Source of the DNA: Sulfuritalea sp.
GTDB taxonomy: Bacteria > Pseudomonadota > Gammaproteobacteria > Burkholderiales > Rhodocyclaceae
Length of the DNA stretch: 46,454 bases
Direction of reading: 5' to 3'
Assembly (NCBI GenBank): GCA_030651305.1
Contig: JAUSCI010000011.1
Coordinates: forward strand, 1-46,454
Notes under the pieces: generated by a model
Told to the model about the DNA's origin: nothing
The model's input: only the letters and a program-made list of their open reading frames with translations
Database searches by the model: none
Shown here: one piece after another, positions 1-46,454 of the stretch
Position numbering within the stretch: position 1 is the stretch's first letter
How the letters are laid out: each line of letters starts with the position of its first letter
Position numbers and translations under genes: made by a program

Positions 1-262
1 GGGCCTGCTCCTAGTACGAGAGGACCGGAGTGGACGGATCTCTGGTGTACCGGGTGTCACGCCAGTGGCATCGCCGGGTAGCTAAATCCGGAAGAGATAA
101 ACGCTGAAAGCATCTAAGCGTGAAACTCGCCTCAAGATGAGATTTCCCGGGGGTTCAACCCCCCTGAAGGGTCGTCCAAGACCAGGACGTTGATAGGCTG
201 GGTGTGGAAGCGCAGCAATGCGTTAAGCTAACCAGTACTAATTGCCCGTGTGGCTTGACCCT
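1..262 (+). rRNA. rrl: 23S ribosomal RNA, 3' end (partial)
   Basis: This is the last part of a 23S rRNA gene, cut by the window start. The sarcin-ricin loop core AGTACGAGAGGACC lies at 13-26, which places the window start near E. coli position 2640. The conserved 3' part ends in GCTAACCAGTACTAATTGCC and a short closing helix strand near 262. The exact 3' end is estimated from similarity to known 23S ends and may be off by a few bases. The 5S gene follows on the same strand, so this is the tail of an rrn operon. Confidence 0.97.
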
Positions 263-407
263 ATAACATTGAGCTCAATGAAATATGTGAGCCGTTGTCT
301 ATACGACGTAACCAAAGACAAGCAATCACAATCCAATTCTGCTTACTTCTTCCGAAATATGTGCTCCGGCCCAGGGTTACTGCCCGACCCCGTAGCACCC
401 CCTTTAA

Positions 408-524
408 GTCTGGTGTCCATAGCGTCTTGGAACCACCCCTTCCCTTCCCGAACAGGACCGTGAAACGGGACCGCGCCGATGATATTGCACTTTACCGTGT
501 GAGAAAGTAGGTCAACGCCAGACT
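408..524 (+). rRNA. rrf: 5S ribosomal RNA
   Basis: Terminal helix strands GTCTGGTGT (408-416) and ACGCCAGAC (515-523) pair, and the interior holds the 5S-typical CCGAACAGGACCGTGAAAC and CGCCGATGATA segments. The length of about 117 nt fits 5S rRNA. It sits about 145 nt after the 23S gene and just before a strong terminator, as expected for the end of an rRNA operon. The 263-407 spacer holds no tRNA that I can see. The ends are inferred from the helix and may shift by one or two bases. Confidence 0.93.
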
Positions 525-534
525 CCCCACTGCA

Positions 535-570
535 AACCCCGTCCGGATATCCGGACGGGGTTTTTGCTTT
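535..570 (+). terminator. rrn operon intrinsic terminator
   Basis: A perfect inverted repeat, CCCCGTCCGG and CCGGACGGGG around an ATAT loop (537-560), is followed directly by TTTTTGCTTTTT. This is a strong Rho-independent terminator closing the rRNA operon about 12 nt after 5S. Confidence 0.95.
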
Positions 571-617
571 TTGGGGCATCTAACCGCTACGCATCTGCTG
601 ACTGCTAAAATAGGTCC

Positions 618-1586
618 ATGAAAACAAGCTTTCTGGAATTTGAACAGCCGATCGCAGATCTTGAAGCGAAGATTGAGCAGCTACGCTTTGTTCAGGACGA
701 TTCGGCGGTCGATATCTCGGAGGAGATTTCCCGTCTCGACGCGAAAAGCCAGAGTCTGTCCAAGGAGATTTACGCCAAACTTACTCCGTGGCAATGCGCC
801 ATGGTCGCCAGACATCCGCAGAGGCCCTATACGCTCGACTATCTGGGCCTGGTTTTTACAGACTTCGAGGAACTGCACGGTGATCGCAATTACGCCGATG
901 ATCACGCCATCGTTGGCGGCTTGGCGCGATTTAACGGGCAGTCCTGCATGGTGATTGGCCATCAGAAGGGGCGGGATACGAAGGAAAAGATCCATCGCAA
1001 TTTTGGTATGCCGCGTCCCGAGGGCTATCGTAAGGCCTTGCGGTTGATGCGTCTGGCGGAAAAATTCGGGCTCCCGATATTTACCTTTGTGGACACGCCG
1101 GGTGCATATCCCGGAATCGATGCTGAAGAACGTGGCCAGTCAGAGGCAATTGGGCGCAACTTGGCCGTCATGACTGAATTGAAGGTACCGCTGATTGCCA
1201 CCGTCATTGGCGAGGGCGGATCCGGCGGTGCGCTGGCGATCGCAGTGGCCGATGTGGTCGCGATGTTGCAGTACTCAACGTATTCAGTAATTTCGCCCGA
1301 GGGCTGCGCATCGATTCTGTGGAAAAGCGCCGAACGAGCCGGTGATGCCGCCGAGACAATGGGCATCACGGCGCCTCGACTCAAGTCATTGGGGTTAATC
1401 GATCGGATCATCAACGAGCCGGTCGGCGGCGCCCATCGTGACCCTCGCCTTATGGCGCAGAATGTCAAGAAGTTCCTGCAAGAAGCCCTCAAGCAGCTTG
1501 CCGGCTTGTCATCAAGCGAGCTCATCGAGCGGCGCTTCGAGCGCCTGATGAGTTATGGTCGATTCAAGGAACAGGCCATCCACTGA
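618..1586 (+). CDS. accA: acetyl-CoA carboxylase carboxyltransferase subunit alpha
   Basis: The 322-residue protein has the usual AccA length and sequence. It is the alpha half of the carboxyltransferase that moves the carboxyl group from biotin to acetyl-CoA, giving malonyl-CoA for fatty acid synthesis, and works with AccD, which is not in this window. An N-terminal helical part precedes the crotonase-like fold; the glycine-rich [14 protein letters not shown] segment near residues 205-218 is the family's oxyanion/CoA-binding region. The gene starts 48 nt after the rrn terminator, so it needs its own promoter in the short 571-617 gap. It overlaps tilS by 32 nt, so the two are probably co-transcribed. 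Confidence 0.97.
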
Positions 1587-2523
1587 GCCCGTCTTGCTGG
1601 CTGTCGCCGCCTGCCTTGGCCGCTACGTCAAGCGGAGTCAGTCGGTCGTCGCCGGGTTTTCCGGCGGACTCGATTCGACGGTACTGCTACACGCCGCCAG
1701 TTGTCTGGTGCGAGACACCGACCTTTCGCTTTCAGCGATGCACATTCATCATGGCTTGAATGCCAATGCCGACGCCTGGGCCATTTCCTGCAAGCAGGTT
1801 TGCCAGGAAATGGACATTCCGTTGACGATACTCCGCGTTGACGTTCCGCTCGGTACCGGTAAAGGCATCGAAGCGGCGGCGCGACGCGTGCGTCACAAGG
1901 CGCTGGCGGACTATCCGGCTGACTGGACTCTTCTTGCACACCACGCTGACGATCAGGCGGAGACCGTTCTGCATAACTTGCTGCGTGGCACAGGTGTTCG
2001 CGGTGCCGCTGCGATGCCGGAATCACGCGGCCGCGTGCTACGGCCGCTGTTAGGCCTGTCACGCAGCGTGCTGCTTGGGTACGCGCAATCCAATCGGTTG
2101 GTGTGGATCGAGGACGACAGCAATTCTGATCGCCGATACACGCGAAACTTCTTGCGGCATCAGATTCTTCCTCTTATTGCGGCCCGTTTCCCGAGAGTGG
2201 GCGAGCAACTTGCCGCTGCGGCGTCCCGTTTCAGCGAGGTGGATTCATTGCTTGCAGACCTGGCTTCCCTGGATCTGCAAGATAACCGCCCTGAATTTCC
2301 CCTGCCTCTGAAACTGTTCCGCGAGTTGCCCGACGTTCGCGCCAGAAACCTGTTGCGGGCCATGCTAAATTGGCACCATGCCCAGCCGCCCGACGAGCGT
2401 CGATTGAATGAGTTCGTGCGCCAGTTGCAGTCCGCCGGCAATGATCGGCATCCACGGATTGATCTTGCTCGCTACGCCCTCTGGTGCGAGGCCGGCAGGC
2501 TTCACTTCAAAAATCTGGACTAG
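1555..2523 (+). CDS. tilS: tRNA(Ile)-lysidine synthase
   Basis: TilS adds lysine to C34 of the tRNA-Ile that carries CAU, so that it reads AUA. The ATP-pyrophosphatase P-loop is visible as SGGLDST at residues 36-42. The [17 protein letters not shown] segment typical of TilS follows near residue 125. At 322 residues it is shorter than E. coli TilS (about 430), so the C-terminal tRNA-binding part is reduced, as in many betaproteobacterial versions. The start ATG lies inside the accA end (32-nt overlap) and no later ATG keeps the N-terminus intact. Its stop overlaps the end of the convergent response regulator gene by 4 nt. Confidence 0.93.
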
Positions 2524-3134
2524 TCTTTCGGCTTGTCTCCGAGAATACCGAGGATTTGCGACAACTCGACCGCAGAACGGACTTTCATTTTCTCGAAAAT
2601 GCGAGAGCGATGGACTTCCACCGTACGCATCGCGATTCCAAGTTCGTCGGCGATCACCTTGTTCAGCTTGCCGGCCAGAATCCGCTGCATCACTTCCTGC
2701 TCGCGCTGGGTTAGTGTCGTCAGTTTCTGCTCCAGGCAAAGGATCGAGTTCTCCCGGACGGCGCGTCTTGTGTCCTGATCGATGGCGGCCAGCACCTTGT
2801 CGACCAGCGCGTTGTCGTCGTAGGGCTTTTCGATGAAGTCGAAGGCGCCATCCTTCAGCGCCTGAACCGCCATTGGCACGTCTCCGTGTCCTGTGAGAAA
2901 GATCACCGGCAGGCGACAATGCAGGTCTCGCAGGCGATCAAACAGTTCAATGCCGCTCATTCCGGGCATGCGCACATCGAGCAGCAGGCAGCCGCACAGG
3001 TCGCGATTCGCAAACGCCAAGAAATCGGTGGCCGACACCCATGTTTGCGATTGAACGCCGCGCGACCGCAGCAACCACTGTAGCGCATCGCGTACCGCCG
3101 GGTCATCATCGACAATGTGAGTGGTTGTGCTCAT
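2520..3134 (-). CDS. dctR: FixJ/DctR-type response regulator (receiver + LuxR HTH)
   Basis: The 204-residue two-domain regulator has an N-terminal receiver (about 1-120) with the acidic pair DDD near residues 9-11, phospho-acceptor D53 in LLLDVRMPGMSG, and the switch lysine in FIEKPYDD. A C-terminal LuxR/NarL helix-turn-helix starts near 137 (LTQREQEVMQRILAG, then TVEVHRSRIFEKM). It overlaps the upstream sensor kinase by ATGA, so the two are translationally coupled. The dctPQM operon begins about 150 bp beyond the kinase on the opposite strand, so this pair probably senses the transported organic acid and activates the transporter. The symbol rests on family and neighbourhood; the ligand is not shown by the sequence. 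Confidence 0.85.
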   Translation of the reverse strand: MSTTTHIVDDDPAVRDALQWLLRSRGVQSQTWVSATDFLAFANRDLCGCLLLDVRMPGMSGIELFDRLRDLHCRLPVIFLTGHGDVPMAVQALKDGAFDFIEKPYDDNALVDKVLAAIDQDTRRAVRENSILCLEQKLTTLTQREQEVMQRILAGKLNKVIADELGIAMRTVEVHRSRIFEKMKVRSAVELSQILGILGDKPKD

Positions 3135-5107
3135 TGGGGAGCCACGGGTACCAGGGGTAGCAGAATGTGAAACACCGTTCCTCCTCCGGGGTTGGCCTCG
3201 AATGAGAGACGACCCCGGTGATTTTCCACCACCGAGCGGCAGATTGCCAAGCCCATGCCCATGCCCTCGACCTTGGTCGTGAAGAGCGGATCAAACAGCT
3301 TGTCGGCAACATCGGCGGCAATCCCGCAGCCGCGATCAGCGATTGTCAGCAAGGCATAACGGTCGGCGCATGCAAGCGTGATGCCTATCTGTCGTTGGTC
3401 AAGGCCTGTATCCCGCATTGATTCAACCGCGTTGCGGAAAAGGTTGAACAAGGCCTGCTCAAGCAGTACCGGATCCCCTTCGATGAGTACCTTTGCCTGA
3501 AGGTCAACGGTGACGCGGATGCCATTCTGCCGGATATCGGCTTCCATCAAAGCCAGGGCGTCGTCGATGCGCTCTTCGAGACGGAGCAATTCGAAGCGAT
3601 CCTCGCCGTGGCGAGCCAGGCTGTATATGCGGCGAATGACTTGTCCGGCACGGCGCGCTTGTTCCACGGCCTTATCGAGTGCCGGTAACACTTCGTTCGC
3701 TGGGGTTTGGTTGCGCAGCAGATTGGCCGCTCCCGTGCAGTAGCTCGAGATGGCAGCCAAAGGCTGGTTCAGTTCATGCGCAATGCTCGATGCCATTTCA
3801 CCCATGGCGACAAGCCGCGCCGTTGATTGGAGTCGATCCTGCTGCTGGCGCGCGCGTTCATCCGCCTGTTTCCGCTCCGTAATATCCACCAGCGATCCCA
3901 TCCAGCCGAAATGCTGGCCGCGGGCATCGATCAAGGGAGCTTCGTGAATCAGTACGTCAATAGCATTGCCGTTGCGATGCTTGAGTTTCAGTTCAAAACC
4001 GACTTCCGGCCCTTCCCCCGCCAGAACGCTATCGCTCAGGGCACGGGTTTCGTCGAGAATGTCGTCTGCCCAGTAAGGCATCGGCGGCCGACGGCCGATC
4101 AGTTCCGTTGCGGGCCATCCCACCATGCGACAGAAGGCCGGGTTGACGTAGATGATTTCCCCCTCCAGGTTTCGGGCCCGCATTCCAGTATCGAGCGAGT
4201 CTTCCATCGCCTTGCGGAACGCGTGTTCCTGACGCAACTGTTCTTCCACAGCCTGGCGACGAAGCACATGACGGCGAAGAATCCAGAGACTCCACAGCAC
4301 GATCATCGCAAGTATGACCAGACTGCCTGACAACAGCAGGCTGGCCAGAGGCCTGGGCGCGTGGTAGGGCACGGCGTGCAACGACAGCCCCGATCCTGGG
4401 GGGTCGAAGCCGACCTGATAGCCTTCTTCCGTAACGGTCGATTCGACTTTGGAGCGGGATACAAGTACTTTGCCAGAATCCTCAATGATGCTGATTCGAT
4501 AGCGCTCCGCCAGCCACCATGGCACGCTGTCGCCAAGCAGATCCCGGATGCGGTAGACGCCCACCGCCACACCAGCAATTCTGCCTTCCCGGGATACTGG
4601 CACATGTACCTCGAACTGCCAGTCGTTCATGAAATACGGATAGGGCTTGCTGTAGACTGGCTTCCCGAGTGAGTGGGCCAGACGATAGCTTTGTTGGGAC
4701 GGGATGGCCTCTCCGGTTTCGCCGGCCAGGCCGGAGTTCGTGATTGCCGGATGTGCCAGCCTCACGGCGCCGTCGCTGCCCAACCAGATCAGTTGCCGCA
4801 GGCCGCTTTCGAAGCCGAACATGGTGCGGGCATAGGATTCGAAGGCCTTTGCGTCGCTTGTATGGGCAACATCAATGCGCCCGAGCAGTTCTTCGTTGCG
4901 CGCCAAGTGAAACCGCAGATTCTGTTCCAGCCACAGGATGTCGCTGATCAAGGTTGCGCGCTGTTCTTCCTTGTCAGCCCGATCGGACATCCAGAGCAGG
5001 AGCGCGACACCGCCGACAAACAGGATAAAAGCCAGCCGCGGCAATATCCATAGCCAGTGCCAGCGGTTGATGCGTTCGCCGGAAAGCGCTGTCGTCGTCG
5101 ATCCCAT
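3131..5107 (-). CDS. dctS: DctS-like sensor histidine kinase with PAS domain
   Basis: The 658-residue membrane kinase has, in order, a transmembrane segment near 18-40, a periplasmic sensor region (about 41-250) of the dicarboxylate-sensor type, and a second transmembrane segment near 255-277. A PAS domain follows at about 295-412 (YVNPAFCRMVGWPATELIG). The phospho-acceptor box is MGEMASSIAHELNQPL with H444, and the HATPase domain carries an N-box NLFRNAVES near 555, a G1 box DRGCGIA near 591 and GMGMGLAI near 615. The H-box is the HELNQPL type shared by DctB, DctS and FixL. It is transcribed before dctR and divergently from dctP. It most likely detects C4-dicarboxylates or a similar acid outside the membrane. 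Confidence 0.87.
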   Translation of the reverse strand: MGSTTTALSGERINRWHWLWILPRLAFILFVGGVALLLWMSDRADKEEQRATLISDILWLEQNLRFHLARNEELLGRIDVAHTSDAKAFESYARTMFGFESGLRQLIWLGSDGAVRLAHPAITNSGLAGETGEAIPSQQSYRLAHSLGKPVYSKPYPYFMNDWQFEVHVPVSREGRIAGVAVGVYRIRDLLGDSVPWWLAERYRISIIEDSGKVLVSRSKVESTVTEEGYQVGFDPPGSGLSLHAVPYHAPRPLASLLLSGSLVILAMIVLWSLWILRRHVLRRQAVEEQLRQEHAFRKAMEDSLDTGMRARNLEGEIIYVNPAFCRMVGWPATELIGRRPPMPYWADDILDETRALSDSVLAGEGPEVGFELKLKHRNGNAIDVLIHEAPLIDARGQHFGWMGSLVDITERKQADERARQQQDRLQSTARLVAMGEMASSIAHELNQPLAAISSYCTGAANLLRNQTPANEVLPALDKAVEQARRAGQVIRRIYSLARHGEDRFELLRLEERIDDALALMEADIRQNGIRVTVDLQAKVLIEGDPVLLEQALFNLFRNAVESMRDTGLDQRQIGITLACADRYALLTIADRGCGIAADVADKLFDPLFTTKVEGMGMGLAICRSVVENHRGRLSFEANPGGGTVFHILLPLVPVAPQ

Positions 5108-5256
5108 GCCGCGATGTTAGCGCGCCTGATAATTCTGGGTGGATGTTTGCGGAAATCCACAATAGTCAAGCCCGGGGCGCCCGGGGAGAATTCGCGCCAC
5201 CGCAACCTGCGGAGTGGTAGCCTTGTGCATACAACCTAGTCCAGGAGGATCAAAAA
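5108..5256. promoter_or_regulatory. dctS/dctP divergent control region
   Basis: This 149-bp space between divergent dctS and dctP must carry both promoters. It contains a tandem CCCGGGG repeat (5171-5177 and 5180-5186) and a small dyad CCGCA-acc-TGCGG (5200-5212). A good ribosome-binding site AGGAGG at 5243-5248 serves dctP. I could not fix a -10/-35 pair or a sigma-54 site with correct spacing. Confidence 0.5.
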
Positions 5257-6264
5257 ATGAAAATGAGTACCGTATTCGTCGGCCTTGTTGCGGCGACTTT
5301 CTCGGTGATGGCGATGGCGCAGACGCCGATCGTGATCAAGTTCAGTCATGTGGTCGCAGCCGATACGCCCAAGGGCAACGCGTCTGTCTTCTTTGGCAAA
5401 CGGGCCGGGGAACTGACCAAGGGCAAGGTCAAGGTCGAGGTTTATGCCAATAGTTCCCTGTACAAAGACAAGGAAGAAATGGAAGCGCTGCAACTTGGCG
5501 CCGTACAGATGCTGGCGCCGTCGCTGGCGAAATTCGGTCCGCTCGGCGTCAGGGAATTCGAGGTTTTCGATTTTCCTTATCTCTTTGACAACACCGCCGA
5601 GTTGCACAGGATTACGCAGGGTCCGCTTGGCGCGTCCCTGCTGGCCAAGCTGGAAGCCAGGGGCATCAAGGGACTGGCCTTCTGGGACAACGGCTTCAAG
5701 TCCTTTTCGGCTAACACGCCGATCAAGATGCCGGCCGACATGAAGGGCAAGAAGTTTCGCATCCAGTCGTCGAAGGTGCTCGAAGAGCAGATTCGGGCGG
5801 TCGGCGGCCTGCCCCAGGTGATGGCCTTCTCCGAGGTCTATCAAGCGTTGCAGACTGGCGTCGTGGATGGCACCGAGAACCCGATCTCCAATCTCTACAC
5901 GCAGAAGATGCACGAAGTCCAGAAACATCTGACCTTGACCAATCATGGTTACCTCGGCTATGCCGTGGTCGTTAACAAGAAATTCTGGGAGGGCTTGCCG
6001 GCAGATGTTCGCGGGCAACTCGAGCAGGCCATGAAGGAGGCCACTGCGCACGCCAACAAGATCGCCCAGGAGGAAAACGATCAGGCACTTGAAGGCGTGA
6101 AGAAGAGCGGCAAGACGACCATCCATGTGCCCACCGCGGACGAGAAACTGGCATTCAAAAAGGCGATGGCCGCGGTCCACGTCAAGATGGCTGACCGCGT
6201 CGGCAAGGATCTGCTGCAATCGATCTACAAAGAGACGGGTGGTTTCGACCCGAGCAAGCTGTAA
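5257..6264 (+). CDS. dctP: TRAP transporter substrate-binding protein, DctP family
   Basis: This is a periplasmic receptor of a tripartite ATP-independent transporter. It binds an organic acid and hands it to the DctQM membrane pair, which uses an ion gradient. The 335-residue protein begins with a signal peptide (residues 1 to about 22, cut after AMA). The mature part has the DctP-family pattern, including KKFRIQSSKVLEEQ, whose arginine is expected to hold the substrate carboxylate, and GVVDGTENPISNLYT. The start is set by AGGAGG 8 nt upstream. It is first in dctPQM. C4-dicarboxylates are the likeliest cargo, but 2-oxo acids or other carboxylates cannot be excluded. Confidence 0.93.
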   Translation: MKMSTVFVGLVAATFSVMAMAQTPIVIKFSHVVAADTPKGNASVFFGKRAGELTKGKVKVEVYANSSLYKDKEEMEALQLGAVQMLAPSLAKFGPLGVREFEVFDFPYLFDNTAELHRITQGPLGASLLAKLEARGIKGLAFWDNGFKSFSANTPIKMPADMKGKKFRIQSSKVLEEQIRAVGGLPQVMAFSEVYQALQTGVVDGTENPISNLYTQKMHEVQKHLTLTNHGYLGYAVVVNKKFWEGLPADVRGQLEQAMKEATAHANKIAQEENDQALEGVKKSGKTTIHVPTADEKLAFKKAMAAVHVKMADRVGKDLLQSIYKETGGFDPSKL

Positions 6265-6367
6265 GTTTTCGGCCGCACTCCGCCGGCGCACGCGTGCGTC
6301 GGCGGGCTTCGCGTTACGAAAGAGTGTACCCAGTATGTGCGCCGCTTAACTCGTGGGAGTTCCGTCA

Positions 6368-7084
6368 ATGAAATATCTTGATCATCTTGAGGAATGGATC
6401 ATTACCTTCCTCATGGGCGCCGCGACGCTGATCATTTTCGTCGCCGTCGTCCATCGCTACGCAGCCAGTGCGAGCATTCCCGGTCTGCAGGACTGGTTGC
6501 TGACCATCAATCTGAGCTGGGCGCAGGAACTGACCATCATCATGTTCGTCTGGATGGCCAAGTTTGGCGCCGCCTACGGCGTGCGTACCGGCATTCACGT
6601 CGGGGTCGATGTCCTGATCAACCGGCTCGACGAAAAGATGCGCCACAAATTCATCATTTTCGGCCTGCTCGCCGGTGCAACCTTCACCGGTATCGTGGGG
6701 ACGCTCGGCGCCAATTTTGTCTGGGAGAATGGCGCCCATCACGCTTTTCTCAGCCTGACCGGCAGTCCCTTTGGTGACATTCCCGAAGGGCCGACGACGC
6801 CGGACCTCGAATGGCCGACCTGGATGGTCTATTCCGCGATTCCGCTGGGCACCAGCCTGATGTGTTTTCGCTTCTTGCAGGTTCTGGTCGGTTTCGTCAA
6901 GACCGGCGACTTGCCGCATCACGACCACGGCCATGTCGATGGTCTGGACGATGTCGAGCCGCTGCCGATTGAAGTGGATGTGTATGCGATGGACGACAAC
7001 CTGCATGCGCACGACCTCGATCCGAATCATCCGATGATCGGCACTGAGCGCGATCAAGACAACAAGGGAGGCGAGCCGAAATGA
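6368..7084 (+). CDS. dctQ: TRAP transporter small membrane subunit DctQ with a His/Asp-rich tail
   Basis: DctQ is the four-helix small subunit that pairs with DctM. Hydrophobic segments are visible near residues 11-30, 50-70, 95-118 and 152-175, and WAQELTIIMFVWMAKFGAAYGVR is the conserved family stretch (about 51-73). The ATG at 6368 is preferred over an in-frame GTG at 6353 because GGAG at 6355-6358 is well spaced for it. The predicted 238 residues exceed the family's usual 160-190. The excess is partly an insert near 125-150 and mainly a hydrophilic tail (about 180-238) rich in His and Asp. It overlaps dctM by ATGA. Confidence 0.9.
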   Translation: MKYLDHLEEWIITFLMGAATLIIFVAVVHRYAASASIPGLQDWLLTINLSWAQELTIIMFVWMAKFGAAYGVRTGIHVGVDVLINRLDEKMRHKFIIFGLLAGATFTGIVGTLGANFVWENGAHHAFLSLTGSPFGDIPEGPTTPDLEWPTWMVYSAIPLGTSLMCFRFLQVLVGFVKTGDLPHHDHGHVDGLDDVEPLPIEVDVYAMDDNLHAHDLDPNHPMIGTERDQDNKGGEPK

Positions 7085-8364
7085 ACGCTGCAATCGTCTT
7101 TTCCCTGCTGCTGGTCCTCATGCTGACCGGGATGCCGATCTCGATCTCGCTCGGTCTTACCGTACTCAGTTTTCTGTTCATGTTTACTCAGGTACCGCTG
7201 GAGTCGGTGGCACTGAAGCTGTTCACCGGCATCGAAAAGTTCGAGATCATGGCCATCCCGTTCTTCATCCTCGCCGGCAACTTTCTGACCCACGGCGGGG
7301 TGGCGAAACGCATGATCCGGTTCGCCTCGTCGATGGTCGGTCATTGGTACGGCGGTCTGGGTCTGTCCGGCGTGCTGGCCTGTGCCTTGTTTGCAGCGAT
7401 TTCCGGTTCTTCACCGGCGACGGTGGTGGCGATCGGCTCGATCCTGCTTCCGGCGATGGTCAAGGCGGGTTTTCCCAACAAGTTCGGCGCCGGGGTGATT
7501 ACCACGTCGGGCGCGCTGGGCATACTGATCCCGCCGTCGATCGTGATGGTCATGTACTCGGTGGCGACCAATACATCGGTCGGCGCCTTATTCATGGCCG
7601 GCGTCATGCCCGGTATCGCCCTGGCCTGCGTATTGGGTGGGGTGACCTACTATCGGGCGAAGAAGTTCAACTATCCGCGGCTGACCAAGGCCACGTTCTC
7701 CGAGCGCCTGAAGGCCTTTCGCGAGTCGGTGTGGGGTTTGTTGCTGATCGTGATCGTTATGGGCGGCATCTACACCGGCATGTTCACGCCGACCGAGGCG
7801 GCAGCGATGAGCGCGGTCTATGCCTTCTTCGTCGCTGTGTTCGTGTACAAGGATTTGAGCATCAGGGACGTACCGCGCGTGTTGCTCAACTCGGCCAACA
7901 TGTCGGCGATGCTGCTCTACATCATCACCAATGCCGTGCTGTTCTCGTTCATCATGACCAACGAGAACATCCCGCAGGCGCTGGCTGACTGGATGCTGGG
8001 CCACGGGCTGGGCATGATCACCTTCCTGCTCGCCTGCAACGTCATCCTGCTGCTCGCCGGCAACTTCATGGAGCCCTCATCCATCGTACTGATCTTCGCG
8101 CCGATACTGTTCCCGGTGGCAATCAAACTGGGGATCGATCCGGTGCATTTCGGCATCATCATGGTGGTGAATATGGAAGTCGGGATGTGCCATCCACCGG
8201 TCGGTCTTAACCTCTATGTTGCTTCGGGTATTACCAAGATGGGGATTACCGAACTGACCATTGCGGTCTGGCCATGGCTGCTCTCGATGCTCGGATTCTT
8301 GGTGGTGGTTACCTACTGGCCTGGTTTGTCGATCTGGTTCCCGAAGTACCTAGGCATGATGTAG
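7081..8364 (+). CDS. dctM: TRAP transporter large permease subunit DctM
   Basis: At 427 residues and with about a dozen hydrophobic segments, this is the ion-coupled transport subunit of the TRAP system. Family signatures include GMPISISLGL near the N-terminus, AISGSSPATVVAIGSILLPAM (about 102-122), GALGILIPPSIVMVMY (about 143-158) and MEVGMCHPPVGLNLYVASGI near 366-385. It is the last gene of dctPQM and its start overlaps the dctQ stop. A hairpin with a T-run follows at 8386-8416. This completes a full three-component transporter. Confidence 0.95.
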   Translation: MNAAIVFSLLLVLMLTGMPISISLGLTVLSFLFMFTQVPLESVALKLFTGIEKFEIMAIPFFILAGNFLTHGGVAKRMIRFASSMVGHWYGGLGLSGVLACALFAAISGSSPATVVAIGSILLPAMVKAGFPNKFGAGVITTSGALGILIPPSIVMVMYSVATNTSVGALFMAGVMPGIALACVLGGVTYYRAKKFNYPRLTKATFSERLKAFRESVWGLLLIVIVMGGIYTGMFTPTEAAAMSAVYAFFVAVFVYKDLSIRDVPRVLLNSANMSAMLLYIITNAVLFSFIMTNENIPQALADWMLGHGLGMITFLLACNVILLLAGNFMEPSSIVLIFAPILFPVAIKLGIDPVHFGIIMVVNMEVGMCHPPVGLNLYVASGITKMGITELTIAVWPWLLSMLGFLVVVTYWPGLSIWFPKYLGMM

Positions 8365-8385
8365 CGTTCTCATGAGTTGGCGACA

Positions 8386-8416
8386 AGGGCCCGGTGATGC
8401 CGGGCCTTTGTTTTTT
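8386..8416 (+). terminator. dctPQM terminator
   Basis: GGCCCGG and CCGGGCC pair around TGATG (8388-8406) and are followed by TTTGTTTTTT, which fits a Rho-independent terminator 25-50 nt after the dctM stop. Confidence 0.85.
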
Positions 8417-8487
8417 GTCGCGCAGCAGCTGGCGCAAGCCCGGTTCCAGCCAGGAAACTGAGCTAAAATATCAAGTTAGCTTTTTCT

Positions 8488-8528
8488 GTCCGCAGCACCT
8501 CGCTGCGGACGATATCCCCTGGCGGGAT
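8488..8528 (+). promoter_or_regulatory. tandem hairpins in the ndk leader
   Basis: Upstream of ndk there is a perfect 9-bp stem GTCCGCAGC/GCTGCGGAC with loop ACCTC (8488-8510), then a 5-bp stem ATCCC/GGGAT (8514-8528). Neither is followed by a T-run, so they do not look like terminators. A TAAAAT at 8464-8469 could be a -10 box that would place them in the ndk 5' leader. Confidence 0.5.
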
Positions 8529-8570
8529 GCCTGAAGAAGACTTGAAATTCAACCTGTTTTGGAGAAAGTA

Positions 8571-9008
8571 ATGGCTGCAAATGTGACAACCGAGCGCACC
8601 CTGTCGATCATCAAACCCGACGCAGTTGCAAAGAACGTGATCGGCAAGATCTATTCCCGCTTCGAGACCAATGGTCTCAAGATCATTGCCGCGCGCATGG
8701 CCCATCTTTCGCGCCAGGAAGCCGAAGGCTTTTACGCAGTACATAAAGAGCGTCCTTTCTTCAAGGATCTGGTCGAATTCATGAGTTCCGGTCCCGTGAT
8801 GATTCAGGTGCTGCAGGGTGAAGGCGCCATCGCCAGGAACCGCGAGCTGATGGGTGCGACTGATCCAAAAAAAGCCGAGGCGGGTACGATTCGCGCCGAT
8901 TTTGCCGACAGCATCGATGCCAACGCAGTGCATGGCTCCGATGCAGCAGAAACCGCTGCGGTCGAAATTGCCTATTTCTTTCCCGCGCTGAACGTCTACT
9001 CGCGCTAA
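8571..9008 (+). CDS. ndk: nucleoside diphosphate kinase
   Basis: Ndk moves the terminal phosphate from ATP to other (d)NDPs and so keeps NTP pools balanced in the cytoplasm. The 145-residue protein has [12 protein letters not shown] at the N-terminus (nucleotide fold) and the phospho-histidine H121 in [12 protein letters not shown]. The ATG at 8571 is chosen over an upstream in-frame TTG because GGAG (8561-8564) is well placed and the family begins here. It is the first gene of the ndk-rlmN-pilW-rodZ-ispG group; rlmN follows after 6 nt. Confidence 0.96.
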
Positions 9009-9014
9009 TCCGGA

Positions 9015-10148
9015 ATGACGGCAAACCTCCTCGACTTTGATGCAGACGGCCTGACAGCCTGGTTCGCGCAACAGGGCGAGAAGTCCTTTCGCGCCCGCCA
9101 GGTGCTGCGCTGGATGCATCAACGCGGAGAGGGCGATTTCAATGCGATGACCGACATCGCCAAGTCCTTGCGCGAAAAGCTGCTGCTGACCGCCACCGTA
9201 TCACCGGCGCCGACTATCAGCGACAAACTGTCGGATGACGGCACACGCAAGTTCCTGTTCGATGTCGGCAATGGCAATGCGGTGGAGACCGTCTTCATCC
9301 CCGAAGACGACCGCGGTACGCTGTGCATCTCTTCTCAAGCGGGTTGTGCGCTTGAATGCGCGTTTTGCTCTACCGGGCGCCAGGGCTTCAACCGGAACCT
9401 GAGCACGGCCGAGATCATTGGCCAGCTTTGGCAGGCCAACCGTGCGCTGGGCCATGCCCCAGCGAGCAATGACGGCGGCGAACGGATCATCAGCAATGTC
9501 GTGCTGATGGGCATGGGCGAACCGCTGGCCAACTTTGACAACCTCGTACCGGCGCTGCGCCTGATGCTCGATGACAATGCCTATGGCTTGTCGCGGCGGC
9601 GCGTCACGGTGTCCACTTCGGGCATCGTGCCGGCCATGGACCGCCTGGCCGCGGCCTGTCCGGTGGCTCTGGCGGTTTCCCTGCACGCAGCCACCGACGG
9701 TCTGCGCGACAAGCTGGTGCCGATCAACCGCAAGTATCCGCTGGCCGATCTGATGGCCGCCTGTCAGCGCTATCTGGTCCATGCACCGCGCGACTTCGTC
9801 ACTTTCGAATACGTGATGCTCGATGGCGTCAATGACAGCGATGCCGATGCGCGTGCGCTGCTGCATCTGGTGCGGGACGTTCCTTGCAAGTTCAACCTGA
9901 TTCCTTTCAATCCCTTCCCTGCTTCCGGCTTCAAGCGCTCGCCCGCCGAGCGAGTGCGGCGCTTTGCGTCGATCCTGATCAATGGCGGCATCGTCACCAC
10001 GACGCGCAAGACGCGCGGCGTGGACATCGATGCTGCTTGCGGACAATTGGCAGGCAAGGTGCTGGACAGATCGCGGCGCACATTGCGTTCCGCGGAAACA
10101 GGCGCCGGATTGGCTGGCACCTTTGCTGGAGTCGAACTGCACTTATGA
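9015..10148 (+). CDS. rlmN: dual-specificity 23S rRNA/tRNA adenine C2 methyltransferase (radical SAM)
   Basis: RlmN methylates C2 of A2503 in 23S rRNA and A37 in some tRNAs. The radical-SAM cluster motif is C111-x3-C115-x2-C118 ([12 protein letters not shown]). The catalytic C-terminal cysteine is visible in [11 protein letters not shown] near residue 346, after TTRKTRG. The length of 377 is typical. The stop overlaps the next start by ATGA, so translation with pilW is coupled. The gene order ndk-rlmN-pilW is usual in betaproteobacteria. Confidence 0.96.
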
Positions 10149-10933
10149 ACAAGACGATATTCGCACTGGGGCTGGCGGTCATGCTGGCTGGCTGCACGGC
10201 GACCGGGTCCGGTTCGGGACAGGGGGCGCAGCAGGCAGTCTCGGCGCAACCTGCGGAGAGCGAACAGCAGCAGCGGGCGAAGATCCATACCGAGCTGGGA
10301 TCGCTGTACATGCTCGATGGCCGTTCCGCGATTGCGCTCGAGGAGGCGCGCATCGCTCTCTCCGCGGACCCGAATTATGCCCCGGCATACAACCTGCTGG
10401 CCCTGACCCACATGGTGCTCAACGAATCGCGGCTGGCCGAGGACAATTTTCAAAAGGCGTTGCGTCTGGCGCCCGGGGATCCGGAAATCAACAACAATTA
10501 CGGCTGGTTTCTTTGCCAGAACGGCCGCGAGCAGGGCTCGATAAGCTACTTCATGGCGGCAGCGAAGAACCCACTGTATACAACGCCCACCAAGCCCTAC
10601 ACCAACGCCGGCATTTGTTCCGTACGACTGAAGGACGACAAGGCTGGCGAAGATTACTTGTTCACTGCATTGCGGCTGTCGCCGACCAATACTCAGGCGC
10701 TGTTCTGGTTGGCCGATATTGCCTACCGGCAGGGGCGTCACAGCGAAGCACGGCAGTGGACGACGGATATCGAAAAAATGATGGAGCCCACGGCCGAGGT
10801 GATCTGGCTGGCCTTGCGTATCGAGCGTAAATTGGCCAACCGCGAGACCGAGGCGCGTTACGCGTCGCAGTTGCGTCGCCGGTTTCCTGGGTCGCCGGAG
10901 CATCGCCTGCTGACTCAGGGGCAATATGAGTGA
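10145..10933 (+). CDS. pilW: type IV pilus biogenesis/stability lipoprotein with TPR repeats
   Basis: This 262-residue lipoprotein has signal sequence and lipobox LAGC with C17 as the lipidated residue, then TPR helices (about 40-230), for example [25 protein letters not shown] and [13 protein letters not shown]. PilW/PilF stabilises the outer-membrane secretin of type IV pili. The start ATG overlaps the rlmN stop; longer in-frame starts inside rlmN would lose the signal peptide. The end overlaps rodZ by 8 nt. The assignment rests on the TPR pattern, the lipobox and the conserved position between rlmN and rodZ. Confidence 0.88.
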
Positions 10934-11794
10934 AGCACGGGTGACCGAAAACCTCGACGCCGAATCCATTGATGCTGCGCCGGCAGCGATCGCAGACGCT
11001 GCCGTGCCGATCGAGTCGGATACGCCGGGATCAGTATTGCTCAGGACGCGAGAGGCGCGCGGCCAGACAATTGCCGATGTGGTGCAGGTGATCCGCTTCA
11101 GCCCGCGCCAGATAGAGGCGCTGGAGCGAGACGACTACGCCAGCCTGCCCGGCTCGACCGCGGTGCGCGGCATGGTTCGCAACTATGCCAAGTTTCTCAA
11201 GCTCGATGCCGCGCCCCTGCTGGCGCAGCTCGACCCGGCCGTGCCGATTCCCGAAGCCGATGTTCGTCCGCCTGCCAACATGGGCGAGGCCGAGCAGCCG
11301 ACTGTCTTCGAACGCATTCCGACCAAGTTCATTGCCACCGCGATCGCCATTCTTCTGCCGCTGCTGGTGGCGTACTGGTATTCGGGCTTGCCAGCCGATG
11401 AAGGCCTGACACAGCGCTTGCTCGACGTCGGCGGAGCCCCTGCAGTGGTATTGCCCAATCCGGTCGCAACTGCCGCAGTGCTACCGGTGCTTGCGCCCTC
11501 GCAGGCAGTGATTTCCGACAATGAGCCGGCCGGTTCCGGCGTGACTTCCGGCCAACTGCCATTCGTCGGCCTGCGTGTGGAGTTCGACGACCATTCATGG
11601 ATCGAGATCCGCGATGCCACGCAGAAGGTCGTTTTTGTCGGCGAATACCCGGCGGGCACCCGCCAGAACGTCGAGGGCAAGCCGCCCTTCCAGGTATGGA
11701 TCGGCAAGGCGTCTGGCGTTCGCCTGTTCATGGGCGAGCGCAGCATCGATCTGAAACCGCACACGCGCGAAGAAGTCGCCCGGTTCAGCCTGGA

Positions 11795-11798
<4 letters not shown>
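10926..11798 (+). CDS. rodZ: RodZ-like cytoskeletal helix-turn-helix membrane protein
   Basis: RodZ links MreB to the membrane and supports rod shape. The 290-residue protein has an N-terminal xenobiotic-type HTH (about 35-100, [19 protein letters not shown] ... [14 protein letters not shown]), one membrane segment near 137-152, a Pro/Ala-rich linker, and a C-terminal periplasmic DUF4115-type beta domain (about 217-290, [14 protein letters not shown]). Its place between pilW and ispG is the common betaproteobacterial one. The stop overlaps the ispG start by ATGA. Confidence 0.9.
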
Positions 11799-13037
<1,239 letters not shown>

Positions 13038-13039
<2 letters not shown>

Positions 13040-13104
13040 CCACAGAGGACAAAGAGTTCTCAGAGGAAAACGTCTTTCTCTGTGTCATCTGTGATCTCTT
13101 TGGC
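13038..13104. repeat. imperfect inverted repeat of the CCACAGAGGACA type between ispG and hisS
   Basis: The segment begins GCCACAGAGGACAAAGAG and ends CTGTGATCTCTTTGGC. The reverse complement of its right 27 bases matches the left 27 bases at roughly two thirds of positions, so the region forms an imperfect dyad that fills nearly all the gap. Intergenic elements with this look recur in many proteobacterial genomes, as I recall; only one copy is seen in this window. Confidence 0.6.
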
Positions 13105-13115
13105 AATAAGTTTCT

Positions 13116-14423
13116 ATGAGTCAAACCCTGCAAGCCATCCGTGGCATGAACGACATCCTGCCGGTCGACGCCGAACTCTGGGAGCAGTTCGAGGAGACCG
13201 TGCGCGACTGGTTGCGTGCCTATGGCTACCGTCCGATCCGCATGCCCATGGTGGAGCCTACGCCGCTGTTTGCCCGCGCCATTGGTGAAGTGACCGACAT
13301 TGTCGAAAAGGAAATGTATTCCTTCGAGGACGCCCTGAACGGCGAAAGCCTCACGCTTCGCCCGGAAGGAACGGCGTCCTGCGTGCGTGCCGTACTCCAG
13401 CACAATCTGCTCTACGACGGTCCCAAGCGCCTGTGGTACATGGGACCGATGTTTCGCCACGAGCGGCCGCAAAAGGGTCGCTATCGCCAGTTTCATCAGG
13501 TCGGCGTGGAGGCAATGGGTTTTGCCGGGCCGGATATCGACGCGGAACAAATCGCGATGTGCGCCCGCCTGTGGGATGACCTCGGGCTTGATGGCATCCG
13601 TCTCGAAATAAACTCTCTTGGCCAGAGCGAGGAGCGCGCGCGCCATCGCGCCGATCTGCTGGCCTACCTCGAACAGCACCATGAGCAGCTTGATGCCGAG
13701 GCCCAGCGCCGCCTGCACAGCAACCCCCTGCGCATTCTGGATACCAAGAATCCGGCAATGCAGGCCTTGGTTGATGCGGCGCCGAAGCTGATCGACTATC
13801 TCGGCGAGGAATCCCTCAAGCACTTCGCGGGTGTCCAGCAGCTTCTCAAGGACGCGGCGATTCCGTATCGCATCAATCCGCGTCTGGTGCGCGGGCTGGA
13901 CTACTACAACCTTACCGTGTTCGAGTGGGTAAGCGATCAGCTCGGTGCGCAGGGCACCGTCTGCGCCGGTGGCCGCTATGACGGTCTGGTAGAGCAACTC
14001 GGTGGCAAGCCGGCGCCTGCCTGCGGCTTCGCCATGGGCATCGAGCGCCTTCTCGCGTTGTGGCAGGATCAGGGTCATCGCCATGAAGCCCCGTCACCCG
14101 ATGCCTACCTCGTGCACCAGGGCGAGGCCGCCGGCCGTTTTGCTTTTCGCGTCGCCGAACACTTGCGCAGTGCCGGATTCTCGATCCATCTGCATTGTGG
14201 CGGCGGCAGTTTCAAGTCGCAAATGAAAAAAGCCGACAGTTCCGGCGCGCAGATCGCATTGATAGTCGGCGATGACGAAACGGCGGAAGATTCGGTGAGC
14301 GTGAAACCTTTGCGTGCGGGCTTCGATCAGCCGGCAACACAGGTTCGCGTGAGTTTCAAGGACCTGGCCGATCATCTCGGCGATATTCTTTTCCCAATGG
14401 AAGACGACAATGGCAACCTATGA
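13116..14423 (+). CDS. hisS: histidyl-tRNA synthetase
   Basis: HisS charges tRNA-His. The 435-residue class II synthetase begins with [12 protein letters not shown], has motif 2 in [19 protein letters not shown] (about 110-128), the histidine-A motif [15 protein letters not shown] (about 257-271), and motif 3 in [12 protein letters not shown] (about 308-319). A C-terminal anticodon-binding domain follows (about 330-425), which distinguishes it from hisZ further downstream. It overlaps the next gene by 14 nt. Confidence 0.97.
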
Positions 14424-15075
14424 CCTGGAAGAACAGGAACAGCTCGACGAGCTGAAGACCTGGTGGAAGATGTACGGCAATCTGGTGACGGGCATTCTGG
14501 TCGTGGTGGCTCTGGCGGTGGTCGCCTGGCAAGGATGGAACTGGTGGCAGCGACAGCAGGCGGTCCAGGCATCGGCGCTGTTCTCCAGTCTGCAAACGGC
14601 TGCGGTGCAGAAGGACGCCAAGCGCGCGCGCGAACTGGCGGGCGAGTTGATCGACAAATACTCCGCGACGTCCTACGCGGGCATGGGTGCGCTGGTGGCG
14701 GCACGGATACAGGTTGATGCTGGCGATGCAAAGAATGCCCGTGTGCAGCTTGCCTGGGCGGCAGAGAACGCCAAGGACCCCGCTTACCGCGAGTTGGCCC
14801 GGCTTCGACTGGCGGCTGTGATGCTTGACGAGAAAGCCTACGACGAAGCCATGAAGCAGCTTGCCGCCGAACCCGTCGCGGCTTTTGCACCGCGGTTCGC
14901 CGAGTTGCGTGGCGATGTTTTCGCGGCGCAAGGCAAAACTGCCGAGGCTCGAAATTCTTATGATCTTGCGCTGGCAAAATTCGATGCTCTGGCCAAGGGC
15001 GATGAATCCAGACGGAGCGGAGGCTACAAGGAAGTGGTCCAGGCCAAACGTGATGCGCTTGGAGCGGGCAAGTGA
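14410..15075 (+). CDS. YfgM-family membrane-anchored TPR protein
   Basis: This 221-residue protein has a short cytoplasmic N-terminus ([23 protein letters not shown]), one transmembrane helix near 25-43 and a periplasmic TPR-like domain. In E. coli, YfgM is an accessory of the Sec translocon with PpiD, and it is encoded between hisS and bamB as here. The fit to that family and location is strong. It overlaps hisS by 14 nt and bamB by GTGA, so it is part of the same operon. The exact partner in this organism is inferred. Confidence 0.9.
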
Positions 15076-16220
15076 ACGCACTGTCGCTGCTCGCTGTTGC
15101 TTCTGCGCTGTTGCTGGGCGCCTGCTCGACAGTCGAGAAACTCAATCCTTTCAGTTCCAGCACGTCCAGGGCCAAGCCGGCGGAACTTGCCGCTATCCGG
15201 GCAACCGGGGACCTGCGCAGCGTATGGCAGGCGAGCGTCGGCAGCGCAGGTGAATTCACCTTCTCACCGGCGGTGGTAGGCGACAGTGTGTATGCGGCAG
15301 CGCGTGATGGCGCCGTGGCGCGCTTCGATGGTGGGCGTCAGATTTGGCGGATTGCAGCCGGGCAGCCGATTTCCGGCGGTGTTGGCAGCGACGGCAAGCT
15401 CGTCGTGGTGGGTACGCCCAAGGGCGAAGTACTGGCCTTCGACGCGGCGACCGGTCGCGAGACATGGAAGGCGCGCGTGAGTTCCGAGGTGCTAGCCGCG
15501 CCGGCGGTCGCTGATGGACTGGCTATCGTGCGTTCTGGTGATTCGCGCATCTTCGGTTTTGACGCAGTGGATGGCAAGCGACGCTGGGTTTATCAGCGCA
15601 GTACGCCGACGCTGTCGTTGCGCTCGAATGTGGGTGTGGTGCTGGCTGGAAAAGTCACGCTCGCAGGATTCCCCGGCGGCAAGCTGGTGGCGATCGCCAA
15701 CAATAACGGCGCGGCCGTTTGGGAAGTGACGGTTGCCCTGCCCAAGGGGGCGACTGAACTCGAGCGTGTTGCGGATGTCACCAGTTCGCCGGTGGTTAGC
15801 GGCAGCACGGTTTGCGCGGCGGCTTTTCAGGGGCGTGTTGCGTGTTTTGACAGCAACAGCGGCAATACCATCTGGTCTCGCAACATGTCTTCCAGCGCGG
15901 GTGTCGATATCGACAGGCGCTACGTCTATGTTGCCGACGACAAGGGCGCGGTGCATGCGCTGGATCGCAACAGCGGTGCCAGTGTCTGGAGGCAGGATAA
16001 ATTGTCCAGTCGCGATCTTTCGCGTCCGGTGGCGCTGGGCGGACAGGTTGCCGTGGCGGACTACCAGGGTGTGGTGCACCTCTTGCGCAGCGAGGATGGC
16101 GCTTTTGCCGCGCGCGCCACCACCGACGGCAGCGCCGTGCGGGCAGAGCCGGTGCGCTTCGGGACCGGTCTGTTGGTGCAGACCGCGAACGGCGGGTTGT
16201 ATGCGCTGAGGGCGCGTTAG
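15072..16220 (+). CDS. bamB: outer membrane protein assembly lipoprotein BamB
   Basis: BamB is a lipoprotein of the BAM complex that inserts beta-barrels into the outer membrane. The 382-residue protein starts at GTG (overlapping the previous stop as GTGA), has lipobox LLGAC with C18, then PQQ-like beta-propeller repeats through the rest of the chain, such as GRETWKARVSSEVLAAP, GKRRWVYQRSTPTLSLRS and GNTIWSRNMSSSAG. Its place between the YfgM homologue and der is conserved in Gram-negative genomes. Confidence 0.95.
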   Translation: MNALSLLAVASALLLGACSTVEKLNPFSSSTSRAKPAELAAIRATGDLRSVWQASVGSAGEFTFSPAVVGDSVYAAARDGAVARFDGGRQIWRIAAGQPISGGVGSDGKLVVVGTPKGEVLAFDAATGRETWKARVSSEVLAAPAVADGLAIVRSGDSRIFGFDAVDGKRRWVYQRSTPTLSLRSNVGVVLAGKVTLAGFPGGKLVAIANNNGAAVWEVTVALPKGATELERVADVTSSPVVSGSTVCAAAFQGRVACFDSNSGNTIWSRNMSSSAGVDIDRRYVYVADDKGAVHALDRNSGASVWRQDKLSSRDLSRPVALGGQVAVADYQGVVHLLRSEDGAFAARATTDGSAVRAEPVRFGTGLLVQTANGGLYALRAR

Positions 16221-16256
16221 CCCATATGAATATTGTGATCCGGGTTCCGGTTTAGG

Positions 16257-17609
16257 ATGAAGCCTACTCTGGTGATCGTCGGCCGACCGAACGTCGGCAA
16301 GTCTACCCTGTTCAACCGGCTTACGCGCTCGCGCGATGCGCTGGTGGCCGACCAGCCGGGCCTGACCCGGGATCGTCATTACGGGCACGGTCGGCTCGGC
16401 AGCAAGCCCTACCTTGTCGTGGATACGGGCGGTTTCGAGCCCCAGGCGAAAGAAGGCATTGTGCACGAAATGGCGCTCCAGGCGGAGGCGGCGATAGCCG
16501 AGGCCGATGTCCTGATCTTCGTCGTCGACGTGCGTGCCGGCCTTGCGCCCCAGGACAAAGTCATAGCCGACCTGTTGCGCAGGAGCGGGAGGCCGCTGCT
16601 GCTAGCCGCGAACAAGGGCGAGGGCATGGATCGCGCGGTGGTCGCAGCCGAGTTCTATGAGCTCGGCTGCGGCGATCCCTGCGTGATTTCCTCCGAACAT
16701 GGCGAGGGCGTGCGCGAACTGGTCGAGCTGGCGCTGGCGCCGTTTGCCGACGACAGGGAAGCTGACGACGCCTCGGCTGGTCCCAGGGTAGCCATCGCCG
16801 GCCGTCCCAACGTCGGCAAGAGCACGCTGATCAACACCCTGCTCGGCGAAGAGCGCGTAATCGCCTTCGACATGCCCGGCACCACGCGCGATGCGATTGA
16901 AGTGCCGTTCGAGCGCAATGGCCGCGCTTACACCCTGATCGATACAGCGGGTCTGCGCCGCCGCGGACGTGTATTCGAGACCATTGAAAAGTTTTCGGTA
17001 ATCAAGACCTTGCAGGCTGTGGAGGAGGCCAACGTGGTGGTGTTGCTGGTTGATGCCACTCAGGAGATATCCGATCAGGACGCGCATATTGCCGGCTTCA
17101 TCATCGATGCCGGGAGGGCACTGGTGGTCGCGGTGAATAAATGGGATGCGGTGGACGATTACCGTCGCGAGCAGATCAAGCAGGACATCGCGCGCAAGCT
17201 GAACTTCCTCGGTTTTGCCAGCGTACATTACGTTTCGGCACTGAAAGGGAAAGGCATCGCCGGTATTCTGTCCTCGGTCGATAGGGCCTATGCCGCCGCC
17301 ATCGCCAAGCTGCCCACCCCCAAGCTGACGCGCGTGCTGATCGCCGCCGTGGAAAAGCAGACGCCGCCGCGCCATGGCGCTTTCCGACCCAAGCTGCGCT
17401 ATGCGCATCAGGGCGGCAGCAATCCGCCGATCATAGTTATTCACGGCAACGCCCTGGAGCATATTCCGGCTTCGTATACACGCTATCTGGAGCGCCACTT
17501 TCTCGAGGCCTTCAAGCTGCAGGGCACGCCCCTGCGCATTCAATACAAGACAAGCAAGAATCCCTTTGCCGATGTAAGTCGGCCAGCCAAATCCCGGCGC
17601 GAAAAGTGA
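16257..17609 (+). CDS. der: ribosome-associated GTPase Der (EngA)
   Basis: Der has two tandem GTPase domains and helps mature the 50S subunit. The 450-residue protein shows P-loop 1 [12 protein letters not shown] starting at residue 9, DTGGF and NKGEGMD in domain 1, then P-loop 2 [12 protein letters not shown] near 182-193, DTAGLRRRG and NKWDAVDD in domain 2, and a C-terminal KH-like domain. The unusual NKGE in place of the common NKxD in domain 1 is seen in some Der proteins. It is the last gene of the run from ndk; hfq follows after 83 nt. Confidence 0.96.
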
Positions 17610-17692
17610 AAGTCGGCGCTGGTGGCACGGCGAGGCAAAATCGATTACAGTAATTCACTCAAAAAACCAACAATCCTCAAAGGATCACCAAC

Positions 17693-17929
17693 ATGAGCAA
17701 TAAAGGGCAAATGCTACAAGACCCGTTTCTGAACACGCTGCGTCGTGAGCACGTTCCGGTTTCCATCTATCTGGTCAACGGCATCAAGTTGCAGGGACAG
17801 GTTGAATCTTTCGACCAGTATGTTGTTCTACTCAAGAATACGGTGACCCAAATGGTTTACAAGCATGCCATTTCGACAGTCGTTCCAGCGCGTCCGGTCA
17901 ATTTCGCCCAGGAAGACGAAGCCGCTTGA
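17693..17929 (+). CDS. hfq: RNA chaperone Hfq
   Basis: Hfq is a hexameric Sm-like protein that pairs small RNAs with mRNAs. The 78 residues include the Sm1 motif [22 protein letters not shown] (read as two parts, about 24-45) and the Sm2 motif [14 protein letters not shown] (about 55-68). The N-terminal [20 protein letters not shown] is near-identical to the family. It has no long C-terminal tail. An AAAGGA at 17679-17684 is the probable ribosome-binding site. hflX follows after 45 nt, the usual pairing. Confidence 0.97.
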
Positions 17930-17974
17930 TCGCTGCCCGCTGCAATCGGCGCTTGCCATGAAGGCATCGCCCTG

Positions 17975-19090
17975 ATGTTCGAGCGTCCCGCCAGTGGCGA
18001 GAATGCGGTTCTGGTGCAACTCGATTTCGGCGAAGGCGATTTCGCCGAGCGGCTCACCGAATTCAATTTGCTGGTCGCCAGCGCTCGCGGACGAGCGCTG
18101 GCGGTAATTTCCGGCAAGCGGTCACGGCCGGACCCGGCACTGTTTGCCGGCAAGGGCAAGGTGGCCGAGATCGGCGACGCGGTGCGCCTGCACCAGGCCG
18201 ATGTCGTGGTGGTCAACCATGAGCTTTCGCCGGGCCAGCAACGCAACCTTGAACATACCCTCGAGTGCCGGGTGGTCGACCGCAGCAGCCTGATTCTGGA
18301 TATCTTCGCTCTGCGCGCCAAGAGCCACGAGGGCAAACTCCAGGTCGAACTTGCACAACTCCAGCATCTCGCCACGCGACTGGTGCGCGGCTGGACTCAC
18401 CTTGAACGACAGAAGGGCGGCATCGGCTTGCGCGGGCCTGGTGAAAAGCAGCTCGAAACCGATCGTCGCTTGCTCGGCAAGCGTGTCGCCTTGCTCAAGG
18501 ACCGCCTGAAACAGCTGGAGCGCCAGCGCGAAGTGCGCAGACGGGCGCGCACCCGGGGCGAGGTGCTGGCAATTTCGCTGGTGGGCTACACCAACGCAGG
18601 GAAGAGCACGCTGTTCAACACCCTGACGAGAGCCGGGGCCTATGCTGCCGACCAACTGTTCGCCACGCTGGACACCACCTCGCGCCGGTTGTATATCGAA
18701 GGTGCCGGGCCGATTGTTCTTTCCGATACCGTCGGTTTCATTCGCGATCTGCCGCATGCCCTGGTGGCGGCTTTTCAGGCTACCCTGGAAGAGACGGCGC
18801 AAGCCGATCTGCTGTTGCACGTGGTTGATTCCGCCAGTCCCGACCGCGATCAGCAAATGCATGCGGTAAGCTCGGTGTTGAAGGAGATCGGGGCGCTGAA
18901 GGTTCCGCAGATTCTGGTGTGGAACAAGGTCGACCTGACTGCCGCAAGCCCCGGAGTTGAGCGTGATGACTGTGGTAATATTTCGCTTGTTCGCTTGAGC
19001 GCCCGCACCGGGGCCGGGGTGTCGTTGCTGCGTCAGGCTCTTGCTGAAGTGGCGAGCCGGCATAACGAATTTTCCGCTGCCGCAGCCTGA
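17975..19090 (+). CDS. hflX: ribosome-splitting GTPase HflX
   Basis: HflX binds 50S subunits and splits stalled ribosomes. The 371-residue protein has the N-terminal HflX domain with GGIGLRGPGEKQLETDRR (about 148-165), a coiled stretch, then the GTPase domain: P-loop GYTNAGKST (about 204-212), DTVGFIRDLPHALVAAF and NKVDLTA. The location between hfq and hflK is the classical hfl locus. The C-terminus is short, ending soon after the G5 region. Confidence 0.95.
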   Translation: MFERPASGENAVLVQLDFGEGDFAERLTEFNLLVASARGRALAVISGKRSRPDPALFAGKGKVAEIGDAVRLHQADVVVVNHELSPGQQRNLEHTLECRVVDRSSLILDIFALRAKSHEGKLQVELAQLQHLATRLVRGWTHLERQKGGIGLRGPGEKQLETDRRLLGKRVALLKDRLKQLERQREVRRRARTRGEVLAISLVGYTNAGKSTLFNTLTRAGAYAADQLFATLDTTSRRLYIEGAGPIVLSDTVGFIRDLPHALVAAFQATLEETAQADLLLHVVDSASPDRDQQMHAVSSVLKEIGALKVPQILVWNKVDLTAASPGVERDDCGNISLVRLSARTGAGVSLLRQALAEVASRHNEFSAAAA

Positions 19091-19156
19091 GATCTTTCTG
19101 ACGTCTTCTTCCTTCTCTTACTACCCAAACAATAAAACGTGATCGCCGGAATTCTC

Positions 19157-20431
19157 ATGTCTCTCAACGACCACGGCTGGGGCAACCAGCCCGGTGGCGG
19201 CAAGCGCGGTGGTGGCAATCAAGGCCCTCCCGATCTCGAAGAACTCTGGCGCGATTTTAATCGCCGCCTGTCCGGCATGTTCGGCAACAAGGGCGGAGGG
19301 AGCGATGGCGGTGGCGGTGATGGCGCGGGGAACCGCATGCCTTCGATTAGCCCGAGGCAGTTTGGCGGCGGCATTGGCTTGGTCCTGACGCTGGTGACCG
19401 TGGTTTGGCTGGGTAGCAGCTTTTACATCGTCGACGCTTCCCAACGCGGCGTCGTACTCCAGTTCGGTCGCTTCAAGGAAACCACTGAGCCCGGTTTGCG
19501 CTGGCGCCTGCCGTGGCCGGTTCAGAGCCACGAAATCGTCAATCTGACGGGTGTGCGCACGGTCGAAATCGGCTATCGCGGTTCCGACAAAAACAAGGTG
19601 CTGAAAGAGGCTCTGATGCTGACCGACGACGAGAACATCGTCATGGTGCAGTTTGCCGTTCAGTATCTGCTCAAGGATCCAAAGGCCTATCTGTTCAACA
19701 ATCGTCATCCCGATGATACGGTCATGCAGGCGGCGGAAACTGCAATTCGCGAGGTGGTCGGCAAGAACAAGATGGACTTCGTGCTCTACGAAGGGCGCGA
19801 CCAGATTGCCGCGAATACGCAGAAATTGATCCAGGATATTCTCGACCGCTACGACACGGGCATTCAGGTGCTAAAGGTAAATATGCAGAGCACCCAGCCG
19901 CCGGAACAGGTGCAGGCGGCTTTCGATGACGCCGTCAAGGCAGGGCAGGATCGCGAACGGCATAAGAACGAAGGCCAGGCCTACGCCAATGACGTGATTC
20001 CACGGGCGCGTGGCGCGGCGTCGCGGTTGATGGAGGAAGCTACCGGTTATCGGCAGCGCATCATCGTCACGGCCGAGGGCGATGCCTCGCGCTTCAAGCA
20101 GATTCTTACCGAATACAGCAAGGCGCCCGAAGTGACGCGCAGCCGCATGTATCTTGAAACGGTACAACAGGTCTATGCCAATACCAGCAAGGTGATGCTC
20201 GACGCCAAGGGGGCGGGCAACCTGCTCTATCTGCCGCTCGACAAACTGATGCAGGCGACAGGGGCCGCTCCTGCGGCGCCCTCAGCGGCCGAGGCGACGC
20301 TGGTACCACGCGGCATCGTACCCGGATCCACGGCGACAAATTCGGACGCGCCGCCACAGACAGAGCGTTCGGCACCGGGTGATGCGCGCGCGCGCGGCAA
20401 CCTGGGCTCGCGCGAGCGGGGAGAACGATAA
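19157..20431 (+). CDS. hflK: FtsH protease modulator HflK
   Basis: HflK and HflC form a membrane complex that restrains FtsH. The 424-residue protein has a Gly-rich soluble N-terminus (about 13-65), a membrane helix near 71-92, and an SPFH/band-7 domain (about 95-290). The C-terminus is low in complexity, rich in Ala, Pro and Arg. I chose ATG 19157 over an in-frame GTG at 19139 because the SLNDHGWGNQ start matches the family. The TAA stop shares one base with the hflC ATG. Confidence 0.94.
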   Translation: MSLNDHGWGNQPGGGKRGGGNQGPPDLEELWRDFNRRLSGMFGNKGGGSDGGGGDGAGNRMPSISPRQFGGGIGLVLTLVTVVWLGSSFYIVDASQRGVVLQFGRFKETTEPGLRWRLPWPVQSHEIVNLTGVRTVEIGYRGSDKNKVLKEALMLTDDENIVMVQFAVQYLLKDPKAYLFNNRHPDDTVMQAAETAIREVVGKNKMDFVLYEGRDQIAANTQKLIQDILDRYDTGIQVLKVNMQSTQPPEQVQAAFDDAVKAGQDRERHKNEGQAYANDVIPRARGAASRLMEEATGYRQRIIVTAEGDASRFKQILTEYSKAPEVTRSRMYLETVQQVYANTSKVMLDAKGAGNLLYLPLDKLMQATGAAPAAPSAAEATLVPRGIVPGSTATNSDAPPQTERSAPGDARARGNLGSRERGER

Positions 20432-21306
20432 TGCAGCGCCATTTGTCTTTCGTCGCCTCATTCGTCTTTGGCCTGCTGGCGCTGTTCGCAATGACGATCT
20501 TCACGGTCGATCAGCGTCAGTTTGCGATTATTTTCCAACTCGGCGAGATCAAGGAGGTTATTTCGGAACCTGGCCTCGCATTCAAGTGGCCGTTGATCCA
20601 GAACGTGCGGATTTTCGACAAGCGCATTCTGACAATGGATACTCCCGAGCCCGAGCGCTTTCTGACGGCAGAAAAGAAGCCGGTGCTGGTGGATTCATTC
20701 GTCAAATGGCGTATCCATGATGTCAGGCAGTACTACATCTCGGTCAGTGGCGATGAAACCCTGGCCAGGACGCGTCTCTCGCAGACAGTAAATGCGGGGC
20801 TGCGCGAAGAGTTCGGCCGACGCACGGTACATGACGTCGTCTCGGGTGCCCGCGATGACATCATGGTGGTAGTCAAGAAGAAGGCTGATGCGGAAATGCG
20901 CGCCATCGGCGTAGAAATTGTCGATGTGCGCCTGAAACGGGTCGATCTGCCGCCAGAGGTCTCCGAGTCGGTTTATCGGCGCATGGAAACCGAGCGCAAG
21001 CGCGTGGCCAGTGAATTGCGCGCGGAGGGTGCCGCCGAAGCCGAGAAGATCAAGGCCAATGCCGATCGCCAGCGCGAAGTGGTTCTGGCCGAGGCGTATC
21101 GCGATGCGCAGAAGATCAAGGGTGAGGGGGATGCCAAGGGAGCCTCGATCTACAATCGCGCTTTCGGCGAGAATCCCGAGTTCTATGCTTTCTATCGCAG
21201 TCTCGAAGCCTATCGCGGCAGTTTCAAGAACAAGAGCGACCTCATGGTGATCGAGCCCAACTCCGAGTTCTTCAAGTATCTGAAGAATAGCGGCAAGGGC
21301 AAGTAA
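20431..21306 (+). CDS. hflC: FtsH protease modulator HflC
   Basis: HflC is the partner of HflK. The 291-residue protein has an N-terminal membrane helix (about 5-24), an SPFH domain (about 22-200) and a helical part with EGAAEAEKIKANADRQREVV (about 200-219), followed by GENPEFYAFYRSLEAYRGSF near the C-terminus, which is typical of HflC. The start overlaps the hflK stop by one base (TAATG), so equal synthesis is likely. Confidence 0.95.
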   Translation: MQRHLSFVASFVFGLLALFAMTIFTVDQRQFAIIFQLGEIKEVISEPGLAFKWPLIQNVRIFDKRILTMDTPEPERFLTAEKKPVLVDSFVKWRIHDVRQYYISVSGDETLARTRLSQTVNAGLREEFGRRTVHDVVSGARDDIMVVVKKKADAEMRAIGVEIVDVRLKRVDLPPEVSESVYRRMETERKRVASELRAEGAAEAEKIKANADRQREVVLAEAYRDAQKIKGEGDAKGASIYNRAFGENPEFYAFYRSLEAYRGSFKNKSDLMVIEPNSEFFKYLKNSGKGK

Positions 21307-21328
21307 TTCGGTTCGGTACCGGTTTCAA

Positions 21329-21514
21329 ATGCTCAATATCCTGCTGCTGGCTTTTGCTCTGATGCTGGTGATCGAAGGCCTGTTGCCCTTTCTCGCGCCG
21401 CGTGTGTGGCGGGAGACCTTCCGTCGTGTGACGGAACTGACCGATGGGCAGATACGTTTCATCGGCCTGACTTCGATGGTGGTGGGAGTCGTCCTGCTTA
21501 CCATCTTCCGCTGA
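21329..21514 (+). CDS. DUF2065 (YjeT-like) small membrane protein
   Basis: This 61-residue protein consists of two hydrophobic segments (about 1-23 and 42-60) joined by [24 protein letters not shown]. This is the DUF2065/YjeT pattern, which lies directly after hflC in many proteobacteria. Its function is not established. It lies 22 nt after hflC and 5 nt before hisZ, so it is probably within one operon. Confidence 0.9.
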
Positions 21515-21519
21515 CTGGC

Positions 21520-23995
<2,476 letters not shown>

Positions 23996-24019
23996 GGGAT
24001 GCAGCCGTCCTGGGATACC

Positions 24020-24044
24020 GTCCCGGCCCTGAACGGACCGGGAC
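24020..24044. other. hairpin in the purA 3' untranslated region
   Basis: GTCCCGG and CCGGGAC pair at the two ends of this segment, with a small interior. It lies between the purA stop and the terminator proper and has no T-run on either strand, so its role is unknown. Confidence 0.5.
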
Positions 24045-24050
24045 ATAAAA

Positions 24051-24090
24051 AGAAAAGGCCGCTAGAAATATCCTGGCGGCCTTTGCTCAT
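24051..24090. terminator. bidirectional terminator between purA and tRNA-Leu
   Basis: AAAGGCCGC and GCGGCCTTT pair across AGATATC-like loop bases (24054-24083). On the plus strand it is followed by TTT and a pyrimidine-rich run; on the minus strand it is followed by CTTTTCTTTTTATG, which makes it the likely end of the tRNA-Leu transcript as well as of purA. Confidence 0.85.
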
Positions 24091-24112
24091 TTCCTTTTTC
24101 GCGTACCATGCT

Positions 24113-24197
<85 letters not shown>

Positions 24198-24217
24198 AGG
24201 CGCGAAACGAGGCGCGA

Positions 24218-24245
24218 ATTCTAAAGGAAATACCCAGATTGTCAA
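24218..24245 (-). promoter_or_regulatory. tRNA-Leu promoter overlapping the rnr start
   Basis: On the minus strand, TTGACA (24245-24240), a 16-nt spacer, and TAGAAT (24223-24218) make a near-consensus sigma-70 promoter about 20 nt before the tRNA 5' end. The discriminator after the -10 is GC-rich (TCGCGCC), as in stable-RNA promoters under stringent control. The same bases include the rnr ribosome-binding site and TTG start codon. Confidence 0.8.
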
Positions 24246-26476
24246 ACAAGCCGCATAGCATCCACAAGCTTTCAAAAACACGTCGCGCCGATCCGCAGTT
24301 CGAGCGCGAAAAGGCACAGTACGAGCATCCGCTGCCAAGCCGCGAATACGTCCTGCAAACCTTGATGGCGCAGGGCGCGCCGCTGGAGTTTGGACGTCTC
24401 GCTGAACTGCTTGATGTCCAGCCGTTCGAGGTGGAATCCTTCCAGCGCCGACTGGGGGCCATGGCGCGTGATGCGCAGTTGATGCAGAACCGGCGCGGCG
24501 ACTGGCTGATTCCGGACAAGGCCGATCTGGTGCGTGGCCGCGTGACCGGGCATCCCGATGGCTTCGGCTTCCTGGTTCCCGAGGAAGGCGGTCCTGACCT
24601 GTTCCTGTCCGCCAAGGAAATGGACAAGGTGCTGCATGGTGACAAGGCTATCGTCCGGGTAATCGGCGTCGACCGCAAGGGGCGGCCGGAAGGCAAGATC
24701 GTCGAAGTGACCGAACGCGTAAATCGGCACATAGTGGGGCGCGTGGTTGAGGAACATGGCGTCCGTTTTGTCGTCGCCGAGAATAAGCGAATCAGCCAGG
24801 ACATCCTGTTGGCACCGCCCGAAAAGGGGGCGAAGAAGTCGCTCAAGGCGCAGTCCGGGCAGGTGGTAATGATCGAACTCATCGAGCAGCCGAGCAAACA
24901 CGGGCAACCTATCGGCCGCCTGATTGAAGTGCTCGGCAACTATGCCGATCCCGGCATGGAAATCGAGATCGCGTTGCGCAAGCACGAACTGCCCTACGAG
25001 TTTTCCACGGGAGCGCTGGCGGAAACGCGCAAGTTGCCCGACGCTGTGCGCAAGTCCGACTGGAAGGGCCGCGAAGACGTGACCGGCCTGCCACTGGTGA
25101 CGATCGATAGCGAGACGGCAAGGGACTTCGATGATGCGGTGTACTGCGAACGCCAGGGCAAGGGCTTTCGTCTCGTCGTGGCGATCGCCGACGTTTCGAA
25201 TTACGTGACAGCAGGCGGCGTGCTCGATGGCGATGCCTATGCGCGCGGCAACTCGGTGTATTTCCCGCGGCGGGTGATTCCGATGCTGCCGGAGAAACTC
25301 TCCAACGGCCTGTGCTCGCTCAATCCGCAGGTCGAGCGGTTGTGCATGGTTTGCGACATGGCGATCAATGCCACGGGCGCGATCAGCCGCTACCGCTTCT
25401 ATCCGGCGGTGATGTTCTCACATGCGAGGCTGACCTACACCGAGGTTGCCGCCGCTCTCTACGACAAGGATGCAGGCGCGCGGGCTCGTCTGGGGCCGTT
25501 GCTGCCGCACCTGGAAACGCTGGACGCGCTCTATCGACAACTGGCCCGGGAACGCATCAAACGCGGTGCCATCGATTTCGAGACCGTCGAAACACGCATG
25601 ATCTTCGATGACCACGGCAAGATCGAGCGTATCGAGCCCTACGAGCGCAATGAGGCACATAAGCTGATCGAGGAGTGCATGCTGGCAGCCAATGTCTGTG
25701 CCTCGGAGTTTCTGCGTGAGCGCGAGCACCCGTCGCTATATCGTGTGCACGAAGGCCCGACGCCCGAACGTTTGGAGAAGTTGCGCGATTTTCTCGGCAC
25801 CTTCGGTTTTCAGTTGGGCGGTGGCGACTCGCCGAAGGCGCAGGACTACGCGAAACTGCTGGAAAAGATCGGCCAGCGGCCGGATCGGCAACTGCTGCAA
25901 ACCGTCATGCTGCGATCATTGCGCCAGGCCATATACAGCCCGGACAACGTCGGCCACTTCGGTTTGGCGTACGAGAGCTATACGCATTTCACTTCGCCGA
26001 TTCGTCGCTATCCCGATCTGCTGGTGCATCGCGCCATCAAGTCGGCGCTGGCAGCACGGCGATACGAGCCCGCGGGGGGGGCAAATGCGTGGGAAGAAAT
26101 CGGGCTGCATTGCTCCATGACAGAGCGTCGAGCCGACGATGCCACGCGCGATGTAGAGGCTTGGCTCAAGTGTTTCTACATGAAAGATCGTGTTGGCGAA
26201 ATATTCGAGGGCAGCATTTCCTCGGTGGTGCCATTCGGCATCTTCGTTGCACTGGACGGCGTGTTTGTCGAAGGCTTGGTGCATGTTTCGGAACTCGGCC
26301 AGGATTATTTTCATTTCGACGAGAAGTCGCATGCCATGGTCGGTGAACGCAGCGGCCGACGCTTTCGCCTTTCGGACCGGGTGAGCGTGCAGTTGACGCG
26401 GGTCGATATGGATGCAAACAAGATCGATTTTCGGTTGGCCGACCGATCGCCAATGCCCGGGAAGAAAAAGCATTGA
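24239..26476 (+). CDS. rnr: ribonuclease R
   Basis: RNase R is a processive 3'-to-5' exoribonuclease that degrades structured RNA. I place the start at TTG 24239 (AAAGG at 24223-24227), giving 745 residues. The next ATG would remove the conserved EREKAQYEHPLPSREYVL, and the earlier frame runs through the tRNA. Order: an N-terminal winged helix (about 20-95), two cold-shock domains (about 100-240), the RNB domain with metal-binding aspartates in SETARDFDDAVYC (about 294-306), and a C-terminal S1 domain (about 645-730) starting VGEIFEGSISSVVPFGIFV. The C-terminal lysine-rich tail of E. coli RNase R is nearly absent. Confidence 0.95.
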   Translation: MSNKPHSIHKLSKTRRADPQFEREKAQYEHPLPSREYVLQTLMAQGAPLEFGRLAELLDVQPFEVESFQRRLGAMARDAQLMQNRRGDWLIPDKADLVRGRVTGHPDGFGFLVPEEGGPDLFLSAKEMDKVLHGDKAIVRVIGVDRKGRPEGKIVEVTERVNRHIVGRVVEEHGVRFVVAENKRISQDILLAPPEKGAKKSLKAQSGQVVMIELIEQPSKHGQPIGRLIEVLGNYADPGMEIEIALRKHELPYEFSTGALAETRKLPDAVRKSDWKGREDVTGLPLVTIDSETARDFDDAVYCERQGKGFRLVVAIADVSNYVTAGGVLDGDAYARGNSVYFPRRVIPMLPEKLSNGLCSLNPQVERLCMVCDMAINATGAISRYRFYPAVMFSHARLTYTEVAAALYDKDAGARARLGPLLPHLETLDALYRQLARERIKRGAIDFETVETRMIFDDHGKIERIEPYERNEAHKLIEECMLAANVCASEFLREREHPSLYRVHEGPTPERLEKLRDFLGTFGFQLGGGDSPKAQDYAKLLEKIGQRPDRQLLQTVMLRSLRQAIYSPDNVGHFGLAYESYTHFTSPIRRYPDLLVHRAIKSALAARRYEPAGGANAWEEIGLHCSMTERRADDATRDVEAWLKCFYMKDRVGEIFEGSISSVVPFGIFVALDGVFVEGLVHVSELGQDYFHFDEKSHAMVGERSGRRFRLSDRVSVQLTRVDMDANKIDFRLADRSPMPGKKKH

Positions 26477-26485
26477 CTTCGATCC

Positions 26486-26524
26486 CCCAACAAAAAACCC
26501 GCCATTGGCGGGTTTTTTGTTGGG
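26486..26524. terminator. bidirectional terminator between rnr and rpmG
   Basis: A perfect dyad, with arms CCCAACAAAAAACCCGCC and GGCGGGTTTTTTGTTGGG around ATT, has a GC core flanked by A-run and T-run on both sides. It can end both the rnr transcript (plus) and the rpmB-rpmG transcript (minus). Confidence 0.95.
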
Positions 26525-26535
26525 AAAGCGCTGAA

Positions 26536-26703
26536 TTACTTCAGTTTCACTTCCTTGTAGGCAACGTGCTTCCTTGCCTTGGGGTCATACTTCAGAAATT
26601 CCAGCTTTCCCGGGGTCGTCTTCTTGTTCTTCGTAGTCGTGTAGAAGTGTCCTGTACCGGCTGTGGATTCCAGCTTGATCTTTTCGCGTCCGCCTTTGGC
26701 CAT
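26536..26703 (-). CDS. rpmG: 50S ribosomal protein L33
   Basis: This short gene translates to 55 residues, starting [20 protein letters not shown] and ending AYKEVKLK, a full-length L33. It lacks the paired cysteines of zinc-binding L33 forms. It lies 15 nt downstream of rpmB, the usual rpmB-rpmG pair, and an AAGGAG upstream of the ATG supports the start. The terminator at 26486-26524 closes the unit. Confidence 0.96.
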
Positions 26704-26718
26704 GATCCGTTCTCCTTG

Positions 26719-26955
26719 TTAGATGCGCTCGCCGCGCTCGCGCAACTCGGCGAGGACTACTTCGATGCCCTTCTTGTCGATAGTGCGCAGGCCGGCGTTT
26801 GAAACACGCAGGCTGACCCAGCGGTTTTCGGTTTCGATCCAGAAGCGGCGGCTGTGCAGGTTAGGCAGAAAGCGACGCTTGGTCCTATTGTTGGCGTGGG
26901 ACACTGTGTTCCCTACCATCGGGGCTTTGCCCGTCACTTGACAAACGCGAGACAT
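26719..26955 (-). CDS. rpmB: 50S ribosomal protein L28
   Basis: L28 is a 78-residue large-subunit protein beginning [20 protein letters not shown] and containing [13 protein letters not shown]. The ATG at 26955 is used; a longer reading frame adds ten residues with no support, and AGGAGC lies just before this ATG. It has one N-terminal cysteine only, so it is the zinc-free form. It is the first gene of rpmB-rpmG. Confidence 0.96.
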
Positions 26956-26993
26956 GTGATGCTCCTGAATATGCTGATTTCGCAAAGCAGGCT

Positions 26994-27022
26994 AGTTTAC
27001 AAACAATCACCCGAAAATTCAA
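26994..27022 (-). promoter_or_regulatory. probable rpmB-rpmG promoter
   Basis: On the minus strand TTGAAT (27022-27017), a 17-nt spacer and TAAACT (26999-26994) resemble a sigma-70 promoter about 40 nt before rpmB. It sits directly after the radC stop, so rpmB can be transcribed independently. Confidence 0.55.
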
Positions 27023-27030
27023 TACCCTTG

Positions 27031-27711
27031 TCAAATCAATCCGCGTTCGGCGAAAGACAATGGTTCCGCGCTTCCTGCCACGATGAAATGGTCGAGGAGC
27101 TTTACGTCGACCAGTGCCAAGGCCTGTTTCAGTGATGAAGTGAGTACTTCGTCGGCGCGCGAAGGTTCGGCGAGACCTGAGGGGTGGTTGTGGGCGAGGA
27201 TCACCGCGCCGGCGTTGTGTGCCAGTGCCCGTTTGACGACTTCGCGCGGATAGACGCTGGTTTGCGTCAGCGTGCCGCGAAACAGCTCCTCGCTGGCGAT
27301 CAGCCGGTTTTGGGCATCCAGCCACAGGGCGACGAATACCTCGTGCGGCAGGTTGCCGATTGACAAGCGCAGCCAGTCACGGACTGCTTGCGGTGAGGCC
27401 AGCGCGTCCTTGATCTTGAGCGACCCGGCGAGCGCGCGGCGCGCCAGTTCCAGCGTGGCGGCGAGTTGGGCGGCCTTGGCCGGCCCAATGCCAGGCAGGC
27501 GGGCGAGTTTCGTGGTACTGGCGGCGGCAAGGCTCGCCAGATCGCCATCGAAGCTTGCCAGCAGGTCGCGGGCCAGATCCACGGCACTCTTGCCGCGGAC
27601 TCCGACGCGCAGAAAGATCGCCAGCAGTTCGGCGTCCGACAGTGCCGCCGCACCCTGTTCGGCCAGTCGTTCGCGCGGGCGCTCCGCCGCGGGCCAATCG
27701 CGTATGGCCAT
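27031..27711 (-). CDS. radC: RadC family JAMM-domain protein
   Basis: The 226-residue protein has an N-terminal helix-hairpin-helix region (about 15-95, [14 protein letters not shown]) and a C-terminal MPN/JAB domain (about 105-226) with the metal-binding signature [15 protein letters not shown]. The cellular role of RadC is uncertain despite the name, since the old link to DNA repair has been questioned. It is divergent from coaBC, with only 46 nt between the two starts, an arrangement common in proteobacteria. Confidence 0.94.
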
Positions 27712-27757
27712 GGTTTAGAATCCCCGCTTGATTGCCTATTGGCGGGATTTTAATGTC

Positions 27758-28960
27758 ATGAACGAATTTCAGGGCAAACGCGTTGTATTGGGAGTGACTG
27801 GTGGCGTGGCCGCATACAAGGCGGCAGAGCTGGTACGTCTGCTGGTAAAGGCCGGCGCAGAAGTAGATGTCGCTCTGACTGCAGCAGGCGCACAGTTCGT
27901 CGGCGCAGCGACTTTCCAGGCGCTCACCGGTCGCCGTGTGTGGCAGGCGCTGTGGGACGAGCGCATGGACAACGGCATGGCGCATATCGGGCTTACGCGC
28001 GGCGCGGCCGCATTGCTGGTAGCCCCGGCGACGGCGGATTTCCTCGCCAAGTTGGCGCATGGCTTTGCCGATGACTTGTTGTCTACTGTTTGTCTGGCGC
28101 GGGATTGCCCCTTACTGGTGGCTCCTGCCATGAACCGCCAGATGTTGGAAAACTCGGCTACGCAACGCAACGTAGCGCAACTGCGTGCGGATGGCGTGAG
28201 CATTCTTGGTCCCGCGCATGGTGAGCAAGCCTGCGGTGAAGTGGGTGAAGGGCGGATGCTGGAAGCAGCCGAACTGCTTGACGATTTGCACGCCTTTCTT
28301 CAGCCCAAGCCAATGTCCGGCAAGCGAGTGCTGCTGACCGCCGGCCCAACCTTTGAAATGCTCGATCCGGTAAGAGGCCTTACCAATTCCAGTTCGGGCA
28401 AGATGGGCTTCGCGCTGGCGCGTGCTTGCGTTGAGGCGGGCGCAGAGGTGACGCTGGTCGCCGGGCCGGTTGCGCTAGCCACGCCGCGCGGAGTGCGCCG
28501 CATAGACGTGCAGAGTGCCGTGCAAATGGGTGATGCGGTAACGCTGGCTTTGCCAGGACAGAACGTGTTCATCGGCGTAGCGGCTGTCGCCGACTATCGG
28601 CCACAGAAGACGTCCGCGCACAAGATCAAGAAGGGTCCCAGTAGTCTTACGCTCCAGCTCGACGCGAATCCCGACATTCTCGCCGAAGTGGCGGCACGAC
28701 CCGATGCGCCATTTTGTGTCGGCTTCGCCGCCGAGAGCCAGGATCTGGCTGCCAATGCGGAAGGCAAGCGCGTGGCGAAGAAACTTGCGCTGGTGGTTGG
28801 CAACCTGGTGCAGGACGGACTGGGTGGCGACACCAACGCGGTAACCCTGTTCGATGCGGCCGGAGCACATGTTCTTCCACCTGGGGATAAATCCGAAGTG
28901 GCGCGCGGCATCGTCGCGCATATCGCCCGCCTGATGGAGAAGCAACTTGGCCAGCATTGA
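27758..28960 (+). CDS. coaBC: bifunctional phosphopantothenoylcysteine decarboxylase/synthetase
   Basis: CoaBC (Dfp) joins cysteine to 4'-phosphopantothenate and decarboxylates the product, on the way to coenzyme A. The ATG at 27758 gives 400 residues. The CoaC flavoprotein half (about 1-185) starts [20 protein letters not shown], has the active histidine in [28 protein letters not shown], and the cysteine in [11 protein letters not shown]. The CoaB half (about 186-400) has [26 protein letters not shown] and KIKKG. It overlaps dut by 14 nt. Confidence 0.96.
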
Positions 28961-29405
28961 CCTCAAGATACTCGATAGCCGCCTCAAGGACGACCGATAC
29001 GCGCCGCAGTACTCCACGCCGGGAGCGGCCGGCATCGATCTTCGTGCGTGCATCGAAATGGCGATCAAAATCGGTCCCGGCGAAACCATTCTTGTCCCGA
29101 CCGGCATTGCCATCCATCTGTCTGATCCGGCCCTGGCGGCAATGATCCTGCCGCGCTCGGGTCTGGGTCACAAGCACGGCATCGTCCTCGGCAATCTGGT
29201 CGGGCTGATTGATTCCGACTACCAGGGCGAGATTTTCGTTTCCACATGGAATCGCGGTCACGACATCTTCACCCTGAACCCGTTGGATCGCTTGGCGCAA
29301 CTGGTCGTGGTACCGGTGGTGCAGGTGGCCTTCAATGTAGTGGACGAATTTCCCGCCAGCGAACGTGGCGCCGGCGGCTTTGGCAGCACGGGTGTTGCCG
29401 GGTAG
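28947..29405 (+). CDS. dut: deoxyuridine 5'-triphosphate nucleotidohydrolase
   Basis: Dut hydrolyses dUTP to dUMP, keeping uracil out of DNA and feeding thymidylate synthesis. The 152-residue protein shows the five trimeric-dUTPase motifs: [42 protein letters not shown], and the C-terminal [10 protein letters not shown]. The start is TTG at 28947 with GGAG 7 nt before it; no ATG is available in this part without losing conserved residues. The coaBC-dut pair is common. Confidence 0.95.
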
Positions 29406-29432
29406 ATACCAGATCATTGAAGGAGCGGCCCA

Positions 29433-30053
29433 ATGAAGGCATTTGTCAAATTGGTGCTGACGGTCGTCGCTGGCATGTCGTCTCTGCAAACGGTCGCGGC
29501 ATCGCTACCGGCGACAGCTGTTTCCCCGCGCGTTGCAGAGGTCATCGCGTCACGTTGCGCCTTGTGTCATGGTCCGCAAGGCGAGAGTGCCAGCGCTATC
29601 TATCCGCGTCTTGCCGCTCAGCATCCGGATTACCTCGTCAAACAATTGAGGGATTTTCGCGATGGCCGCCGCAAGGGCGAGACCATGACAGACATGGCGA
29701 AGGACTTGCATGATGAAGATATCACTGGTCTGGCGGCATTTTTCGCCAGCAGGAAGGCAGGTGGGCGCCAGGCCGGCGACGTCGAATTGGCGGGGGTGGG
29801 AAAGTATATCTATCATCGCGGTAACACCTTTTCGGGGGTGGCGGCCTGTGCTTCCTGTCATGGCCCGAATGGATTGGGCACCGAGCTGCTGCCTCGTCTG
29901 GCAGGCCAGCATCCCGCTTACATTGAGATCCAGCTGAAAGAGTTCAACAAGCGTGCGCGCACCAACGACAACTCGATAATGCATTCGATTGCGGCGAAGC
30001 TTACCGAACTGGAAACCAAGGCCGTATCGGTATATATCGGAGGTCTGCAATAG
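29433..30053 (+). CDS. dihaem cytochrome c4-like protein
   Basis: This 206-residue periplasmic cytochrome has a signal peptide (about 1-24) and two class I haem domains, with CALCH at 42-46 and CASCH at 139-143. Methionines in MTDMAKDLHDEDI (about 85-97) and SIMHSIAAKLTE (about 181-192) are the probable sixth ligands. Two similar halves and this length fit cytochrome c4, which carries electrons to terminal oxidases or reductases. It follows dut by 27 nt on the same strand and converges on the fccB operon, so it may accept electrons from that system. Confidence 0.9.
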   Translation: MKAFVKLVLTVVAGMSSLQTVAASLPATAVSPRVAEVIASRCALCHGPQGESASAIYPRLAAQHPDYLVKQLRDFRDGRRKGETMTDMAKDLHDEDITGLAAFFASRKAGGRQAGDVELAGVGKYIYHRGNTFSGVAACASCHGPNGLGTELLPRLAGQHPAYIEIQLKEFNKRARTNDNSIMHSIAAKLTELETKAVSVYIGGLQ

Positions 30054-30097
30054 CTTTGGGCGCCGTCCCGCCGGCGCCGACTCCTGATGTTGGGGGC

Positions 30098-30134
30098 AAA
30101 AAACAAACCCCGCCGTAGCGGGGTTTGTTTTCTT
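30098..30134. terminator. bidirectional terminator between cytochrome c4 and fccB
   Basis: AAACAAACCCCGC and GCGGGGTTTGTTT pair around CGTA (30100-30130), with A-rich and T-rich flanks that suit termination in both directions. It sits between the convergent cytochrome and fccB genes. Confidence 0.93.
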
Positions 30135-30151
30135 GGAGCGGGAAGCAGCAA

Positions 30152-31426
30152 TCAGGTCGACATTTCGGTGAGTATGTTCTTCAGCCAGCTTTCGGCATAG
30201 ATCGCCTCAGTCTCGGACAAGTCGGGCGAGACGCCGACCGAACCGGGCACTGCGATGATCGCGCCTTTGTCGACCTTGTAGACTCCGGTCACCTCGACTG
30301 CTTCCTTGGCGGAGAGGAAGCTGTAACAGGTGTTGATGCCGGAGAAGTCGATGAGTTCCTTGCCGTTCATCGCATTGACGATGTTGGTGGCGCAGGCCTT
30401 GGCTTCCGAGTTTGCCGAGTAGCCGGACTTGGGCATCGCACCCGCGACGCAAGAATCGCCAATGACATGGATATTCTTGTGCAGCGTGGACTCGAAAGTC
30501 ATTGGATTGACGGGACACCACTTCTTGTCCGTACCCACCACGCCTGCAACGTGAGCGATATGGCCGGCCTTCTGCGGCGGAATGACGTTGATGACGGCAC
30601 CCTTGACTTCTTCGATGCCCTCGACCAGCACGGCCATGCCCCGCGTGTCGATTTCCGTGACCTTCTTGGCTGCGCGGTAATCGATGAGACCGTCGTAGTG
30701 CTTCTTCCAGCCTTTCAAGAACAGCCCCTTCTTGGAGACGATGTCCGGATTGGCGTCGAGAATGATGACCTTGGAGCCCGGCTTGTGCTGCTTGAGGTAC
30801 ATGGCGATCATGCTGGCCCGCTCGTAGGGGCCGGGCGGGCAGCGGAAAGGCGCGAGGGGGATGGAAATCACCACGTTGCCGCCGGCTTTCATCGCTTCCA
30901 GTTGCTTGCGCAACAGGACGGTCTGCGGGCCCGCTTTCCATGCATGGGGCATGATTTCCGGCGTCGTGGCCATATCATAGCCCTTGATCTCTTCGGTACG
31001 GAACTCGATGCCGGGAGAAAGAACCAGCCGATCATAGGTGACGTCGCCGGTGGAAGTCTTGACAACCTTTGTCGCCGCATCGACCCCGGTAACCTCTGCC
31101 TGAATCACCTTGACGCCGTGGTTGGCCGCCAGTTTGTCGTACTTGATGGTCAGCGGTGACAGGTCTTTCATGAGGCCGCCGATGTAAAGGTTGCTGAAGG
31201 GGCAGGACACGAAGTGGTCGTTGCGTTCGATCAGCACCACCTCGATGGAGGAATCCATCATGCGGATGTACTTCGCCGCGATCGTGCCGCCATAGCCGCC
31301 GCCAACTACCACCACACGCCGTCCGCCGGTTGGGCCACTGAGTCCGCCGGTTCCGGCACAGGCTGCCAAGGCGAGGCTGGAGGCACCGCCCAGTAGTTTT
31401 ATGAAATTTCTGCGATCCAGAGTCAT
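30152..31426 (-). CDS. fccB: flavocytochrome c sulfide dehydrogenase, flavoprotein subunit
   Basis: FccB takes two electrons from sulfide onto FAD and passes them to a cytochrome partner. The 424-residue protein begins with a Tat signal (MTLDRRNFIKLLGG), then LAAC at 20-23, which reads as a lipobox. The FAD-binding loop is VVVVGGGYGG (38-47). C75 in FVSCPFSN sits where the flavin-linking cysteine lies in FccB. The two redox cysteines have counterparts in RCPPGPYERA and NTCYS; GDSCVAGAMPKSGYSANSEA is also typical. I chose ATG 31426 because GGAGG lies 7 nt before it; an ATG 6 nt upstream would be too close to that site. It is the last gene of the four-gene operon, next to its dihaem partner. 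Confidence 0.92.
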   Translation of the reverse strand: MTLDRRNFIKLLGGASSLALAACAGTGGLSGPTGGRRVVVVGGGYGGTIAAKYIRMMDSSIEVVLIERNDHFVSCPFSNLYIGGLMKDLSPLTIKYDKLAANHGVKVIQAEVTGVDAATKVVKTSTGDVTYDRLVLSPGIEFRTEEIKGYDMATTPEIMPHAWKAGPQTVLLRKQLEAMKAGGNVVISIPLAPFRCPPGPYERASMIAMYLKQHKPGSKVIILDANPDIVSKKGLFLKGWKKHYDGLIDYRAAKKVTEIDTRGMAVLVEGIEEVKGAVINVIPPQKAGHIAHVAGVVGTDKKWCPVNPMTFESTLHKNIHVIGDSCVAGAMPKSGYSANSEAKACATNIVNAMNGKELIDFSGINTCYSFLSAKEAVEVTGVYKVDKGAIIAVPGSVGVSPDLSETEAIYAESWLKNILTEMST

Positions 31427-31439
31427 GTTCATTCCTCCC

Positions 31440-32018
31440 TTATTTAACACTGGCGTAGAAGTGCAAGAGGGCTTCCAGATCCGCCTTGGACATCGGCTTC
31501 ACCTTCTCTTGCATTTGTTCCGGCATCTTGCGCTTGCCCGACAGGTAGTCGGCCATCTGAATCTGCATATAGGGCAACCACTGGCTGGCCATCGCCGGGG
31601 TGTCGTCCTTGCCCTCCTTGCCGTCTTCCAGATGGCAACGGCCGCAGTTGGCTTCCTGCAAACTGGCGCCCTTGGCGATTTTCGCCTTGTCCAGAGTCTG
31701 GTTCGTGGCATGCAGCTTCTGTTTGGAGAAGAACTCGCCCATGGCGGCGATCTCGGCATCACTGTAACCCTTCGCCAGGCGGCCCATGACCGTCGCAGGG
31801 CGCGCGCCGCTCTTGAACTTCTTCATGGCGTCGACGATGGCTTTGTCCGACTGACCAGCCAGACTCGGCATGCTCGGGCCGGCGCTGCCGCCATGCGTGC
31901 CGTGACAACCGGCGCAGGCATTGGACAGCATCGCCGCAGTAGGCGGTGCGGCTTGCGCCATCGCGGACACCGCCAGGACGCCGGTGGCCAGCGCCCATCC
32001 ACTCCATTTCATTGTCAT
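31440..32018 (-). CDS. fccA: dihaem cytochrome c, FccA-like subunit
   Basis: This 192-residue protein has a signal peptide (about 1-23, cut after AQA) and two class I haem sites, CAGCH (35-39) and CGRCH (125-129). A 20-kDa dihaem cytochrome directly before fccB is the expected electron-accepting subunit of flavocytochrome c. It ends 13 nt before fccB. The start is supported by AAGGAGG upstream. A generic cytochrome c4-type protein is the alternative, but the neighbour favours FccA. Confidence 0.85.
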
Positions 32019-32075
32019 TTTTGTCTCCTCCTTGGTATTGATGGAATTACTGCTCGCAAAACTCCTTTTGCCTCT

Positions 32076-32975
32076 TTATTGCTTTTGTACGTCAATGTAG
32101 CTCTTCACGCCGGGATTGGGCTTGTCCAGACCGAACTGATAACCCAGCGAAACATAATGGAAGCGGGCATTGGTGTAATCCTCGTGAATCGCAAAGCCAA
32201 AGTTATACACCTTGTCGGCAGTAATGGCATGGTCGCCTTTGCCGCCGCCGGCCAAGCTGCGCTCGAAGGTCACGACCCACTTGTTGCCTTCCTTCTTGCC
32301 TTCGGTCTTGATCAGGGACTTGCCACCGTCCATGTGACGCGCTTCGGCGACATAGCCGTCAACTGGCGCCTTCTCACCGCTGCGGTACTGGATCAGGTCC
32401 ATGAATTTGCCGGAGGCCAGATCGGCGTTCTTGACGTGCTTGGTCGTCTTGTCGTCCTTGGCATTCTTCATGCTGCGCAGATCGGTGTGGCAGGTCGCCC
32501 AGCAGCCGTTGAGTTCGGAGCCTTCGACCGTGCCGCCACCGTCGAACATCATGGTCAGCTTGACTTCATTCTTGGCGTCGAGCTTTTTCGCGCCCCCCTG
32601 GGGTGGGGTCCACTCGAAACGAAAATAAACCTTGCTGCCATCATGCGCGGCCTGAAACATAACCGGAATTGAGCCGGCCTTGCCTGCAGGGGGCGTGGGC
32701 TCAAGCACGGTCTTGGAACTGCCGACCGGTTTGCCAGCCACGATCTTGCCGCCGATTTCGTGGGCGTCACCCTCGTGGCACTTGGCACAGCTACGCTTCT
32801 TGTCGACGATATCCGGTACCGCCGAGTGGTCGGGTTTGTTCATCACCCATTCGAGGGAGGCCTGACCCGGATAGAACAAGGTCATCTTGCGCTGGGGTAC
32901 CTTGCTCCAGTCCGGAGCCGCGGACGCGACGCCGGCGATTAGCGCACTGGCAAAAAACAACCCAATCTTCTTCAT
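32076..32975 (-). CDS. ethylbenzene-dehydrogenase-type haem-binding cytochrome
   Basis: This 299-residue periplasmic protein has a signal peptide (about 1-19, cut after ASA). One normal c-type haem site is CAKCH (63-67), and a second candidate has an extra residue, CWATCH (158-163, CX3CH). The beta-rich region around it (VYFRFEWTPP, VKLTMMFDGGG, VYNFGFAIHEDYTNARFHYVSLGYQFG) resembles the haem-binding domain shared by the gamma subunits of type II DMSO-reductase-family enzymes such as ethylbenzene, selenate and perchlorate reductases. No molybdoenzyme gene is nearby, so here it probably acts as an electron carrier between the NapC-like protein and FccAB. Function is inferred from context. Confidence 0.8.
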   Translation of the reverse strand: MKKIGLFFASALIAGVASAAPDWSKVPQRKMTLFYPGQASLEWVMNKPDHSAVPDIVDKKRSCAKCHEGDAHEIGGKIVAGKPVGSSKTVLEPTPPAGKAGSIPVMFQAAHDGSKVYFRFEWTPPQGGAKKLDAKNEVKLTMMFDGGGTVEGSELNGCWATCHTDLRSMKNAKDDKTTKHVKNADLASGKFMDLIQYRSGEKAPVDGYVAEARHMDGGKSLIKTEGKKEGNKWVVTFERSLAGGGKGDHAITADKVYNFGFAIHEDYTNARFHYVSLGYQFGLDKPNPGVKSYIDVQKQ

Positions 32976-33040
32976 CTCTCAATACCTCCCAAAAATCTGA
33001 AAATGTGCCGGCAGCAAGCTGGACGTATGTATTGTATGTA

Positions 33041-33679
33041 CTAACTGCTCTTCTTTGCCGCTGCAGCCGCTTCTTCCTGCTCCAGTAACTGGTGCACCGG
33101 TTTGTGGGCGATGCCCTTGTGGCAATCGATGCAGGTCTTGCCGTCCTCGATGGCGCCTTCGTGCTTGACCACTGAGCGGTCCTTCTGCTTTTCCGGGTCC
33201 ATGGTCTCAAACTGGTGGCAGTTGCGGCACTCCTTGGAGTCGGAGTCCTTCATTTTCTCCCAGACGCGCTGGGCCATTGCCAGGCGGTGGGCTTCGAATT
33301 TCTCGGGCGTGTCTACCGTGCCCCTGATGTGGCCAAGGACATCACGGGCGGCCATCAGCTTCATGGTCAGCTTGCGGGCATAGTCGAGCGGGTGCTTGCT
33401 GCCTGCAACGTGGCAGTCGGCACAGGAAACAGTGGTGCCACTGCGATTCTTGTAATGGACTGTCTTCTTCAGTTCTTCATAGGGAATGCTCATCTCGTGG
33501 CAGGAGAGGCAAAACTCGGTGCGGTTGGTCCATTCCATTCCGGTGTTGAGGCCGCCCCAGATGATGATGCCGCCCAGCACGCCGACCACGATCATGCGCA
33601 ACATCGAGCATTTCGGCGGGTTCATGAGACAACTGAAAAACCCGTCTGTGCATCCTGTTTTTGGGGCTTCGTCGGCCAT
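33041..33679 (-). CDS. NapC/NirT-family tetraheme quinol dehydrogenase
   Basis: This 212-residue membrane-anchored cytochrome exchanges electrons between the quinone pool and periplasmic partners. One transmembrane helix (about 27-45) is followed by four haem motifs: CLSCH (57-61, in the family form CxSCHxM), CADCH (86-90), CRNCH (151-155) and CIDCH (183-187). WGGLNTGMEWTNRTEFC and ECRNCHQF closely follow NapC/NirT. Before the helix there are three evenly spaced cysteines (C10, C17, C24), which I do not recall from NapC. It is first in the operon with the haem-binding protein, fccA and fccB. No nap or nir gene lies nearby. Confidence 0.92.
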   Translation of the reverse strand: MADEAPKTGCTDGFFSCLMNPPKCSMLRMIVVGVLGGIIIWGGLNTGMEWTNRTEFCLSCHEMSIPYEELKKTVHYKNRSGTTVSCADCHVAGSKHPLDYARKLTMKLMAARDVLGHIRGTVDTPEKFEAHRLAMAQRVWEKMKDSDSKECRNCHQFETMDPEKQKDRSVVKHEGAIEDGKTCIDCHKGIAHKPVHQLLEQEEAAAAAKKSS

Positions 33680-34046
33680 TGTTCAAATCCAAACGAGTCG
33701 TTGGCCGCGAGCGGCGCAACGTTTGATTTCGAGTCAATGGAAATGGCAAGGAATGCAGAGCGGCGACCCAAAGCGAAACACCGGCTCGCCAAGAACTGGC
33801 GCCTGCTCCTCCTTACCCATCTCCTCCACTGCAACGACTAATTTATCGTCACTATTATCTGTAGGGGATTATTGCAGGGCGGTCGGAGCCGGTAAACGAA
33901 TTTATTGTGATCTGCGGATCAAGTGCGTTTCTATCAGTGGCGGCTAATGCAGGCGTCGCCGCATGTCGAGTTGGCGGCGGTCGCGACCAAAAGCCTTGCC
34001 GCCGTAATGCCAGCACCGACTCTTGGACACGGTTCGTCGGCGATCT
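33680..34046. promoter_or_regulatory. intergenic region upstream of the cytochrome operon
   Basis: This 367-bp stretch follows aceB and precedes the NapC-like gene on the minus strand. It must hold the operon promoter. I see two small dyads, TTGA-N7-TCAA (33723-33737) and TGATC-TGCG-GATCA (33908-33921), but neither matches FNR or CRP spacing. No convincing gene or terminator is visible. Confidence 0.4.
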
Positions 34047-35639
34047 TTACTCCATCGCCTCGTACAGTGGCAGCGTGAGGAACTCGGGATAGTTGTCGGC
34101 GAGCGACATCTCTTCGAAGATCTTTGCGGCCCGGTCGTAGCTTTCGGTCTTCTCGCCCTGGGCGATGACGTTGGTCTTGACATTCGCCAGTTCTTCGGGA
34201 ATGAAGCCGCGCACCATGTCGGCCGTGACCTTGCGGCCGTCATCGAGCTTGCCCTTGGGGCTAACGACCCACTGCCACACCTGCGAGCGGCTGATCTCGG
34301 CCGTGGCGGCATCTTCCATCAGGTTGTGGATCGGCACGCAGCCGTTGCCGGCGAGCCAGGAACCGAGGTAGTGGATGCCGACGTTGATGTTGTTGCGCAC
34401 GCCGACTTCGGTGATCGGTTGTTCGGGCTGGAAGTCGAGCCAGTCCTTGGGGCCGAAGTTTTCGTCGCGCTGCTTTCCCCATTGGTTGGGGCGCTCGCCC
34501 AGAACCTTCTGGAATTCTTCCGCCGCAATCGCCACCAGACCGGGGTGGGCCACCCAGCCGCCATCGAAGCCGTCGTTGGCGTCGCGCGTCTTGTCGTGAC
34601 GGATGCCGGCCAGCGCCTTCTCGTTGGCCACCGGGTCGTTCTTGATCGGGATCAGCGCGCTCATGCCGCCGATGGCCGGCGCGCCGCGCTTGTGGCAGGC
34701 CTTGACCAGCGCCAGCGCATAACTGCGCATGAAGGGCACTTCCATGGTGATGGCGCCGCGATTGGCGAGGCAGAAATCCTTGTTGCGCTTGAATTTCTTG
34801 ATGCACGAGAAAATATAGTCCCAGCGTCCGGCGTTGAGGCCGGCACTGTGGTCGCGCAGTTCATAAAGAATTTCTTCGAGTTCGAAGGTGGCGAGGATGG
34901 TCTCGATCAGCACGGTGGCCTTGATGGTGCCTTGCGGCAGGCCGATGGCGTCTTGTGCCATGACGAAGACATCGTTCCACAGGCGCGCTTCGAGGTGACT
35001 TTCCATCTTCGGCAGATAGAAATAGGGGCCGGCGCCGCGGGCGATCTGCTCCTTTGCGTTGTGAAACAGGAACAGGGCAAAGTCGAAAACCCCGCCGGAG
35101 ACTCGCTGGCCGTCTATCAGCACATGCTTTTCGTCGAGATGCCAGCCTCGCGGTCGCACCTGAAGGGTGGCGATCTGGTCGCTGAGCTTGTATTCCTTAC
35201 CCGCTTCGTTCCTGAAGCTGAGTTCGCGGCGGATGGCTTGGTAGAGGTTGATCTGGCCCTGGATCAGGTTGTCCCACTTCGGGCTGTTGGAATCCTCGAA
35301 GTCGCTCATGTAGGAATCGGCGCCGGAGTTGTAGGCATTGATGATCATCTTGGCTTCAACCGGGCCGGTGATTTCGGTGCGGCGGCGCTCCAGCGCCTTG
35401 GGCAAGGGCGCGATCTTCCAGTCGCTGTCGCGGATGTGCTTTGTTTCGGGTAGGAAGTCGGGCATGTCGCCGGCGTCGATGCGGGCCTGGCGGGCGACGC
35501 GGGCCTTGAGCAGTTCCTGGCGGCGCGGTTCGAAGGCGCGGTGCAGTTTGGCCACCAGCGCCAGTGCTTGGGGCGTAAGAATCCGGGCATATTCCGCTGT
35601 GATTGGGGCGTTGACCTGAATTCCGGCGGGCAGGTTCAT
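34047..35639 (-). CDS. aceB: malate synthase A
   Basis: AceB condenses glyoxylate and acetyl-CoA to malate, the second step of the glyoxylate shunt. The ATG at 35639 (AAGGAG upstream) gives 530 residues, close to the 533 of E. coli AceB. Typical stretches are DFEDSNSPKWDNLIQGQINL (about 140-159), RPRGWHLDEKHV, GPYFYLPKMES and VLIETILATFELEEILYELRDH. A longer frame adds 12 unsupported residues. It is divergent from a LysR-type regulator, which is its likely controller. aceA lies about 2 kb away, separated by two other genes. Confidence 0.95.
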   Translation of the reverse strand: MNLPAGIQVNAPITAEYARILTPQALALVAKLHRAFEPRRQELLKARVARQARIDAGDMPDFLPETKHIRDSDWKIAPLPKALERRRTEITGPVEAKMIINAYNSGADSYMSDFEDSNSPKWDNLIQGQINLYQAIRRELSFRNEAGKEYKLSDQIATLQVRPRGWHLDEKHVLIDGQRVSGGVFDFALFLFHNAKEQIARGAGPYFYLPKMESHLEARLWNDVFVMAQDAIGLPQGTIKATVLIETILATFELEEILYELRDHSAGLNAGRWDYIFSCIKKFKRNKDFCLANRGAITMEVPFMRSYALALVKACHKRGAPAIGGMSALIPIKNDPVANEKALAGIRHDKTRDANDGFDGGWVAHPGLVAIAAEEFQKVLGERPNQWGKQRDENFGPKDWLDFQPEQPITEVGVRNNINVGIHYLGSWLAGNGCVPIHNLMEDAATAEISRSQVWQWVVSPKGKLDDGRKVTADMVRGFIPEELANVKTNVIAQGEKTESYDRAAKIFEEMSLADNYPEFLTLPLYEAME

Positions 35640-35675
35640 GGGGGACTCCTTGACGTAGGTTGTTGCGATGTCCAA

Positions 35676-35720
35676 ATTGTATTCTTGCTCAATTGGATGC
35701 AGAAGCTATGATTCGAGCAA
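35676..35720. promoter_or_regulatory. probable LysR operator and aceB promoter
   Basis: In the 105-bp space between divergent aceB and the LysR gene, TTGCTCAA (35685-35692) and TTCGAGCAA (35712-35720) form an imperfect dyad. On the minus strand TACAAT at 35681-35676 is a good -10 for aceB with a poor -35, as is common for LysR-activated promoters. Confidence 0.5.
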
Positions 35721-35744
35721 TTGATTGTTGACCAGAGGTATCGA

Positions 35745-36650
35745 ATGGCGCAGTTCAAACAGATTGCCGCGTTTGTTGGCGTCGCGACTCGCGGCAGTAT
35801 GGCGGCGACTGCCCGCGCCGAGGGTGTCACCCCGGCGATCATCGGTCGGCGCCTCGATGCACTGGAGGAGCGCCTTGGCGTCAAGCTGTTGCTGCGCACT
35901 ACGCGGCGGATTTCGCTCACCTTCGAGGGCGCGGCGTTTCTCGAGGATTGCCAGCGCATCCTGCGCGAACTGGCAGATGCCGAAGGCGCGGTGAGTCTGG
36001 GTGGGATTCGTCCCGGCGGACATTTGAAGGTGTCGGCGCCTGCGGGTTTCGGACGGCGTCATGTGGCACCGTTGCTGGCGCGATTCATCGAAGACAATCC
36101 GGCGGTAACGGGGCGGCTGGACTTGTCGGATCGCGTCGTGGACCTGGTTGACGAAAATGTTGACTGCGCAATCCGCATTGGCGAACTCGCGGATTCGAGC
36201 CTGATCAGCATCCGTCTGGGCGAAATGCAGCGCGTGGTTGTAGCCAGTCCAGGCTACATCGCCAAATTCGGCGTGCCGCCAGCGCCGACCTTTCTGGGCG
36301 ATCACAACTGCTTGTCGCTCGGTCAGCAACGCGGCTGGACCTTGCGCGTGGAGGGCGAGGTGCGCGTAGTCAAGGTCAGTGGCAGGTTTCAATGCAACGA
36401 TGGCGCCGTGCTGCACGACTGGGCGCTGGCCGGGAAAGGGCTGGCGTGGCGTTCACTGTGGGAAGTCGGAGCAGATATTGCGGCGGGACGGCTGGTGACG
36501 GTACTCGATGAATTTGCCGCGCCGCCGGTGGGCATTCACGCCGTGGTGCCGCAACGCCGGCATCTGCCGCTGCGAGTCAGGCTGTTCATCGATTTGCTGA
36601 AGGCGACGTGGCGCGATCCGGCCTACTGGGCGGCAGCGGCAGGCGCATGA
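35745..36650 (+). CDS. LysR-family transcriptional regulator
   Basis: This 301-residue regulator has an N-terminal winged helix-turn-helix (about 1-60; AATARAEGVTPAIIGRRLDALEERLGVKLL) and a C-terminal effector-binding domain (about 90-295), in the part of the family that includes CrgA- and DmlR-like proteins. The ATG at 35745 with AGAGG before it is preferred over a longer reading frame. The gene diverges from aceB, so it probably regulates malate synthase, perhaps in response to glyoxylate or acetate metabolism. The effector is not known. Its end overlaps the convergent hydrolase gene by 28 nt. Confidence 0.88.
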   Translation: MAQFKQIAAFVGVATRGSMAATARAEGVTPAIIGRRLDALEERLGVKLLLRTTRRISLTFEGAAFLEDCQRILRELADAEGAVSLGGIRPGGHLKVSAPAGFGRRHVAPLLARFIEDNPAVTGRLDLSDRVVDLVDENVDCAIRIGELADSSLISIRLGEMQRVVVASPGYIAKFGVPPAPTFLGDHNCLSLGQQRGWTLRVEGEVRVVKVSGRFQCNDGAVLHDWALAGKGLAWRSLWEVGADIAAGRLVTVLDEFAAPPVGIHAVVPQRRHLPLRVRLFIDLLKATWRDPAYWAAAAGA

Positions 36651-37489
36651 GCCGCCAAAGCGGTGGCGGGCAAAGCCTGCTGCAGAAAACCGTCCAGACG
36701 ACCGGCCCAGTCCTTTCTGCTGAAGACAAAACCGTTGTTGTGTCCGCCCTCGATTTCAAGAAACTGCTTCGGTGGGCGCGCGGCCTCGAACAGGCGCTTG
36801 CCGTGCCTGAATGGAATGACATCGTCGTTGCGACTGTGGATTACCATCACCGGGCAGTCAATTAGTGGCAGACGCACCAGGGTTTCATAGCGGATGCGGG
36901 CGAGCAGCCGCACGGGCAAGAATGGATACAGATCGGCGCCCATGTCCGGCACGGACGTGAAGGTCGAGGCCAGCACCAGCGCGCCGGGGCGATTTTCTGA
37001 TGCCAGTTGTGCGGCCACGCCGCCGCCCAGTGATTCACCGAAGAGGACGATTCGAGTGGCAGGAAATCCAAGTGTCTGCGTGGCATGGCGCCAGGCAGCC
37101 GCGGCGTCGAGAGAGGTGCCTTGTTCTGACGGCGTGCCGCTGCTCAGGCCATAACCGCGATAGTCAAACATGAGGGTGGCCAGATCCTGATCATGAAACA
37201 TGCGCAGATAGTCGAGCCGATGACCGATATTGCCGGCGTTGCCATGGAAAAAAACCACCAAGCCGCGTGCCTCGGATTTCGTGGCGGCCGGGACAAACCA
37301 GCCGTCGAGGGTTTCGCCGTCGGCGGTGACCAGTTTCAGTGGCGTGAACCTTAGGCCGATGTCCGTTGGGTTGGCGTGGAAGCCACGGTCAAGTTCGGGG
37401 AGGAACACCAGCGAAGACTGCCTGAAATAAATCAAGGCTGCGAGTCCAAAATAGACCAGCAGAGCTATCTGGAGTAATGACCAGAGCAT
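36623..37489 (-). CDS. alpha/beta hydrolase, BEM46/YfhR-like
   Basis: The 288-residue protein has an N-terminal membrane helix (about 1-22), then an alpha/beta hydrolase fold. VVFFHGNAGNIGHR carries the oxyanion-hole region, the nucleophile Ser is in LFGESLGGGVAAQ, the acid in SRNDDVIPF, and the His in EGGHNNGF. The overall pattern is that of the BEM46/YfhR family, serine hydrolases of unknown substrate. ATG 37489 is chosen since AAGG lies 7 nt before it; a start at 37522 adds 11 residues. It shares no clear link to its glyoxylate-shunt neighbours. Confidence 0.85.
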   Translation of the reverse strand: MLWSLLQIALLVYFGLAALIYFRQSSLVFLPELDRGFHANPTDIGLRFTPLKLVTADGETLDGWFVPAATKSEARGLVVFFHGNAGNIGHRLDYLRMFHDQDLATLMFDYRGYGLSSGTPSEQGTSLDAAAAWRHATQTLGFPATRIVLFGESLGGGVAAQLASENRPGALVLASTFTSVPDMGADLYPFLPVRLLARIRYETLVRLPLIDCPVMVIHSRNDDVIPFRHGKRLFEAARPPKQFLEIEGGHNNGFVFSRKDWAGRLDGFLQQALPATALAAHAPAAAAQ

Positions 37490-37572
37490 GGGCAAGCCTT
37501 TTCTGGAACGCCTTGCGGTCATGAGCGGGGTGCTGGATCGAAAGTGGAACGCGTCGCTCTACTTTAGCGCAG

Positions 37573-37606
37573 AAAAAAGGCCGCACCGGACTCCCGATGC
37601 GGCCTT
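37573..37606 (-). terminator. aceA terminator
   Basis: On the minus strand AAGGCCGCA and TGCGGCCTT pair around a GGGAGTCC-containing loop, followed by TTTTTT. It lies 27 nt after the aceA stop and is a good Rho-independent terminator. Confidence 0.93.
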
Positions 37607-37632
37607 CGTGTGAACCCTTGCCTGATGCGGCT

Positions 37633-38943
37633 TTACTGGAATTGCTCTTCTTCGGTCGAGCCGTGCAGCGCGGTGACTGATGACGCTCCACCCTGAATCA
37701 CGGTGGTGACGTCGTCGAAGTAGCCGACACCGACTTCCTGCTGGTGCGAAACGAAGCTGTAGCCCTTGTCGCGGGCCGCAAATTCGGGTTCCTGCACCAT
37801 CTCCACGTAGTGTTTCATGCCTTCGCCACGGGCGTAGGCGTGGGCGAACTGGAACGTCTGGAACCAGTTGATGTGGATGCCGGCCAGCGTGATGAACTGA
37901 TACTTGTAGCCCATCGCCGCGAGTTCTTCCTGGAACTTGGCGATGGTCCTGTCGTCAAGGTTCTTCTTCCAGTTGAACGACGGCGAGCAGTTGTAGGCCA
38001 GCAGTTTGCCGGGTGCCCTGGCCTGCACCGCCTGGGCGAACTCGCGGGCGAAGCCGATGTCGGGCTTGCCGGTCTCGCACCAGACCAGGTCGGCGTAGGG
38101 TGCGTAGGCGACGCCGCGGCTGATGGACTGTTCGAGGCCGTTCTTGACGCGGTAGAACCCTTCCGGCGTGCGCTCGCCGGTGCAGAACGGCTGGTCGTTG
38201 GCGTCGTGGTTGGAGGTCAGCAGATTGGCCGCCTCGGCGTCGGTACGGGCCAGAATGATAGTCGAAACGCCCATCGTGTCGGCGGCAAAACGGGCCGACA
38301 TCAGCTTCTCGACGGCTTCCTGGGTCGACACGAGGACCTTGCCGCCCATGTGCCCGCACTTCTTGACCGCAGCGAGTTGGTCTTCGAAATGCACTGCTCC
38401 GGCGCCTGCGGTGATCATGTTCTTCATCAGTTCGAAGGCGTTGAGCACGCCGCCAAAGCCGGCTTCTGCATCGGCCACGATAGGCAGGAAGTAGTCGATG
38501 TACTCCGGGTCGCCGGGATTGATGCCGCGCGACCATTGAATCTCGTCGGCGCGCTTGAAGGTGTTGTTGATGCGACGAACCATGGTCGGCACCGAGTCGT
38601 AGGCGTACAGCGACTGGTCGGGGTACATGGTCTCGGAGGTGTTGCCGTCGGCGGCGACCTGCCAGCCGGAGAGGTAAACGGCCTCAAGGCCGGCTTTCGC
38701 CTGCTGCATGGCCTGGCCGGCTGTGATTGCGCCGAAGGAATTTACGTAGCCCTTCTTGGACGCGCCGTTGACCAGAGCCCAGAGTTTTTCCGCACCGCGG
38801 CGGGCGAGTGTGTGCTCGATGGCGAAGGAACCACGCAGGCGCACGACGTCGTCGGCGCTGTATCCGCGCTTGATGCCTTTCCAACGGGGGTTTTCGGCCC
38901 AGTCCTTGGCCAGGGCGGCGGCTTGTGCTTTGCGATCAGTCAT
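37633..38943 (-). CDS. aceA: isocitrate lyase
   Basis: AceA splits isocitrate into glyoxylate and succinate, the entry to the glyoxylate shunt. The ATG at 38943 (AGAGG 7 nt before) gives 436 residues, typical for the short bacterial form. The catalytic motif [18 protein letters not shown] (about 192-209) contains the active-site cysteine. Other family parts are [29 protein letters not shown], read here in two pieces, and [16 protein letters not shown] good promoter with a palindromic operator lies upstream (see 39003-39048). Confidence 0.97.
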
Positions 38944-39002
38944 GTTCAATCCTCTGTAGGGTCTTTGTCGAAGGGGATGCTCCCAGCAGGAGCAGTGACG
39001 AC

Positions 39003-39031
39003 ATTATAGTGAGGATTTTGCGGCGCAACAA
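39003..39031 (-). promoter_or_regulatory. aceA promoter
   Basis: On the minus strand TTGTTG (39031-39026), a 17-nt spacer and a perfect TATAAT (39008-39003) make a clear sigma-70 promoter. It would start the transcript near 38996, about 53 nt before the aceA ATG. Confidence 0.8.
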
Positions 39032-39032
39032 T

Positions 39033-39048
39033 AGTCTTATATAAGACT
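39033..39048. promoter_or_regulatory. palindromic operator next to the aceA -35 box
   Basis: AGTCTTATATAAGACT is a perfect 16-bp palindrome whose edge is one base from the -35 hexamer; its centre is about -44 relative to the predicted start. This position suits an activator touching RNA polymerase or a repressor. The binding protein is unknown. Confidence 0.75.
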
Positions 39049-39151
39049 TGAGATAATTATTTATTGATATTTAACAATAAGATAGAATCAAGATTCCGCA
39101 ATGCGGTAAGCTTTTCGCGATAAAAAATTGCTTTTAGCTTAAAGGATGCAT

Positions 39152-39165
39152 GTCTTATATAAGAG
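39152..39165. promoter_or_regulatory. second copy of the aceA palindrome core
   Basis: GTCTTATATAAGAG repeats 13 of the 14 core bases of the site at 39034-39047. Its 12-bp centre TCTTATATAAGA is a perfect palindrome. The two centres are 118 bp apart, and this copy lies 7 bp past the rraA stop codon. Confidence 0.65.
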
Positions 39166-39171
39166 CGCTGC

Positions 39172-39651
39172 TTAGTGCAAGGCATTGGCGCTGACAATTA
39201 CACCATCTTCGTCGGCATACAGCCATTCTCCGGGAACGAATGTGACGCCACCGAAACTCACCGGGATATCTGCCTCACCGACATTCCTCTTCACCGTTTT
39301 CATCGGATGGGTGTCGATTGCGTAAACGCCAATGTCCATCTCGCCGATGGCACGCGAGTCACGAATGCAGCCATAGACGATGATGCCCGCCCAGCCGTTC
39401 GCGACCCCCAGTGTGGCGAGTTGATCTCCGACTAATGCCCGGCGCAGGCTGCCACCGCCGTCTATGACCAGCACACGGCCTTCTCCAGGCGATTCGAGCG
39501 CTTGTCTGACCATCGAGTTATCTTCAAAAAGCTTAAGAGTGGCAATGCGGCCGAAAAAGGCGGCGCGGCCCCCAAAGCTGCTGAACATGGGCTCAACGAC
39601 GCGTACCTTGTCTTCATGGGTATCGCAAAGGTCGGTGGTGAGCAAGTTCAT
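39172..39651 (-). CDS. rraA: RraA-family protein (RNase E activity regulator A)
   Basis: The 159-residue protein has the RraA fold signature: TTDLCDTHEDKVRVVEP near the start, FGGRAAFFGRI, LVIDGGGSLRRALVGDQLA (about 61-79) and YGCIRD (about 93-98). In E. coli, RraA binds RNase E and slows mRNA decay. Related proteins are 4-hydroxy-4-methyl-2-oxoglutarate/oxaloacetate aldolases; GDQLA with YGCIRD keeps residues used by the aldolases, so that activity is possible. It lies 69 nt after clpA on the same strand. Confidence 0.88.
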   Translation of the reverse strand: MNLLTTDLCDTHEDKVRVVEPMFSSFGGRAAFFGRIATLKLFEDNSMVRQALESPGEGRVLVIDGGGSLRRALVGDQLATLGVANGWAGIIVYGCIRDSRAIGEMDIGVYAIDTHPMKTVKRNVGEADIPVSFGGVTFVPGEWLYADEDGVIVSANALH

Positions 39652-39720
39652 GGCATGCTGGATTCGTTCAACAATAACGCCAACGCCACCCGCGACACCT
39701 CGCCAGTCGCTTCGCCATGC

Positions 39721-41991
39721 CTAAATTGCGGATGCAACAGGCGGCGTTCTCATCGCCTCCTCGAACTTGAGCACGACTTTTTCATGTTCGTCGAGATCAA
39801 TCGTGACGCGACCGCCGTGAACCAGTTTGCCGAACAGCAACTCGTCGGCCAGCGCTGAACGAATCGTGTCCTGGATCAGGCGAGCCATAGGCCGGGCACC
39901 CATCAGCGGATCGAAGCCTTTTTCTGCAAGCCAGGCACGCAGTGTGTCGGTGAAGATGGTCTCGACCTTCTTCTCGTGGAGTTGCCCTTCAAGTTGCATG
40001 AGAAATTTGTCCACCACGCGCAAGATGATTTGGGCATCGAGCGCGCGGAACGAGATGATGGCATCCAGCCGATTTCGAAACTCGGGTGTGAACATGCGCT
40101 TGATGTCGGCCATTTCATCTCCCTGGCTCTTGTTGGCGGTGAAGCCTATGCTGGCCTTTTGCAATGCCTCGGCTCCGGCGTTGGTCGTCATGACGATCAC
40201 CACGTTGCGGAAATCCGCTTTGCGCCCGTTGTTGTCGGTCAAGGTGCCGTGGTCCATGACCTGCAGCAGGATATTGAACACGTCAGGATGCGCCTTTTCG
40301 ATTTCGTCCAGCAGCAGCACAGCGTGCGGCTTCTTGGTTACTGCTTCGGTGAGCAGTCCGCCCTGATCAAAGCCGACATACCCGGGCGGCGCGCCGATCA
40401 GCCTGCTGACGGCGTGGCGTTCCATATATTCCGACATGTCGAAGCGGATCAGCTCGATGCCCATGCCATAGGCTAACTGGCGAGCTACCTCGGTTTTGCC
40501 AACGCCCGTCGGTCCGGAGAACAGGAAGCTGCCGATAGGCTTTTGTGGGTCGCCGAGCCCGGAGCGCGACATCTTGATTGCCTTGGTCAGGGCTTCGATG
40601 GCGGCGTCCTGACCAAAGACCATGTTCTTCAGATCGCGGTCAAGGTTTTTCAGTGCCGAACGGTCGTCGGCAGAAACGTGCTGCGGCGGGATGCGCGCAA
40701 TCTTGGCGACGATCTCCTCAATTTCGAGTTTGCCGATGGTCTTTTTCTGCTTCGACTTCGGCAGGATACGCTGGGCGGCGCCCGCTTCATCGATAACGTC
40801 GATGGCCTTGTCCGGCAGATGACGGTCGTTGATGTACTTGGCCGCCAGTTCAGCCGCGCTGGAAATCGCGGCCGCGGAATACTTGACGCCGTGATGTTCT
40901 TCAAAGCGGGACTTGAGACCGCGCAGGATCGAGACAGTTTCATCCACCGACGGCTCATTTACATCGACCTTCTGGAAACGACGGGACAGCGCATGGTCCT
41001 TTTCGAACACGCCGCGAAACTCGGTGTAGGTGGTCGCGCCAATACACTTCAGAGCGCCCGATGCCAAAGCAGGCTTGAGCAGATTGGAAGCATCCATCGT
41101 TCCACCGGATGCCGCGCCGGCGCCGATCAAAGTGTGGATTTCGTCAATGAACAGAATGGCATTGGGATTGTCTGCCAGTTGTTTGAGGACACCCTTCAGG
41201 CGCTGTTCGAAGTCGCCGCGATACTTGGTTCCCGCCAGGAGCGCGCCCATATCCAGGCAATACACGGTCGCGTTGGCCAAAATTTCCGGTACGCTTCCTT
41301 CGACAATATGGCGAGCAAGGCCTTCTGCGATGGCTGTCTTGCCAACGCCTGCTTCACCAACCAGCAGCGGGTTGTTCTTGCGGCGACGACACAGGGTCTG
41401 AATTACCCGCTCCAGTTCCTTGTCGCGACCGATCAGTGGATCAATCTTGCCGGTTAGCGCCAATTGGTTGAGGTTTTGCGTGAAATTCTCCAGCGCGCCG
41501 CCTTTTTCCTGCGTCTCGGTTTCGGTTTCTACCGGATCGTCCTTTCCCCTCGGTTGCGGTGTCTTGGTGATGCCGTGGGAAATGAAGTTCACCACATCCA
41601 GTCGCGTGACGTTCTGACGTTGCAGGAAAAAGACGGCATGCGAGTCCTTCTCACCGAAGATCGCGACCAGTACGTTCGCCCCGGTGACTTCCTTCTTTCC
41701 CGATGACTGCACATGAAGGATTGCGCGCTGGATTACGCGCTGGAACCCGAGCGTCGGTTGTGTATCGATTTCGTCGTTGCCGGCTACGGTTGGCGTGTGT
41801 TCGTTGATGAAAGTCAGCAGTTCCTTGCGCAAGCCTTCGCTATCAGCCGCGCAAGCGCGCAGCACTTCCGCGGCGGAGGGGTTGTCCAGCAATGCCAGCA
41901 GAAGATGCTCGACGGTGATGAACTCATGGCGTTTCTGCCGGGCTTCGACAAAGGCCATGTGCAAGCTGACTTCAAGTTCCTGGGCAATCAT
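39721..41991 (-). CDS. clpA: ATP-dependent Clp protease ATP-binding subunit ClpA
   Basis: ClpA is the AAA+ unfoldase that feeds proteins to ClpP. The ATG at 41991 shares one base with the clpS stop (TGATG) and gives 756 residues. Order: N-domain (about 1-145) that binds ClpS, AAA module 1 with [13 protein letters not shown] (about 207-219), and AAA module 2 with [15 protein letters not shown] (about 490-504). Walker B parts are [12 protein letters not shown] and [13 protein letters not shown]. The IGL-type ClpP-binding loop is present as [10 protein letters not shown] (near 610). clpP itself is not in the window. Confidence 0.97.
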
Positions 41992-42311
41992 CAGTTTTCC
42001 TCCATCACGCAAGCCAGCGGGTGCTGGTGCTGACGTGCAAATTCGCTCACCTGGTCGACCTTTGTTGCAGCTACATCGTGGGGATACACTCCGCAGGTAC
42101 CTTTTCCTTCACGATGCACCTTCAGCATAACTTGCGTCGACTGTTCGCGCGACAAACCAAAATACTTTTCCAGCACTATTACGACGAAATCCATCGGAGT
42201 GAAGTCGTCGTTCAGCAGCAGTACCTTGTACATCGGTGGTGGTTTGGTGCGGCTTTGCTCCGGCGCCAATGCAGCACCACCCTCCGGCCCGACTTGCTTG
42301 CGTGTAACCAT
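41991..42311 (-). CDS. clpS: ClpA adaptor ClpS
   Basis: ClpS brings N-degron substrates to ClpAP. The 106-residue protein has a flexible N-terminus, then [17 protein letters not shown] (about 28-44), with the acidic pair that holds the substrate amino group, and [20 protein letters not shown] (about 62-81). It directly precedes clpA, the standard order. Confidence 0.96.
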
Positions 42312-42446
42312 GACTGGATTCTAATGTGATTCCTGCGCAGTTCAACACCACGAAAAAGAGGGGAATAGGGTACCGATGTCACCGTATTTTGGGCTGATTG
42401 TTCAATATGCAAGGGTCGGGAATGTGCGATGCAGCATCGAAAGTTC

Positions 42447-42675
42447 TTGACGCTGCTTGACAATGTGCGTAAAACGCGAAACGTGTTTAGTTCAAATTCC
42501 CCCGCAGTGACCTACGGTCGTCTCACAGTCTGTCGAATTGCAGCTCCTCTGAATCGCCGCTTGGCCCCCTCTGCTATACCGAGCTTGAACCTCAAACATG
42601 CCCCGGCCGGGGTGCGGTGTTTTGCAGCCCGCAGCGGTGGCCGATTCGTTCGCTTTTGATTAAGGAAGAAGTTAC
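42447..42675 (+). promoter_or_regulatory. cold-shock gene promoter and long leader
   Basis: TTGACG (42447-42452), a 17-nt spacer and TAAAAC (42470-42475) are a plausible promoter. If used, it gives a leader of about 195 nt before the csp start, a length like that of the temperature-responsive cspA leaders of enterobacteria. The rest of the 42312-42446 gap should hold the clpS promoter. Confidence 0.5.
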
Positions 42676-42879
42676 ATGGCAACTGGTACTGTTAAGTGGT
42701 TCAACGACGCCAAGGGTTTTGGTTTTATTACCCCGGATGACGGTAGCGAAGATTTGTTCGCGCATTTCTCGGCCATCAACATGGCTGGGTTCAAGTCCCT
42801 GAAGGAAGGCGACAAGGTGACTTTTGACGTGGTGCAAGGCCCCAAAGGCAAGCAGGCGTCGAACATTCAGAAGCCTTGA
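42676..42879 (+). CDS. cspA: CspA-family cold-shock protein
   Basis: This 67-residue single-domain protein has the RNP1 motif KGFGFI (about 13-18) and RNP2-like DLFAHFSAI (about 26-34), so it binds single-stranded RNA/DNA as an RNA chaperone. The long leader suggests it may be cold- or growth-regulated after transcription. AAGGAAG at 42663-42669 is the ribosome-binding site. A hairpin terminator follows. Confidence 0.95.
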
Positions 42880-42926
42880 TGTCCTCGATCTTTTCGGCAC
42901 CCGGGTAATTCCGGTTCCGGAAAACC

Positions 42927-42965
42927 AAAGCCCGCCCGACGTAAAAATCGGACGGGCTTTGTTTT
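42927..42965 (+). terminator. cspA terminator
   Basis: AAAGCCCGCCCGA and TCGGACGGGCTTT pair with a single mismatch around CGTAAAAA and are followed by GTTTT. It also lies at the end of the convergent icd gene, so it may act on both. Confidence 0.85.
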
Positions 42966-42988
42966 GGCTGCGAACTGATCGTTGCGGA

Positions 42989-44218
42989 TTACATCCGGTC
43001 AATCATTGCCTGGCCGAATGCCGAACATTTCACCTCCTTGGCTCCTTCCATCTGACGGGCAAAGTCGTAGGTGACGACCTTGTCGCCGATGGCAGCTTCC
43101 ATGGATTTGATGATGAGGTCTGCTGCCTCTGTCCAGCCTAGGTGACGCAGCATCATTTCTGCGGAGAGGATCAGGGAGCCAGGATTGACGTAATCCTTGC
43201 CGGCATATTTCGGCGCTGTGCCGTGGGTCGCCTCGAAACAGGCATATAGGTCCGAAATGTTGGCGCCCGGAGCAATGCCTATACCGCCAACCTGCGCTGC
43301 CAATGCGTCGGATATGTAGTCGCCATTCAGGTTGAGTGTAGCAATCACATCGTACTCCGCCGGGCGCAACAGAATCTGCTGCAGGAACGCGTCGGCGATG
43401 GCGTCCTTGATGATGATTCCGTTGGGCAGTTTGAGCCACGGGCCGCCGTCAATCTCATTACCTCCGAATTCCTTTTTTGCCAGCGCATAGGCCCAGTCGC
43501 GGAAGCCGCCCTCCGTGTATTTCATGATGTTGCCTTTGTGCACAATAGTTACTGATCTGCGCTTGTTGGCAATGGCGTAGTTGATGGCGGCACGCACCAG
43601 GCGCTCGGTCCCCTCGCGCGAAACCGGCTTGATACCGATGCCAGAGGTGTTGGGAAAGCGGATTTTCGTAACCCCCATTTCCTCCATCAGGAACTTGATG
43701 AGTTTCCTGGCCGGTGCTGACTCGGCTTGAAATTCAACGCCGCAGTAAATATCTTCCGTGTTTTCACGGTAGATCACCATGTCGGTCTTGCTTGGATCTT
43801 TGAGTGGCGATGGAATGCCCTTGAAGTAGCGCACCGGGCGCACACACTGGTACAGATCCATCTCCTGCCGCAATGCGACGTTGAGCGAACGGATACCGCC
43901 ACCCACTGGTGTTGTCAGCGGACCTTTGATGGACACCGAATATTCCTTGCACGCGGCAATTGTTTCTGCCGGCAGCCAGACGTCAGGTCCGTACAGGCGG
44001 GTAGCCTTTTCTCCGGCATAGACCTCCATCCACGATATCTTGCGTTTACCTCCGTAGGACTTCTGAACGGCGGCATCCACGACCTTTTGCATGACCGGCG
44101 TTATATCGACGCCAATACCATCGCCCTCGATAAAGGGAATGATGGGATTGTCTGGAATCGTTTGGCCGGGAACAATCTTCTGGCCTTCTGCGGGAACCTT
44201 AGTCAGGGAGGTACTCAT
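42989..44218 (-). CDS. icd: NADP-dependent isocitrate dehydrogenase
   Basis: Icd oxidises isocitrate to 2-oxoglutarate in the TCA cycle and competes with AceA. The ATG at 44218 gives 409 residues, like the homodimeric E. coli-type enzyme (416). The AceK target serine is S111 in [13 protein letters not shown]. Metal and substrate residues are in [16 protein letters not shown] and [20 protein letters not shown] longer open frame upstream has no support. It is divergent from aceK, which controls it by phosphorylation. Confidence 0.97.
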
Positions 44219-44374
44219 GCCTGCTCCGTAGATTGTGTGTTGAGAATCAGGATTGATGCGGAATCGATTGCCGCCGATTATCCTCCAAAACCCCCGGTAT
44301 TGTGGGCCGCGGCGGCAGGTATCCTCAGACCTCGCTGGTAGAATCGCCGGCGTCAAGCTAACCGAGACTTTCAC
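44219..44374. promoter_or_regulatory. icd/aceK divergent promoter region
   Basis: This 156-bp gap must hold both promoters. GGAG precedes the icd ATG. I found no copy of the aceA palindrome here and no clear -10/-35 pair. Confidence 0.4.
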
Positions 44375-46150
44375 ATGCCGATTGGCGCTTCCGATGACCT
44401 GATTGCCGAGTCCATTGCCAATGTCCTTGTCGACGGGTTCAACAAGCACTACCGACTGTTTCGTGAGAGTTCGGCACTCGCCAAGCAGCGCTTTGAAGAG
44501 GCTCGCTGGCAGGAAGGCCAGCAAGCTGTCAGGGATCGCATCCCGTTTTATGATGATCGCGTCAGGGAGACGACCGATGGGCTACGCGGCGAGTTCAACG
44601 CCGACAGCTTGAGTGACGCCGTTTGGCAGCACGCAAAGCTGCATTACATTGGCTTGCTAACTAACCACAAGCAACCGGAGTTGGCAGAAACGTTCTTCAA
44701 TTCGGTGTGCTGCCGGATTCTGCACCGTACCTATTTCCACAACGATTTCATCTTTGTGCGGCCGGCGGTGTCCACCGAGTACATTGAGTCAGATCCGTCA
44801 ACCTATCGGTGTTACTACCCGAATGAGGCCGGTTTTAACGCTTCTATCCGGCAGGTGTTCGTCGATTTTGGATGGGCGAGGTCATTTGACGATCTTGATC
44901 GCGATGTGGATTTCATCTTGCGTAGCATAGAGGTCCACTTGGGTGGAACCATTCCTGCGCGCGAGGCAAATCTGCAGATACAGGTGCTCAATGCGGCTTT
45001 TTATCGCAACAAGGGCGCCTACGTGCTCGGCAAGGCGGTCAATGGCGCTATTGAGTATCCGTTTGCTGTCCCGGTACTGCATTCGGCGCAAGGCACGCTC
45101 TATCTAGACACTGTCATTCTCGACGCCGGGCGGATCGCTGTTCTGTTTTCCTTGTCGCGCGCTTATTTCATGGTCGACATGGAAGTGCCTTCCGGCTATG
45201 TCGAGTTTCTGCGATCGATCACGCCCAGCAAGCCGCGCTCCGAGCTTTACACCATGCTCGGGCTGGGCAAGCAGGGCAAGACCATGTTTTTCCGTGACCT
45301 GATTTTTCACCTGCATCATTCGGCAGACCGGTTCATCGTTGCGCCTGGAATAGCAGGCCTGGTCATGCTGGTATTTACCCTGCCGTCCTACCCCTACGTG
45401 TTCAAGGTCATCAAGGATGTTTTCGGAAGTACGAAGGAAGTCGACCACGACACCGTGCGGCGCAAGTATCAGTTGGTGAAACAGGTGGATCGCGTCGGGC
45501 GCATGGCTGACACGCTAGAGTTTTCAAAGGTTGCCCTTCCCCGCAATCGGTTTTCGCAGGAACTGATCGATGATCTGTACAAAGAGGCGCCGTCGCTGAT
45601 GGAAGAAGATGGCGACGATCTGGTCATCAAGCATCTTTACATTGAGCGACGCATGGAGCCACTCAACCTCTACCTTGAGCAAGCCCGCAAGACCGGGCGC
45701 GATGACCAGATCGACCAGGTTGTTAACGAGTACGGCAATGCCATCCGGGAACTCGCTATTGCCAATATATTTCCCGGCGACTTGTTGTGGAAGAACTTCG
45801 GCGTTACTCGCTACGGTCGCGTGGTCTTTTATGACTACGACGAAATCGAATACATGACTGACTGCAAGTTTCGTCGTATTCCGCCGCCTCCCAATTTCGA
45901 GGCCGAAATGTCGGGCGAGGCCTGGTACTCGGTGTCGAGGCTGGACGTATTTCCCGAGGAGTTCGAAACCTTTCTGATGGTGTCCGACAAGATTCGCGAC
46001 GCTTTCATGCGCCATCATCGCGAACTGTTTGACGCGAAGTTCTGGCAGACCACACAGGAGCAGATTCGCAAGGGCGAGGTGCAGGATTTTTTCCCGTACC
46101 CTGAATCGCTGCGCTTTTGCAATGTTTTTGGCCGAGGTGGATCGGTTTGA
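44375..46150 (+). CDS. aceK: isocitrate dehydrogenase kinase/phosphatase
   Basis: AceK phosphorylates Icd to inactivate it and removes the phosphate again, sending isocitrate to the glyoxylate shunt on acetate or fatty acids. The 591-residue length matches the family. The nucleotide-binding segment is [20 protein letters not shown], followed by FKVIKDVFG (about 328-356), and the catalytic part includes [23 protein letters not shown], read in two pieces (near 469-491). In enterobacteria it is the third gene of aceBAK; here it is divergent from its substrate gene icd instead. Its stop overlaps the start of the next gene. Confidence 0.96.
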
Positions 46151-46454
46151 GCCGCCTCCTGCTGTTCAACAAGCCCTATGGCGTCCTGACCCAGTTCACG
46201 GATGCAAATGGGCGGTCGACACTTGCCGACTACATTCCCGTTCCCAAGGTCTATGCCGCCGGCCGACTCGATGCCGATTCGGAGGGGCTGGTCGTATTGA
46301 CTGATGACGGAGCCCTGCAGACAAAAATTGCTGATCCCCGTCACAAGCTGGCAAAGCTTTACCACGTGCAGGTTGAAGGCCTGGTAACGGATGCCGCGCT
46401 GAAGAAACTCTTGGTCGGGGTGAATCTGGGTGACTTTCTGACGCGGCCTTGTCA
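46147..46454 (+). CDS. rluE: RluE-like 23S rRNA pseudouridine synthase (partial, cut by window end)
   Basis: The first 102 residues are present. The start is TTG at 46147, overlapping the aceK stop, followed by [21 protein letters not shown]. The catalytic Asp lies in [21 protein letters not shown] (about 37-56, read in two parts). This matches the RsuA/RluBE family, and [15 protein letters not shown] without an N-terminal S4 domain is like RluE, which modifies U2457 of 23S rRNA. The C-terminal half is outside the window. Confidence 0.88.

Follow-up and report, generated by a model that had tools for sequence, protein, structure and literature searches.

A conserved gene cluster in Sulfuritalea sp. 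that may connect flavocytochrome c sulfide dehydrogenase to the quinone pool

In the usual scheme, flavocytochrome c sulfide dehydrogenase (FccAB) passes its electrons to soluble cytochromes, which bypasses the quinone pool and the proton pump of the bc1 complex. In Sulfuritalea sp. (Rhodocyclaceae; assembly GCA_030651305.1, contig JAUSCI010000011.1) the gene for the flavin subunit stands in a row with a gene for a NapC-type membrane cytochrome, which raises the question of whether the two work together and, if so, in which direction electrons would pass between sulfide and quinone. The window, that is, the whole stretch of DNA analysed, comprises 46,454 nt.

The four genes lie on the minus strand and encode a NapC/NirT-type tetrahaem membrane cytochrome predicted to be a quinone/quinol oxidoreductase (33041..33679; PF03264, E 1.3e-64), a periplasmic EB_dh-domain protein (EBdh) that is probably a dihaem c-type carrier of the NapO/PcrO kind (32076..32975; PF09459, E 3.4e-30), a dihaem cytochrome c resembling FccA, the flavoprotein partner (31440..32018; two cytochrome c stretches in Pfam), and FccB, the flavin subunit of flavocytochrome c sulfide dehydrogenase (30152..31426; PF21706, E 2.5e-45; PF09242, E 3.8e-16). 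The sequence-only reading of this locus had taken them for one apparent unit with gaps of 65, 57 and 13 nt; the open reading frame coordinates confirm these gaps, the last being counted from the second ATG of fccB, and Pfam confirms the identities given (NapC/NirT, EB_dh, cytochrome c, and FCSD_central with FCSD-flav_bind). A probable intrinsic terminator follows fccB on the same strand (30098..30133), a 16-bp hairpin whose 3′ arm ends in a run of U; the surrounding 56 nt (30095-30150) fold at -27.6 kcal/mol (z -5.06), with 0 of 200 shuffles as good, and the hairpin is absent from the output of a consensus scan. Upstream of napC the promoter pattern occurs at chance level (1 found against 1.6 expected). 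The earlier statement that no nap, nir or molybdoenzyme gene is adjacent holds as well: queries with NirS, NirF and NapA gave no match in the window, and no molybdoenzyme is present among the ten window proteins profiled.

The sequence-only reading would have been refuted by a gene order that is not conserved in other genomes, but the order recurs. Among the best 80 of 172 related loci, a set ranked by similarity to the fcc-type EBdh and hence favouring the fcc type, the order napC, EBdh, dihaem cytochrome, fccB is complete in 75 and interrupted by contig ends in the remaining 5; the dihaem cytochrome gene stands immediately before fccB in 77 of these 80, the other 3 being likewise cut by contig ends. 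A less biased sample of 200 genomes, the Sulfuritalea sp. genome included, has an EBdh match in 17 and the full cluster in nine, and these nine carriers span five families. In a plasmid blastn search, no record among the best 20 of 77 matches contains most of the query. The four genes are a real, conserved cluster.

FccB and the adjacent dihaem gene carry the sequence marks of a flavocytochrome c sulfide dehydrogenase in domains, cysteines and cytochrome subunit. The FccB profile matches 5n1t, 1fcd and 3vrd, all with E below 1e-132. Three motifs, SCPFSN, RCPPGPYER and NTCYS, hold the cysteines that we take to be the site of covalent FAD attachment and the active-site pair. These cysteines have aligned counterparts in 1fcd and 5n1t and show no variation across nine rows, and all three patterns are present in 67 of the 77 FccB proteins from the best 80 of 172 loci. 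The dihaem cytochrome has CxxCH motifs at 35 and 125. Like the FccAB enzymes of these structures (1fcd, 3vrd, 5n1t), the locus thus pairs an FCSD-domain flavin subunit and its key cysteines with a dihaem cytochrome in the neighbouring gene; unlike them, it adds NapC and EBdh, and its type of FccB often has a lipobox, a feature that, to our knowledge, is not known from the flavin subunit of classical FccAB. The N-terminus of FccB (MTLDRRNFIKLLGGASSLALAAC) combines a Tat-type motif with a lipobox-like LAAC, and the lipobox recurs in 38 of the 56 loci, within the best 80 of 172, that have separate NapC and EBdh genes. Against the SQR family model SQR_III_seleno the protein scores 99.3 bits (cut-off 525). 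Further FccB-like matches above 300 bits occur in 7 of the 9 carriers; ten such additional loci (L148-L157) have neither NapC nor EBdh, the stretch of L148 ending just before its fccB. The FccB proteins of L148 and L149 place inside the fcc-type group in a midpoint-rooted tree of at most 26 of the 80 loci, which implies that this type of FccB can occur without NapC at its side.

EBdh has a signal-like N-terminus, a CxxCH at 63 and a CxxxCH at 158, both motifs being present in all 80 loci (best 80 of 172), while His 264 and His 273 are invariant across 42 aligned rows. Because the protein has a CxxxCH besides its CxxCH, it may bind two haems. Its AlphaFold2 model (pLDDT 82) resembles EbdC in Foldseek (2ivf_C, E 4e-9; TM-score 0.47 by query length, rmsd 7.6) and also NxrC (7b04, E 2.4e-5). 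A role as the gamma subunit of a molybdoenzyme was considered and rejected: no molybdoenzyme is among the ten window proteins profiled, NapA, the one molybdoenzyme used as a query, had no match in the window or in the 80 fcc-type loci (best 80 of 172), and the nir-type loci described below fit better, as does the precedent from Azospira. In the sections of the Azospira suillum PS study used here (PMC5845722), growth on nitrate and perchlorate requires NapC-NapO or PcrQ-PcrO, in which NapO and PcrO are dihaem EbdC-gamma homologues beside NapC and PcrQ. EBdh is probably a dihaem carrier of this type, a link set by the published description of the Azospira proteins (PMC5845722). Both systems join a tetrahaem NapC/NirT protein to a dihaem EbdC-gamma homologue, but the Azospira pairs, as described there, supply nitrate and perchlorate reductases with electrons from quinol, whereas the Sulfuritalea sp. 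pair is linked to a sulfide dehydrogenase. In 20 of the 80 loci (best 80 of 172) NapC and EBdh form a single polypeptide with a Pro/Ala-rich linker; the model of this fusion (pLDDT 56, linker of very low confidence) is too poor for docking.

NapC has four CxxCH motifs (residues 57, 86, 151 and 183) and a single N-terminal hydrophobic segment (residues 26-44), and the tetrahaem domain PF03264 over its cut-off together with this one anchor places it in the NapC/NirT family. It reaches 228.9 bits against NCBIfam TIGR02161, below the curated cut-off of 310.6 bits, and is therefore a divergent superfamily member rather than a curated NapC or NirT; a third NapC of the same genome also falls under that cut-off (277.3 bits). 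The fcc-type NapC sequences form one clade (support 98/94) in a midpoint-rooted tree of at most 26 of the 80 loci, drawn without the NapC of L040 and L051 and with rows B_L049_6 and B_L050_13, fcc-type loci despite their B label, inside the clade. A comparison of 13 genomes (9 carriers, 4 others) found this NapC in all nine carriers, with identities of 68-100%, all other matches being at or below 57%.

The NapC-EBdh pair also occurs beside nirS, as in Ruegeria, Aliiroseovarius and Azospirillum plasmids, where the same two proteins, often fused too, have a cytochrome D1 (nitrite reductase type) protein rather than FccB as their partner. The fcc-type and nir-type sets separate cleanly. In the former, fccB is present in 77 of 80 loci (best 80 of 172) and nirS, nirF and napA in none; in the latter, nirS or nirF is present in 29 of 33 and fccB in 0 of 33, the 33 being drawn from the order (13) and from elsewhere in the class (20 of 27 other genomes with a match), some as stretches of only 3-6 kb, and the comparison being made without L055, L056 and the Sulfuritalea sp. 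contig end L057. As to whether sulfur or nitrogen genes accompany the cluster, a question posed by the sequence-only reading, the answer favours sulfur: SoxY, SoxZ, YeeE, TusA or DsrE2 lies within the stretch in 17 of the 80 fcc-type loci (best 80 of 172) against 0 of 33 nir-type loci, one protein each of SoxY, SoxZ, YeeE and DsrE2 being confirmed by Pfam. At genome level, DsrA is over its cut-off in 8 of 9 carriers (the Sulfuritalea sp. genome counted among the nine) against 29 of 191 others (Fisher p 5.5e-6) and SoxB in 8 of 9 against 89 of 191 (p 0.014), statistics that ignore the shared ancestry of nine carriers from five families.

Taken together, the conserved order, the NapC-EBdh fusions, the separate NapC clade and the nearby sulfur genes make the coupling of FccAB to a quinone-side partner, as a predicted functional unit, well supported; this part of the earlier proposal stands, while the direction of electron flow is a proposal. 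We put a probability of roughly 55% on a cytochrome-based sulfide:quinone route running from FccB through the dihaem cytochrome, EBdh and NapC to quinone. FccB, for which Tat export and a lipid anchor are predicted, would accept two electrons, either from sulfide itself or from a bound persulfide; these would pass through the dihaem cytochrome and its presumed contact with EBdh, and EBdh would reduce the tetrahaem NapC and this, in the proposed direction, ubiquinone, so that FccB and its cytochrome would be a periplasmic sulfide dehydrogenase with its own membrane outlet. FccAB would apparently have been added to a conduit of the NapC-NapO type that otherwise serves nitrite, nitrate or perchlorate reduction. 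More tentatively, and at a little short of even odds, this could be a third biological route from sulfide to quinone, in which FccAB acts via a NapO-type carrier tethered or fused to NapC and a quinone-emptying module is reversed. SQR, a single flavoprotein that has no haem, is a distant relative of FccB and shares the predicted overall reaction, but here a flavoprotein and three cytochromes would be used. ImoA/CymA of Sideroxydans is likewise a NapC/NirT protein for which electron transfer from an inorganic donor into the quinone pool has been proposed, although its electrons come from iron through the Mto pathway and the activity measured in the account drawn on is quinol oxidation (PMC9600427). 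Among the matches listed from the open-licence literature we found no description of this four-gene operon.

Some observations count against the proposed route. The relatives described in the cited sections, NapC/PcrQ (PMC5845722) and ImoA (PMC9600427), oxidise quinol, and the nir-type use of the NapC-EBdh pair implies quinol oxidation too; FccAB also occurs apart from the conduit, MenD is over its cut-off in 5 of 9 carriers, and Sulfuritalea sp. itself has no DsrA over the cut-off. The direction seen in those homologues and in the nir-type loci agrees with an alternative that we consider unlikely, in which NapC-EBdh runs from quinol to the periplasm, FccAB feeds the same cytochrome pool, and both together supply terminal reductases, for example NirS, NosZ or an oxidase. 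On that view the cluster would be a shared distribution point and not a sulfide:quinone route. The nirS of this genome does lie about 2 kb from a second NapC-EBdh, but that pair is already a fusion separate from the fcc-type cluster, fcc-type stretches lack nirS, nirF and napA altogether (0 of 80, best 80 of 172), and a general pool would not need strict co-location with fccB.

It is more doubtful still that quinol drives FccAB backwards, whether to reduce sulfur or polysulfide or to re-reduce SoxYZ, although the quinol oxidation by NapC family members (PMC5845722, PMC9600427, as far as drawn on), the matches to SoxY and to SoxZ, found in 13 of 80 loci each (best 80 of 172), and the MenD carriers would suit such a reversal. 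The remaining 4 of 9 carriers, Sulfuritalea sp. among them, have MenD below its cut-off, and the futalosine marker is over its cut-off in 0 of 9. Ubiquinol is far too oxidising to drive sulfur reduction readily, and with neither of the two menaquinone markers over its cut-off in Sulfuritalea sp., the quinol-dependent reductase of the sequence-only reading becomes unlikely there. The enrichment of carriers in dsrA and soxB also speaks against it, as does the dsrAB of the carrier Ca. Desulfobacillus denitrificans, given as the oxidative type in the part of its description used here (PMC8402940). Mere neighbourhood, with NapC and EBdh serving NapAB or another reductase and FccAB working alone with a soluble cytochrome c, seems equally improbable. 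A nap stretch of this genome lacks napC but encodes NapA, NapG and a protein like NapB that scores below its cut-off, NapC and PcrQ are interchangeable in Azospira according to the cited sections (PMC5845722), and FccB-cytochrome pairs exist without NapC, all of which keeps a reductase role for NapC alive; yet the completeness of the order wherever contigs allow and the confinement of high-identity fcc-type NapC to the carriers among the 13 genomes compared argue otherwise, and the absence of nirS, nirF and napA from fcc-type loci, with the separate fusion near nirS, likewise makes service to a nitrate or nitrite reductase unlikely.

Should the sulfide:quinone route hold, bacteria of the Sulfuritalea and Gallionellaceae types could gain SQR-like energy per sulfide, and genome surveys recording fccAB alone would assign the electrons of sulfide to the wrong place. 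The account of Ca. Desulfobacillus denitrificans, for example, lists fccAB (DSYM_09470-80), and NapC is absent from its main text, to the extent drawn on here (PMC8402940); by position, these genes are probably an fcc-type cluster locus. If true, the cluster would also be a clear instance, open to testing, in which a NapC-type module passes electrons towards quinone.

The four genes lie on the minus strand of the window where the sequence-only reading had put them, with napC at 33041–33679, EBdh at 32076–32975, the dihaem cytochrome gene at 31440–32018 and fccB at 30152–31426. The claimed intergenic gaps of 65, 57 and 13 nt were recovered, and the proposed identities hold in Pfam (NapC/NirT, EB_dh, dihaem cytochrome c and FccB). 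Purine-rich sites resembling ribosome-binding sites were seen by eye before EBdh, the cytochrome gene and fccB, and a strong hairpin with a terminal U run stands 3' of fccB; promoter patterns upstream of napC did not rise above chance level. We infer a single transcript for all four genes.

EBdh matches occur in 17 of the 200 genomes sampled in the order (own genome counted), and nine of these 17, the carriers, have the complete set with the gene order seen in the window. Scanning named genome contigs yielded 172 relatives, and the best 80 of them form our fcc-type set; taxa named in their record titles are, among others, Rhodocyclaceae, Rhodocyclales, Sulfuritalea, Thiobacillus, Gallionellaceae and Nitrosomonadales. 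Conservation of the gene order, the check proposed from the sequence alone, was borne out on one strand in 75 of these best 80 loci, the other five being cut by contig ends. NapC and EBdh are fused through a Pro/Ala-rich linker in 19 of the 75 complete loci and in one of the five cut ones. The window has two genes at this position, whereas open frames of 556–564 aa in three other genomes of the genus suggest NapC-EBdh fusion there. Across the family (121 genomes), NapC resembling the fcc type is bimodal, with ≥305 bits (≥70% identity) in 20 genomes and ≤222 bits for all other matches, by a hand count of rows listed best first in which fccB linkage was checked for part of the 20. On the fccB side of the window cluster, a dihaem c-type cytochrome gene on the plus strand (29433–30053) converges with fccB, and by hand count at least 16 loci among the 80 have fccB followed on the opposite strand by a relative of the operon cytochrome (26–32%). 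Beyond it lie genes (26719–29405) that resemble radC, coaBC and dut; the radC-like gene occurs on the fccB side in 40/80 loci, so the chromosomal site of the cluster is often conserved.

The EBdh profile has weak sequence matches to EbdC and NxrC, and an AlphaFold2 model (pLDDT 82) finds its best fold match in EbdC (E 4e-9; TM-score 0.47 by query length). EbdC is reported to be a b-haem protein (PMC8387239), whereas EBdh carries CxxCH and CxxxCH motifs, present in all of the best 80 of 172 loci; His 264 and His 273 are invariant in 42 aligned rows. In Azospira suillum, NapO and PcrO are reported to be dihaem cytochromes that share homology with the EbdC gamma subunit and act as partners of NapC and PcrQ, and a double mutant without both fails to grow on nitrate or perchlorate (PMC5845722). 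Given the haem motifs, the EbdC-like fold and this precedent, EBdh is read as a probable NapO/PcrO-type carrier, by analogy with published descriptions of those proteins.

The window FccB matches solved FCSD flavin subunits at E < 1e-132, and in the alignments to 5n1t and 1fcd its FAD cysteine and cysteine pair line up with theirs; 67/77 FccB have the full set of cysteine patterns and 69/75 a Tat motif. A lipobox is found in 38/75 FccB, namely 38/56 with separate NapC and EBdh (e.g., locus L063) vs 0/19 with the fusion (e.g., locus L082). Lipobox and fusion could be alternative means of keeping the chain at the membrane, but the fused loci may come from few lineages and some gene starts were trimmed; their mutual exclusion may be a lineage effect only. 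Further FccB-like matches above 300 bits occur in 7/9 carriers, and ten fetched loci of such matches show no NapC or EBdh (one is cut just before fccB). Two of these ten FccB fall among fcc-type rows in the tree, and these extra copies count against a strict FccB-NapC tie. One extra FccB-cytochrome pair (L149:4922-6726) is 60% to the window FccB, and the 11.5 kb seen of its locus contain no NapC-EBdh; another (L107:2859-4160), 50% to it, lies divergently beside a complete cluster.

The NapC-EBdh pair is also found next to cytochrome cd1-type nitrite reductase, and on Ruegeria, Aliiroseovarius and Azospirillum plasmids a single CDS spans both in a nirS-type setting. Such nir-type loci have nirS or nirF in 29/33 cases and fccB in 0/33, vs 0/80 and 77/80 in the fcc-type set, the best 80 of 172 relatives; fccB was absent from the stretches seen of all 20 loci fetched in other orders of the class. 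In the trees, fcc-type NapC forms one clade (98/94) and nir-type EBdh a clade (96/100) with two odd rows excepted; fcc-type EBdh forms no single supported clade. The own genome holds both types, its second NapC-EBdh (G000:C49:1-1188, locus L057) being fused, cut by a contig end and ~2 kb from nirS. Its third NapC (L058:9048-13628, contig G000:C67) is next to two multihaem proteins, one with four haems and the other with nine haems and a match to the cytochrome b561 domain. Outside the order, genomic loci G283:C1:658196-660292, G297:C159 and G416:C20 have 925–998 aa open frames with two successive EBdh matches each, those of G283 and G416 being nirS-linked.

As separate parts, FccAB, NapC and carriers of the NapO type have been described before; we found no description of their joining in one conserved cluster among the papers listed by searches of open-licence literature. 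Within up to ~6 kb either side, SoxY, SoxZ, YeeE, TusA or DsrE2 matches lie near 17/80 fcc-type vs 0/33 nir-type loci, SoxY and SoxZ standing immediately before napC in seven. Over the cut-off, and with kinship ignored, DsrA is found in 8/9 carriers vs 29/191 other genomes (p 5.5e-6) and SoxB in 8/9 vs 89/191 (p 0.014); SoxY is found in 8/9 carriers. In the own genome SoxB and SoxY exceed the cut-off and DsrA does not, and the window FccB is its sole strong FCSD match (runner-up 64 bits).

The electron chain could in principle run both ways. Ubiquinol is too oxidising for sulfur reduction. MenD exceeds the cut-off in 5/9 carriers, the futalosine marker in none of the nine, and neither menaquinone marker in four, the own genome among them; these missing markers, together with the sulfur-oxidation context, favour flow to quinone. 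Quinone reduction within the NapC family is known from c552 of Nitrosomonas. Counting against this direction, published work shows quinol oxidation or service to reductases for NapC, PcrQ (PMC5845722) and ImoA (PMC9600427), as would fit a hub in which NapC-EBdh passes quinol electrons to the periplasm and FccAB feeds the same cytochrome pool. Weighing these points on direction, we regard the hub as rather unlikely and give a probability of about 0.55 to the cluster carrying electrons from sulfide to quinone, from FccB through the dihaem cytochrome and EBdh to NapC.
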